A stretch of 64,000 nt of DNA, taken from NCBI GenBank assembly GCA_028752905.1, contig JAQNBH010000014.1:4361173-4425172 (forward strand), read 5' to 3'. The translations under genes were made by a program, and so were the position numbers. Of the stretch, positions 1 through 64,000 are shown piece by piece. Source of the stretch: Cladorhizidae sp. MBARI D1340-BT2. Lineage: Eukaryota > Porifera > Demospongiae > Poecilosclerida > Cladorhizidae. Each line of letters opens with the position of its first letter. Position 1 is the first letter of the stretch. The notes beneath the pieces are model-generated. The model ran no database searches. It was not told the DNA's origin and saw nothing but the letters and a program-made list of their open reading frames with translations.

Positions 1-1879
1 TGTATTATTATAGCACGCGCCTCAGCCATGGATTAGTCTCTGTATTATTATAGCACGTGCCTCAGCCATGGATTAGTCTCTCTATTATTATAGCACGTGC
101 CTCATGGATTAGTCTCTGTATTATTATAGCACGTGCCTCAGCCATGGATTAGTCTCTGCATTATTATAGCACGTGCCTCAGCCATGGATTATCTGTATTA
201 TTATAGCACGTGCCTCAGCCATGGATTAGTCTCTGTATTGTTATAGCACGTGCCTCAACCATGGATTAGTCTCTGTATTGTTATAGCACGTGCCTCGGCC
301 ATGGATTAGTCTCTGTATTATTATAGCACGTGCCTCAACCATGGATTAGTCTCTGTATTATTATAGCACGTGCCTCGGCCATGGATTAGTCTCTGTATTA
401 TTATAGCACATGCCTCAGCCATGGATTAGTCTCTGTATTATTATAGCACGTGCCTCAGCCATGGATTAGTCTCTGTATTATTATAGCACGTGCCTCAGCC
501 ATGGATTAGTCTCTGTATTATTATAGCATGTGCCTCAGCCATGGATTAGTCTCTGTATTATTATATAGTACATGCCTCAGCCATGGATTAGTCTCTGCAT
601 TATTATAGCACGTGCATCAGCCATGGATTAGTCTCTGTATTATTATAGCACGTGCCTCAGCCATGGATTAGTCTCTGTATTGTTATAGCACGTGCCTCAA
701 CCATGGATTAGTCTCTGTATTGTTATAGCACGTGCCTCGGCCATGGATTAGTCTCTGTATTATTATAGCACATGCCTCAGCCATGGATTATGTCTGTATT
801 ATTATAGCACGTGCCTCAGCCATGGATTAGTCTCTGTATTATTATAGCACGTGCCTCAGCCATGGATTAGTCTCTGTATTATTATAGCACGTGCCTCAGC
901 CATGGATTAGTCTCTGTATTATTATAGCACGTGCCTCAGCCATGGATTAGTCGCTGTATTATTATAGCACGTGCCTCAGCCATGGATTAGTCTCTGTATT
1001 ATTATAGCACGCGCCTCAGCCATGGATTAGTCTCTGTTTTATTATAGCACATGCTTCGGCCATGGATTAGTGTCTGTATTGTTATAGCACGTGCCTCAAC
1101 CATGGATTAGTCTCTGTATTGTTATAGCACGTGCCTCAGCCATGGATTAGTCTCTGTATTATTATAGCACGTGCCTCAGCCATGGATTAGTCTCTGTATT
1201 ATTATAGCACGTGCCTCAGCCATGGATTAGTCTCTGTATTATTATAGCACGTGCCTCAACCATGGATTAGTCTCTGTATTATTATAGCACGTGCCTCAGC
1301 CATGGATTAGTCTCTGTATTATTATAGCACGTGCCTCAGCCATGGATTAGTCTCTGTATTATTATAGCACGTGCCTCAGTCATGGATTAGTCTCTGTATT
1401 ATAGCACGTGCCTCAGCCATGGATTAGTCTCTGTATTATTATAGCACGTGCCTCAGCCATGGATTAGTCTCTGTATTATTATAGCACGCGCCTCAGCCAT
1501 GGATTAGTCTCTGTATTATTATAGCACGTGCCTCAGCCATGTGTTAGTCTCTGTATTATTATAGTACATGCCTCAGCCATGGATTAGTCTCTGTATTATT
1601 ATAGCACGTGCCTCAGCCATGGATTAGTCTCTGTATTATTATAGCACGTGCCTCAGCCATGGATTAGTCTCTGTATTATTATAGCACGTGCCTCAGCCAT
1701 GTGTTAGTCTCTGTATTATTATAGTACATGCCTCAGCCATGGATTAGTCTCTGTATTATTATAGCACGTGCCTCAGCCATGGATTAGTCTCTGTATTATT
1801 ATAGCACGTGCCTCAGCCATTGATTAGCCTCTGTATTAGCCTCTGTATTATTATAGCACGTGCCTCAGCCATGTGTTAG
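1..1879. repeat. 40-bp minisatellite, about 46 copies, runs off the left edge
   Basis: Each unit contains TATTATTATAGCACGTGCC followed by TCAGCCATGGATTAGTCTC. Most copies differ by one or two substitutions, with some shorter units. Every unit holds the palindrome CACGTG or a variant. It lies in the intron upstream of exon 1. Confidence 0.97.
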
Positions 1880-1913
1880 TGGTGTTGCTTCTCCTCTCCC
1901 TGCTCTGGTCAGG

Positions 1914-1972
1914 TTGTGTGTGTGTGAGTGTGTGTGTATGTGTGTGTGTGTGTGTGTGCGTGCGTGCGCAGG
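1914..1972. repeat. TG microsatellite
   Basis: A (TG)n run with a few interruptions ends in GTGCGTGCGTGCGC. It is preceded by a pyrimidine-rich stretch and GGTCAG at 1890-1912. Confidence 0.9.
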
Positions 1973-2029
1973 CATATCAGCACCTCCTACAAAACACATT
2001 TTTTAACCCCATTAGCTGATTGACTGTCA

Positions 2030-2290
2030 CTTTTTGACCTCATTATATAAAAGAAAAATTTTGAACGAAAACATTTCAAACTGTTCCCTTAATAAGCTGC
2101 AGTCAGTTTGTATGAGAATCAACTGCATTGTAGCAAAGTAAAGCTACACACATCATTCTATATCTACATGGAGTTTTACATCAAAGAAATTCATCCACAG
2201 TAGTGCCTCTCCTTCAGTAGTGAAGGGACTCAGAGTGGTTCCCAGTAGGCTTGGTGCAGCCTTCCTCAGCAGAAGTTCTGGTAGGCATGG
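2030..2290 (+). repeat. Dispersed repeat, copy 1
   Basis: This shares ATAAGCTGCAGTCAGTTT, then GAATCAACTGCATTG, AAAGCTAC and GGGACTCAGAGTG with stretches near 29195 and 55735. All copies are in the same orientation. It has no visible coding content. A SINE- or MITE-like family is likely. Confidence 0.7.
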
Positions 2291-2450
2291 TGTTTGTTCA
2301 ACCTTCCTCAGCAGAAGTTCCTGGTAGGCATGGTGTTTGTTCAACCTTCCTCAGCAGAAGTTCCTGGTAGGCATGGCGTTTGTGCAATCTTCCTTAGCAG
2401 AAGTTCTGGTAGGCATGGTGTCTGTGCAGCCTTCCTCAGCAGAAGAGACC
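2255..2450. repeat. About 43-bp tandem repeat, 4 copies
   Basis: Units contain CCTTCCTCAGCAGAAGTTC and TGGTAGGCATGGTGT. The array seems to have grown from the end of dispersed repeat copy 1, since copies 2 and 3 hold a single equivalent of this motif. Confidence 0.8.
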
Positions 2451-2603
2451 TGGGAGAGAAGGGTCAAGAAGTAGTGGAATTAATTTTTTTTTTGGAACTA
2501 ATGCCTATTTATGGTGGTCAACTAATTTACAGGGTTACTGTACTGATCATTTTGTGGTTAACTGGGCATTAATTAGCACTGCCTCCCCCCTCCCTCTGTT
2601 TAG

Positions 2604-2859
2604 CTGTGAACGAGACGACCTACAAGGAGAACAAGGTCTACATGGAGGTCGTGCGCATCCTGAAGAGACATGCGAGCGATGCTTCTCTCCAGAGTGTTGG
2701 ACTGCTGGCTCTGACCACCCTTCTTGAGATGGATCCCTTCGCTTCCTCCAGCTTGGTGTTGGCAGAGGACTTTGACTTCTTGCTCGCTTCCATCAAGCAA
2801 CACTCGCGGAACGTGGGAGTGGTCACTCACGGCTTGCAGACGTTGAGATGCATAGCCAA
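2604..2859 (+). CDS. LRRK2: LRRK2-like exon 1 (armadillo region)
   Basis: Acceptor TTTAG at 2599-2603 and donor GTGCGT at 2860. The frame opens with the last two bases of a codon, so there is at least one exon upstream. It encodes alternating amphipathic helices (VVRILKRHASDASLQSVG, then LLALTTLLEMD) of the armadillo/HEAT type. It ends in phase 2 and joins exon 2 to rebuild a Lys codon. The open frame continues past 2859 to 3022, but that part looks non-coding. Confidence 0.88.
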
Positions 2860-3079
2860 GTGCGTCCCCTTGTGTGAAGTTGCCGGGAAGTTTGTTGTTG
2901 TTGCGTCTGTTGTCTTGCATTGTGTTCCCAGAGGAGGGAAATGTTCGCTGCACGAAATTAATTTCTACTTTTTGTGTGCATTTAATTTAAAATTCCGTGT
3001 AAGGAGATTGTGTGCATACTAATCATAATCATTGCTTGCCTTGTCAAGGGGAGGGCATTTCTGTTAGATTTAGATCCCT

Positions 3080-4215
3080 CCCCCTACATCCCCACATGAC
3101 ACCCTGACTACACTCCCACATGACACCCTGACTACACTACCACATGATGACCACACCCCCACATGAGACCTGATTACACCCCCACTACACCTTACATGAC
3201 ACCCCCAATACACCCCACTAGCCCCCATGAGAACCTGACTCTACCCCTACATGAGACCCTGACTCTACCCCCACATGAGACCCTGACTCTACCCCCCTGA
3301 CTCTACCCCCACATGAGACCCTGACTCTACCCCCCTGACTCTACCCCCACATGAGACCCTGACTCTACCCCCACATGAGACCCTGACTCTACCCCCCTGA
3401 CTCTACCCCCAAATGAGACCCTGACTCTACCCCCCTGACTCTACCCCCACATGAGACCCTGACTCTACCCCCCTGACTCTACCCCCACATGAGACCCTGA
3501 CTCTACCCCCACATGAGACCATGACCACCCCCACATGAGACCCTGACTCTACCCCCACATGAGACCCTGACTCTACCCCCCTGACTCTACCCCCACATGA
3601 GACCCTGACTCTACCTCCCTGACTCTACCCCCACATGAGACCCTGACTCTACCCCCCTGACTCTACCCCCACATGAGACCCTGACTCTACCCCCACATGA
3701 GACCCTGACCACCCCCACATGAGACCCTGACCACCCCACATGAGACCCTGACCACCCCCACATGAGACCTGACTCTACCCCCACATGAGACCCTGACTCT
3801 ACCCCCACATGAGACCCTGACTCTACCCCCCTGACTCTACCCCCACATGAGACCCTGACTCTACCCCCACATGAGACCCTGACCACCCCCACATGAGACC
3901 CTGACCACCCCCACATGAGACCCTGACCACCCCACATGAGACCCTGACCACCCCCACATGAGACCTGACTCTACCCCCACATGAGACCCTGACTCTACCC
4001 CCACATGAGACCCTGACACCCACATGAGAACCTGACCACCCCCACATGAGACCTGACTCTACCCCCACATGAGACCCTGACCACCCCCACATGAGACCCT
4101 GACCACCCCCACATGAGACCCTGACCACCCCACATGAGACCCTGACTCTACCCCCACATGAGACCCTGACTCTACCCCCACACGAGACCCTGACCCCCCC
4201 CCCCCCCCCCCACAT
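3080..4215. repeat. Minisatellite of CCCCACATGAGACCCTGA units, about 24 bp
   Basis: Mixed units of CCCCACATGAGACCCTGA with CTCTAC or CCAC spacers, ending in a C-run at 4193-4211. It lies in the intron between exons 1 and 2. The minus-strand open frames of Gly, Val and Ser here are repeat artefacts. Confidence 0.96.
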
Positions 4216-4272
4216 GGATCTTGACTAAGTGATAGTGACTGAAGTGTGTTATGCATGTTGTGTCTCCTGCAG

Positions 4273-4409
4273 GTTCAGTGTAAGTTTCCAGAAGTTGCAG
4301 GAGTTGCGCAACCATTTGGAGTACGTTTGTGAGGTGTTGGCTCGTAACCAGAGGCACGAGGACATCGTCTCTGCGGCACTAGGCCTGCTGGAGGCTCTCT
4401 GCATGGCAG
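4273..4409 (+). CDS. LRRK2: LRRK2-like exon 2 (armadillo region)
   Basis: Acceptor CTCCTGCAG at 4264-4272 and donor GTAAGG at 4410. It encodes helices such as LQELRNHLEYVCEVLARNQ and SAALGLLEALCMA, an armadillo-like pattern. It ends in phase 1, matching exon 3. Confidence 0.9.
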
Positions 4410-4616
4410 GTAAGGCAAGCCAATACACAGTATAATGTTGTGGCTTCTCTGTGCTTGCTACACATGGTGTGGTGGAGTGTGTGTGTGTGTGTGTATGTGT
4501 GCATGTGTGCGTGCATGTATATATGTACGCTAATGTGGCCTAGCTAGGCTTCTGTGTATACCCATACCCATGCACTCATTGCCAGGCCATTAGTCAAGCA
4601 TTCACAACAACATGCA

Positions 4617-4706
4617 TCTGGTAAGGTTAGCTCTGGTAAGGTGAAGTCTGGCAAGGCGAGGTCTGGTAAGGCGAGGTCTGGCAAGGCGGGGTCTGGTAAG
4701 GCGAGT
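4617..4706. repeat. 15-bp tandem repeat with donor-like GGTAAGGCGAG
   Basis: Six copies of TCTGGTAAGGCGAGG with T/C variants. The exon 2 donor 200 bases upstream reads GGTAAGGCAAG, so the unit resembles it, but the link is not contiguous. Confidence 0.8.
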
Positions 4707-5040
4707 TCAAGGTGATAAGTAATGTCACCAGTGTGGATTAGCTCAAAAAGTATACAACCGGAAAAATTGGCAGGAATTAAATTGAGTGCAATGGTCTCAG
4801 CCAGTGCATAAATTAAAGTTGGTGGATTTGATTGGGTGGGTGCAGTTCAGCAGGTGAAGCACTACTTTTGCATTTGGCATAGCGACTGCAGTGCAGGTAT
4901 GAATTTGCATCGATGGAGTACCTCACACGCTCATAACTCGTGATCGAGAGCTCCTTATGTACCCTTCCGAGGCTAATGGTGGTGTTCCTTAGCAACACTG
5001 GCACCATAATGCTTATTGCCACCCACTCTCTCTCATGGGC
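4707..5040. other. Intron sequence, no feature seen
   Basis: Unique-looking sequence between two arrays with no exon-like frame of convincing composition. Confidence 0.6.
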
Positions 5041-5049
5041 AATTCTTCA

Positions 5050-5695
5050 CCAGTGCCTTCTCTACCAGAGTGAGGGAGCAGTGCTTTCTTTCCCAGAGTG
5101 AGGGAGCAGTGCCTTCTCTCCCAGAGTGAGGGAGCAGTGCCTTCTCTCCCAGAGTGAGGGAGCAGTGCCTTCTCTCCCAGAGTGAGGGAGCAGTGCCTTC
5201 TCTCCCAGAGTGAGGGAGCAGTGCCTTCTCTCCCAGAGTGAGGGAGCAGTGCTTTCTCTCCCAGAGTGAGGGAGCAGTGCCTTCCTTCCCAGAGTGAGGG
5301 AGCAGTGCCTTCTCTCCCAGAGTGAGGGAGCAGTGCCTCTCTCCCAGAGTGAGGGGGCAGTGCCTTCTCTCCCAGAGTGAGGGAGCAGTGCCTTCCCTCC
5401 CAGAGTGAGGGAGCAGTGCCTTCCCTCCCAGAGTGAGGGAGCAGTGCCTTCCCTCCCAGAGTGAGGGAGCAGTGCCTTCCCTGCCAGAGTGAGGGAGCAG
5501 TGCCTTCTCTCCCAGAGTGAGGGAGCAGTGCCTTCCCTCCCAGAGTGAGGGAGCACTTCTCTTCCAGAGTGAGGGAGCAGTGCCTTCTCTCCCAGAGTGA
5601 GGGAGCAGTGCCTTCTCTCCCAGAGTGAGGGAGCAGTGCCTTCTCTCCCAGAGTGAGGGAGCAGTGCCTTATCTCCCAGAGTGAGGGAGCAGTGC
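5050..5695. repeat. 28-bp minisatellite, about 23 copies
   Basis: Units combine AGTGAGGGAGCAGTGCC with TTCTCTCCCAG. Each contains a pyrimidine run plus CAG followed by AGTGAG, so it mimics a 3' splice site. Two long minus-strand open frames here come from the repeat. Confidence 0.96.
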
Positions 5696-5741
5696 CAGTT
5701 GTTCTTACAATGGTACAGTAGCTGTACTTGGATCTGTGCAA

Positions 5742-5820
5742 TGGCTGACCTCAACTGCCATCTTGGACTGTCTCTTCCTGGCTGACCTCAACTGCCATCT
5801 TGGACTGTCTCTTCCTGGCT
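5742..5820. repeat. 37-bp direct repeat, 2 copies
   Basis: Two adjacent identical copies beginning GGCTGACCTCAACTGCC. Confidence 0.9.
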
Positions 5821-5947
5821 GGGTAGTTTCCTTCTTTCCTGTTAGTTTTGTTGCACTGCAGTGCTGTGTGTGGCTGTTGTTCAACTCTCCTCAATGGAGC
5901 TGATTCTGGTACCAAACTGAAGCTTATTGTATATACATTGGAACTTG

Positions 5948-6212
5948 AAAAGAGTTATTCTGAAAGATAAGGGTTATACATACATGGCTGTAAATAAGAG
6001 TTATTCTGAAAGAGAAGGGTTATACATGCATAGCTATAAATAAAGAGTTATTCTGAAAGAGAAGGGTTACACACAGCTATATATGAGTTATTCTGAAAGA
6101 GAAGGGTTATACAACATACATAGCTATATATGAGTTATTCTGAAAGAGAAGGGTTATACAACATAGCTATATATTATGAGTTATTCTGAAAGAGAAGGGT
6201 TATACAACATAG
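5948..6212. repeat. About 45-bp AT-rich tandem repeat, 6 copies
   Basis: Copies contain GAGTTATTCTGAAAGAGAAG and GGTTATAC with variable AT-rich spacers. Confidence 0.9.
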
Positions 6213-6308
6213 CAGGTTTATGCAGAAACTAAGTCGCTGGTTGGTCAGCTAAACTGCACTTCATTGTGTCAGTTGCTATGTAATGTGTTGGAGATCTTTG
6301 TGTTGTAA

Positions 6309-6415
6309 GCATGCTAGAGCTGGGCCATATTGTAGCTATGCTAGAACCGGGCCATGCTATAACTGTACTAAAATAGGCCCTGTTATAATCCTATAGAACT
6401 GGGCCTTGTTGACGA
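6309..6415. repeat. Decayed repeat of about 27 bp, 4 copies, containing the exon 3 acceptor
   Basis: Copies read roughly CTAGAGCTGGGCC, CTAGAACCGGGCC, CTAAAATAGGCCC and CTATAGAACTGGGCC. The last spans the exon 3 acceptor and its first 12 coding bases. Confidence 0.65.
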
Positions 6416-6611
6416 ACAGCCTGCTCAGGCACTGTCTGGTGCCAAGTCTGCGGGACACCAGAAGGACGACGTCTTCGTAAGGGGCTACTTAAAACAAACA
6501 TGGACGCTGCAGTTGCTCTCCCAGCTCCTGGGAAGGTTCAAGGAAGTTGCCGAAGTGCAGATGTACGGGTTTAAGATCCTGTACTCTGTCTGCACCGTCA
6601 CCAAGTTGGAA
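6397..6611 (+). CDS. LRRK2: LRRK2-like exon 3 (armadillo region)
   Basis: Acceptor CCTATAG ends at 6396 and donor GTGAGT starts at 6612. The exon encodes LGLVDEQPAQALSG, a charged stretch, then helices (LLSQLLGRFKEVAEVQ, YGFKILYSVCTV). The phase from exon 2 (1) and to exon 4 (0) fits only this acceptor. The first bases of the exon belong to the last copy of a decayed short repeat. Confidence 0.87.
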
Positions 6612-7060
6612 GTGAGTGTCTGCATGCAGGGAGATATTTATAATGGACAGGGTATGTGGTAAGGGGGGGGGTTAGTCCAGGGATATCTTTGGATGTCCAA
6701 AGTTGTTCCCCACCAACCCCTGCCCCTAGCAATGGGGCTCTGGACACCCACAGGTGACCTTTGTGACTGTCCCTTGGTGGACATGGTGATAGCTTTAGTG
6801 CACCTGCAAACAAAGTGGCCTGTAGATAGACTAGCTTGTCCGTCGAGATGTTCAAAGTGAGAGACCCATTTGCACTCCATGTTTGAGTGGTGTGATGCAT
6901 ATTAGAGCTTAGTTGCTCATGTTCACGCCACTTGTATCTTTAGCTAGACTATATGGAGCAGCTTGCGGTCGTGATGTGTGGGAACTAGACTCAGTGGGTG
7001 TCAGACTGGGTGGTGCTCACGCCCCCTAGAATCAGCTATAGGGTTGGAGGTATTCTAGGT
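6612..7060. other. Intron 3, unique part
   Basis: No tandem repeat and no convincing exon in this stretch. A G-run occurs at 6663-6670. Confidence 0.5.
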
Positions 7061-7064
7061 CTAT

Positions 7065-8045
7065 GGAAAATACTCTGGTATTCTAGGGCTAGGATGGGAT
7101 ATTCTAGGGCTAAGAGCTAGGATGGGATATTCTAGGGCTAGGTGGGATATTCTAGGGCTAGGATGGGATATTCTAGGGCTAGGATGGGATATTCTAGGGC
7201 TAGGATGGGATATTCTAGGGATATTCTAGGGCCAGGGTGAGATATTCTAGGGCTAGGGTGGGGCTAGGATGGGATATTCTAGGGCAAAGGTGGATATTCT
7301 AGGGCTAGGGTGGGATATTCTAGGGCTAGGATGGATATTCTAGGGCTAGGGTGGGATATTCTAGGGCTAGGGTGGGATATTCTAGGGCTAGGATGGGATA
7401 TTCTAGGGCCAGGGTGGGATATTCTAGGGCTAGGGTGGGATATTCTAGGGCTAGAATGGGATATTCTAGGGCTAGAATGGGATATTCTAGGGCTAGGGTC
7501 GGATATTCTAGGGCTAGGGTGGGATATTCTAGGGCTAGGATGGGATACTCTAGGGCCAGGGTGGGATATTCTAGGGCCAGGGTGGGATATTCTAGGGCTA
7601 GAGTGGGATATTCTAGGTCTAGGATGGGATACTCTAGGGCTAGGATGGGATATTCTAGGGCTAGGGTGGGATATTCTAGGGCTAGGGTGGGATATTCTAG
7701 GGCTAGGATGGATATTCTAGGGCTGGGGTGGGATATTCTAGGGCTGGGATATTCTAGGGCTATGGTGGGATATTCTAGGGCTAGGGTGGGATATTCTAGG
7801 GCTAGGGTGGGATATTCTAGGGCTAGGGTGGGATATTCTAGGGCTAGGGTGGGATATTCTAGGGCTAGGATGGATATTCTAGGGCTAGGGTGGGATATTC
7901 TAGGGCTGGGATATTCTAGGGCTAGGGTGTAATATTCTAGGGCTAGGGTGGGATATTCTAGGGCTAGGGGATATTCTAGGGCTGGGATATTCTAGGGCTA
8001 CGGTGTGATATTCTAGGGTAGGGCAGGAATATTCTAGGTCTAGGG
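7065..8045. repeat. 21-bp minisatellite, about 45 copies
   Basis: The unit is close to TATTCTAGGGCTAGGGTGGG, rich in GGG runs spaced by three to eight bases. Because 21 is a multiple of three, it yields plus-strand open frames of YSRARVG type that are not genes. Confidence 0.96.
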
Positions 8046-8237
8046 CAGGGGGGTAGGCTGGGGCCAGGACTGCCAGGGCATCCTGGGATGTAGCTCCAAG
8101 TCTTCCAGGAGTCCTAAAGGTTGTTGTAATACTGGGCCAGTGTGACTTGTCGGAGAAGACCTTTGGTTCATAATCACAACTTGAGCAAAACTTATTGCAG
8201 CTCCTGAACTAGCCACAAGTTTGTTGTGCCCATTTCC

Positions 8238-8345
8238 AAGTAGGTGTCAGGTGTGTTACTATGGACATGTGTATGTGTTGCTATGACATGTACAGGTGTC
8301 AGATGTGTTGCTATGGACATGTATAGGTGTCAAATGAGTTGCTGT
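8238..8345. repeat. Decayed tandem repeat, 3 copies, containing the exon 4 acceptor
   Basis: The motif AGGTGTCAGATGTGTTGCT recurs at about 8241, 8295 and 8326. The last copy is the start of exon 4. Confidence 0.7.
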
Positions 8346-8487
8346 GCTATTGGCTGGCCCTGCTGGCCGAGGGTATGGACTTCCACAGAGAGCATGCAGA
8401 GGTGAGTGAGGGAGCATGCTGCCTGATCTCAGCCCTGCTGGTACTCTACCCCGACCTACACACACGCATAGGAGATGCTGAACACCA
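8327..8487 (+). CDS. LRRK2: LRRK2-like exon 4 (armadillo region)
   Basis: It encodes ELLCYWLALLAEGMDF and CCLISALLVLYPDLHTRIG, an armadillo-like helix pair. The donor is GTGAGT at 8488. Two in-frame acceptors are possible: TATAG ending at 8326 (used here) or ATGAG ending at 8338. Both are phase 0, so the first four residues are uncertain. The internal GAGGTGAGTGAG at 8399-8410 resembles a donor, but coding clearly continues through it. Confidence 0.85.
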
Positions 8488-8572
8488 GTGAGTTCTCTCC
8501 CCTCTATTCTGTGTGTGTGCGGGGGATTACTGGTCCAGCACCAGAATAAATATATTATATACATACTACATA

Positions 8573-9930
8573 CATACAGCCACTTTACATACAGCCACTT
8601 CCTTCCAGGTATTTATATAGCTGGTAATAACTAGCTAGTTACCTGGACAACCACTTCCTTCCAGGTATTTATATAGCTGGTAATAACTAGCTAGTTACCT
8701 GGACAACCACTTCCTTCCAGGTATTTATATAACTTGTAATAACTAGCTAGTTACCTGGACAACCACTTCCTTCCAGGTATTTATATAGCTGGTAATAACT
8801 AACTGGTTACCTGGACAACCACTTCCTACCAGGTATTTATATAGCTGGTAATAACTAACTGGTTACCTGGACAACCACTTCCTTCCAGGTATTTATATAG
8901 CTGGTAATAACTAGCTAGTTACCTGGACAACCACTTCCTTCCAGGTATTTATATAGCTGGTAATAACTAGCTAGTTACCTGGACAACCACTTCCTTCCAG
9001 GTATTTATATAGCTGGTAATAAACTAGCTGGTTACCTGGACAACCACTTCCTACCAGGTATTTATATAGCTGGTAATAACTAGCTAGTTACCTGGACAAC
9101 CACTTCCTACCAGGTATTTATATAGCTGGTAATAACTAGCTAGTTACCTGGACAGCCATTTCTTCCCAGGTATTTATATAGCTGGTAATAACTAGCTAGT
9201 GACCTGGACAGCCACTTCCTCCCAGGTATTTATATAGCTGGTAATAACTAGCTAGTTACCTGGACAACCACTTCCTTCCAGGTACATGTATTTACATGTA
9301 TATAGCTGGTAATAACTAGCTAGTGACCTGGACAGCCACTTCCTCCCAGGTATTTATATAGCTGGTAATAACTAGCTAGTTACCTGGACAGCCACTTCCT
9401 ACCAGGTATTTATATAGCTGGTAATAACTAGCTAGTTACCTGGACAGCCACTTCCTACCAGGTATTTATATAGCTGGTAATAAACTAGCTGGTTACCTGG
9501 ACAACCACTTCCTTCCAGGTATTTATTTATATAGCTGGTAATAACTAGCTAGTTACCTGGACAGCCACTTCCTACCAGGTATTTATATAGCTGGTATTTA
9601 TATAGCTGGTAATAACTAGCTAGTTACCTGGACAACCACTTCCTTCCAGGTATTTATATAGCTGGTAATAAACTAGCTGGTTACCTGGACAACCACTTCC
9701 TACCAGGTATTTATAATAGCTGGTAATAACTAGCTAGTTACCTGGACAACCACTTCCTTCCAGGTATTTGTATAGCTTAGCTAGTGACCTGGACAGCCAC
9801 TTCCTCCCAGGTAATAACTAGCTAGTTACTTGGACAACCACTTCCTTCCAGGTACATGTATTTACATGTATATAGCTGGTAATAACTAGCTAGTTACCTG
9901 GACAGCCACTTCCTCCCAGGTATTTGGTAC
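8573..9930. repeat. 56-bp minisatellite, about 24 copies
   Basis: Units contain CCACTTCCTTCCAGGTATTT, then ATATAGCTGGTAATAACTAG and CTAGTTACCTGGACAA. Each has a pyrimidine tract with CAG and GT, so it resembles both splice sites. The array resumes after the Tigger insertion at 12617-12645. Confidence 0.96.
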
Positions 9931-10321
9931 TACAGTGGAACCTCTGGAACCTCTGAATAGAATAATGGACGCATTGGGATGAGGACTTTTGTCCATTATT
10001 CGGAGGTGTCCCTTATTCAGAGGTTTTTCCCCATTAATCTCATTTTATCATTATAATAGGTGGAGAACGTGGATTGTTTGTTCATTCATCAAGTTCATTC
10101 ATCAATTGTAGATATCACATGCATACATGTATATTATATACATGTATGTATACATAATAATTATAAGATACTAATATTATTATATGAACATTGTTAATTG
10201 TAGACGTAAATTGATGCAGTTATTCAGTGTGAAGGGCAGGGAAGTATGAATGTACATAGAGTACTTTGTCTGGCATTAACTGAATGAAGACAAGCTACTT
10301 GATCAATTAGAGAACTGGTAC

Positions 10322-11803
10322 TCAAGGCTTCGGAAAACATGCACGGCTTTCCAAAACGTTTTTGACCTCCTCTAATGATTGTATAGCTTCTCCATAGTTT
10401 CTCAATTTGGGGGGAGGTGGTAGGTCTTCTCCATCTGTAAGTGCTTCCTCACATTCAACAATGGATGACTGTTCAGAAAGGCTTGCTAAGAAGCTTTCTT
10501 CCCAGGTATCATTATCAAACTCAGTACATACAGGAAGATTGCTGTCTCCGTTGACATACTCATCAGGTGAACAACTACCCTTGGAGCCCATTGTCTTTGA
10601 AATGAGTGCACCTAGTACAAATTCTGCACCAATGTCTTGAAAAGGATCTTCTTCATTTAAGCTGGTCACACCCAACTCACTATTAAGAACACCACCACTT
10701 CTGAAGCACTTAGATATCATTTCTGGTTTTACTTCACTCCATGCCTGAGATATCCACCTGATTGCAGTTAGTACATTAATAGACTTTGTTATCTCAGAAG
10801 CACAACTGCAATCGTCAATCTTAGCTAACACATAGCGAAGGAGAAGCCGACAATAATGGACCTTGAAGTTCTGGATGATCCCCAAGTCTAGTGGCTGTAA
10901 TTTAGATGTTGTATTTGGCGGAAGAAAAACTATTTTTATATTACTAAATTTTTCTTTTAAATTTTCTGGGTGGCAACCAGCATTATCCATAAAAAGCAAA
11001 ATTGATCTTAAAAGAGGTCAATACTGCTTCCAAGATTTCTCCTGTCATCCAGGCTTTTTTCTGGTGATAATACTTGACTGGTAGACTATTTTTATCAATA
11101 CAGTACCTCGAAAAGACCTGGGGTTTTCTGATTGCCAGATTACAATAGGAGTCTCCTTATCACCAGCTCCATTCACTATGAAAGTCACTGTGACCCTCTG
11201 CTTACACTTCTTCCCACCCTTGCACTTCTTCCCCTTCTGAGCCAATCCTTGCTCTGGAAGAGCCCTCCAAAAGCATCCCGTTTCATCTAGGTTATAGATA
11301 CCTTCCTTTGCATATCCCCTCAAAATCTCAGGCAATCTCTCCTTATGACTCAACAGTGTCCCCTTGTACATCACCTGATTCTCCACACACAGTCACTCCT
11401 CTAATGTTATATCGCTTCTTCCACTTTTCCAACCATCCATTGCTTCCTTTAAACTCCTTGTCCAGGATTACAGCAATTTCCTTGGCTTTTTCAGTAAGCT
11501 GGGACCCGTAAATGTTCTTTGAGCATGCCAGCAGGTACTATTGGTATAAAGCGTCGCTAATCTCCGAGTATTCGGACACACAAGATCTCTTGTTTGTACG
11601 AGACAAAGAGCTTGAAGCATTAGATTCATACAAGGTGACAATAGATTCCTTGTTTTTCAAAATATCTGAAATTTGGGTCTTTCCACAGCCGAACAGTTCA
11701 CCAAGTGAACGTCAGTAACACCAGCATTCTTCTCAGCTTCCTTGATAACTTCAATCTTTTTCTGTAAAGAGAGATGATTTCTACGCTTGCTCGAAGAAGC
11801 CAT
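10322..11803 (-). pseudogene. Tigger-type (TIGD-like) transposase, frame-broken
   Basis: The likely start is the Met codon at 11803, beginning MASSSKRRNHLSLQKKIEVI, a CENP-B/pogo-type helix-turn-helix. The catalytic acidic residues are all present: NLDETG (Asp near 11286), FMDNAGCHPENL (Asp near 10986) and FLPPNTTSKLQPLD (Asp near 10887). Homology moves between frames at about 11710, 11380 and 11050, with at least one internal stop, so no full protein is made. The acidic C-terminal tail ends at the stop at 10322. Confidence 0.9.
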
Positions 11804-11846
11804 GACTGGAATGAAGCAGCATCTAAACCTGTCACGTGTTCGATAG

Positions 11847-12308
11847 ATGGGCATAGCCTTGATGCAGTTCATGTGGCTGGCACGTGAGATCGCTTCCAAG
11901 CCTGTAGTCAGTAAGTGGACCTGGTGGAGGTGCAATGTCTTTGAGTGTGACAGAGATTCAATCCTATATCAGAGGACACCATGTGTACAAAGAAGTGTGG
12001 ACACCTCACATTGGGGAAGTTCTGCTACTCAAACGGAGCCAGATAATGCCGAGGACCAGTCTGCTGTGGCCGTAATCAAAGACGGCGAAGTTGTAGGTCA
12101 TGTTGCGTACAACATTGCCTCTACAATCTCACAGTTCCCGAGGAGAGACTGCAATAAAGCATTTGTTGAGGTCACAGGAGACAGAGTCAACAGAGGAGCG
12201 GGATATGAAGTTGAAGTTCCAGCTACCTACCGTTTGTATGGACCACAGCCTTACGCGAACAGAATAAGAGATATAGCAGTATCTCTCCAAGCAAGAGGCC
12301 TACTTTAG
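11847..12308 (+). CDS. HIRAN-like domain protein carried in the Tigger element
   Basis: An intact 153-codon frame, divergent from the transposase, with only about 40 bases between the two starts. Residues 72-125 resemble a HIRAN domain: DNAEDQSAVAVIKDGEVVGH, then NKAFVEVTGDRVNRGAGYEV and PATYRLYGP. HIRAN domains (as in HLTF) bind 3' DNA ends; that function is only inferred here. No signal peptide or membrane segment is visible. The reading frame is open while the neighbouring transposase is broken. The start is uncertain: Met codons at 11847, 11862 and 11871 are all possible. Confidence 0.6.
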   Translation: MGIALMQFMWLAREIASKPVVSKWTWWRCNVFECDRDSILYQRTPCVQRSVDTSHWGSSATQTEPDNAEDQSAVAVIKDGEVVGHVAYNIASTISQFPRRDCNKAFVEVTGDRVNRGAGYEVEVPATYRLYGPQPYANRIRDIAVSLQARGLL

Positions 12309-12639
12309 ACTACCATACTGCATTTCCCAATATGTTACATGCATAAAATTTATTATTATAATTATTAATGGCATGCGCACGTGATCAGTACTGGCCCCAC
12401 CCACTGTCCGTTAGGAGGTTTATTTCTACAACGATGAGCTTTGGGTGCACTAAGAGCTGTCCGTTAGCCGGAATTGAGAGGTGTCCATTACAGGGAGGGT
12501 GACTGAGTACTATTTCAATGGTAAAGCCAATTGGTGCGTGTGCTCCTGTCCATTATAAGGTATTATAAGGTAGGTGTCCGCTATAGGGAATGTCCGTTAG
12601 TAGAGGTTCCACTGTATTTACCTGGACAACCACTTCTTT

Positions 12640-13197
12640 CCAGCACTACTAGCTATATACCGAACTATAGTTCATGGAGAAGCAAACACTAGCAGCGATG
12701 TCAGTAGATACTAGCCAGTTTTATTCCACTCATAATTAGCTTCCACCAGATTGCAGGCATTGTGCTTCACCCTGAAGTGCTTTTTTCACGACTGTAAGAA
12801 ATTAACTCTGTAATCAGGAAGTAATCAGGAAGTAAGACATTCAATAAATGTCAACTGTAAAGAAATAGACAAAAACAGGAGCTGTGTTTCACTCAGCATT
12901 TATTTAACACCACCCAGACACTTGTGGCTCTGGGACAGGACTGTGACAGCTGACAGGGCTACAAATAAGTGCTTTATCTTTTATATCACTGGGTAAAACC
13001 AGGGGGAAATACCTAAAGCACAGCACTGGGTTGGTTAAATAGGTTTTACCCAGGAAAATGTGAACACTGATTTCACTGTACAATGTACAAAAAAAACTCT
13101 GTAATATCTGTGTACCCTGTCTTTCCTGTGGACGGAGATCAACTGGTTTTGTTTGTTGATTTCACTCACTTCTTCTTTCAACGTGATTGTCGTGAAT
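12640..13197. other. Intron 4, unique stretch with a short inverted repeat
   Basis: Sequence between the Tigger element and the hAT gene. An inverted repeat CTGGGTAAAACC (12989-13000) and GGTTTTACCCAG (13042-13053) could form a hairpin. It may be part of the hAT element or a small nested element; no terminal repeats could be confirmed. Confidence 0.5.
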
Positions 13198-14717
13198 ATG
13201 GCATCCTCGTCCACCAAAGAAAAGTGTTGAGGAATTTAATTCCAAAGAAGGCACCAAAGCCTTCAAGTTCTTGGCCGACGGGCAGACCCTCTTCTGCAAG
13301 GTCTGTGAGAAGGCTTACAAAAATGTGATTAAGAAGAGTCATATCGGGCAACATGTAGGGTCCAAGACACACGAGAAGAACCGTCAATTGAAACGGAAAA
13401 GAAATGTGATCCATGCACAACTTGAGGATTGTTTCGCCACGACACCGAAGAAATCAAGGGCTGCAATTGTTGGAAAAGAGCTCTGTGAAGCCATCCTCGC
13501 CACTAGTATTCCATTGATGAAGTTGGACGTGCCCAAATTCCGCGGATTCTTGGAGTCAAACATTGGGATCTCCATGCCAGACAGAACCACCCTTGAGAAG
13601 AAGTACTTGGGTGAGTGCTACCAGGATGCCATTCGCGAGATTCAGGACAGTTTGGGAGCCAAACCGATTTGGGTGGGCATCGATGAAACGACGGATGCCA
13701 TGGACCGCTACGTGGCAAATGTTTTGATCGGGAGGCTCGACAACGAGAAGTACCATGCCCCTTACCTTGCCAATGTGGTTTTCCTTGAGAAAACCAAACC
13801 AACTCGGCCACCATCTCTCGCCTAGTCAACAACACCCTCAAGTTTCTTTGGCCCAATTTTGATGCTGATCTGCTGAAGCTGCTTCTCTCCGATGCCGCAG
13901 CATACATGCTAAAATCAGGCCGGGAACTGAAGGTCTTCTACCCCACACTCCTTCACATCACTTGTCTGGCCCATGGTCTCCATCGTGTCTGTTAATCTGT
14001 CCGCGAAATGTTTCCAGAGGTCAATGATCTCGTCTCCACCGTGAAGAGGATCTTTGTAAAAAAGCCCTCTCCCGCATCATTATCTGGAAAGAGGTCTGTC
14101 CTGAAGTTCCCCTTCCACCTGAGCCTGTGCTGACAAGATGGGGCACCTGGATAGATGCAGCTTTGTTATACGCCAAACATTTCGAGAAAGTCAAAACCGT
14201 CATCAGCCAGTTGTCGCCAGAAGATGCAGTAGCCATCAGAAATGTCAGAAATTGCTCAAGAACCACCACCTTGCCTCAGACTTGGCCTTCATTGCAGGAT
14301 ACTGGATACTTGGCTTTCCTTCCTGCTGTTCTGACTCGTCTTGAAGAAGCGGGTTTGCCTTTGGAAAGAGCCTTTGCCAACCTCGACGAAGCCAAGTCCA
14401 ACCTCGACGGCATTGCTAACTAATAGGGGTTGCTGTTACAAAACAAGTTCAACTCTGTGCTGGAGAGAAATCCTGATGTTCTGGTGCTACGCTCAATTGT
14501 GGGGTGCTTGAAAGGTGAGGAAGGCTCCCTCCCCGAAGGATTTGATCCAGGAAACGTCGCCAACTTCAAGTTCTGCCCTACCGCCAATGTCGACGTGGAG
14601 AGAACCTTTTCGGTCTACGAAACTGTGTTGACTGACAGGCGCCACCGTTTGACTGAAAAGAATGTGGTCAAAATTATGGTGACACACTGTTTCTATTCTC
14701 GTGCTGTTGACTGCTAG
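13198..14717 (+). pseudogene. hAT-family transposase, frame-broken
   Basis: The N-terminal part has a BED-like zinc finger (FCKVCEKAY, then HIGQHVGSKTHEKN). The middle contains WVGIDETTDAMDRYVANV, typical of hAT catalytic cores with DETTD. The C-terminal part has VDVERTFSVYETVLTDRRH, a hAT dimerisation motif. Frame changes near 13230 and 13800, a stop at 13993-13995, a further change near 14110 and two stops near 14421 show it is dead. The nearest relatives by motif are the hAT elements behind CGGBP1-like proteins. The element ends were not found. Confidence 0.85.
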
Positions 14718-14904
14718 TTGTTCTATACCGTAAGTAATAAAAGGTTTAAAACCTTTTTTCCCTCCTGATATATAGCCCCTACTTATCTGATTTTCAGAAT
14801 CACATATTTTGCCAATTTCAGCACATTTTTGGGGGTAAAATGACATAAAAACATCATATTTTGCTGAACAAAATGACATAAAAAGCCCATGTCTAGTCAC
14901 ATGA

Positions 14905-15640
14905 CAGTGTCCAGTAATAGTAGTGTGTCACATGACAGTGTCTAGTAATAGTAGTATGTGTCACATGACAGTGTCTAGCATGTGTCACATGACAGTGTCT
15001 AGTAGTAGTAGTATGTGTCACATGACAGTGTCTAGTAATAGTAGTGTGTCACATGACAGTGTCTAGTAGTAGTAGTATGTGTCACATGACAATGTCTAGT
15101 AGTAGTATGTGTCACATGACAGTGTCTAGTAGTAGTATATGTCACATGACAGTGTCTAGTAGTAGTAGTATGTGTCACATGAGTGTCTAGTAGTAGTAGT
15201 ATGTGTCACATGACAGTGTCTAGTAGTAGTAGTATGTGTCACATGACAGTGTCTAGTAGTAGCAGTATGTGTCACATGACAGTGTCTAGTAGTAGTAGTA
15301 TGTGTCACAGTAGCAGTATGTGTCACATGACAGTGTCTAGTAGTAGTAGTATGTGTCACATGACAGTGTCTAGTATTAGTATTGTGTCACATGACAGTGT
15401 CTAGTAGTAGTAGTATGTGTCACATGACAGTGTCTAGTAGTATGTGTCACATGACAGTGTCTAGTAGTAGTATGTGTCACATAACTGTCTAGTAATAGTA
15501 GTACTGTATGTGCTCACATGACAGTGTCTAGCAATAGTATGTGTCACATGACAGTGTCTAGTAGTAGTAGTAGCATGTGTCACATGACAGTGCCTAGTAA
15601 TAGTAGTATGTGTCACATGACAGTGTCTATTAATAGCCAC
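14905..15640. repeat. About 34-bp minisatellite, TAGTAGTAG and GTGTCACATGACAGTGTC
   Basis: About 20 copies, with the TAG run varying from two to four. It ends 36 bases before exon 5. Confidence 0.95.
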
Positions 15641-15675
15641 ATGATGCAGTGACTAGATGTATAATTTGTCTGCAG

Positions 15676-15782
15676 GTTCCCCCTACATAATCATGTGTGG
15701 TTGGTGCTCTTGGGCCTGAGCTGCCAGCCAAACTCCTCCCTCTTCACTGCTGCCAGCACTGCCTTCTATTACATGGTGGAAA
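15676..15782 (+). CDS. LRRK2: LRRK2-like exon 5 (armadillo region)
   Basis: Acceptor TCTGCAG ends at 15675. The first base completes a Gln codon started in exon 4. It encodes HNHVWLVLLGLSCQPNSS and FTAASTAFYYMVE. The donor is GTGATG at 15783, phase 1, and sits in the first copy of a 21-bp array. The intron before it is 7.2 kb and holds both DNA transposons. Confidence 0.9.
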
Positions 15783-15975
15783 GTGATGGTGGGTGTGTGG
15801 AGTGTGTGTGTGTGGGTGGAGTGTGATGGTGGGTGGGTGGAATGTGATGGTGGGTGGGTGGAATGTGATGGTGGGTGTGTGGAGTGTGATGGTGAGTGGG
15901 TGGAGTGTGATGGTGGGTGTGTGGAAAGTGATGGTGGTGGGTGGAATGTGATGGTGGGTGGGTGTGGCCAGATGT
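15770..15975. repeat. 21-bp array copying the exon 5 donor, about 8 copies
   Basis: The exon end and donor read GGTGGAAAGTGATGGTGGGT (15775-15794). Following copies repeat GTGGAATGTGATGGTGGG or GTGGAAAGTGATGGTG, so the array includes the last bases of exon 5 and its GT. Confidence 0.85.
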
Positions 15976-16026
15976 GTAGCTTCTGTAATGACTCGGCTCT
16001 GTATCCTGTAAGTCCTGAGAGGTTGA

Positions 16027-17092
16027 GCCCCAAGTCCTCCTGCTTGTAATGAAGCCCCAAGTCCTCCTGCTTGTAATGAAGCCCCAAGTCCTCCTGCTTG
16101 TAATGAAGCCCCAAGTCCTCCTGCTTGTAATGAAGCCCCAAGTCCTCCTGCTTGTAATGAAGCCCAAGTCCTCCTGCTTGTAATGAAGCCCCAAGTCCTC
16201 CTGCTTGTAATGAAGCCCCAAGTCCTCCTGCTTGTAATGAAGCCCCAAGTCCTCCTGCTTGTAATGAAGCCCCAAGTCCTCCTGCTTGTAATGAAGCCCC
16301 AAGTCCTCCTGCTTGTAATGAAGCCCCAAGTCCTCCTGCTTGTAATGAAGCCCCGAGTCCTCCTGCTTGTAATGAAGCCCCAAGTCCTCCTGCTTGTAAT
16401 GAAGCCCAAGTCCTCCTGCTTGTAATGAAGCCCCAAGTCCTCCTGCTTGTAATGAAGCCCCAAGTCCTCCTGCTTGTAATGAAGCCCCAAGTCCTCCTGC
16501 TTGTAATGAAGCCCCAAGTCCTCCTGCTTGTAATGAAGCCCCAAGTCCTCCTGCTTGTAATGAAGCCCCAAGTCCTCCTGCTTGTAATGAAGCCCCGAGT
16601 CCTCCTGCTTGTAATGAAGCCCCAAGTCCTCCTGCTTGTAATGAAGCCCCAAGTCCTCCTGCTTGTAATGAAGCCCCAAGTCCTCCTGCTTGTAATGAAG
16701 CCCCAAGTCCTCCTGCTTGTAATGAAGCCCCAAGTCCTCCTGCTTGTAATGAAGCCCCAAGTCCTCCTGCTTGTAATGAAGCCCCAAGTCCTCCTGCTTG
16801 TAATGAAGCCCCAAGTCCTCCTGCTTGTAATGAAGCCCCAAGTCCTCCTGCTTGTAATGAAGCCCCAAGTCCTCCTGCTTGTAATGAAGCCCCAAGTCCT
16901 CCTGCTTGTAATGAAGCCCCAAGTCCTCCTGCTTGTAATGAAGCCCCAAGTCCTCCTGCTTGTAATGAAGCCCCAAGTCCTCCTGCTTGTAATGAAGCCC
17001 CAAGTCCTCCTGCTTGTAATGAAGCCCCAAGTCCTCCTGCTTGTAATGAAGCCCCAAGTCCTCCTGCTTGTAATGAAGCTCCAAGTCCTCCT
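16027..17092. repeat. 27-bp minisatellite, about 40 nearly identical copies
   Basis: The unit combines GAAGCCCCAAGTCCTCC with TGCTTGTAAT. Copies are almost identical, with two single-base deletions (16163 and 16408 area). Since 27 is nine codons, very long open frames exist on both strands (up to 493 codons on the minus strand); these are artefacts. Confidence 0.97.
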
Positions 17093-17119
17093 GGTAACTA
17101 AGTGGGTGTTGCTGTGCAG

Positions 17120-17261
17120 ATGATTTGCAGCAGTTGTTGCTGCAGAAAGGTGCATCAGTGGCACTGATGGAATGTGTGCGAGGCTACATCAGTGATGGAG
17201 ACATCAGCGAGGACAGCGTGGAGTGCGGCTGCAGGGCCCTCAAAGGGATTCTCATGCATCG
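17120..17261 (+). CDS. LRRK2: LRRK2-like exon 6 (armadillo region)
   Basis: Acceptor GCTGTGCAG ends at 17119 and donor GTAAGG starts at 17262. It encodes DLQQLLLQKGASVALMEC and a helix ending CRALKGILMHR. Phases 1 in and 2 out agree with exons 5 and 7. Confidence 0.9.
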
Positions 17262-17344
17262 GTAAGGATCTCCACGCTGCCAGGTCATCTTGGGAACTTC
17301 CATTAAGAGCATGTGCTTAACCTTACAAGTGCTAGTTCCTTTAG

Positions 17345-17635
17345 CTGTAGTGTGTGCATGTGTGTGTGTGCATGTGTGTATGTTGAGTGTGTGTGTGTGT
17401 GCATGTGAGTGTGGTATGTGTGTACGTTGTGTGTGTGTGTGTGTGTGCATCGTGCATGCACATGTGTGCATGTGAGTGTATGTGTGTATGTTAAGTGTGT
17501 GTCTGTGTGTGCATCGTGCGTGCACATGTGTGTGCATGTGAGTGTGGTGTGTGTGTATGTTAAGTGTGTGTGTGTGTGTGTGCATCGTGCGTGCACATGT
17601 GTGTGCATGTGAGTGTGTGTGTATGTGGTAAACAA
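17345..17635. repeat. TG-rich repeat with longer-order unit
   Basis: (TG)n interrupted by GCATCGTGCGTGCACATG and ATGTTAAGTG, repeated about every 70 bases. Confidence 0.92.
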
Positions 17636-17667
17636 ATAATCATATCAACTACTAATTCTGTTGACCT

Positions 17668-17710
17668 AGTACAACAACAACAACAACAACAACAGCAACA
17701 ACAACAACAA
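17668..17710. repeat. CAA microsatellite
   Basis: (CAA)n with one CAG-like interruption, within the intron before exon 7. Confidence 0.95.
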
Positions 17711-17874
17711 TGTACCATCACCTCTACAAGCAGCCTCTCCTGCAGCCTCCTGCAGCCCCTGAGCTGACAGGGAGACGTTCCTTCCTTTCTTGCCTTCCAC
17801 ACTCACACCAACAGCGACCATGGAACTGGTTTCTTGTTCTTTCTTGTTGTGAGTGAGTAATTATTTTCTCTCAG

Positions 17875-18011
17875 TTGCGGAGACGAGGAGAAGGAATATC
17901 TGATGAAAGTGGGAATCTTTGCCGACCTACAGGCCATCCTGGACCAGTTCGTGTCCCGAGCCAGCGTCATTGCAGAAGCATTCTCTATCATTGCCTGTCT
18001 GTCAGACCTGA
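17875..18011 (+). CDS. LRRK2: LRRK2-like exon 7 (armadillo region)
   Basis: Acceptor TTCTCTCAG ends at 17874 and donor GTGAGT starts at 18012. It encodes VGIFADLQAILDQFVSRA and VIAEAFSIIACLSDL, a typical armadillo helix pattern. The open frame runs on through a GTT/TG tract to about 18865; that continuation is intron. Confidence 0.92.
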
Positions 18012-18029
18012 GTGAGTCAGTGTTGCATG

Positions 18030-18160
18030 TTGATGCTGTTGTTGTTGCTGTTGCTGTTGTTGTTGCTGTTGCTGTTGATTCTTCTGTTGGTACTGCTGTT
18101 GTTGTTGCTGTTGCTGCTATTGTTGTTGTTGCTGTTGTTGTATTAATATTGATTACTATT
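18030..18160. repeat. GTT/GCT trinucleotide tract
   Basis: TTGTTGCTGTTGCTG-type sequence directly after the exon 7 donor. Confidence 0.92.
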
Positions 18161-18225
18161 ATTACTACACTGCATTATAGTGTCTACTATTATATTCACA
18201 TCTTCACACCATCATCATTATTTGT

Positions 18226-18228
18226 TAT

Positions 18229-18260
<32 letters not shown>

Positions 18261-18624
18261 CATGTGCATGTGTGTGTATGTGTGTGTGTCATATATGTGT
18301 ACATGTGTGTGTGCATGCGTGTGTGTGTGTGTCATGTGTGTGTCATGTGCGTGTGTGTGTATGTGTGTGTGTGTCATGTGCGTGTGTGTGTATGTGTGTG
18401 TGTGTCATATATGTGTACATGTGTGTGTGGATGCGTGTGTGTGTGTGTCATGTGTGTGTCATGTGCGTGTGTGTGTGTGTGCATGTGTGTGTGTGTCATG
18501 TGCGTGTGTGTGTATGTGTGTGTGTGTCATATATGTGTACATGTGTGTGTGCATGCGTGTGTGTGTGCGTGTGTGCGCATGTGTGTGCATGTACGTGTGT
18601 GTCATGTGTGTGTGTGTGTGTGCC
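18226..18624. repeat. TG-rich minisatellite before exon 8
   Basis: (TG)n with interspersed TCATGTGCGTG and TCATATATGTGTACATG blocks. It runs to within five bases of the exon 8 acceptor and replaces a normal pyrimidine tract. Confidence 0.94.
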
Positions 18625-18629
18625 TGCAG

Positions 18630-18758
18630 CAAACTTCCAGGAAGAGGTCATCGCTCACTCCCTGTATAAGGGAATACTAGAGAACGTGGAGAAGCACATT
18701 AGTGATGAGATTATAGTGGAGATCGCTCTAGAGATCTTCATCATTTTATCTCTGAATG
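18630..18758 (+). CDS. LRRK2: LRRK2-like exon 8 (armadillo region)
   Basis: Acceptor GCCTGCAG ends at 18629, directly after a 400-bp TG-rich tract. Donor GTATAG starts at 18759. It encodes HSLYKGILENVEKHIS and IIVEIALEIFIILSLN. Phases 1 in and 1 out. Confidence 0.9.
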
Positions 18759-18944
18759 GTATAGTCCTTTGTGCAGTTCGCAATATATTATGCCAGGCAT
18801 TATTTAGAGTATACTTAATTAGCTACAGATTACAGCCAGGTTGCGAGCTGTTGTTAGCATGGTGACCACACCCCAGCTGTGGTGGCAGTCATGTGATAGG
18901 CACATGCCAATCTCACACATCTCATCTCAAAACTCAATTGTCAT

Positions 18945-19140
18945 ATGTATATATAATAATATATGTTCATGCATGTATTATAATATATGTGCATGCATGT
19001 ATTATTAGATACGTGCATGCTTGTATTATAATATACGTGCATGCATGTATTTTAATATATGTATATATATGGTGTATCATGTATGTATATATATAATAAT
19101 TATATTATAAGTATATATACAGTGTATCATGTATGTATAT
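18945..19140. repeat. AT-rich tandem repeat, about 30 bp
   Basis: Copies of ATATATGTGCATGCATGTAT with variants in the intron before exon 9. Confidence 0.85.
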
Positions 19141-19272
19141 AATTTTATACGAGCTAACTTATTTTTGCCATTCTAAGCTGTCTATATTAATTACGCTTCA
19201 CCTTGTGGTCCCCACGGCGTGCATTTAGCCGTAATGATATGAGAGGTTGAGGTTATTCTTCCTTCTGTGCAG

Positions 19273-19353
19273 AGCAAATGGGCAACTATTTGAACGACAA
19301 CGAAGTCTTGGGGATCACCGTGTCCATGATGAAGAAACACGTTACCTGCTCTT
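19273..19353 (+). CDS. LRRK2: LRRK2-like exon 9 (armadillo region)
   Basis: A short exon with acceptor TTCTGTGCAG ending at 19272 and donor GTAAGG at 19354. It encodes EQMGNYLNDNEVLGITV and MMKKHVTCS. Phases match both neighbours. Confidence 0.88.
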
Positions 19354-19865
19354 GTAAGGCCTCCATATTGCGAAATTATTGCAGGAAGGGGAGGAGTCTA
19401 ATCAAACAAAAACCACGCCCAATTAAGACAGACGTACAACATATCACAAGTTGACCGTGAATGTGTGAATGTTAGGATGACGCTGAAATTCACTTGATTA
19501 GATTCTGCCGTCACTGTGATACGGTCTCATAAACTCTGCACTTATTAGGATAGAAAATAGTTAATGCAACCCCAACAACAACAAAAATAACAGCAACATC
19601 AACTGCAACAGCAACAGTGAAGTTACATTTGCTAATACAAGAACAATACTCTAGAAATCCACAGCTTAGACAACTGATTGGCATGGACTTTGAGAAGATC
19701 TCGTTCCTTCCGTAGTACTCAATATTGGGATTACATGTATGTCGGATATTTTCTTTTTCTTAGTTAAATATATTAGCAGTGCACTTATCTATATGTCAGT
19801 TTGTTATAATTATGTTTGTGACATTTGTCTGGTGCTACCCTTCAATACCTTATTTCACATGTGTA
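19354..19865. other. Intron 9, first part, no feature seen
   Basis: Mostly unique sequence with a short CAA-rich patch near 19567-19615. No exon-like frame. Confidence 0.5.
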
Positions 19866-19866
19866 T

Positions 19867-20045
19867 CTCTCTCTCTATCTATCTATCTATCTATCCATCC
19901 ATCCATCCATCCATCCATCCATCTATCTATCTATCTATCTATCTATTTATCTATCTCTAGCCATCTATCTATCTATCTATCTATCTAGCCATCTAATCTA
20001 TCTATCTATTATCTATGTCTACCTGACAATAAATCTATCTAGTAT
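19867..20045. repeat. ATCT/ATCC tetranucleotide microsatellite
   Basis: (TATC)n followed by (CATC)n and again (TATC)n. Confidence 0.97.
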
Positions 20046-20121
20046 CATATAGACAGGTTTTTAAGGGTAGAAGTGGCTAAATTTATGCTAAGCTTGCCCA
20101 GGTGTTCAGATTAGCAAGAAC

Positions 20122-20181
20122 ATTACAATGACCTTCTCAATCATCAACTTGAAAGTTGATTATTGAGAAGGTCATTGTAAT
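20122..20181. other. Near-perfect 28-bp hairpin
   Basis: Left arm 20122-20149 (starts ATTACAATGACCTTCTCAAT) pairs with right arm 20154-20181 with a single mismatch; the loop is TGAA at 20150-20153. The stem is as long as a miRNA precursor stem but the loop is very short. It could also be a tiny foldback element. Confidence 0.85.
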
Positions 20182-20940
20182 TTAGTTATGTCAACTGAGA
20201 GTTCGTTCAGAGTGGGATAATAATGCTTTGCCATGGCAACAGGTTGTAGAGCAGTGATCTAAAAATGGGATCAGAGTTGCCCCATGCACTTTGGGCATTT
20301 AGATAAGGTGGGAGTGGCCTCGCCTCTCCCATTGACCTCTGAGTATTTGCAGTATTAATTTTGTCAACAATTCCTAAATTACCTAATTAGTGCCCACCAG
20401 TAATACTTGTCTTAGGGGAGAGGGGGGTGGGGGGGAGGGGGGGGGGGGCAGGTCAAAACATTGAAAGAATGGTCCCCCCACCTCCTTGTTCAAACTATTG
20501 CTGAATTAGTAGCTATTTACCAGAGTTGGCTCCATTTCAAGGTTGCTTCTGTCCATGCAATTTTGTTTATCTCAAGTAAATTTTTTTAAAGAGAGACAGC
20601 CAAGCAGCGGGAAGAGGAGAGGTGTGCTTGAGGCCAGCATACAATGGCTAACATGCATACCTAGAAGGATGTGTAGCTTGCAAGAAGTGAACTGTACACA
20701 CAACACAGCATAGAGACCTCCACAACTAGTACTGCTGTGGCTCCTATGTAGTGCTAGAATGCTTGTTGCTATGTAATCAATGGCATAGCACAGTCTCATA
20801 CAGAGGGCAACAATATCCTCCCTCCCCCCAGACATACATGTATGATTATGAGTGGAGCAAGGTAATGATTCCGGCACACCAAACATCACCCCCCCCCCCA
20901 TCCCCACCGTATGAACTTCTGCATGACATTATTTGATTTG
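20182..20940. other. Intron 9, second part
   Basis: Unique sequence with a G-run near 20415-20450 and a C-run near 20889-20900. No coding signal seen. Confidence 0.5.
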
Positions 20941-20951
20941 TGTTACTGCAG

Positions 20952-21088
20952 CTATCCAGTTCAAGGGCTGTATGCTGATACGACTTTTGTTCGAGTTCAG
21001 CTTATTTTCAGACTCGCTCTGCATTGGTATAGCTAAGGCAGTGGTGGACGCTCTCTCCAGGAAGAAGGACAGAAATGTCCAGTGTGAG
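20952..21088 (+). CDS. LRRK2: LRRK2-like exon 10 (armadillo region)
   Basis: Acceptor TACTGCAG ends at 20951 and donor GTAAGC starts at 21089. It encodes FKGCMLIRLLFEFSLFSD, then IGIAKAVVDALSRKKD. It ends in phase 0. Confidence 0.91.
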
Positions 21089-21134
21089 GTAAGCCTTAAG
21101 GACTTGAGTCCTTGTGCCTTGGTGCATGGTCAAT

Positions 21135-21432
21135 GGATGAGAGAGAACTGGCTGCATTGTGAGTAGAGGAGAGAGAACTGGCTGCATAGTCAGTAGAAGA
21201 GAGAGAACTGGCTGCATAGTCAGTAGAGGAGAGAGAACTGGCTGCATAGTCAGTAGAGGAGAGGGAACTGGCTGTATAGTCAGTAGAGGAGAGAGAACTG
21301 GCTGCACAGTCAGTAGGAGAGAGAGAACTGGCTGCATAGTCAGTAGAGGAGAGAGAACTGGCTGCATAGTCAGTAGAGGAGAGGGAACTGGCTGTATAGT
21401 CAGTAGAGGAGAGAGAAATGGCTGTATAGTGA
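21135..21432. repeat. 30-bp minisatellite, 10 copies
   Basis: Units of GAGAGAACTGGCTGCATAGT plus CAGTAGAGGA; well conserved. Confidence 0.96.
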
Positions 21433-21568
21433 ATAAAGAATGGTTTTACATAACCAAGTTTTACAGAACTATATCCCCTTTGATTTGTGCCCTGTTTTCT
21501 GTCTTTGTGTGTGTGTGGTGTGTGTGTGTTGTGTGTGTGTGCGTGGTGTGTGTGTCTGTGGTGTGCAG

Positions 21569-21743
21569 GCTCTAGCATGTGCACAAGTGTTATGCAAGTG
21601 CTCCCAGGAGATGGCCATGTGTCTGGTAAAGGGTGACATTCACATTCTGTTGTTCACCCTGCTCTACAAGGACGTGGAGAATGGTGAGAGTGCAGCAGCT
21701 CAGCCGCAGCAGAAAACTGAGAGTGAAGAGAAAGCTGAAGATT
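21569..21743 (+). CDS. LRRK2: LRRK2-like exon 11 (end of armadillo region)
   Basis: Acceptor GGTGTGCAG ends at 21568, preceded by a TG tract. Donor GTAAGT starts at 21744. It encodes ALACAQVLCKCSQEMAMC and LVKGDIHILLFTLLYKDVE, then a charged Gln/Glu/Lys-rich tail likely to be a loop. It ends in phase 1. Confidence 0.9.
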
Positions 21744-22029
21744 GTAAGTAGCCTTCTAGCTCCACTTTATAAACTGCTAGTAGCTGAAAACCCTTTTCCT
21801 CTAGCTGTTCTATTGTGTTTGGAGACCACAAAAGCATTTGGAAAATGCTAATGACTTGGAGGAGGAATATTTTTATTGCTGATGTGCTGGTAAGTGGGCC
21901 GGAGAGATTGTGTCCTTTTGTGCCGATCAACAGGGGAGGGGGAGGAGTTTTGATGAAGGAGAGAGGGATTGTTCTTGATTTCTGCATTGCCAGTGGGCGT
22001 GGCTGTTTACTTCCATGCTAATGCGTGTG

Positions 22030-22797
22030 AGAGGAGGTTTTGACAAGGGAGAAGTCTTGGTGAGGGAGAAGTCTTGGTGAGGGAGAAGTCTTGGTGAGGG
22101 AGAAGTCTTGGTGAGGGAGGAGTCTTGGTGAGGGAGAAGTCTTGGTGAGGGAGAAGTCTTGGTGAGGGAGAAGTCTTGGCGAGGGAGAAGTCTTGGTGAG
22201 GGAGGAGTCTTGGTGAGGGAGAAGTCTTGGTGAGGGCGGAGTCTTGGTGAGGGAGAAGTCTTGGTGAGGGAGAAGTCTTGGTGAGGGAGGAGTCTTGGTG
22301 AGGGAGGGGGTGAGGGAGAAGTCTTGGTGAGGGAGAAGTCTAGGTGAGGGAGAAGTCTTGGCGAGGGAGAAGTCTTGGCGAGGGAGAAGTCTTGGCGAGG
22401 GAGAAGTCTTGGCGAGGGAGAAGTCTTGGTGAGGGAGAAGTCTTGGTGAGGGAGAAGTCTTGGTGAGGGAGAAGTCTTGGTGAGGGAGAAGTCTTGGCGA
22501 GGGAGAAGTCTTGGCGAGGGAGAAGTCTTGGCGAGGGAGAAGTCTTGGTGAGGGAGAAGTCTTGGCGAGGGAGAAGTCTTGGCGAGGGAGAAGTCTTGGC
22601 GAGGGAGAAGTCTTGGCGAGGGAGAAGTCTTGGCGAGGGAGAAGTCTTGGCGAGGGAGAAGTCTTGGTGAGGGAGAAGTCTTGGTGAGGGAGAAGTCTTG
22701 GTGAGGGAGAAGTCTTGGTGAGGGAGAAGTCTCGGTGAGGGAGGAGTCTTGGTGAGGGAGAAGTCTTGGCGAGGGAGAAGTCTTGGTGAGGGGAAAG
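22030..22797. repeat. 17-bp minisatellite, about 45 copies
   Basis: The unit is GTCTTGGTGAGGGAGAA with GGTGAG or GGCGAG variants. Most units contain TTGGTGAGGG, a good match to a 5' splice site. It gives one long minus-strand open frame of PSPRLLPHQ type. Confidence 0.96.
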
Positions 22798-22929
22798 TTT
22801 AGCTCGATGTAGCCACACCAAACTGCATCTTATATTGAATTTGCATTCTAATTGTATGAAGAGATTAGCCCTCAAAAAAGAATAACTGTATGCAAATTAA
22901 GTCAAAGATTAATGGGTTAAGAGATGATT

Positions 22930-25095
22930 CCATGCACCAGACTGCACATGTGATGTATTGAGATTGCCTGCACATGTAATGTATTGAGATGCATGCACCT
23001 GACTGCACATGTAATGTATTGAGATGCATGCACCTGACTGCACATGTAATGTATTGAGATGCATGCACCTGACTGCACATGTAATGTATTGAGACTGCAT
23101 GCACATGTAATATATTGAGATGCATGCACCTGACTGCACATGTAATGTGTAGTGATTGCTTGCACCTGACTGCACATGTAATGTATTGAGATGCATGCAC
23201 CTGACTGCACATGTAATGTATTGAGATGCATGCACCTGACTGCACATGTAATGTATTGAGATTGCATGCACATGTAATGTATTGAGATGCATGCACCTGA
23301 CTGCACATGTGATGTGTAGTGATTGCATGCACCTGACTGCACATGTAATGTATTGAGATGCATGCACCTGACTGCACATGTGATGTGTAGTGATTGCATG
23401 CACATGTAATGTATTGAGATGCATGCACCTGACTGCACATGTGATGTGTAGTGATTGCATGCACATGTAATGTATTGAGATGCATGCACCTGACTGCACA
23501 TGTAATGTATTGAGATGCATGCACCTGACTGCACATGTAATGTATTGAGACTGCATGCACCTGACTGCACATGTAATGTATTGAGATGCATGCACCTGAC
23601 TGCACATGTGATGTATTGAGATGCATGCACCTGACTGCACATGTGATGTATTGAGATGCATGCACCTGACTGCACATGTAATGTATTGAGATGCATGCAC
23701 CTGACTGCACATGTAATGTATTGAAATGCATGCACCTGACTGCACATGTGATGTATTGAGATGCATGCACCTGACTGCACATGTAATGTATTGAGATGCA
23801 TGCACCTGACTGCACATGTAATGTATTGAGATGCATGCACCTGACTGCACATGTAATGTATTGAGACTGCATGCACCTGACTGCACATGTAATGTGTTGA
23901 GATGCATGCACCTGACTGCACATGTGATGTATTGAGACTGCATGCACCTGACTGCACATGTAATGTATTGAGACTGCATGCACCTGACTGCACATGTGAT
24001 GTATTGAGATTGCATGCACATGTAATGTATTGAGATGCATGCACCTGACTGCACATGTAATGTATTGAGACTGCATGCACCTGACTGCACATGTAATGTA
24101 TTGAGATGCATGCACCAGACTGCACATGTAATGTATTGAGATGCATGCACCTGACTGCACATGTAATGTATTGAGATGCATGCACCTGACTGCACATGTA
24201 ATGTATTGAGATGCATGCACCTGACTGCACATGTAATGTATTGAGATTGCATGCACCTGACTGCACATGTAATGCGTTGAGATTGCATGCACCTGACTGC
24301 ACATGTAATGTATTTAGACTGCATGCACCTGACTGCACATGTAATGTGTAGTGATTGCATGCACCTGACTGCACATGTAATGTGTTGAGATGCATGCACC
24401 TGACTGCACATGTAATGTATTGAGATGCATGCACCTGACTGCACATGTAACGTGTATTGAGATGCATGCACCTGACTGCACATGTAATGTATTTAGACTG
24501 CATGCACCTGACTGCACATGTGATGTATTGAGACTGCATGTACCTGACTGCACATGTGATGTATTGAGATGCATGCACCTGACTGCACATGTAATGTATT
24601 GAGATGCATGCACCTGACTGCACATGTAATGTATTGAGATGCATGCACCTGACTGCACATGTGATGTATTGAGATGCATGCACCTGACTGCACATGTAAT
24701 GTATTTAGACTGCATGCACCTGACTGCACATGTAATGTATTGAGATGCATGCACCTGACTGCACATGTAACGTGTATTGAGATGCATGCACCTGACTGCA
24801 CATGTAATGTATTTAGACTGCATGCACCTGACTGCACATGTGATGTATTGAGACTGCATGTACCTGACTGCACATGTGATGTATTGAGATGCATGCACCT
24901 GACTGCACATGTAATGTATTGAGATGCATGCACCTGACTGCACATGTAATGTATTGAGATGCATGCACCTGACTGCACATGTGATGTATTGAGATGCATG
25001 CACCTGACTGCACATGTAATGTATTTAGACTGCATGCACCTGACTGCACATGTAATGTATTGAGATGCATGTACCTGACTGCACATGTACGTGTG
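22930..25095. repeat. 35-bp minisatellite, about 62 copies
   Basis: Units contain ATGCATGCACCTGACTGCAC and ATGTAATGTATTGAG, with recurrent variants. A block of about 320 bases (for example around CATGTAACGTGTATTGAG at 24446 and 24766) is itself duplicated. It ends just before the exon 12 acceptor. Confidence 0.97.
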
Positions 25096-25106
25096 TTCAT
25101 GTGCAG

Positions 25107-25207
25107 TCTTCTTTCAAGTTGGCACAGACATCATCTACACCCTCAGCTGTGTCTACGACTTCAAGCAGGAGATGCTCACCACCACCGTGAAGGATGGATT
25201 ACTAGCG
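25107..25207 (+). CDS. LRRK2: LRRK2-like exon 12 (armadillo to ankyrin junction)
   Basis: Acceptor TCATGTGCAG ends at 25106, just after the 35-bp array. Donor GTAAGT starts at 25208. It encodes FQVGTDIIYTLSCVYDF and KQEMLTTTVKDGLLA. Phase 0 out. Confidence 0.88.
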
Positions 25208-25925
25208 GTAAGTTAACTAATGCAGCACAGACTCTAGAGACGATACATTCCAGCAGGTTAACCCACTCACCGACAATACTCCCATATGGCGCTCAGGGTT
25301 TCGTGGATTGAAATACCCCCTCAATCATTTATGCACATTAATTTTCATATCCTAAAATAACTCATTTCCTTCTCTATTTATGCACCCAATTTGAAGTGCG
25401 TTACTTCCTAACTGAGGGGGGGGGGGGGGGGGGGGATCTTGAAATGCGGATCATTCTCTGTTATGACAATCACAGAAATGACTAGGCATCATAGGATTTT
25501 CTATGTTGTGGTCAGCATGGTTACAAAACCTGACCACACTGTCTATGCTATCCCATAATATATGGTTGCTAGGGACTTCAGTGAATTTCTGACTTGGTAT
25601 GGATGTTTATCTGAAGCTGGTTCAAACTGTCCCAGCAGTCCGACGGACAGCTCTAGGGTGTTAATATACGCTGTTTTCACGGTTGGAATGCAACCTACTA
25701 ATAGGTAAGGTGCAGGATGATGACCAACAGGACAGTGGGTGTGGCATCCACTTTACGTTACATAATCCACGGACCGTCAGTCACCATCTGCAAATATTTT
25801 ACCCCTCGAAAATAGAAATAGCGAATATTTTAACCCTCAAATATTTAGACTTTCAAACCCTCTGTACGATGCTCTTATATGATTTGCACCTATGACCTAT
25901 GACCTTCCTCTCGTCTTTCCCGCAG
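25208..25925. other. Intron 12, mostly unique
   Basis: A G-run lies at 25414-25434. The pyrimidine-rich TTCCTCTCGTCTTTCCCGCAG region before exon 13 is the best canonical acceptor in the gene. Confidence 0.6.
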
Positions 25926-27452
25926 GGAGTCCGAATCCTGATTGAAATTGGTGCGGACATAAACGTGGGGAAGCCCGAAGAACTGCTCATCTGTCTGGCT
26001 GTGCAGTCACGCAACAAGCAGATGGTGGAGTTTCTCCTCAGTCATGGCGTCAGCAACGCCAACATTAAAGCTGCACTGACTATCTCGTGGGGGAGCCACC
26101 TGGACCACATCACAGGGTTGCTACTGGAACACATTGCTGTAGACAGGAGCCGAGACATGGTCAACCTGAGCGGGTTGGAACTCACCTCTCTAAAGCCACT
26201 GTGGGTCCTGCCTTCTTTGGGAGTCAAGCTCAACATGGAGGCCAAAACCAAGCGCAGGCATGTGAGGGAAGGAAGCTTGGGGCACGTCAAGGAGAGCATC
26301 TTACGTAGGAAGAGGTCCATTTCTGAGCTCCGAGAGGAGGTCGAAGGTGACAACTGGACGCCTCTTAGACACCCCTCCAGTCTTTACTCTGCTGGTTGCT
26401 CTTGGAGATCGAGCATCGATACCACAGCACTCGGTTATCTGCCCGACAAGGAAAAGAAGATGGGTATCGACGAACCCGATGTTTCACCTGCAACTTGCAA
26501 GCTTACATCCTGGACTGATAGCAACCTAAAACACTCGGAGGCATTAGCTGTGCAAAGGTTGAAGCTGGATAGTCGAGGAGGTGATGGCTTAGACTCTGGC
26601 GTGCACACACGAACAACACAGCAGAGTTCAGTGCAGAGTTTGGTGCAGAGTTCGCTGCAGAACTCCGCCCTGTTGTCGCCTATGCTGTGTGAGGTCAATA
26701 CCAGTGTTATGTCCAGAACCTCCTTCCGAAAACAAGCACAAGGCGCTATCAGTGGGGCCAAGTCCCTCCCCCGGAGCCAGTTGGACCAATATGCAATCGA
26801 GTGCACGGATGGGATATCCATACAAAACTTCAGTTGCTCTCATAACCTGGGGGATTTCTCTCTTAGTCCTGCTCAGCTGTGTCGCCAATTGCGCAGAGTT
26901 CACAGAAATCGCAGCCGTTCCACGGTGGTCGAATCCAGGAGCTCTCTCTCCGGGTCTCTCACGGATCTCCCGGCCAGCACACGGCAGAGGAGAGGCGTGG
27001 AGGATAAGGGTAGCCCTTCCCTGTCCGAGAGTACAAGTCTTAGCATGAGCAATCCTTCTTCAACTGATTCCTCCCCACAAGTCGAAGTTTCTGGACTTGG
27101 GACGAGCATTGACGGTTCTTTTGAAACTACGACCTCGGATTTGGTAGCGCCGGTGCCTCCCACTGCACCTTCGGGGGAATATTCTGCTGCATTAGCTCGC
27201 AAGAATAGACGGAAGAAGCTTAGCCTGGAGATGATCAGCAAGTCCATCTCTGAGCAAGACGAGCTTGTCAGTGTTCATAACTCCTGCAATCTGATCAAGG
27301 TCTTGGACCTGTCATCCAACCAGCTCAAGAATTTTGATGAGATTAGTAATTTGCAGTACGGGGGAGAGTTTCTATTTAGACAGCTGAGGGACGTGTACAG
27401 GCTGGACCTCAAGCAGAACCTGTTGTCGGAGTTGCCGGTGGATATGATGAAG
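25926..27452 (+). CDS. LRRK2: LRRK2-like exon 13: ankyrin-like repeats, serine-rich linker, first leucine-rich repeats
   Basis: An unusually large exon (1,527 bases, 509 residues) and the longest repeat-free stretch of the gene. Acceptor TTCCCGCAG ends at 25925 and donor GTTAAT starts at 27453. About residues 1-75 are ankyrin-like (LIEIGADINVGKPEELLICL, MVEFLLSHGVSNANIKAAL). A linker of roughly 350 residues follows, rich in Ser, Thr and Arg, with basic phospho-acceptor-like sites such as RRKRSIS. The last 60 residues begin the leucine-rich repeats (LIKVLDLSSNQLKNF, YRLDLKQNLLSELP). Human LRRK2 has a shorter linker in the same place, with serines that bind 14-3-3 when phosphorylated; that this linker does the same is inference. 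Confidence 0.93.
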
Positions 27453-27464
27453 GTTAATGGTTGA

Positions 27465-28632
27465 TGTTGGTTGTTTGCTTGTTGTTGTTGCATTGTTGCC
27501 GGTCTTTTGTTTGCTTTGATGTTGCATTGTTGCCAGTCTGTTGTTTGCTTGTTGCATTGTTGCCAGTCTGTTGTTTGCTTGTTGCATTGTTGCTGGTCTG
27601 TTGTTTGCTTTTTGCTTTGCCAGTCTGTTGTTTGCTTGTTGATGTTGCATTGTTGCTGGTCTGTTGTTGCTTGTTGCATTGTTGCAGGTCTGTCGTTTGC
27701 GTGTTGTTGCATTGTTGCCGGTCTGTTGTTTGCTTGTTGATGTTGCATTTTTGCCAGTCTATTGTTGCCAGTCTGTTGTTTGCTTGTTGCATTGTTGCCA
27801 GTCTGTTGTTTGCTTGTTGTTGCATTGTTGCAGGTCTGTTGTTTGCTTGTTGATTGTTGCCGGTCTGTTTGCTTGTTGCATTGTTGCTGGTCTGCTTGTT
27901 GCATTGTTGCCAGTCTGTTGTTTGCTTGTTGTTGCATTGTTGCCAGTCTGTTGTTTGCTTGTTGCATTGTTGCCAGTCTGTTGTTTGCCTGTTGTTGCAT
28001 TGTTGCATTGATGGCGCCGGTCTGTTGTTTGCTTGTTGCATTGTTGCCAGTCTGTTGTTTGCTTGTTGATGTTGCATTGTTGCTGGTATGTTGTTTGCTT
28101 GTTGCATTGTTGCTGGTCTGTTTGCTTGTTGTTGTTGCATTGTTGCCGGTCTGTCGTTTGCTTGTTGTTGTTGCATTGTTGCCAGTCTGTTGTTTGCTTG
28201 TTGCATTGTTGCCAGTCTGTTGTTTGCTTGTTGCATTGTTGCCAGTCTGTTGTTTGCTTGTTGATGTTGCATTGTTGCCAGTCTGTTGTTTGCTTGTTGT
28301 ATTGTTGCTGGTCTGTTGTTTGCTTGTTATTGTTGCATTGTTGCCAATCTGTTGTTTGCTTGTTGACGTTGCATTGTTGCCAGTCTGTTGTTTGCTTGTT
28401 GCAGCCAGTCTGTTGATTGCTTGATGTTGCATTGTTGCCAGTCTGTTGTTTGCTTGTTGCATTGTTGCTGGTCTGTTGTTTGCTTGTTATTGTTGCATTG
28501 TTGCCAGTCTGTTGTTTGCTTGTTGACGTTGCATTGTTGCCAGTCTGTTGTTTGCTTGTTGATGTTGCATTGTTGCCAGTCTGTTGTTTGCTTGTTGACG
28601 TTGCATTGTTGCCAGTCTGTTGTTTGCTTGTT
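27465..28632. repeat. About 30-bp minisatellite, TTGCATTGTTGCCAGTCTG
   Basis: Some 38 copies of TTGCATTGTTGCCAGTCTG plus TTGTTTGCTTG, with insertions of TTG or GATG. It starts a few bases after the exon 13 donor. Cys/Leu-rich plus-strand and Gln/Asn-rich minus-strand frames are artefacts. Confidence 0.95.
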
Positions 28633-28707
28633 GGTATGATATTGGCAGCCATTGTGCTCTGCTGTCCTTTTTTTGGCTTCCATCCTCGTAACTCTCATTT
28701 TTATTAG

Positions 28708-28787
28708 TTATTTGTTGTTGTTGTTATTGTGTTGTTGTTGTTGTTGTTGTTGCTGCTGTTGTTGTTTTTGTTGTTGTTGTTGTTGCT
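28708..28787. repeat. TTG microsatellite before exon 14
   Basis: (TTG)n with few interruptions, ending at the CTCCAG acceptor. Confidence 0.95.
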
Positions 28788-28791
28788 CCAG

Positions 28792-28902
28792 GAGATGGTT
28801 AAGCTGAGTGTGATGTTGCTGAGCTGCAACAGCTTCAGTGTGTTTCCTAGAGAAGCTCTGTGCAGTGACAAACTCACTGAGATAGATCTCTCCTCCAATA
28901 AG
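28792..28902 (+). CDS. LRRK2: LRRK2-like exon 14 (leucine-rich repeats)
   Basis: Acceptor TTGCTCCAG ends at 28791 after a TTG microsatellite. Donor GTAGAG starts at 28903. It encodes one and a half repeats (LSVMLLSCNSFSVFP, KLTEIDLSSNK) in phase 0. The frame joins exon 15 to give a regular repeat, LSSNK then LTVIPPLP. Confidence 0.91.
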
Positions 28903-29109
28903 GTAGAGCTTAAAGCTGGCCTGAAGATACTCACACGTACGATAATGTATTGGCTGTTTGGAGGGGGAACTGCTGGTTTTCACTTGGAACCACACCCACT
29001 GTTTCCTCTAGGGTACATGTACTCGGTGCGCTGTACTGGTGACCTTTCAGGATGCAGGCAGAAAATCAGAGCATTCCCGCCGCATAAGAATCCATTAAAT
29101 TGTCAACTT

Positions 29110-29620
29110 AATTAGTTTGGATTGTCTTATATAACAGACCATTTATTAGCTATAACTTTCTTGTCAAGAATGAACTTTTTCAAACTGATTATAATTAATA
29201 AGCTGCAGTCAGTTTATATGAAGATCAGCAGCATTGAAGTAAGCAAATTAAAGCTACGCTCAGCGCTACCTCGCTCTATGTCTACGATATAACTTACAAC
29301 AAAGGAATCCATCCCCAGGAGCGACCCCTCCACTGGGATTCAGAGTGCTTCCAGGTAAGCGTAGGTGCCTGTGCAGCTTTCCTCCGAAGAAAAGATTCCG
29401 AAAACAGCAGTAAAAGCTCGGAAGAGACCGCTCATGATGGCAGCTGCCACCGTCAGCCATTAAAAAAAAAGATTTCTTTCATTTTGCTCGCTCACCTCCT
29501 CAAGCTATAAGTCAAGACTGACGACTCTTACTGGGCATGTGCAGGTTAAATGATTCCATGTAGCGTGACTGGTTTATTTTGTGAGCGACGTCCGAGTCTG
29601 TGTAGGTTGCCACTTGTGGG
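29110..29620 (+). repeat. Dispersed repeat, copy 2
   Basis: It shares blocks with 2030-2290 and 55670-56170: ATAAGCTGCAGTCAGTTT, ATTCAGAGTGCTTCCAGGT, AACAGCAGTAAA, CCGTCAGCCATT and TACTGGGCATGTGCAGG. It is about 480 bases long and has no transposase-like frame. Confidence 0.75.
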
Positions 29621-29884
29621 GTCCAAAGTTGACTCCCTGCCATGGCAATACCATTCACTGGGGTTTTTAAAATTAAATTAATATATAATTATTAATTAAC
29701 CCATTCTGGTGGGGTTGCTAGGTGATGCTGTAGAAGTACGGGGGTGGGGGTCCTCCCCTCGGCATTCTCTAATACACTATTCACTGATCACCATGGGAGA
29801 GTATTATATATCACAGGAGGTTTTGGTCGCCATCACAGCATCAAATTCAAGAGATCTCAGCTAGAAATAGTTTTACCGTTGAGT

Positions 29885-31917
29885 TAGGCAATGACCCCTG
29901 GATAAGTGAAATAGAACCCCTGGATAAGTGAACTAAGACCCCTGGGTGAGTGAACTAAGACCCCTGGATAAGTGAGCTAGGACCCCTGGATAAGTGAACT
30001 AAGACCCCTGGGTGAGTGACTAAGACCCCTGGATAAGTGAGCTAGGACCCCTGGATAAGTGAACTAGGACCCCTGGATGAGTGAACTAAGACCCCTGGAT
30101 AAGTGAGCTAGGACCCCTGGATAAGTGAACTAGGACCCCTGGATGAGTGAACTAGGACCTTTGGATAAGTGAACTAAGACCCCTGGATAAGTTAACTAGG
30201 ACCCCTGGATGAGTGAACTAGGACCCCTGGATGAGTGAACTAGGACCCCTGGATGAGTGAACTAAGACCCCTGGATAAGTGAACTAGGACCCCTGGATGA
30301 GTGAACTAAGACCCCTGGATAAGTGAACTAGGACCCCTGGATGAGTGAACTAGGACTCCTGGATGAGTGAACTAAGACCCCTGGATAAGTGAACTAGGAC
30401 CCCTGGATGAGGGAACTAGGACCCCTGTATAAGTGAACTAAGACCCCTGGATAAGTGAACTAAGACCCCTGGATAAGTGAACTAAACCCCTGGGTGAGTG
30501 AACTAAGACCCCTGGATAAGTGAACTAGAAACCCTGGATAAGTGAACTAAGACCCCTGGGTGAGTGAACTAAGACCCCTGGATAAGTGAGCTAGGACCCC
30601 TGGATAAGTGAACTAAGACCCCTGGGTGAGTGAACTAAGACCCCTGGATAAGTGAGCTAGGACCCCTGGATAAGTGAACTAGGACCCCTGGATGAGTGAA
30701 CTAAGACCCCTGGATAAGTGAGCTAGGACCCCTGGATAAGTGAACTAGGACCCCTGGATGAGTGAACTAGGACCTTTGGATAAGTGAACTAAGACCCCTG
30801 GATAAGTTAACTAGGACCCCTGGATGAGTGAACTAGGACCCCTGGATGAGTGAACTAGGACCCCTGGATGAGTGAACTAGGACCCCTGGATAAGTGAACT
30901 AGGACCTTTGGATAAGTGAACTAAGACCCCTGGATAAGTTAACTAGGACCCCTGGATGAGTGAACTAAGACCCCTGGATAAGTGAACTAGGACCCCTGGA
31001 TGAGTGAACTAGGACTCCTGGATGAGTGAACTAAGACCCCTGGATAAGTGAACTAGGACCTCTGGATGAGGGAACTAGGACCCCTGTATAAGTGAACTAG
31101 GAACCCTGGATAAGTGAACTAAGACCCCTGGATAAGTGAGCTAGGACCCCTGGATGAGTGAACTAGGACCTTTGGATATGTGAACTAAGACCCCTGGATA
31201 AGTTAACTAGAACCCCTGGATGAACGAACTAAGACCCCTGGATAAGTGAACTAGGACCCCTGGATGAGTGAACTAGGACTCCTGGATGAGTGAACTAAGA
31301 CCCCTGGATAAGTGAACTAGGACCCCTGGATGAGGGAACTAGGACCCCTGTATAAGTTAACTAAGACCCCTGGATAAGTGAACTAGGACCCCTGGATAAG
31401 TGAACTAAGACCCCTGGATAAGTGAACTAAGACCCCTGGGTGAGTGAACTAAGACCCCTGGATAAGTGAGCTAGGACCCCTGGATAAGTTAACTAGGACC
31501 CCTGGATGAGGGAACTAGGACCCCTGGTATAAGTGAACTAAGACCCCTGGATAAGTGAACTAGGACCCTTGGATAAGTGAGCTAGGACCCCTGGATAAGT
31601 GAACTAAGACCCCTGGATAAGTGACCTAGGACCCCCGAATAAGTGAACTATGACCCTTGGTCAAGTTAACTAGGACCCCTGGATAAGTTAACTAGGACCC
31701 CTGGAAGAGGGAACTAGGACCCCTGGATGAGTGAACTAAGACCCCTGGATGAGTGAACTAGGACCCCTGGGTGAGTGAACTAAGACCCCTGGATGAGTGA
31801 ACTAAGACCCCTGGATAAGTGAACTAGGACCCTTGGTCAAGTTAACTAGGACCCCTGGATGAGTGAACTAGGACCCCTGGACAGGTGAACTAGGACCCCT
31901 GGATAAGTGAACTAAGG
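29885..31917. repeat. 22-bp minisatellite, about 92 copies
   Basis: The unit is GACCCCTGGATAAGTGAACT plus AG or AA, with TGAGTGAAC variants. Blocks of several units recur (for example the ACCTTTGGATAAG variant). Diverged copies continue at 32190-32310. Confidence 0.97.
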
Positions 31918-32189
31918 TTGGAGAACTTCAAGTAGCTATCACTGGCTATTGACTATTGATACAAGACAACGCCTCAACAACTAACAAACTTAAGCAACTG
32001 AACTATAAACGACCCATACAATGTAAAGATAAACCAGCTTATATGAAGGAAGTGTCAATGTGCCATCCAAACAGTTGGTATTACTACTATAACCTGAAGA
32101 CATCAAACATGTCAAAGCAGTCAACGCTACAAGTTCAACACTAGACACCGAAAAGCAACTGATTAACCATTGTGCCTAGAATGCATTTC
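31918..32189. other. Unique 270-bp island inside the 22-bp array
   Basis: A non-repetitive block flanked by array copies, rich in ACAA and CAACT motifs. It may be an insertion or the original intron sequence. No terminal repeats seen. Confidence 0.6.
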
Positions 32190-32390
32190 CCCCTGGATAA
32201 GTCAACTAGGAACCCTGGACAAATTAACTACGACCCCTGGATGAGTGACTAGGCCCCCAGATAGTAAACTACAGTGAACTAGGACCCCTTGCTAAATGAA
32301 CCGGAACCCCCAGACAAGCAAGTGTTTGGTCATAGTTGAACGATGTTCATTTAGTGCGTGTGTTTGTGTGTGACCTCTTGTCTTTGCCAG

Positions 32391-32688
32391 CTCACTGTAA
32401 TCCCTCCGCTACCTACGATGAAGAACCTGGTGAAGTTCAACTTGAGCCATAATCAGTTGAATGCCATGCCTCAATGTGTGAACCAGACCAATGGGGAGCC
32501 TTCGTTTCCTCACCTCCGGCAGTTAGATCTCCGCAGCAACCAGATCTCGATCATTCCTAATTTTTACACCCGGCTCAACGACTTGGAGGTCTTCCATTTG
32601 GCCAAGAACCAGATCCTGGCGCTACCCGATGAATTTCTGGCGAGCATGCCGTCTTTAAAGATACTAGATGCATCGATGAATGACATTT
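32391..32688 (+). CDS. LRRK2: LRRK2-like exon 15 (leucine-rich repeats)
   Basis: Acceptor TTTGCCAG ends at 32390 and donor GTAAGC starts at 32689. It encodes four regular repeats, including LVKFNLSHNQLNAMP, LRQLDLRSNQISIIP, LEVFHLAKNQILALP and the start of LKILDASMNDI. Each follows the LxxLxLxxNxLxxLP pattern. Confidence 0.94.
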
Positions 32689-32752
32689 GTAAGCTGTGCA
32701 ACTCGTATTTGTAACTGTTTCCATAGTGATATGTATGTGTGTGCATGTGTAG

Positions 32753-32870
32753 CTCTCATTGGGGGCATGGTGGGTCAAGACATGGTCTACTTGGAGGAGC
32801 TGAGGATGGCTCATAACAGGTTGAGTGAATGTGAGGCAGCCTTCAACAGCTTCGTCACCTCTGCTCCCAT
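32753..32870 (+). CDS. LRRK2: LRRK2-like exon 16 (leucine-rich repeats)
   Basis: Separated from exon 15 by a 64-bp intron, the shortest here. Acceptor CATGTGTAG ends at 32752 and donor GTAAGT starts at 32871. It encodes YLEELRMAHNRLSECEAAF. Phases 1 in and 2 out. Confidence 0.9.
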
Positions 32871-33008
32871 GTAAGTGAGACCATGTTCTAATCGGTGAGA
32901 GGGTGTGGCCAAATAGGGGACCTTGAGGAAGGCCGAAACATCTTGGCTGAAACGTCTGGTTGATTGCTTTTCTTCTAAGCTGGTATAAAGAGGGTTGCAG
33001 TTAATACA

Positions 33009-33096
33009 TTGTTGTTGTTGTTGTTGTTTGTTGTTTGTTGTTGTTGTTTGTTGTCGTTGTTTGTTTGTTGTTGTTGTTTGTTGTTGTTGTTGTTGC
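33009..33096. repeat. TTG microsatellite before exon 17
   Basis: TTGTTGTTGTTTG tract running up to the GCGGCAG acceptor. Confidence 0.95.
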
Positions 33097-33101
33097 GGCA
33101 G

Positions 33102-33288
33102 TCTCCGAGTGGTGGATGCTAGTGACAATGGCCTCTCCTCGATCCCTCCCCCATATGCGTGGAAGTCACGAGCCCTTCAAGAGCTTCGCTACACCAAGAA
33201 TAAGGTGACCAGACTGGACCTGTCCGAGGGCAAACGCTTTTGGTCTCGTCTGGAATCCTTTCACATTGGACAGAACAGACTCAAGGAG
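33102..33288 (+). CDS. LRRK2: LRRK2-like exon 17 (leucine-rich repeats)
   Basis: Acceptor TTGCGGCAG ends at 33101, after a TTG microsatellite with almost no pyrimidine tract. Donor GTGACC starts at 33289. It encodes LRVVDASDNGLSSIP, WKSRALQEL, then TRLDLSEGKRFWSRLESFHI, which tracks human LRRK2 closely (WKSLNLREL, LDLSEKAYLWSRVEKLHL). Confidence 0.93.
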
Positions 33289-33464
33289 GTGACCTTATAG
33301 ATATAGGGATGGTGGATTATGGGATTATTGGGATGGTTAGGTTAGTTTATAGGGGCATTGAGGTTATTTGGTTGGTGGGATTATGGGATTATTGAGAGTA
33401 CAGTGCGAGTTCAGGGTGGTCCATGGTCCAGTGGGGCCTGGACAATCCCAGGATCAGTCTGCAA

Positions 33465-33592
33465 TCCAAAGCTCCCACCTAGAGTCCTCTCCTCAACTCT
33501 ACTCTAGCTCACATTCTACCCACCTAGAGTCCTCCCCTCAACTCTACCCATGCTCACATTTTAACCACCCTAGAGTCCTTTGTTAACTCTAC
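33465..33592. repeat. About 47-bp tandem repeat, 3 copies
   Basis: Copies start CACCTAGAGTCCTC and continue CTCAACTCTAC and GCTCACATT. Confidence 0.85.
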
Positions 33593-33706
33593 CTTAGCCA
33601 GCATTAAGTGAGCAAGAACAGCACCCATGATAGGTCATTCACTCCCTCACTTCTCTTTGCATGTCATTCTGTTTGGAGTTGACTTAAGAGGCTTCCTTTG
33701 CTGCAG

Positions 33707-33817
33707 CTTCCGAGCGATATAGGGCAGCTGTGGTCGCTGTGTCTCTTGGACATCAGTCACAATAAAGACATCAAGAGACTGCCTTATGAGATGGGACTCC
33801 TCGACCACTTGTTCATT
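33707..33817 (+). CDS. LRRK2: LRRK2-like exon 18 (last leucine-rich repeat)
   Basis: Acceptor TTTGCTGCAG ends at 33706 and donor GTAAGT starts at 33818. It encodes LPSDIGQLWSLCLLDISHNK and RLPYEMGLLDHLFI, equivalent to the LRRK2 stretch ending FPNEMGKLSKIW. Phase 0 at both ends. Confidence 0.93.
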
Positions 33818-33825
33818 GTAAGTAA

Positions 33826-35150
33826 TTTATAATAATAATAACAACAACAATATAATAATAATAAAATAATAATAACAACAACAACAAAGCAACAACAATA
33901 ATAGTAATAATACAATAATAATAATACAATAACAACAAACAACAAAAACAACATCAATAATATTAATAATAATAATATTAATAATAACAACAACAACAAC
34001 ATAACAACAACAACAATAATAATAACAATAATAATAATAAAAATAATAATAACAACAACAATAATAACAATAATAATAGTAATAACAATAATAATAATAT
34101 TAATAATGATAGTAGTATTAATAATAATAGATGATGCTAATAATAATAATAGTAATAGTAATAAAATAATAACAATAATGATAATAATAAAAAGTAATAT
34201 TAAATTACAATGATGACAATAATATTATTGCTAATAATAATAGTAATAACAACAAAACTATTACTAATAATAATAGTATTATTAATAATAATAGTAATAA
34301 TAATATTAATAATAATATAATAATAATAATATGATGATGATGATGGCGATGATGATGATGATTATGATGACGATGATGATGATGACGATGACGACAACGC
34401 CGAAGCCGATGATGATATTGTACAACTACTCTCAGCCGATATGTGCTCTAAGAGTTATGTTTAAAAATCATCAGCTTTTTGGTTTTGAAGCCATGTTTCA
34501 AGTCCGTCTTCATCAGGCTACTATATTATTTTAATATTATTATTATCATCATCATCATTATTATATGTTGTTGTTGTTCTTGCTGTTGTTGTTGTTGTTG
34601 CTGTTGCTGTTGTTGTTGTTGTTGGTGCTGTTGTTGGTGCTGTTGTTGGTGCTGTTGTCGTTGCTGCTTTTGTTGCTGGTGGTGTTGTTGTTGGTGGTGG
34701 TGTTGGTGTTGTTGGTGTTGGTGTTGTTGGTGGTGTTTGTGTTGGTGGTGTTGGTGTTGTTGTTGGTGTTGTTGTTGGTGTTGGTGTTGGTGGTGTTGGT
34801 GGTGTTGGTGTTGGTGTTGTTGGTGGTGTTGTTGGTGTTGGTGTTGTTGTTGGTGTTGGTGGTGTTGTTGGTGTTGGCGTTGTTGTTGTTATTGCTGGTG
34901 TTGTTGGTGTTGGTGTTGTTGTTGGTGTTGTTGGTGTTGGTGTTGTTTGTGGTGTTGTTGGTGTTGTTGGTGTTGTTGGTGTTGGTGTTGTTGTTGTTGT
35001 TGGTATTGTTGTGGTGGTGGTTGTTGTTGTTGTTGTGGTTTTTGTTGTTGTGGTGGTGGTTGTGATTGTTGTTGTGGTTGTGGTGGTTGTTGATGTGGTT
35101 GTTGTTGTTGTGGTTGTGGTTGTGGTGGTTGGTGTTGTTATTTCTATTAC
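33826..35150. repeat. Compound trinucleotide tract (AAT/AAC, GAT, then TTG/GGT)
   Basis: About 500 bases of AAT and AAC, a GAT tract (34331-34395), a unique bridge (34396-34520), then 590 bases of TTG and GGTGTT on the same strand. It fills the intron before exon 19. Poly-Cys, Leu and Val frames are artefacts. Confidence 0.95.
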
Positions 35151-35291
35151 TATCGTTATTAAGTATTATTGGGAAAGGTGTTTTGTAGGTTTGGGGGTGA
35201 ATCTATTTCCCCAGCGGTGTCCCTGCATGCTAATGTGTGAGACTAACATGCTGATCAACACGAACCTCACATCATGCACTATCTTCTCCAG

Positions 35292-35663
35292 CTCAACCTC
35301 CAAGGCCTCAAAGGCCTCTCTCTGGATCCCACACTGCTGAATGGCTCCACCAAGACCATCATCAGCTACCTGAAGTCACGGCATGCCCAGAGTGTCCCGT
35401 GCCACCGCATGAAGATGATGGTGGTGGGGGCAGCAGACAAAGGAAAGACCACCCTCTTGGACCGGCTCCTCCAGATCTCCGGCAGCTCCAGCTCCAAGAC
35501 CAGTGTGGCCACCATGGGTGTGTCTGTGAAACAGTGGAGCTACCAGCATAAGAAGCCGGGAGGGAGCATGGTGACTTACAACATTAACTGCTGGGACTTT
35601 GCTGGGCAGGAAGAGTTCTATAGCACTCACCAGTGCTTTCTCTCTCAGCGATCCCTCTATGTG
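35292..35663 (+). CDS. LRRK2: LRRK2-like exon 19 (ROC GTPase, N-terminal half)
   Basis: Acceptor TTCTCCAG ends at 35291 and donor GTACGT starts at 35664. The first 45 residues are the C-terminal cap of the repeats. The P-loop GAADKGKTTL begins at 35427, with the nucleotide-binding Lys at 35445-35447. Switch I is TSVATMGVSVKQW, and switch II is WDFAGQEEFYSTHQ. Gln at 35607-35609 stands where human LRRK2 has Arg1398, as in classical Ras-type GTPases. ROC binds GTP/GDP and drives ROC-COR dimer dynamics (known for the family). Confidence 0.96.
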
Positions 35664-35885
35664 GTACGTAATAGTTAAACATTTCCTCCTAGCTCAGTCA
35701 TCTACTAGGTGGCTAGTGCTTCCTACCTCAGTAATCTAGTGGGTTATGACTCTATAGCACACACCAGCGCTTGTTATCTCAGTAATCTAGTGGGTTATCA
35801 CTCTAAACTCTAAAGCATGCACCAGCACTAATCTCAGTAATCTAGTGGGTTATAACTCAACAGCCTATCTCAGTAATCTGTAACC
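35610..35885. repeat. Decayed array copying the exon 19 end, about 4 copies
   Basis: The exon reads TCTATAGCACTCACCAGTGC (35619-35638). The intron then repeats CTCTATAGCACACACCAGCG (35750), a shorter AAAGCATGCACCAGCAC form (35811) and TCTCAGTAATCTAGTGGGTT three times. Confidence 0.75.
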
Positions 35886-35933
35886 TCACATCATTTACCG
35901 TCATTACCTTTGTTAATGCACACCCTTGTACAG

Positions 35934-36226
35934 CTGGTGTACAATCTGTACTGCGGTGTGAGCGAGCTGCACCATCTACAGCCGTGGTTGCTCAATATCC
36001 AGGCACGTGCTCCCTCGTCTCTCGTCATCATCGTGGGAACTCACCTCGACCAGTTCAAGTTGACGCAAGAGGACATCAACAAGAAGAGAATCAAGATGAG
36101 GGCAAAGGTCAAGGAGATGCTGCGTCAGCCTGGCTTTCCGACTGACATCTCCTTTGCTGAGGTGGACTGCTTTAACGATAAGTGTGTCAGTGACTTGCGG
36201 ACGAAAATCAAGGGCTTGATAGACAG
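35934..36226 (+). CDS. LRRK2: LRRK2-like exon 20 (ROC GTPase, C-terminal half)
   Basis: Acceptor TTGTACAG ends at 35933 and donor GTAGGG starts at 36227. It encodes LQPWLLNIQARAPSSLVIIV and GTHLD, the guanine-specificity motif, then a basic helix (KKRIKMRAKVKEMLRQ). Asn at 35994-35996 and Arg at 36006-36008 align with human Asn1437 and Arg1441, both sites of Parkinson disease variants. It ends in phase 2 within an Arg or Ser codon completed by exon 21. Confidence 0.95.
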
Positions 36227-36394
36227 GTAGGGCCTGTTTGAGCTAAGGTGGGGTTTATATAGGATGATATACTTCATGTCACAATCCTAGCAATACATCA
36301 TAATGATGTCATCAGTATTGTATCGATTGGTACTGGATTAGGTCTTCAGCTTGGGTTAGGCTAGGGCCAAGGCAATGGCTAAATTTAGTGCTAG

Positions 36395-37790
36395 GGCAAT
36401 GGCTACAGGGCAATGGCTACAGGGCAATGGCTAGGGTTAGGACCAGGGAAGTAACTAAGGTTAGGACAATGGCTAGGGTTAGGGCAGGGCAATGGCTAGG
36501 GTTAGGACCAGGGAAGTAACTAAGGTTAGGGCAATGGCCAGGGTTAGGTTAGGGCAATGGCTAGGGTTAGGACCAGGGAAGTAACTAAGGTTAGGGCAAT
36601 GGCTAGGGTTAGGACCAGTGAAGTAACTAAGGTTAGGGCAATGGCTAGGGTTAGGACCAGGGAAGTAACTAAGGTTAGGGCAATGGCTAGGATTAGGACC
36701 AGGGAAGTAACTAAGGTTAGGGCAATGGCTAGGGTTAGGACCAGGGAAGTAACTAAGGTTAGGGCAATGGCTAGGGTTAGGACCAGGGAAGTAACTAAGG
36801 TTAGGGCAATGGCTAGGGTTAGGACCAGGGAATTAACTAAGGTTAGGGCAATGGCTAGGGTTAGGACCAGGGAAGTAACTAAGGTTAGGGCAATGGCTAG
36901 GGTTAGGACCAGGGAAGTAACTAAGGTTAGGACAATGGCTAGGGTTAGGACCAGGGAAGTAACTAAGGTTAGGGCAATGGCTAGGGTTAGGACCAGGGAA
37001 GTAACTAAGGTTAGGGCAATGGCTAGGGTTAGGACCAGGGAAGTAACTAAGGTTAGGGCAATGGCTAGGGTTAGGACCAGGGAAGTAACTAAGGTTAGGC
37101 AATGGCTAGGGTTAGGACCAGGGAAGTAACTAAGTTAGGGCAATGGCTAGGGTTAGGACCAGGGAAATAACTAAGGTTAGGGCAATGGCTAGGGTTAGGA
37201 CCAGGGAAGTAACTAAGGTTAGGGCAATGGCTAGGGTTAGGACCAGGGAAGTAACTAAGGTTAGGGCAATGGCTAGGGACCAGGGAAGTAACTAAGGTTA
37301 GGGCAATGGCTAGGGTTAGGACCAGGGAAGTAACTAAGGGTTAGGGCAATGGCTAGGGTTAGGACCAGGGAAGTAACTAAGGTTAGGGCAAGGGTTAGGA
37401 CCAGGGAAGTAACTAAGGTTAGGGCAATGGCTAGGGTTAGGACCAGGGAAGTAACTAAGGGTTAGGGCAATGGCTACGGACCAGGGAAGTAACTAAGGGT
37501 TAGGGCAATGGCTAGGGACCAGGGAAGTAACTAAGGTTAGGACAATGGCTAGGGTTAGGACCAGGGAAGTAACTAAGGTTAGGGCAATGGCTAGGGTTAG
37601 GACCAGGGAAGTAACTAAGGTTAGGGCAATGGCTAGGGTTAGGACCAGGGAAGTAACTAAGGGTTAGGGCAATGGCTAGGGACCAGGGAAGTAACTAAGG
37701 GTTAGGGCAATGGCTAGGGACCAGGGAAGTAACTAAAGTTATGGCTAGGGTTAGGACCAGGGAAGTAACTAAGGTTTAGGGTAATGGAAG
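36395..37790. repeat. 42-bp minisatellite with TTAGGG motifs, about 31 copies
   Basis: Units join TTAGGGCAATGGCTAGGGTT and AGGACCAGGGAAGTAACTAA. Each holds several GGG runs and one or two GTTAGG words, but it is not a telomere array. Confidence 0.96.
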
Positions 37791-37821
37791 ACCTGCCAAC
37801 TTTTCATGACCAAAATGTGGG

Positions 37822-40454
37822 ACACATTGGACACACACGTGCCTTTCTAGGGTCTCTGGGGAGGAGGAGACACACATGGACACACACGTGCCTTTCTAGG
37901 GTCTCTGGGGAGGAGGAGACACACATGGACACACACGTGCCTTTCTAGGGTCTCTGGGGAGGAGGAGACACACATGGACACACACGTGCCTTTCTAGGGT
38001 CTCTGGGGAGGAGGAGACACACATGGACACACACGTGCCTTTCTAGGGTCTCTGGGGAGGAGGAGACACACATGGACACACACGTGCCTTTCTAGGGTCT
38101 CTGGGGAGGAGGAGACACACATGGACACACACGTGCCTTTCTAGGGTCTCTGGGGAGGAGGAGACACACATGGACACACACGTGCCTTTCTAGGGTCTCT
38201 GGGGAGGAGGAGACACACATGGACACACACGTGCCTTTCTAGGGTCTCTGGGGAGGAGGAGACACACATGGACACACACGTGCCTTTCTAGGGTCTCTGG
38301 GGAGGAGGAGACACACATGGACACACACGTGCCTTTCTAGGGTCTCTGGGGAGGAGGAGACACACATGGACACACACGTGCCTTTCTAGGGTCTCTGGGG
38401 AGGAGGAGACACACATGGACACACACGTGCCTTTCTAGGGTCTCTGGGGAGGAGGAGACACACATGGACACACACGTGCCTTTCTAGGGTCTCTGGGGAG
38501 GAGGAGACACACATGGACACACACGTGCCTTTCTAGGGTCTCTGGGGAGGAGGAGACACACATGGACACACACGTGCCTTTCTAGGGTCTCTGGGGAGGA
38601 GGAGACACACATGGACACACACGTGCCTTTCTAGGGTCTCTGGGGAGGAGGAGACACACATGGACACACACGTGCCTTTCTAGGGTCTCTGGGGAGGAGG
38701 AGACACACATGGACACACACGTGCCTTTCTAGGGTCTCTGGGGAGGAGGAGACACACATGGACACACACGTGCCTTTCTAGGGTCTCTGGGGAGGAGGAG
38801 ACACACATGGACACACACGTGCCTTTGTAGGGTCTCTGGGGAGGAGGAGACACACATGGACACACACGTGCCTTTGTAGGGTCTCTGGGGAGGAGGAGAC
38901 ACACATGGACACACACGTGCCTTTCTAGGGTCTCTGGGGAGGAGGAGACACACATGGACACACACGTGCCTTTCTAGGGTCTCTGGGGAGGAGGAGACAC
39001 ACATGGACACACACGTGCCTTTCTAGGGTCTCTGGGGAGGAGGAGACACACATGGACACACACGTGCCTTTCTAGGGTCTCTAGGGAGGAGGAGACACAC
39101 ATGGACACACACGTGCCTTTCTAGGGTCTCTAGGGAGGAGGAGACACACATGGACACACACGTGCCTTTCTAGGGTCTCTGGGGAGGAGGAGACACACAT
39201 GGACACACACGTGCCTTTCTAGGGTCTCTGGGGAGGAGGAGACACACATGGACACACACGTGCCTTTCTAGGGTCTCTGGGGAGGAGGAGACACATGGAC
39301 ACACACGTGCCTTTCTAGGGTCTCTGGGGAGGAGGAGACACACATGGACACACACGTGCCTTTCTAGGGTCTCTGGGGAGGAGGAGACACACATGGACAC
39401 ACACGTGCCTTTCTAGGGTCTCTGGGGAGGAGGAGACACACATGGACACACACGTGCCTTTCTAGGGTCTCTGGGGAGGAGGAGACACACATGGACACAC
39501 ACGTGCCTTTCTAGGGTCTCTGGGGAGGAGGAGACACACATGGACACACACGTGCCTTTCTAGGGTCTCTGGGGAGGAGGAGACACACATGGACACACAC
39601 GTGCCTTTCTAGGGTCTCTGGGGAGGAGGAGACACACATGGACACACACGTGCCTTTCTAGGGTCTCTGGGGAGGAGGAGACACACATGGACACACACGT
39701 GCCTTTCTAGGGTCTCTGGGGAGGAGGAGACACACATGGACACACACGTGCCTTTCTAGGGTCTCTGGGGAGGAGGAGACACACATGGACACACACGTGC
39801 CTTTCTAGGGTCTCTGGGGAGGAGGAGACACACATGGACACACACGTGCCTTTCTAGGGTCTCTGGGGAGGAGGAGACACACATGGACACACACGTGCCT
39901 TTCTAGGGTCTCTGGGGAGGAGGAGACACACATGGACACACACGTGCCTTTGTAGGGTCTCTGGGGAGGAGGAGACACACATGGACACACACGTGCCTTT
40001 CTAGGGTCTCTGGGGAGGAGGAGACACACATGGACACACACGTGCCTTTCTAGGGTCTCTGGGGAGGAGGAGACACACATGGACACACACGTGCCTTTCT
40101 AGGGTCTCTGGGGAGGAGGAGACACACATGGACACACACGTGCCTTTCTAGGGTCTCTGGGGAGGAGGAGACACACATGGACACACACGTGCCTTTCTAG
40201 GGTCTCTGGGGAGGAGGAGACACACATGGACACACACGTGCCTTTCTAGGGTCTCTGGGGAGGAGGAGACACACATGGACACACACGTGCCTTTCTAGGG
40301 TCTCTGGGGAGGAGGAGACACACATGGACACACACGTGCCTTTCTAGGGTCTCTGGGGAGGAGGAGACACACATGGACACACACGTGCCTTTCTAGGGAG
40401 GAGGAGACACACATGGACACACACGTGCCTTTCTAGGGTCTCTGGGGAGGAGGA
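37822..40454. repeat. 49-bp minisatellite, about 53 nearly identical copies
   Basis: Units join GTCTCTGGGGAGGAGGAGAC, ACACATGGACACACACGTGC and CTTTCTAGG. Variation is limited to a few C/G or G/A changes and three short deletions. Each unit contains ACACGTGCC and a TTTCTAG acceptor-like word. Confidence 0.98.
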
Positions 40455-41110
40455 GTGATGCTTATGGTGTTTTACTGCAACCAGGACAGTAATCTCAATG
40501 CACTGGTGCATGTTTGAGGTCCAGCTCACTTTGGCCCCACGGCAGTGGAAGAAGCACTTCTTGCCTCCTGCCAAGACCTGCCCTGTATTGCCACATTTTT
40601 AGGATCTGATCTCACAAAACGTGATATTTCTTCGGTCACAGTGAATTGAATATTCTCTTCCAATCTTGAGCACCTGCAGGAGTTTGCGCTTGCTTTCTGG
40701 ATGGAGTTGTGAAACCTGATTGGGATTCACTGAATCGGACATGCATGTATTGACTGACTCGAATGTCTGGTAAAGAGCATCAACTGATTGGGAGACAGTT
40801 CTAGAAATTCAGCTGGTAGTTATATAGTTGTTCATCTTGCATTTTGAAGTAGGCAGAGCTATAACAATGCTAGCAGTTAGAGTGTGAAAGTCACACGGAT
40901 CGCTTTGGGAGGAGCTGGCCTCTACTAGGGACGGGGGAGACCCATCATTCAGCATATGCTTCTCCAGTCCATAGCTGACCAAGCTATACCAGAGCTATGC
41001 AACATTCAAGAAGGAACTGACTACTACGTGCTATTTATAAGCGCAGGGGTAGCAAGCAAATGGGACGTTTGTCCGTAACCAAGTGAACTGGACTGCTCGG
41101 ATGTATCATA
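40455..41110. other. Intron 20, unique island between arrays
   Basis: About 650 bases with no repeat and no convincing exon. A minus-strand frame starting at 40574 partly lies in the neighbouring array and looks accidental. Confidence 0.55.
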
Positions 41111-41111
41111 T

Positions 41112-42945
41112 GTATGTCTTTATGTATGTATGTATGTATATGTATGCATGTATATGTATGCATGTATATGTGTGCATGTATATGTATGTATGCATGTATG
41201 TGTACATGTATATGTATGCATGTATATGTGTGCTTGTATGTGTGCATGTATATGTGTGCATGTATTGCATGTATATGTGTGCATGTATATGAGTGCATGT
41301 ATATGTATGCATGTATATGTGTGCATGTATATGTGTGCATGTATGTGTGCATGTATGTGTGCATGTATATGTATGCATGTATATGTGTGCATGTATATGC
41401 ATGTATATGTGTGCATGTATATGTGTGCATGTATATGCATGTATATGTGTGCATGTATATGTGTGCATGTATATGTGTGCATGTATATGTGTGCATGTAT
41501 ATGTATGCATGTATATGTATGCATGTATATGTGTGCATGTATATATGTGTGCATGTATATGTGTGCATGTCTGTGTGCATGTATATGTGTGCATGTATAT
41601 GTGTGCATGTGTATGTGTGCATGTATGTGTGTATGTATATGTGTGTATGTATATGTGTGCATGTATGCATGTATATGTGTGCATGTATGTGTGCATGTAT
41701 GTGTGCATGTATGTGTGCATGTATGTGTGCATGTATGTGTGCATGTATATATGTGCATGTATGTGTGCATGTATATGTGTGCATGTATATGTGTGCATGT
41801 ATATGTGTGCATGTATATGTATGCATGTATATGTGTGCATGTATATGTGTGCATGTATATGTATATGTATGCATGTATGTGTGCATGTATGTGTGCATGT
41901 ATATGTGTGCATGTATTTGTATGCATGTATTGTATGCATGTATGTGTGCATGTATATGTATGCATGTATGTGTGCATGTATGTGTGCATGTATTTGCATG
42001 CATGTATATGTATGCATGTATATTATATGTATGCATGTACAGTGTATATGTATGCATGTATATGTATGCATGTATATGTATGCATGTATGTGTGCATGTA
42101 TGTGTGCATGTATATGCGTGCATGTATATGTGTGCATGCATATGTGTGCATGTATATGTGTGCATGTACATGTATGTGTGCATGTATGTGTGCATGTATA
42201 TGCGTGCATGTATATGTGTGCATGCATATGTGTGCATGTATATGTGTGCATGTATATGTGTGCATGTATGTGTGCATGTATATGTGTGTATGTATGTGTG
42301 CATGTATATGTGTGCATGATATATCTGTGCATGTATATGTATGTATGCATGTATGTGTACATGTATATGTATGCATGTATATGTGTGCTTGTATGTGTGC
42401 ATGTATATGTGTGCATGTATTGCATGTATATGTGTGCATGTATATGAGTGCATGTATATGTATGCATGTATATGTGTGCATGTATATGTGTGCATGTATG
42501 TGTGCATGTATGTGTGCATGTATATGTATGCATGTATATGTGTGCATGTATATGCATGTATATGTGTGCATGTATATGTGTGCATGTATTTGTATGCATG
42601 TATATGGATGCATGTATATGTATGCATGTATATGTATGCATGTATATGTGTGCATGTATATGTATGCATGTATATGTATGCATGTATATGTATGCATGTA
42701 TATGTGTGCATGTATATGTGTGCATGTATATGTTGGTATGTACATGTATATGTATGCATGTATATGTATGCATGCATGTATATGTATGCATGTATATGTG
42801 TGTATGTGTTATATGTATATGTATGTGTGTATATATGCATGCATTTGTGTATGTATGTATGTGTGTATGTCCATGTAAGGTGTATATGTATGTATATGTA
42901 TGTTTGTGTGTATATATGTATGTATGTGTGTGTGTATATATGTAC
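41112..42945. repeat. 12-bp array TATGTGTGCATG, about 150 copies, alternating purine-pyrimidine
   Basis: The core unit TATGTGTGCATG and the variant TATGTATGCATG alternate pyrimidine and purine almost without break for 1.8 kb. His/Thr and Cys/Val open frames on both strands are artefacts. Confidence 0.97.
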
Positions 42946-43276
42946 GAATTCTTAATGCCCTCAGCGCAGATGCCCGGCTTGCTCCAAGACTGTTTCACCA
43001 TCTTCACCACTTACCTTTTTCTTAGACTTGCAAAGTGCCATGAAGCACAACAGCTTGGAGTGTGTTCCTCTCTGCCTAAATGGCTTGTGAAGCTGTCATG
43101 GAGTGTGTTCCTCTCTGCCTTAGCTTGGTCTTCAGCTGCTAGACATCTAAACTGTTGCCTAAGAATGAGAATAAATGTTTTTATTATAAAGTATTGACAA
43201 CCAAAATGTGTATTGGCGGGAACTCGAGTATTGTATTATATTGTTTTTTGCTGTTGTTATTGTTGTTGTTATCCAG
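42946..43276. other. Intron 20, last part, TTG-rich before exon 21
   Basis: Unique sequence; a 26-base TTG-type stretch (43245-43270) precedes the TTATCCAG acceptor. Confidence 0.6.
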
Positions 43277-43331
43277 TGCCAAGCTGCGAGGCCACAAGAT
43301 CATGGGAGGCATGGTACCCTCCAGCTACATA
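43277..43331 (+). CDS. LRRK2: LRRK2-like exon 21 (ROC-COR junction)
   Basis: A 55-base exon with acceptor TTATCCAG ending at 43276 and donor GTGAGT at 43332. It encodes AKLRGHKIMGGMVPSSYI, aligning with human KIRDQLVVGQLIPDCYV at the start of COR. The last 33 bases form the first copy of a 34-bp array that repeats the exon end and its donor. Phase and homology support the first donor: later copies shift the frame or reach the stop at 43398-43400. Confidence 0.88.
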
Positions 43332-43619
43332 GTGAGTGGGAGGCATGGTACCCTCCAGCTACATAGTGAGTGGGAGGCATGGTACCCTCCAGCTACATAG
43401 TGAAGTGGGAGGCATGGTACCCTCCAGCTACATAGTGAGTGGGAGGCATGGTACCCTCCAGCTACATAGTGAGTGGGAGGCATGGTAGCCTCCAGCTACA
43501 TAGTGAGTGGGAGGCATGGTAGCCTCCAGCTACATAGTGAGTGGGAGGCATGGTACCCTCCAGCTACATAGTGAGTGGGAGGCATGGTACCCTCCAGCTA
43601 CATAGTGAGTGGGAGGCAT
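43299..43619. repeat. 34-bp array of the exon 21 end plus its donor, 9 copies and a part copy
   Basis: The unit GGGAGGCATGGTACCCTCC plus AGCTACATAGTGAGT contains the last 28 coding bases of exon 21 and the GTGAGT donor. One copy has an extra A (35 bp); two have GTAGCC. The first copy is coding. Confidence 0.95.
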
Positions 43620-46600
43620 TTGTACATACTCCACACTTAATCACAGAAAAGGCTCTATAGTTACTCACCTGTTGCTAAGTACAAATGCTCCACACTTAAC
43701 ACTGAACAGGCTCTATAGTTACTCACCTGTTGCTAAGTACAAATGCTCCACACTTAATCACTGAACAGGCTCTATAGTTACTCACCTGTTGCTAAGTGCA
43801 AATGCTCCACACTTAATCACTGAACAGGCTCTATAGTTACTCACCTGTTGCTAAGTGCAAATGCTCCACACTTAATCACTGAACAGGCTCTATAGTTACT
43901 CACCTGTTGCTAAGTGCAAATGCTCCACACTTAATCACTGAACAGGCCCTATAGTTACTCACCTGTTGCCAAGTGCAAATGCTCCACACTTAATCACTGA
44001 ACAGGCTCTATAGTTACTCACCTGTTGCTAAGTGCAAATGCTCCACACTTAATCACTGAACAGGCTCTATAGTTACTCACCTGTTGCTAAGTGCAAATGC
44101 TCCACACTTAATCACTGAACAGGCTCTATAGTTACTCACCTGTTGCTAAGTGCAAATGCACCACACTTAATCACTGAACAGGCTGTATAGTTACTCACCT
44201 GTTGCTAAGTGCAAATGCTCCACACTTAATAACTGAACAGGCTCTATAGTTACTCACCTGTTGCTAAGTGCAAATGCTCCACACTTAATCACTGAACAGG
44301 CTCTGTAGTTACTCACCTGTTGCTAAGTGCAAATGCTCCACACTTAATCACTGAACAGGCTCTGTAGTTACTCACCTGTTGCTAAGTGCAAATGCTCCAC
44401 ACTTAATCACTGAACAGGCTCTATAGTTACTCACCTGTTGCTAAGTGCAAATGCTCCACACTTAATCACTGAACAGGCTCTATAGTTACTCACCTGTTGC
44501 TAAGTGCAAATGCTCCACACTTAATCACTGAACAGGCTCTATAGTTACTCACCTGTTGCTAAGTGCAAATGCTCCACACTTAATCACTGAACAGGCTCTA
44601 TAGTTACTCACCTGTTGCTAAGTGCAAATGCTCCACACTTAATCACTGAACAGGCTCTATAGTTACTCACCTGTTGCTAAGTGCAAATGCTCCACACTTA
44701 ATCACTGAACAGGCTCTGTAGTTACTCACCTGTTGCTAAGTGCAAATGCTCCACACTTAATCACTGAACAGGCTCTATAGTTACTCACCTGTTGCTAAGT
44801 ACAAATGCTCCACACTTAATCACTGAACAGGCTCTATAGTTACTCACCTGTTGCTAAGTGCAAATGCTCCACACTTAATCACTGAACAGACTCTATAGTT
44901 ACTCACCTGTTGCTAAGTGCAAATGCTCTACACTTAATCACTGAACAGGCTCTGTAGTTACTCACCTGTTGCTAAGTACAAATGCTCCACACTTAATCAC
45001 TGAACAGGCTCTATAGTTACTCACCTGTTGCTAAGTGCAAATGCTCCACACTTAAATCACTGAACAGGCTCTATAGTTACTCACCTGTTGCTAAGTGCAA
45101 ATGCTCTACACTTAATCACTGAACAGGCTGTATATAGTTACTCACCTGTTGCTAAGTGCAAATGCTCCACACTTAATCACTGAACAGGCTCTATAGTTAC
45201 TCACCTGTTGCTAAGTGCAAATGCTCCACACTAATCACTGAACAGGCTCTATAGTTACTCACCTGTTGCTAAGTGCAAATGCTCCACACTTAATCACTGA
45301 ACAGGCTGTATATAGTTACTCACCTGTTGCTAAGTGCAAATGCTCCACACTTAATCACTGAACAGGCTCTATAGTTACTCACCTGTTGCTAAGTGCAAAT
45401 GCTCCACACTTAATCACTGAACAGGCTCTATAGTTACTCACCTGTTGCTAAGTACAAATGCTCCACACTTAATCACTGAACAGGCTCTATAGTTACTCAC
45501 CTGTTGCTAAGTACAAATGCTCCACACTTAATCACTGAACAGGCTCTATAGTTACTCACCTGTTGCTAAGTGCAAATGCTCCACACTTAATCACTGAACA
45601 GGCTCTATAGTTACTCACCTGTTGCTAAGTGCAAATGCTCCACACTTAATCACTGAACAGGCTGTATAGTTACTCACCTGTTGCTAAGTGCAAATGCTCC
45701 ACACTTAATCACTGAACAGGCTGTATAGTTACTCACCTGTTGCTAAGTGCAAATGCTCCACACTTAATCACTGAACAGGCTCTATAGTTACTCACCTGTT
45801 GCTAAGTGCAAATGCTCCACACTTAATCACTGAACAGGCTCTATAGTTACTCGCCTGTTCCTAAGTGCAAATGCTCCACACTTAATCACTGAACAGGCTC
45901 TATAGTTACTCACCTGTTGCTAAGTGCAAATGCTCCACACTTAATCACTGAACAGGCTCTGTAGTTACTCACCTGTTGCTAAGTGCAAATGCTCCACACT
46001 TAACACTGAACAGGCTCTATAGTTACTCACCTGTTCCTAAGTGCAAATGCTCCACACTTAATCACTGAACAGGCTCTATAGTTACTCACCTGTTGCTAAG
46101 TGCAAATGCTCCACACTTAATCACTGAACAGGCTCTGTAGTTACTCACCTGTTGCTAAGTGCAAATGCTCCACACTTAATCACTGAACAGGCTCTACAGT
46201 TACTCACCTGTTGCTAAGTGCAAATGCTCCACACTTAATCACTGAACAGGCTCTATAGTTACTCACCTGTTGCTAAGTGCAAATGCTCCACACTTAATCA
46301 CTGAACAGGCTCTATAGTTACTCACCTGTTGCTAAGTGCAAATGCTCCACACTTAATCACTGAACAGGCTCTATAGTTACTCACCTGTTGCTAAGTGCAA
46401 ATGCTCCACACTTAATCACTGAACAGGCTCTATAGTTACTCGCCTGTTCCTAAGTGCAAATGCTCCACACTTAATCACTGAACAGGCTCTATAGTTACTC
46501 ACCTGTTGCTAAGTGCAAATGCTCCACACTTAATCACTGAACAGGCTCTATAGTTACTCACCTGTTGCTAAGTGCAAATGCTCCACACTTAATCACTGAA

Positions 46601-49600
46601 CAGGCTCTTTAGTTACTCACCTGTTGCTAAGTGCAAATGCTCCACACTTTATCACTGAACAGGTTACTCACCTGTTGCTAAGTGCAAATGCTCCACACTT
46701 AATCACTGAACAGGCTCTATAGTTACTCACCTGTTGCTAAGTGCAAATGCTCCACACTTAATCACTGAACAGGCTCTATAGTTACTCACCTGTTGCTAAG
46801 TGCAAATGCTCCACACTTAATCACTGAACAGGCTGTATAGTTACTCACCTGTTGCTAAGTGCAAATGCTCCACACTTAATCACTGAACAGGCTCTATAGT
46901 TACTCACCTGTTGCTAAGTGCAAATGCTCCACACTTAATCACTGAACAGGCTGTATAGTTACTCACCTGTTGCTAAGTGCAAATGCTCCACACTTAATCA
47001 CTGAACAGGCTCTATAGTTACTCACCTGTTGCTAAGTGCAAATTCTCCACACTTAATCACTGAACAGGCTCTATAGTTACTCACCTGTTGCTAAGTACAA
47101 ATGCTCCACACTTAATCACTGAACAGGCTCTATAGTTACTCACCTGTTGCTAAGTGCAAATGCTCCACACTTAATCACTGAACAGGCTCTATAGTTACTC
47201 ACCTGTTGCTAAGTGCAAATGCTCCACACTTAATCACTGAACAGGCTCTATAGTTACTCACCTGTTGCTAAGTGCAAATGCTCCACACTTAATCACTGAA
47301 CAGGCTCTATAGTTACTCACCTGTTGCTAAGTACAAATGCTCCACACTTAATAACTGAACAGGCTCTATAGTTACTCACCTGTTGCTAAGTGCAAATGCT
47401 CCACACTTAATCACTGAACAGGCTCTGTAGTTACTCACCTGTTGCTAAGTGCAAATGCTCCACACTTAATCACTGAACAGGCTCTATAGTTACTCACCTG
47501 TTGCTAAGTACAAATGCTCCACACTTAATCACTGAACAGGCTCTATAGTTACTCACCTTTTGCTAAGTGCAAATGCTCCACACTTAATCACTGAACAGGC
47601 TGTATAGTTACTCACCTGTTGCTAAGTGCAAATGCTCCACACTTAATCACTGAACAGGCTCTATAGTTACTCACCTGTTGCTAAGTGCAAATGCTCCACA
47701 CTTAATCACTGAACAGGCTGTATAGTTACTCACCTGTTGCTAAGTGCAAATGCTCCACACTTAATCACTGAACAGGCTCTATAGTTACTCACCTGTTGCT
47801 AAGTGCAAATGCTCCACACTTAATCACTGAACAGGCTCTATAGTTACTCACCTGTTGCTAAGTGCAAATGCTCCACACTTAATCACTGAACAGGCTCTAT
47901 AGTTACTCACCTGTTGCTAAGTGCAAATGCTCCACACTTAATCACTGAACAGGCTCTATAGTTACTCACCTGTTGCTAAGTGCAAATGCTCCACACTTTA
48001 TCACTGAACAGGTTACTCACCTGTTGCTAAGTGCAAATGCTCCACACTTAATCACTGAACAGGCTCTATAGTTACTCACCTGTTGCTAAGTGCAAATGCT
48101 CCACACTTAATCACTGAACAGGCTCTATAGTTACTCACCTGTTGCTAAGTGCAAATGCTCCACACTTAATCACTGAACAGGCTGTATAGTTACTCACCTG
48201 TTGCTAAGTGCAAATGCTCCACACTTAATCACTGAACAGGCTCTATAGTTACTCACCTGTTGCTAAGTGCAAATGCTCCACACTTAATCACTGAACAGGC
48301 TGTATAGTTACTCACCTGTTGCTAAGTGCAAATGCTCCACACTTAATCACTGAACAGGCTCTATAGTTACTCACCTGTTGCTAAGTGCAAATTCTCCACA
48401 CTTAATCACTGAACAGGCTCTATAGTTACTCACCTGTTGCTAAGTACAAATGCTCCACACTTAATCACTGAACAGGCTCTATAGTTACTCACCTGTTGCT
48501 AAGTGCAAATGCTCCACACTTAATCACTGAACAGGCTCTATAGTTACTCACCTGTTGCTAAGTGCAAATGCTCCACACTTAATCACTGAACAGGCTCTAT
48601 AGTTACTCACCTGTTGCTAAGTGCAAATGCTCCACACTTAATCACTGAACAGGCTCTATAGTTACTCACCTGTTGCTAAGTACAAATGCTCCACACTTAA
48701 TAACTGAACAGGCTCTATAGTTACTCACCTGTTGCTAAGTGCAAATGCTCCACACTTAATCACTGAACAGGCTCTGTAGTTACTCACCTGTTGCTAAGTG
48801 CAAATGCTCCACACTTAATCACTGAACAGGCTCTATAGTTACTCACCTGTTGCTAAGTACAAATGCTCCACACTTAATCACTGAACAGGCTCTATAGTTA
48901 CTCACCTTTTGCTAAGTGCAAATGCTCCACACTTAATCACTGAACAGGCTGTATAGTTACTCACCTGTTGCTAAGTGCAAATGCTCCACACTTAATCACT
49001 GAACAGGCTCTATAGTTACTCACCTGTTGCTAAGTGCAAATGCTCCACACTTAATCACTGAACAGGCTGTATAGTTACTCACCTGTTGCTAAGTGCAAAT
49101 GCTCCACACTTAATCACTGAACAGGCTCTATAGTTACTCACCTGTTGCTAAGTGCAAATGCTCCACACTTAATCACTGAACAGGCTCTATAGTTACTCAC
49201 CTGTTGCTAAGTGCAAATGCTCCACACTTAATCACTGAACAGGCTCTATAGTTACTCACCCGTTGCTAAGTACAAATGCTCCACACTTAATCACTGAACA
49301 GGCTCTGTAGTTACTCACCTGTTGCTAAGTGCAAATGCTCCACACTTAATCACTGAACAGGCTCTATAGTTACTCACCTGTTGCTAAGTGCAAATGCTCC
49401 ACACTTAATCACTGAACAGGCTCTGTAGTTACTCACCTGTTGCTAAGTGCAAATGCTCCACACTTAATCACTGAACAGGCTCTATAGTTACCCACCTGTT
49501 GCTAAGTGAAAATGCTCCACACTTAATCACTGAACAGGCTCTATAGTTACTCACCTGTTGCTAAGTGCAAATGCTCCACACTTAATCACTGAACAGGCTC

Positions 49601-51244
49601 TATAGTTACTCACCTGTTGCTAAGTGCAAATGCTCCACACTTAATCACTGAACAGGCTCTATAGTTACTCACCTGTTTCTAAGTGCAAATGCTCCACACT
49701 TTATCACTGAACAGGTTACTCACCTGTTGCTAAGTGCAAATGCTCCACACTTAATCACTGAACAGGCTCTATAGTTACTCACCTGTTGCTAAGTGCAAAT
49801 GCTCCACACTTAATCACTGAACAGGCTCTATAGTTACTCACCTGTTGCTAAGTGCAAATGCTCCACACTTAATCACTGAACAGGCTGTATAGTTACTCAC
49901 CTGTTGCTAAGTGCAAATGCTCCACACTTAATCACTGAACAGGCTCTATAGTTACTCACCTGTTGCTAAGTGCAAATGCTCCACACTTAATCACTGAACA
50001 GGCTGTATAGTTACTCACCTGTTGCTAAGTGCAAATGCTCCACACTTAATCACTGAACAGGCTCTATAGTTACTCACCTGTTGCTAAGTGCAAATTCTCC
50101 ACACTTAATCACTGAACAGGCTCTATAGTTACTCACCTGTTGCTAAGTACAAATGCTCCACACTTAATCACTGAACAGGCTCTATAGTTACTCACCTGTT
50201 GCTAAGTGCAAATGCTCCACACTTAATCACTGAACAGGCTCTATAGTTACTCACCTGTTGCTAAGTGCAAATGCTCCACACTTAATCACTGAACAGGCTC
50301 TATAGTTACTCACCTGTTGCTAAGTGCAAATGCTCCACACTTAATCACTGAACAGGCTCTATAGTTACTCACCTGTTGCTAAGTACAAATGCTCCACACT
50401 TAATAACTGAACAGGCTCTATAGTTACTCACCTGTTGCTAAGTGCAAATGCTCCACACTTAATCACTGAACAGGCTCTGTAGTTACTCACCTGTTGCTAA
50501 GTGCAAATGCTCCACACTTAATCACTGAACAGGCTCTATAGTTACTCACCTGTTGCTAAGTACAAATGCTCCACACTTAATCACTGAACAGGCTCTATAG
50601 TTACTCACCTTTTGCTAAGTGCAAATGCTCCACACTTAATCACTGAACAGGCTGTATAGTTACTCACCTGTTGCTAAGTGCAAATGCTCCACACTTAATC
50701 ACTGAACAGGCTGTATAGTTACTCACCTGTTGCTAAGTGCAAATGCTCCACACTTAATCACTGAACAGGCTCTATAGTTACTCACCTGTTGCTAAGTGCA
50801 AATGCTCCACACTTAATCACTGAACAGGCTCTATAGTTACTCACCCGTTGCTAAGTACAAATGCTCCACACTTAATCACTGAACAGGCTCTGTAGTTACT
50901 CACCTGTTGCTAAGTGCAAATGCTCCACACTTAATCACTGAACAGGCTCTATAGTTACTCACCTGTTGCTAAGTGCAAATGCTCCACACTTAATCACTGA
51001 ACAGGCTCTGTAGTTACTCACCTGTTGCTAAGTGCAAATGCTCCACACTTAATCACTGAACAGGCTCTATAGTTACCCACCTGTTGCTAAGTGAAAATGC
51101 TCCACACTTAATCACTGAACAGGCTCTATAGTTACTCACCTGTTGCTAAGTGCAAATGCTCCACACTTAATCACTGAACAGGCTCTATAGTTACTCACCT
51201 GTTGCTAAGTACAAATGCTCCACACTTAATCACTGAACAGGCTC
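43620..51244. repeat. 59-bp satellite, about 129 copies, each carrying the exon 22 acceptor
   Basis: Units join TTGCTAAGTGCAAATGCTCC, ACACTTAATCACTGAACAGG and CTCTATAGTTACTCACCTG. The last copy ends with AACAG plus GCTCT, where exon 22 begins. Blocks of about 23 units are repeated (truncated units ACAGGTTACTC at about 46660, 48008 and 49708). It fills nearly all of intron 21. Confidence 0.98.
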
Positions 51245-51540
51245 TGGAGCAACTCATTCTGAAAGAGAGGAAGTTGATGGAGAAGGCAAAGTCAAAGTTC
51301 CCGGTGCTAAGAGAAAGTCGTCTCTACCAGCTGATGGAGGACACCAAGCTGAACCAGACAATGGACCGGTCTGAGGTGCAGCAAGCCATCAAGTTCCTGC
51401 ACGAGTGTGGCGTGCTGCTGCATTACAACGACCTCCAGACTAAGCTCAGCCAACTCTACTTCCTGAAGCCCGAGTGGCTGTGTACTCTCATGGCACAGGT
51501 CATCACCCTCAAGCACATCTCCTTTGTGGACGACAAGGGA
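51241..51540 (+). CDS. LRRK2: LRRK2-like exon 22 (COR domain)
   Basis: It starts right after CACTGAACAG, which is the end of the last copy of a 59-bp array of about 129 copies. Donor GTACGT starts at 51541. It encodes ALEQLILKERKLMEKAKSKF, AIKFLHECGVLLHYND and LYFLKPEWLCTLMAQVITL, equivalent to human LEKIILSERK, FLNESGVLLHFQD and PKWLCKIMAQILTV. Phase 0 at both ends. Confidence 0.95.
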
Positions 51541-51774
51541 GTACGTTTATTTGTGCACACCCTTGTTAATTGTGTGGGTGGAGTCTGAATACCTACCCGT
51601 TGGTGCTAATTAACTCACATCATATTATTAGTGGGCGGCATGGTCTTCCATCTGGCATATCAAAAGAGCCTCTGTTCACCATCATTAGCACATTACTCTG
51701 TAGTGGGGTATTTGTGAAGGGAAGGGTGAAATGTTTGCTGATGATGACTCGTGCTGATGATTTCATGTTCATGG
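51541..51774. other. Intron 22 start, no feature seen
   Basis: Short unique stretch between the exon 22 donor and the next array. Confidence 0.5.
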
Positions 51775-52221
51775 CTAGTGTAGTGTATATATAGCAGTTT
51801 CATGCTGAACATATTCATAGGTAGTGTAGTGTGTACAGTTTCATGCTGAACATATTCATAGGTAGTGTAGTGTAAAGCAGTTTCATGCTGAACATATTCA
51901 TGGCTAGTGTAGTGCATAGCAGTTTCATGCTGAACATATTCATAGGTAGTGTAGTGTATATATAGCAGTTTCATGCTGAACATATTCATAGGTAGTGTAG
52001 TGTATATATAGCAGTTTCATGCTGAACATATTCATAGGTAGTGTAGTGTAAAGCAGTTTCATGCTGAACATATTCATGGGTAGTGTAGTGTAAAGCAGTT
52101 TCATGCTGAACATATTCATGGCTAGTGTAGTGCATAGCAGTTTCATGCTGAACATATTCATAGGTAGTGTAGTGTATATATAGCAGTTTCATGCTGAACA
52201 TATTCATAGGTAGTGTATATA
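51775..52221. repeat. About 46-bp minisatellite, 10 copies
   Basis: Units hold GTTTCATGCTGAACATATTC and ATAGGTAGTGTAGTG. One copy resumes at 52880-52925 beyond the foldback element. Confidence 0.94.
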
Positions 52222-52879
52222 TGTTCCATCCAATCTATGAATCTGCCCAATCTATAGATTGTGCAGCACAATCTATGAATTCATAGATTGGATGCCAATC
52301 TATAGATTGGCATCCCATCTATAGATTGTGCTGCACAATCTATGAATGCCCATCTATTGCCTGCCAATCAATACACTTCAAAACATGGTAGCATGTTAAC
52401 ACCCTTTGCAACAGATTCATCGACCAGTTATTATCGACTGTTATACTGAGCTAGTGTGCAAGCCAAATATCCAAACCCACCCACACAATATGGGATAGTC
52501 GACGGGAATTTACAAAGCACACACTACTCCCACGAAAAGAGAAGAAGGGAGAAGAGCTGTTTGTGAGACAAGTTTCTGTATAGCAGTTGTTCGAGTTTTC
52601 GTGGGTATTACAAACTGTGCATTTTTTTTGGACAGAGCAATATTCTTTTTTGGCTCTAGCTACACTTGCCATGTCACTTAGTTCTTTATCCGCCAAGTCC
52701 ACGTGGAACTTTTTCTCAGTATCACTTTTTTCTACATCATTACACTCTCAGTTGCAATCATCACTTTCTCTGTTTCTCTGTTACAAAGGGTGTTAATATG
52801 CTACCATGTTTGAAGTGTATTGATTGGCAGGCAAGATGGGCATTCATAGATTGGGCAGATTCATAGATTGGATGGAACA
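52222..52879. mobile_element. Foldback/MITE-like element inserted in the 46-bp array
   Basis: It begins TGTTCCATCCAATCTATG and ends with the reverse complement, CATAGATTGGATGGAACA. The inverted arms run about 100 bases (right arm 52784-52879); the left arm carries an extra 90-base block of smaller palindromes (AATCTATAGATTGTGC type). Flanking TATA suggests a 4-bp target duplication. The 370-base centre has one minus-strand frame (52702-52451) with several Cys residues that I do not recognise. Confidence 0.85.
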
Positions 52880-53027
52880 TATATAGCAGTTTCATGCAGA
52901 ACATATTCATGGGTAGTGCAATATGCTCCAGTGTCAACTTATTCACAGATTTGATTCAAAACTGTGAAAACAGGGAATTTTAAACCTCTTGAAGATATCC
53001 AACTCTGTGATACTCCTTTTAACTGCC

Positions 53028-53462
53028 TGAGCCCATCATGGCACCCCAGCTAGGTGTGATGAATTCTGCCTGAGTCCATCATGCATCCCTGGTGCATTCT
53101 ACCTGAGTCCATCATGACATCCCAGCTAGGTGCTGGTGCATTCTACCTGAGTCCATCATGACATCCCAGCTAGGTGCTGGTGCATTCTGCCTGAGCCCAT
53201 CATGACATCCCAGGTGCATTCTGCCTGAGCCCATCATGACATCCCAGGTGCATTCTGCCTGAGCCCATCATGGCATCCCTGCTAGGTGCAGGTGCATTCT
53301 GCCTGAGCCCATCATGACATCCCAGGTGCATTCTGCCTGAGCCCATCATGGCATCCCAGCTAGGTGCAGGTGCATTCTGCCTGAGTCCATCATGGCATCC
53401 CAGCTAGGTGCAGGTGCATTCTGCCTGAGTCCATCATGGCATCCCAGCTAGGTGCAGGTATA
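53028..53462. repeat. About 43-bp minisatellite, 10 copies
   Basis: Units of GCATTCTGCCTGAGCCCATC and ATGACATCCCAGCTAGGTGC with deletions in some copies. Confidence 0.95.
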
Positions 53463-53860
53463 CTTGGTCCAATCTTGTTGCTAAAGATCAAGTGACCTCT
53501 GACCTTACCAATCTATGTTGGTGATCGCAGTGTTTCCTGCTCGGCTCCTCCCTAGCCATGCAGAAAAATTGGCTATTTGCAGCTGCTGCTTGGTCTCCAT
53601 AAGCTTCCATCTCTGTACCAGCAGAGAGCTCTCTCACCAGCAAGCTCCATGGTGACTATCTCAAAAGCAACAGGCAACAAACTTGGCATGTATACTAATT
53701 GGGTCTAGAGTTTGTGTGGGTTATAACTCTATGAATCTCATTACAGCACTTGTGGTATGCCAGTCACTACACTAGTCATTGTTTTCTACTCTCTCTCTCT
53801 CTCTCTCATTTCTCTTCCTCTGTTGCTCACCCCACACCTGCACTACATTGTTAGCTTGTT
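53463..53860. other. Intron 22, unique part
   Basis: No repeat and no exon recognised; a TC tract lies at 53791-53808. Confidence 0.5.
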
Positions 53861-53861
53861 G

Positions 53862-54160
53862 AGGCTGGTCTTGTGGTGCACTATTGTGGCTGGCCAGGGT
53901 CCAGTGGTGGAGGCCACCATTATGGTGCAGCCATGGTCTAAGAACCTTCCAGGCTGGTCCTGTGGTGCACTATTGTGGCTGGTCAGGGTCCAGGAACCTT
54001 CCAGGCTGGTTCTGTGGTGGAGGCCACCATTATGTTGCAGCCATGGTCTAGGAACCTTCCAGGCTGGTCTTGTGGTGCACTATTGTGGCTGGCCAGGGTC
54101 CAGTGGTGGAGGCCACCATTATGGTGCAGCCATGGTCTAGGAATCTTCCAGGTGGTCCTG
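53862..54160. repeat. About 90-110-bp tandem repeat, 3 copies
   Basis: Copies contain GTGGTGCACTATTGTGGCTG and GTGGAGGCCACCATTATG. Confidence 0.9.
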
Positions 54161-54404
54161 TAGCACTGGGGTCAGGATGTCTATATGCATGCATAAATAC
54201 TTAACTTTCCCTTATGTCAGCATAAAAACCAACTACGTCCCTCGCTTGATCAGCTGATGATTACCTCTCTAGTCGGATGTCCCAACTATCAAAGTTGCCA
54301 CCCCCTAGCCCCAGCTTTGTGTCCCTAGCTCAACCCTAGCTATGGCTCTGTAGCCCTAGCTATTGTCATAGCTACACCTCAGCTACAGCTCTAGCCTTAC
54401 CCCT

Positions 54405-54890
54405 ACCCCTGCCTGTTGACCTACCCCTGCCTGTTGACCTACCCCTGCCTGTTGTCCTAGCCCTGCCTGTTGCCCTATCCCTAGGTGTATCCTTAACCCT
54501 CAATTTAGCCATACAGGTGTTTTAACCACTTCCACCACTAGGTGTAGCCTTAGCCCTACTTCCAGCCCTAGGTGTAACCTTAGCCCTACTTCCAGCCCCA
54601 GGTGGTAGCCTTAGCCCTACTTCCAGCCCCAGGTGTAGCCTTAGCCCTACTTCCAGCCCCAGGTGTAACCTTAGCCCTACTTAGGTATAGCCTTAACCTA
54701 CTTCCAGCCCCAGGTGTAGCCTTAGCCCTACTTCCAGCCCTAGGTATAGTCTTAGCCCTACTTCCAGCCCTAGGTAGCTTACTTCCAGCCCTAGGTATAG
54801 TCTTAGCCCTACTTCCAGCCCTAGGTATAGTCTTAGCCCTACTTCCAGCCCTAGGTAGCCCTACTTCCAGCCCTAGGTGTAGCCTTAGCC
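54405..54890. repeat. 18-bp then 30-bp minisatellites
   Basis: Four copies of TACCCCTGCCTGTTGACC type are followed by about 12 copies of CTTAGCCCTACTTCCAGCCC plus TAGGTGTAGC. Confidence 0.93.
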
Positions 54891-55132
54891 CGAACTTTAG
54901 CCACATTGGGTATTAGGTAGGCAAGGACCTTGAACTTTGAGTATTAGGTATGTAGGGCATTGGACTTTATAGCATGGACAGATTCCATTGATGATCTGAG
55001 TTGACTACAGGATCATTTGAGGCCTCCACTGCAGGCTCCAGAAATGTATTCAGAATATGTCTGCATGCAGTTCCTGAGCACACTATATCCACACAAGCAA
55101 ATGTTCCTTAATACAATTAAGAACTTGTATAT

Positions 55133-55330
55133 ATGTAAGTATGTATGTATGTAAGTATGTAGGTATGTACTGTATGTATGTAGGTATGTATGTATGCAAG
55201 TATGTATGTAGGTATGTGTTTGTAGTATGTATGTACATGTGTTTCTAGCATATTGTAACTCTATGTATGTAAGTATGTATTTATGTAAGTATATGTTTCT
55301 AGCTTATTATAGTTGTATGCTTCATGATTG
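55133..55330. repeat. GTAT-rich microsatellite
   Basis: GTATGTATGTAAGTATGTAG type sequence reaching to just before exon 23. Confidence 0.85.
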
Positions 55331-55333
55331 TAG

Positions 55334-55422
55334 TTTATGGATAGAAAGGTAATCCCACACCTCTTGAAGGAGCCCAAGTTCCCATCGGAGTTCATTCCCG
55401 AGTACATCCGTCTCTTGGAGAG
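55334..55422 (+). CDS. LRRK2: LRRK2-like exon 23 (COR domain)
   Basis: Acceptor GATTGTAG ends at 55333 and donor GTATGT starts at 55423. It encodes FMDRKVIPHLLKEPKFP and PEYIRLLER, matching the human stretch around FPKNYMSQYFKLLEKF. It ends in phase 2; exon 24 completes an Arg codon. Confidence 0.9.
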
Positions 55423-55669
55423 GTATGTGGTGATGAATACAGGGTTACTTTCAAGGTGGTAAACATTCACAGATGAAGAATTCGAGGGTGAAATATCCAG
55501 CGATATTTCACTATAATTTTTTAGATAGTTGACGTCTAGGATCAGGTTGTCAGACGTCTCTATGCAACTTGTACCTAGTCTTGTTGGGATTCTAGCTACT
55601 CACAGAGCAGACAACCAGAGCACACTCTCTTCCCAATCTTAAGACAGTATCTTACTTGAATCATTGACC

Positions 55670-56170
55670 ACTGACCTCTTATCTGATTTGTTGCTATAAC
55701 GTTTCAATATTCATGCCATTAGAATGTGAACGATATAAGCTTCAGTTTGGTATGAGAATCAGCTCCGCTGATGCAAGAAAACAAAAACTACATATGGTCT
55801 GCATTACCTACAACAAAACCAATATAAGGTAATGCATGCAGAAGGACCTCATTTCTCAGGAGTGAAGGGATTCAGAGAGACTCCAGGTAAGCACAGATGC
55901 CTGTGAAGTTTTCCTCTGCAGAAGGGCCTCTGGAAACAGCAGTAAAGATGAGGGAAAGACTCACATGGACAGCAGTTGCCATCGTCAGCCATTTTTAATT
56001 GTTTTCTTCCAGCCTTATCAAACAGGAAGTGCCTATTTATAGCAATGCATGCAGCGGTCTACTGGGCATGTGCAGGTAAATAATCCAGTGTTAAATAGAT
56101 ATACATAACCCTGATATTAATATTCAAATATTTTGTGGGTGTGAGCCATATCCGAGTTTGTCCCTATAGA
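55670..56170 (+). repeat. Dispersed repeat, copy 3
   Basis: Shares ATAAGCTTCAGTTTGGTATG, GAAGGGATTCAGAGAG, AACAGCAGTAAAGATGAG, CATCGTCAGCCATTTTTAA and CTACTGGGCATGTGCAGG with copy 2 at 29110-29620. Confidence 0.75.
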
Positions 56171-56588
56171 AGTTCTGGTTTGTTGAATGCCATATCTCTC
56201 TCTCTCGGACTAAATTTCAAAATTTTCGCAGACTTGATCCTAGACATGAAAAAATGTGCTCTCAAATGATCTCGTACAATAATAAAGGTCCTAGGGGTTT
56301 GCAATAACCTTGAAAATTCGGTTAGAGCAATCCTCGAAACTTGAGCTCCTTGAAAAAAATGTTCTGGAGTGTTCTAGAATACTGTATGTTGAAATTATAT
56401 TTATGAATTTTTATAAATTTATTCATTGTTGGCACCAAGTGTGGGTACAAAGGTCAAAGATCACACCAGCATCACCCTGAGTTGTCTACATAAGTGTGAA
56501 CAACTTGGTCGAACCTTACCTTCGTTTGTCCAGGCGAACCACCATGACCCCTCACCTTATTCATGGCAAGCATCTATATGTGCCTTAG
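56171..56588. other. Intron 23, last part, no feature seen
   Basis: Unique AT-rich sequence ending at the exon 24 acceptor. Confidence 0.5.
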
Positions 56589-56692
56589 GTTTGAGGTCGT
56601 CTTGACGCACACAGGAAACAAGCTCCTTATTCCCTCTCGTCTACCTAAGACTCCACCCCCTCAGAGCATCTTTCCTCCAGCCTATCCAGGAG
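56589..56692 (+). CDS. LRRK2: LRRK2-like exon 24 (COR domain)
   Basis: Acceptor GTGCCTTAG ends at 56588 and donor GTAAGG starts at 56693. It encodes FEVVLTHTGNKLLIPSRLP then a Pro-rich loop (KTPPPQSIFPPAYPG). Human LRRK2 has FQIALPIGEEYLLVPSSL here. Phase 1 out, joining exon 25 as an Ala codon. Confidence 0.9.
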
Positions 56693-56788
56693 GTAAGGAC
56701 TGTAACTCTCTGACAACAATTAACGACCAGATCATCTCTGCATTACATTGCGCTAAACTGTGTGAATAGTGTAACTTTCCATTGGCTA

Positions 56789-56791
<3 letters not shown>

Positions 56792-56819
<28 letters not shown>

Positions 56820-57108
56820 CTGTGAGTGCGCATGCATATATAATTATGTTCTTTCGTAGGTAAGAACTTTGTACCCTCCTTGTGTGTTCATGTTTTGGTT
56901 GTACGTCTTCAATTTTATCGGGTCACACATGCAAGGGCTAGAGGTTAGGGATGGGGCTAGGGGTATGGCTAGGTCGGCCAGGGCTAGGCTGCCAGGGCCA
57001 GGGCTGCCAGGGCTAGAGCTAGGGGTAGGGCTAGGGGCATGGGTAGGGCTAGGAGTTATGGCTAGGGCTATGGCTATGACTAGGGGTTAGGGCTAGGGCT
57101 AGGCTTGT
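56792..57108. repeat. TG tract and CTAGGG-rich stretch in intron 24
   Basis: A TG run (56792-56820) and irregular GGGCTAGGGCTAGG words (56935-57108), similar to the array at 7065-8045. Confidence 0.85.
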
Positions 57109-57577
57109 GTATACATAAAAGCAAAAAGTTGCCCCTCCCCCCTCCCAACTTTCTTGCTAGGATGTGTAAAATGCTCCGGAATGTCTTTGGAAAGAGCAAA
57201 GCGACCCCTTGTGGGGGGAGGCAGAGGGTAAGTGGCCATATTTATCATACGACTGACAGCTGCACATACTCACACAACATAAGGAAGTTAAGTGGCATTG
57301 CCTAAAACTAACCTTTGAACCTTTAAGTCCACTCTCTATCACTGAATGGCCTTCTGTGGTACCCCCAAAGAGGTGGGTGGGGGTGGAGGGAATGGAAGAT
57401 TCTTTCCCTGGAATTCCTGCCGAGACCTTGATAAAGAATCTCCTGTGCTTACTTCACATCTCCAAGGCCACACCCACTTTGACAACCCTCTACCTTTTAC
57501 TAGCCACCCCCATTTTGTCATGACGAATATGTACATGTGAACTGCTGAACTAGACCACGCCTCTTTTGTTACTCCAG

Positions 57578-57690
57578 CTCAGTTGAACCGACGCTACCTC
57601 TTCTGCTACATCCCTCCTGGGTTCTGGCCACGCCTTATCGCCAGGATAATAGCATTCCCTCAGCTGCTGCCTGTTTCCCTGACATCGCAG
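57578..57690 (+). CDS. LRRK2: LRRK2-like exon 25 (COR domain, second half)
   Basis: Acceptor TACTCCAG ends at 57577 and donor GTACAC starts at 57691. It encodes QLNRRYLFCYIPPGFWPRL and IARIIAFPQLLPVSLTSQ, equivalent to human YEMPYFPMGFWSRLINRLL. Tyr at 57595-57597 aligns with human Tyr1699, another Parkinson disease site. Phase 0 out. Confidence 0.93.
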
Positions 57691-57729
57691 GTACACTGTG
57701 CATGTGCATGTACATGTGCATGTGCATGT

Positions 57730-59252
57730 GAGCTAGTAACTTCTCAGGTGTGTGCTGGTATGCTAGTAACTGCTCAGGTATGTGCTGGCATGCTAGTAAC
57801 TGCTCAGGTGTGTGCTGGCATGCTAGTAACTGCTCAGGTGTGTGCTGGTATGCTAGTAACTGCTCAGGTATGTGCTGGCATGCTAGTAACTGCTCAGGTG
57901 TGTGCTGGCATGCTAGTAACTGCTCAGGTGTGTGCTGGTATGCTAGTAACTGCTCAGGTGTGTGCTGGTATGCTAGTAACTGCTCAGGTGTTTGCTGGTA
58001 TGCTAGTAACTGATCAGGTGTGTGCTGGTATGCTAGTAACTGCTCAGGTGTGTGCTGGTATGCTAGTAACTGCTCAGGTGTGTGCTGGTATGCTAGTAAC
58101 TGCCAGGTGTGTGCTGGTATGCTAGTAACTGCTCAGGTGTGTGCTGGTATGTTAGTAACTGCTCAGGTGTGTGCTGTTATGCTAGTAACTGCTCAGGTAT
58201 GTGCTGGCATGCTAGTAACTGCTCAGGTGTGTGCTGGCATGCTAGTAACTGCTCAGGTGTGTGCTGGTATGCTAGTAACTGCTCAGGTGTGTGCTGGTAT
58301 GCTAGTAACTGCTCAGGTGTTTGCTGGTATGCTAGTAACTGATCAGGTGTGTGCTGGTATGCTAGTAACTGCTCAGGTGTGTGCTGGAATGCTAGTAACT
58401 GCTCAGGTGTGTGCTGGTATGCTAGTAACTGCCAGGTGTGTGCTGGTATGCTAGTAACTGCTCAGGTGTGTGCTGGTATGTTAGTAACTGCTCAGGTGTG
58501 TGCTGTTATGCTAGTAACTGCTCAGGTGTGTGCTGGTATGCTAGTAACTGCTCAGGTGTGTGCTGGTATGCTAGTAACTGCTGAGGTGTGTGCTGGTATG
58601 CTAGTGACTGCTCAGGTGTGTGCTGGTATGCTAGTAACTGCTCAGGTGTGTGCTGGTATGCTAGTAACTGCTCAGGTGTGTGCTGGTATGCTAGTAACTG
58701 CTCAGGTGTGTGCTGGTATGCTAGTGAGACTGCTCAGGTGTGTGCTGGTATGCTAGTAACTGCTGAGGTGTGTGCTGGTATGCTAGTGACTGCTCAGGTG
58801 TGTGCTGGTATGCTAGTGACTGCTCAGGTGTGTGCTGGTATGCTAGTAACTGCTCAGGTGTGTGCTGGTATGCTAGTGACTGCTCAGGTGTGTGCTGGTA
58901 TGCTAGTAACTGCTCAGGTGTGTGCTGGTATGCTAGTAACTGCTCAGGTGTGTGCTGGTATGCTAGTAACTGCTCAGGTGTGTGCTGGTATGCTAGTAAC
59001 TGCTCAGGTGTGTGCTGGTATGCTAGTAACTGCTCAGGTGTGTGCTGGTATGCTAGTAACTGCTCAGGTGTGTGCTGGTATGCTAGTGAGACTGCTCAGG
59101 TGTGTGCTGGTATGCTAGTAACTGCTCAGGTGTGTGCTGGTGTGCTAGTAACTGCTCAGGTGTGTGCTGGTATGTTAGTATCTGCTCAGGTGTGTGCTGG
59201 TATGCTAGTAACTGCTCAGGTGTGTGCTGGTATGTTAGTAACTGCTCAGGTG
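57730..59252. repeat. 30-bp minisatellite, about 50 copies
   Basis: The unit combines TGTGTGCTGGTATGCTAG with TAACTGCTCAGG. Each holds CTCAGGTGTG, an AG-GT word usable as either splice site. An 11-unit block repeats (GATCAGG at 58011 and 58342). Confidence 0.97.
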
Positions 59253-59339
59253 TATAGTACATCTGTTGGTGTATCAGGACTTGGTTCTGTACTATCACTT
59301 GTTCCTTAAAATGATTTTTCTAAAATTATTTATATTTAG

Positions 59340-59402
59340 AAAACCAACGAGCCGCAGACTCTGCAGGTGTGGTCTGGAGGAATATTCATGTTCTGGACTG
59401 AG
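59340..59402 (+). CDS. LRRK2: LRRK2-like exon 26 (COR domain)
   Basis: A 63-base exon with acceptor TATATTTAG ending at 59339 and donor GTACAG at 59403. It encodes TNEPQTLQVWSGGIFMFWTE, aligning with human MYWRQGIYLNWSPEA. It lies between the 30-bp and 27-bp arrays. Phase 0 at both ends. Confidence 0.85.
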
Positions 59403-59429
59403 GTACAGTTTAATCAATCACATGATTAA

Positions 59430-60512
59430 GGGAGTGGTGATGTGTGTGATGGGATGTGTGGGAGTGGTGATGTGTGGGAGTGGTGATGTGTGGGAGTGGT
59501 GATGTGTGAGGGATGTGTGGGAGTGATCGTGTGTGAGGGATGTGTGGGAGTGGTGATGTGTGAGGGATGTGTGGGAGTGGTGATGTGTGAGGGATGTGTG
59601 GGAGTGGTGATGTGTGAGGGATGTGTGGGAGTGATCGTGTGTGAGGGATGTGTGGGAGTGGTGATGTGTGAGGGATGTGTGGGAGTGGTGATGTGTGAGG
59701 GATGTGTGGGAGTGGTGATGTGTGAGGGATGTGTGGGAGTGGTGGTGTGTGAGGGATGTGTGGGAGTGGTGATGTGTGAGGGATGTGTGGGAGTGGTGGT
59801 GTGTGAGGGATGTGTGGGAGTGGTGATGTGTGATGGGATATGTGGGAGTGGTGATGTGTGAGGGATGTGTGGGAGTGGTGATGGGGATGTGTGGGAGTGG
59901 TGATGTGTGAGGGATGTGTGGGAGTGGTGATGTGTGAGGGATGTGTGGGAGTGGTGATGTGTGGGAGTGGTGATGTGTGATGGGGATGTGTGGGAGTGGT
60001 GATGTGTGATGGGGAGTGATGGTGTGTGATGGGGATGTGTGGGAGTGATGGTGTGTGTGGGAGTGGTGATGTGTGATGGGATGTGTGGGAGTGGTGATGT
60101 GTGGCGGATGTGTGGGAGTGGTGATGTGTGAGGGATGTGTGGGAGTGGTGATGTGTGAGGGATGTGTGGGAGTGGTGATGTGTGAGGGATGTGTGGGAGT
60201 GGTGATGTTTGAGGGATGTGTGGGAGTGGTGATGGGGATGTGTGGGAGTGGTGATGTGTGAGGGATGTGTGGGAGTGATGGTGTGTGAGGGATGTGTGGG
60301 AGTGGTGATGTGTGAGGGATGTGTGGGAGTGGTGATGTGTGAGGGATGTGTGGGAGTGGTGATGTGTGGGAGTGGTGATGTGTGATGGGGATGTGTGGGA
60401 GTGGTGATGTGTGATGGGGAGTGATGGTGTGTGATGGGGATGTGTGGGAGTGATGGTGTGTGTGGGAGTGGTGGTGTGTGATGGGATGCATGGGAGTGGT
60501 GATGGGATGTGT
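59430..60512. repeat. 27-bp minisatellite, about 40 copies
   Basis: The unit GATGTGTGGGAGTGGTGATG plus TGTGAGG varies in length; a block around 59880-60060 recurs at 60230-60475. His/Pro/Ser minus-strand frames are artefacts. Confidence 0.96.
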
Positions 60513-60761
60513 GAATTAAAGGTGTCATCTGCACACAACAACAAAATGTATCAGGTCTTAGGACACAATAATTACGTACAGAATGGAACTTGAATCAGCT
60601 AGTAAATCCATGCCAACCTGAAGGTATGTAAATCTGAAGGCAGCGGCCCAGCATTAGTGCATACTGATGTGTCTTGAAGGTTCCTTGTTCAATGTTTGTT
60701 GAGTTGACCCACCTCCTCTTGTGTTCACACATATTCATGGTGGCTGGTGTGAATCATGCAG

Positions 60762-60972
60762 ACTTGCTATTGCCTTCTGCACCTGATGCCGGACAGGAGC
60801 GATGCCTTTGACATAACCGTACCCATGGGCAGTGCAGGCACGCAGCTGCTCTGTGCCATCGTGGACAACGTGGAGGCTCTGGTGGACGAGTGGTTTCCTG
60901 GACTTCGAGACCTCAGCATCGTAGACGGAGCTCAACTCATCTCCCAGCTTGCTCTCTGTCCTCTGTGTCCTG
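60762..60972 (+). CDS. LRRK2: LRRK2-like exon 27 (end of COR domain)
   Basis: Acceptor AATCATGCAG ends at 60761 and donor GTCAGT starts at 60973. It encodes DAFDITVPMGSAGTQLLCAI and VDNVEALVDEWFPGL, matching human VVDHIDSLMEEWFPGL just before the kinase linker. It ends in phase 1. No continuation exon is visible to the right edge. Confidence 0.93.
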
Positions 60973-61389
60973 GTCAGTGTTATAAGTGTACCTGTGCACT
61001 TTCTAGGCTAGCATCCATCAACAAACGTGCTGGCTCCTACATGGCATTTGTACTGATCCTGCACCAGATCATTAATAATAATAGCTGTATAATTAATCTT
61101 TTTCCTTCAAACACACCTTGTGTTCTGCAGCTCTAGTACAATGCCCGAAGTTTTAATAGAATCCTTACCCCGACCCATTCTAATATGGAACTGGCATCTT
61201 TTTTTGACTCTGCTTAGTATATAATATTCATAGCTGTCCAGTTGGCATAACAGATTGTTTGGCCAAAATGGCATGTTTCTTCTTCTTCTTCTTCTTCTCA
61301 TTGCATTGGCTCTCTTAAAGTTATAGGAAATATATATATATATAATATATATATATATAGGATTATCCAGTGAGAGAGAGGCACTCAAT
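60973..61389. other. Intron 27 start, with TTC and TA microsatellites
   Basis: Unique sequence with (TTC)n at 61277-61297 and (TA)n near 61330-61360. A candidate acceptor CTTTCTAG near 60999-61006 leads to a stop in the required frame, so I call no exon. Confidence 0.6.
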
Positions 61390-64000
61390 GCACTAGTAGT
61401 TGCCATACTCTATATGACACTAGCAGCTGCCATATTCTATATGACACTAGCAGCTGCCATATTCTATATGACACTAGCAGCTGCCATATTCTATATGACA
61501 CTAGCAGCTGCCATATTCTATATGACACTAGCAGCTGCCATATTCTATATGACACTAGCAGCTGCCATATTCTATATGACACTAGCAGCTGCCATATTCT
61601 ATGACACTAGTAGCTGCCATATTCTATATGACACTAGCAGTTGCCATACTCTATATGACACTAGCAGCTGCCATATTCTATATGACACTAGCAGCTGCCA
61701 TATTCTATATGACACTAGTAGCTGCCATATTCTATATGACACTAGCAGTTGCCATACTCTATATGACACTAGCAGCTGCCATATTCTATATGACACTAGC
61801 AGCTGCCATATTCTATATGACACTAGTAGCTGCCATATTCTATATGACACTAGCAGCTGCCATATTCTATATGACACTAGTAGTTGCCATACTCTATATG
61901 ACACTAGCAGCTGCCATATTCTATATGACACTAGCAGCTGCCATATTCTATATGACACTAGCAGCTGCCATATTCTATATGACACTAGCAGCTGCCATAT
62001 TCTATATGACACTAGCAGCTGCCATATTCTATATGACACTAGTAGCTGCCATATTCTATATGCCACTAGCAGCTGCCATATTCTATATGACACTAGTAGC
62101 TGCCATATTCTATATGACACTAGCAGTTGCCATATTCTATATGACACTAGCAGTTGCCATACTCTATATGACACTAGCAGCTGCCATATTCTATATGACA
62201 CTAGCAGCTGCCATATTCTATATGACACTAGTAGCTGCCATATTCTATATGACACTAGTAGCTGCCATATTCTATATGACACTAGCAGCTGCCATATTCT
62301 ATATGACACTAGTAGCTGCCATATTCTATATGACACTAGCAGTTGCCATATTCTATATGACACTAGCAGTTGCCATATTCTATATAACACACTAGCAACA
62401 GTCATATTCTATATGACACTAGCAGCTGCCATATTCTATATGACATTAGCAGTTGCCATATTCTATATGACACTAGCAGCTGCCATATTCTATATGACAC
62501 TAGCAGTTGCCATACTCTATATGACACTAGCAGCTGCCATATTCTATATGACACTAGCAGCTGCCATATTCTATATGACCTAGCAGCTGTTATTCTATAT
62601 GACACTAGCAGCTGCCATATTCTATATGACACTAGTAGCTGCCATATTCTATATGACACTAGCAGCTGCCATATTCTATATGACACTAGCAGCTGCCATA
62701 TTCTATATGACACTAGCAGCTGCCATATTCTATGACACTTAACAGCTGCCATATTCTATATGACACTAGCAGCTGCCATATTCTATATGACACTAGTAGC
62801 TGCCATATTCTATATGACACTAGCAGCTGCCATATTCTATGACACTAGCAGCTGCCATATTCTATATGACACTAGTAGCTGCCATATTCTATATGACACT
62901 AGTAGCTGCCATATTCTATATGACACTAGCAGCTGCCATATTCTATATGACACTAGCAGTTGCCATATTCTATATGACACTAGTAGCTGCCATATTCTAT
63001 ATGCCACTAGCAGCTGCCATATTCTATATGACACTAGCAGTTGCCATATTCTATATGACACTAGCAGTTGCCATACTCTATATGACACTAGCAGCTGCCA
63101 TATTCTATGACACTTAACAGCTGCCATATTCTATATGACACTAGTAGCTGCCATATTCTATATGACACTAGCAGCTGCCATATTCTATATGACACTAGCA
63201 GCTGTCATATTCTATATGACACTAGCAGTTGCCATATTCTATATGACACTAGCAGCTGCCATATTCTATATGACACTAGCAGTTGCCATATTCTATATGA
63301 CACTAGCAGCTGCCATATTCTATATGACACTAGCAGCTGCCATATTCTATATGTCCTAGCAGCTGCCATATTCTATATGACACTAGCAGCTGCCATATTC
63401 TATATGACACTAGTAGCTGCCATATTCTATATGACACTAGCAGCTGCCATATTCTATATGACACTAGCAGCTGCCATATTCTATATGACACTAGCAGCTG
63501 CCATATTCTATGACACTTAACAGCTGCCATATTCTATATGACACTAGTAGCTGCCATATTCTATATGACACTAGTAGCTGCCATATTCTATATGACACTA
63601 GCAGTTGCCATACTCTATATGACACTAGCAGCTGCCATATTCTATATGACACTAGCAGCTGCCATATTCTATATGACACTAGCAGCTGCCATATTCTATA
63701 TGACACTAGTAGCTGCCATATTCTATATGACACTAGCAGTTGCCATATTCTATATGACACTAGCAGTTGCCATATTCTATATAACACACTAGCAACAGTC
63801 ATATTCTATATGACACTAGCGGCTGCCATATTCTATATGACATTAGCAGTTGCCATATTCTATATGACACTAGCAGCTGCCATATTCTATATGACACTAG
63901 CAGCTGCCATATTCTATATGACACTAGCAGTTGCCATATTCTATATGACACTAGCAGCTGCCATATTCTATATGACACTAGTAGTTGCCATATTCTATAT
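61390..64000. repeat. 27-bp satellite, about 97 copies, runs off the right edge
   Basis: The unit is TATATGACACTAGCAGCTGC plus CATATTC, with GTAGC and AGTTG variants. A marker variant (ATAACACACTAGCAACAGTC at 62382 and 63781) is repeated about 1.4 kb apart, and GACACTTAACAGCTG occurs at 62735, 63110 and 63509. It lies in the intron before the kinase exons. Confidence 0.97.

Follow-up and report, generated by a model that had tools for sequence, protein, structure and literature searches.

How does an intron come to consist almost wholly of copies of its own two splice sites, and which of these many sites would then be joined? The question is raised by an intron of an LRRK2 orthologue that lies in a window of 64,000 nucleotides, by which we mean the whole stretch of DNA that was analysed (positions 4361173-4425172 of a 34,413,668-base contig, one of 325 in an assembly totalling 857,237,253 bases).

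Layout of the intron

The features on which the argument depends are the following, in positions of the window.

35934..36226, + strand: preceding LRRK2 exon, end of the ROC domain (tblastn, 11/11 LRRK2 proteins; donor CAG/GTAGGG)
43277..43331, + strand: upstream exon, 55 bp, terminal TACATA (homology, tblastn)
43303..43619, + strand: donor array, 34 bp x 9.3, 98% matches (Tandem Repeats Finder)
43332..51240, + strand: intron, 7,909 bp, with 9 bp outside the arrays
43332..43337, + strand: outermost donor GTGAGT, which gives LRRK2 when paired with the outermost acceptor
43366..51181, + strand: intron of the second open pair, formed by the second donor (43366) and the second-last acceptor (next exon base 51182)
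43620..43628, + strand: nine bases separating the donor and acceptor arrays
43629..51245, + strand: acceptor array, 59 bp x 129.5, 97% matches (Tandem Repeats Finder)
46610..47911, + strand: stretch of 1,302 bp whose exact second copy starts at 47959, a block duplication within the acceptor array
51239..51240, + strand: AG of the outermost acceptor
51241..51540, + strand: downstream exon, 300 bp, COR-A domain (Pfam PF16095, E 3.5e-13; LRRK2 in PDB)

The preliminary description had the intron made almost wholly of two arrays, the first repeating the end of the upstream exon with its donor and the second repeating the acceptor together with GCTCT, the five bases with which the downstream coding sequence begins. 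This was borne out in all three parts, and Tandem Repeats Finder left only 9 of the 7,909 bp uncovered. In the 34-bp unit, 29 coding bases from the upstream exon are followed by GTGAG; the final 29 bases of that exon are the beginning of the repeat, and the array opens 29 bases before the exon end at 43331. The 59-bp unit includes the acceptor and GCTCT, and its array extends 5 bases into the exon beginning at 51241, whose opening five bases belong to the repeat (the chance match of five exon bases is about 0.001). Nine donor GTs are found at 43332, 43366, 43400, 43435, 43469, 43503, 43537, 43571 and 43605, within GTGAGT in eight cases and GTGAAG in one. The acceptor AGs number 130, that is 129 decoys and the true one; 114 of the 130 acceptors, the true one among them, are identical across 23 nt, and GCTCT stands directly after 108. 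In three acceptor copies a deletion leaves CAG/GTTACT, with the AG retained. The other introns of the gene, as far as they were measured (19), are covered by arrays to 0-92%.

Host gene and exon junction

The window carries the LRRK2 orthologue on its + strand, with ANK_LRRK2, leucine-rich repeats, ROC and COR-A recognized by Pfam, and exon matches to the kinase and WD40 regions continue to about 57 kb past the window end. The window protein is matched by LRRK2 in PDB (E 4e-23), and its best matches are LRRK2 proteins of many animals, the top two being a JGI protein (48%) and that of Branchiostoma belcheri (46%). A tree built from 42 ROC-COR sequences paired the window sequence with the JGI LRRK2 (support 100/99; 48.5% identity) and did not separate the deeper forks; B. 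belcheri LRRK2, with 47.1% identity, fell outside this pair. The host lineage is probably one other than lancelets, although the sequence might conceivably be a lancelet paralogue.

In a partial gene model with 24 donors located, the exons flanking the array-filled intron are the 19th and 20th of the window. The junction sequences are TACATA/GTGAGT at exon 43277-43331 and CAG/GCTCTGGAG at exon 51241-51540, and the preceding exon, 35934-36226, stops two bases into a codon. When 11 LRRK2 proteins were searched by tblastn (E limit 10), the upstream exon was matched by 9 and the downstream exon by all 11. The exon junction is supported because the homology to the solved LRRK2 runs without a gap across it (GGMVPSSYI/ALEQLILKERK, within the PDB match given above). 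The exon numbering of human LRRK2 suggests that it has no intron at the corresponding position.

Boundary copies at other junctions and loci

We placed 45 splice junctions of the gene; for three exons no acceptor position could be assigned. Copies of each junction were counted with a 24-mer (18+6 bases), allowing at most 3 mismatches, in 10 kb on either side. Near copies were found at two junctions only, donor 43332 (8 copies) and acceptor 51241 (122 copies), and by the same measure the other 43 located junctions had none. In these three exons we tried 9, 4 and 1 AGs as candidate acceptors, and none had a near copy. If junctions were struck at random, the probability that the two copy-bearing ones bound a single intron would be about 0.02 (20/946 pairs), a figure calculated post hoc. 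Another possible boundary array (31 bp x 2.3, 8273-8343) stands next to an exon of uncertain start. It was not counted, since the candidate acceptor (8327) is copied once if 5 mismatches are allowed and not at all if 3 are. Past the window, where seven of eight homology clusters were inspected, an array was seen ending about 30 bp before a match, outside the acceptor. A 14-bp x 2.1 array lies 33 bp after the last match past the window.

Tandem repeats make up 61% of the window, 64% of the following 60 kb and 32% of the preceding 30 kb (5 kb of each flank reads N). In the flanks of 50 tyrosine-kinase loci they make up 13%, a figure obtained at a laxer threshold and including one locus with 1,058 N. 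These loci, 50 of 159 tyrosine-kinase matches, were surveyed for boundary arrays at 100 match edges, which are match ends and not proven exon ends. Two loci were flagged and, on inspection, rejected for lack of a boundary copy: in L052 the array starts just past the donor, and in L018 it stops 9 bp before the match and shows no copy of the exon. Because of the contrast of 61% with 13% and the zero boundary copies at the 50 loci, a small sample from one family, we regard the LRRK2 locus as array-rich and boundary arrays as not being everywhere. An exact 28-base match to the repeat unit was not found in viral_contigs or genome_contigs, which are virus and prokaryote collections and thus a weak test, and no relatives of the COR-A exon were found in viral_contigs.

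Growth of the arrays

The acceptor array comprises 129 units following a partial, divergent unit at its left edge. Sixty units match the consensus, and the remaining 69 of the 129 carry 28 kinds of variants, with a mean pairwise identity of 97.3%. Variant units repeat at lags of 29, 23 and 52 units, with 11, 10 and 10 matches; the highest value that 300 shuffles gave at any tested lag was 9. Units 96-101 reappear as units 123-128 adjoining the exon, and the block duplications therefore reach the exon-side end. When we checked for homogenisation, the leftmost acceptor copy was divergent and the exon-side copies shared block duplications with the interior. Block repeats such as the 1,302-bp stretch are also places where assembly error could hide.

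The preliminary description proposed slippage or unequal exchange seeded at the exon edges, and the evidence agrees with unequal exchange, in that both edges lie inside arrays and the block lags recur. Recurrence of variant units at such lags would be expected from unequal exchange; the blocks themselves are observed, and unequal exchange would be the mode by which they grew. If one unit of each array was kept, the ancestral intron can be estimated from the coordinates at about 50-110 bp. Such a short intron is plausible because the gene has one of 64 bp elsewhere. It may be asked whether the intron was itself born by tandem duplication. Each unit has coding bases from one side only, and because neither contains coding bases of both exons, the intron appears to predate the arrays.

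Reading frames of the possible pairs

The nine donors and 130 acceptors make 1,170 pairs, all of which we translated, starting in the preceding exon and ending at 51540. A stop before 51540 was met in 1,168, leaving two pairs open. One is the outermost pair, whose translation is LRRK2. The other is the second donor with the second-last acceptor, which adds 34 + 59 = 93 nt in frame, or 31 residues, ahead of the COR-A exon. All 129 decoy acceptors led to a stop when joined to the true donor, at the third codon in 123 cases, the ninth in 1, the nineteenth in 2 and the twentieth in 3; with the true acceptor, all 8 decoy donors did so. The earlier proposal was that selection keeps only the outermost sites coding. 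Translation shows that the outermost pair does give LRRK2, but 43366 with 51182 is open as well. The outer pair is not the sole possible source of protein, because one inner pair is open. This inner pair could easily be luck, because 93 is divisible by three. Selection may be what maintains the outer sites.

Relation to known boundary duplications

In lancelets, tandem duplications of exon-intron boundaries that resemble minisatellites and copy the splice signals have been described as mirages (PMC3087553, PMC3902484), and a figure legend states that 5' and 3' boundaries are both open to duplication (PMC3087553). In the available text of these reports, the genes concerned are Adh3 and the globins BflGb6 and BflGb9 (PMC3087553), and PGBD5 and troponin C (PMC3902484); those in globin, Adh3 and troponin C are reported to be harmless to splicing (PMC3087553, PMC3902484). 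As in these mirages, the LRRK2 arrays have tandem units that span the exon-intron boundary, here on either side of the intron and taking in 29 and 5 coding bases, and the units carry splice signals (9 donors, 130 acceptor AGs). Mirages are further marked by a homogenised interior from which the boundary units are exempt, and by lengths that vary between haplotypes. The differences are in number and arrangement. Where the accessible parts of the reports give counts, lancelet mirages have 2-7 copies, in contrast to 9 and 130 sites in the LRRK2 intron. In lancelet PGBD5, as described there, two repeats of this kind occur at two exons of the gene, whereas in LRRK2 they occupy both ends of one intron. 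Moreover, only 9 bp of non-array sequence are left in the LRRK2 intron, and the tree does not place the host LRRK2 together with the Branchiostoma belcheri protein.

A minisatellite and donor sites of human IFI6 (6-16) are reportedly the subject of a paper by Turri in 1995, judging from its title. More recent text, as far as it is accessible, describes an IFI6 donor minisatellite in which two downstream repeat units serve as donors for isoforms (PMC4526556). Like the LRRK2 intron, IFI6 therefore has a minisatellite supplying several donor sites. However, the extra donors of IFI6 are used in isoforms, as that text has it, whereas 8/8 extra donors of LRRK2 run into stops with the true acceptor; the exception is the one extra donor that is open with one decoy acceptor. 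Intron gain through tandem genomic duplication has also been reported, for example in potato RdRp (PMC4974935). According to the available part of that report, the tandem duplication likewise lies beside splice signals, but there the duplication makes the intron, whereas in LRRK2 the units suggest that the intron preceded the arrays.

The preliminary description knew of no gene with this layout. In view of the lancelet mirages and the IFI6 minisatellite, as the accessible text presents them, this was too broad; what was not found, among the papers listed by one open-licence library, is amplification of both ends of one intron until they abut. What is new here is the involvement of both ends of one intron, the near-total occupancy and the size. 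We take the LRRK2 intron to be real, pending reads, as an extreme two-ended mirage that fills an intron.

Origin of the intron and choice of its splice sites

We consider it likely that the intron is a double mirage, derived from boundary duplications of an older intron, and that the outer pair is most likely still spliced correctly. According to this explanation, an older and probably short LRRK2 intron would have existed first. A short tandem duplication across each of its two splice junctions would have produced two minisatellites, and both would have expanded until nearly nothing else of the intron remained, with the later expansion probably taking the form of block-wise unequal exchange. 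Most decoys have the same core as the real sites, and the difference lies in the sequence farther out. The outer pair should be favoured by exon definition, since a real exon adjoins the outermost donor on its 5' side and the outermost acceptor on its 3' side but none of the other sites in this way, and the products of wrong pairs, which mostly carry early stops, would be removed.

The decoys are not being purged, because the AG is intact in all 129 upstream copies. The true acceptor has pyrimidines at 9/16 positions, equal to most decoys (21 acceptors: 7-15). In a simple count, the best sense GT of an ordinary 59-bp unit agrees with at most 4/9 donor consensus bases, and because it has no GT above 4/9 such a unit offers little to define a decoy exon. 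By the same simple count, the CAG/GTTACT copies reach 7/9, compared to 6/9 for the true donor, and these three copies, which probably arose by one event and spread through block duplication, could define decoy exons. When identical splice sites are duplicated, those nearest the intron are generally preferred. By this proximity rule the use of inner sites is predicted, contrary to the double mirage with its outer pair spliced. Concealment of the decoys by RNA structure was considered and rejected, since folding and pairing were within the range of shuffles: of 300 shuffles, 63% were at least as stable as three acceptor units and 56% at least as stable as five donor units, the donor-acceptor duplex was equalled or surpassed by 17% of 500 shuffles, and the longest complementary run was 6 nt (48% of 1000).

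Alternatively, the decoys may regulate the gene: inner sites would sometimes be used, giving mostly unproductive mRNA, and the copy number would tune LRRK2 output, with an isoform carrying 31 extra residues in COR-A through the second open pair. The 1,168 unproductive pairs, the one open inner pair and the retention of decoy AGs agree with this, as does the use of repeat units as donors in IFI6 where the available text reports it (PMC4526556). However, homogenisation explains the intact decoys equally well (97% mean pairwise identity), the lone open inner pair could have come about by chance, and lancelet mirages are described, in the accessible text, without aberrant mRNA (PMC3902484); we therefore regard regulation as rather unlikely. 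Regulation might also be coupled to the origin of the arrays, if amplification were tied to transcription or splicing (for example through R-loops, or breaks where the intron ends meet) and the result were a copy-number-dependent brake on LRRK2. We think this improbable; if it were true, the 9 x 130 introns would comprise 1,168 unproductive pairs, one normal pair and one giving an isoform with 31 additional residues. It is very unlikely that the repeats created the intron, by a coding tandem duplication that supplied new splice sites. Models of intron gain by tandem duplication or by mirages take this view, and new introns have been suggested to arise from mirages, in the part of the report available (PMC3087553), but the 34-mer holds 29 upstream coding bases only and the 59-mer five downstream ones only.

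The remaining readings concern the assembly and the state of the gene. False expansion or duplication of the arrays during assembly could be suspected from the exact 1,302-bp repeat, and one published lancelet mirage was misassembled in the draft genome, as stated in the accessible text (PMC3087553). Nevertheless, the 28 kinds of variant units in 69/129 copies and the sharp edges at both exons speak against it; the copy number may be wrong, whereas the layout at two edges would be hard to produce by error, and we think an artefact improbable as well. Hardly credible is a dead gene, in which duplications of splice sites would be free of cost. The window does consist of tandem arrays to 61%, compared to 13% in the flanks of 50 kinase loci (at the laxer threshold), but in the matched stretches, which run from ANK to kinase and WD40 and reach up to about 57 kb past the window, the exons are open and conserved, and searching the genome with the COR-A exon gave a single match.

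Significance

LRRK2, probably outside lancelets, joins the genes with boundary duplications, and its intron shows how much of an intron can give way to minisatellite growth while the intron itself stays in place. Since it holds 9 donors and 130 acceptors, most of them identical, it is also a natural test of the choice among many near-identical splice sites. Transcripts of the gene would be informative because the proximity rule and exon definition point in opposite directions, and such data would tell whether proximity or exon context governs splice-site choice.

Splice-site motifs within the acceptor array

Among the 130 acceptor copies in the array of 59-bp units (window 43629-51245), three read AACAG|GTTACT, so that a single point is both acceptor and donor-like, in the style of a recursive splice site:

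46661-46664, acceptor copy reading AACAG|GTTACT
48010-48013, the same
49713-49716, the same

These three copies are one deletion that was multiplied via block duplication. On the antisense strand, the 59-bp consensus unit contains a perfect consensus donor, CAG|GTGAGT; when the unit was shuffled 5000 times, such a donor occurred in 6 of the shuffled sequences.

Other features of the gene and genome

The ANK end of LRRK2 was connected to the LRR by one long exon, and a single 8.6-kb intron of the window contained two transposon pieces:

10322-11017, - strand, transposon piece, DDE_1 (PF03184)
13196-14717, + strand, transposon piece, PF04937 (which we take to be hAT-type) in its relatives
25926-27452, single LRRK2 exon of 1.5 kb

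The long stretch linking ANK to LRR in this exon appeared serine-rich by eye and had low similarity to other LRRK2. Elsewhere in the genome assembly (G000), among the matches listed, 32 tyrosine-kinase matches were grouped on two contigs (C13, 38.3-41.9 Mb, and C11, 30.5-31.4 Mb); they were mostly partial, and some contained stops.

Repeats beside other LRRK2 exons

Further repeats were located near exon edges:

8273-8343, 31-bp x 2.3 array, adjoining an LRRK2 exon with an uncertain start
18232-18622, 21506-21565, 28712-28785 and 33009-33095, TG or TTG microsatellites
57732-59253, 30-bp array, beginning 41 bp 3' of a donor

The 31-bp array is possibly a small, decayed acceptor duplication. Units of the 30-bp array included CAG|GTGTGT-like motifs and, judged by eye, were not exon copies. 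The four microsatellites end 3-7 bp before the exon starts downstream and therefore serve in place of a pyrimidine tract.
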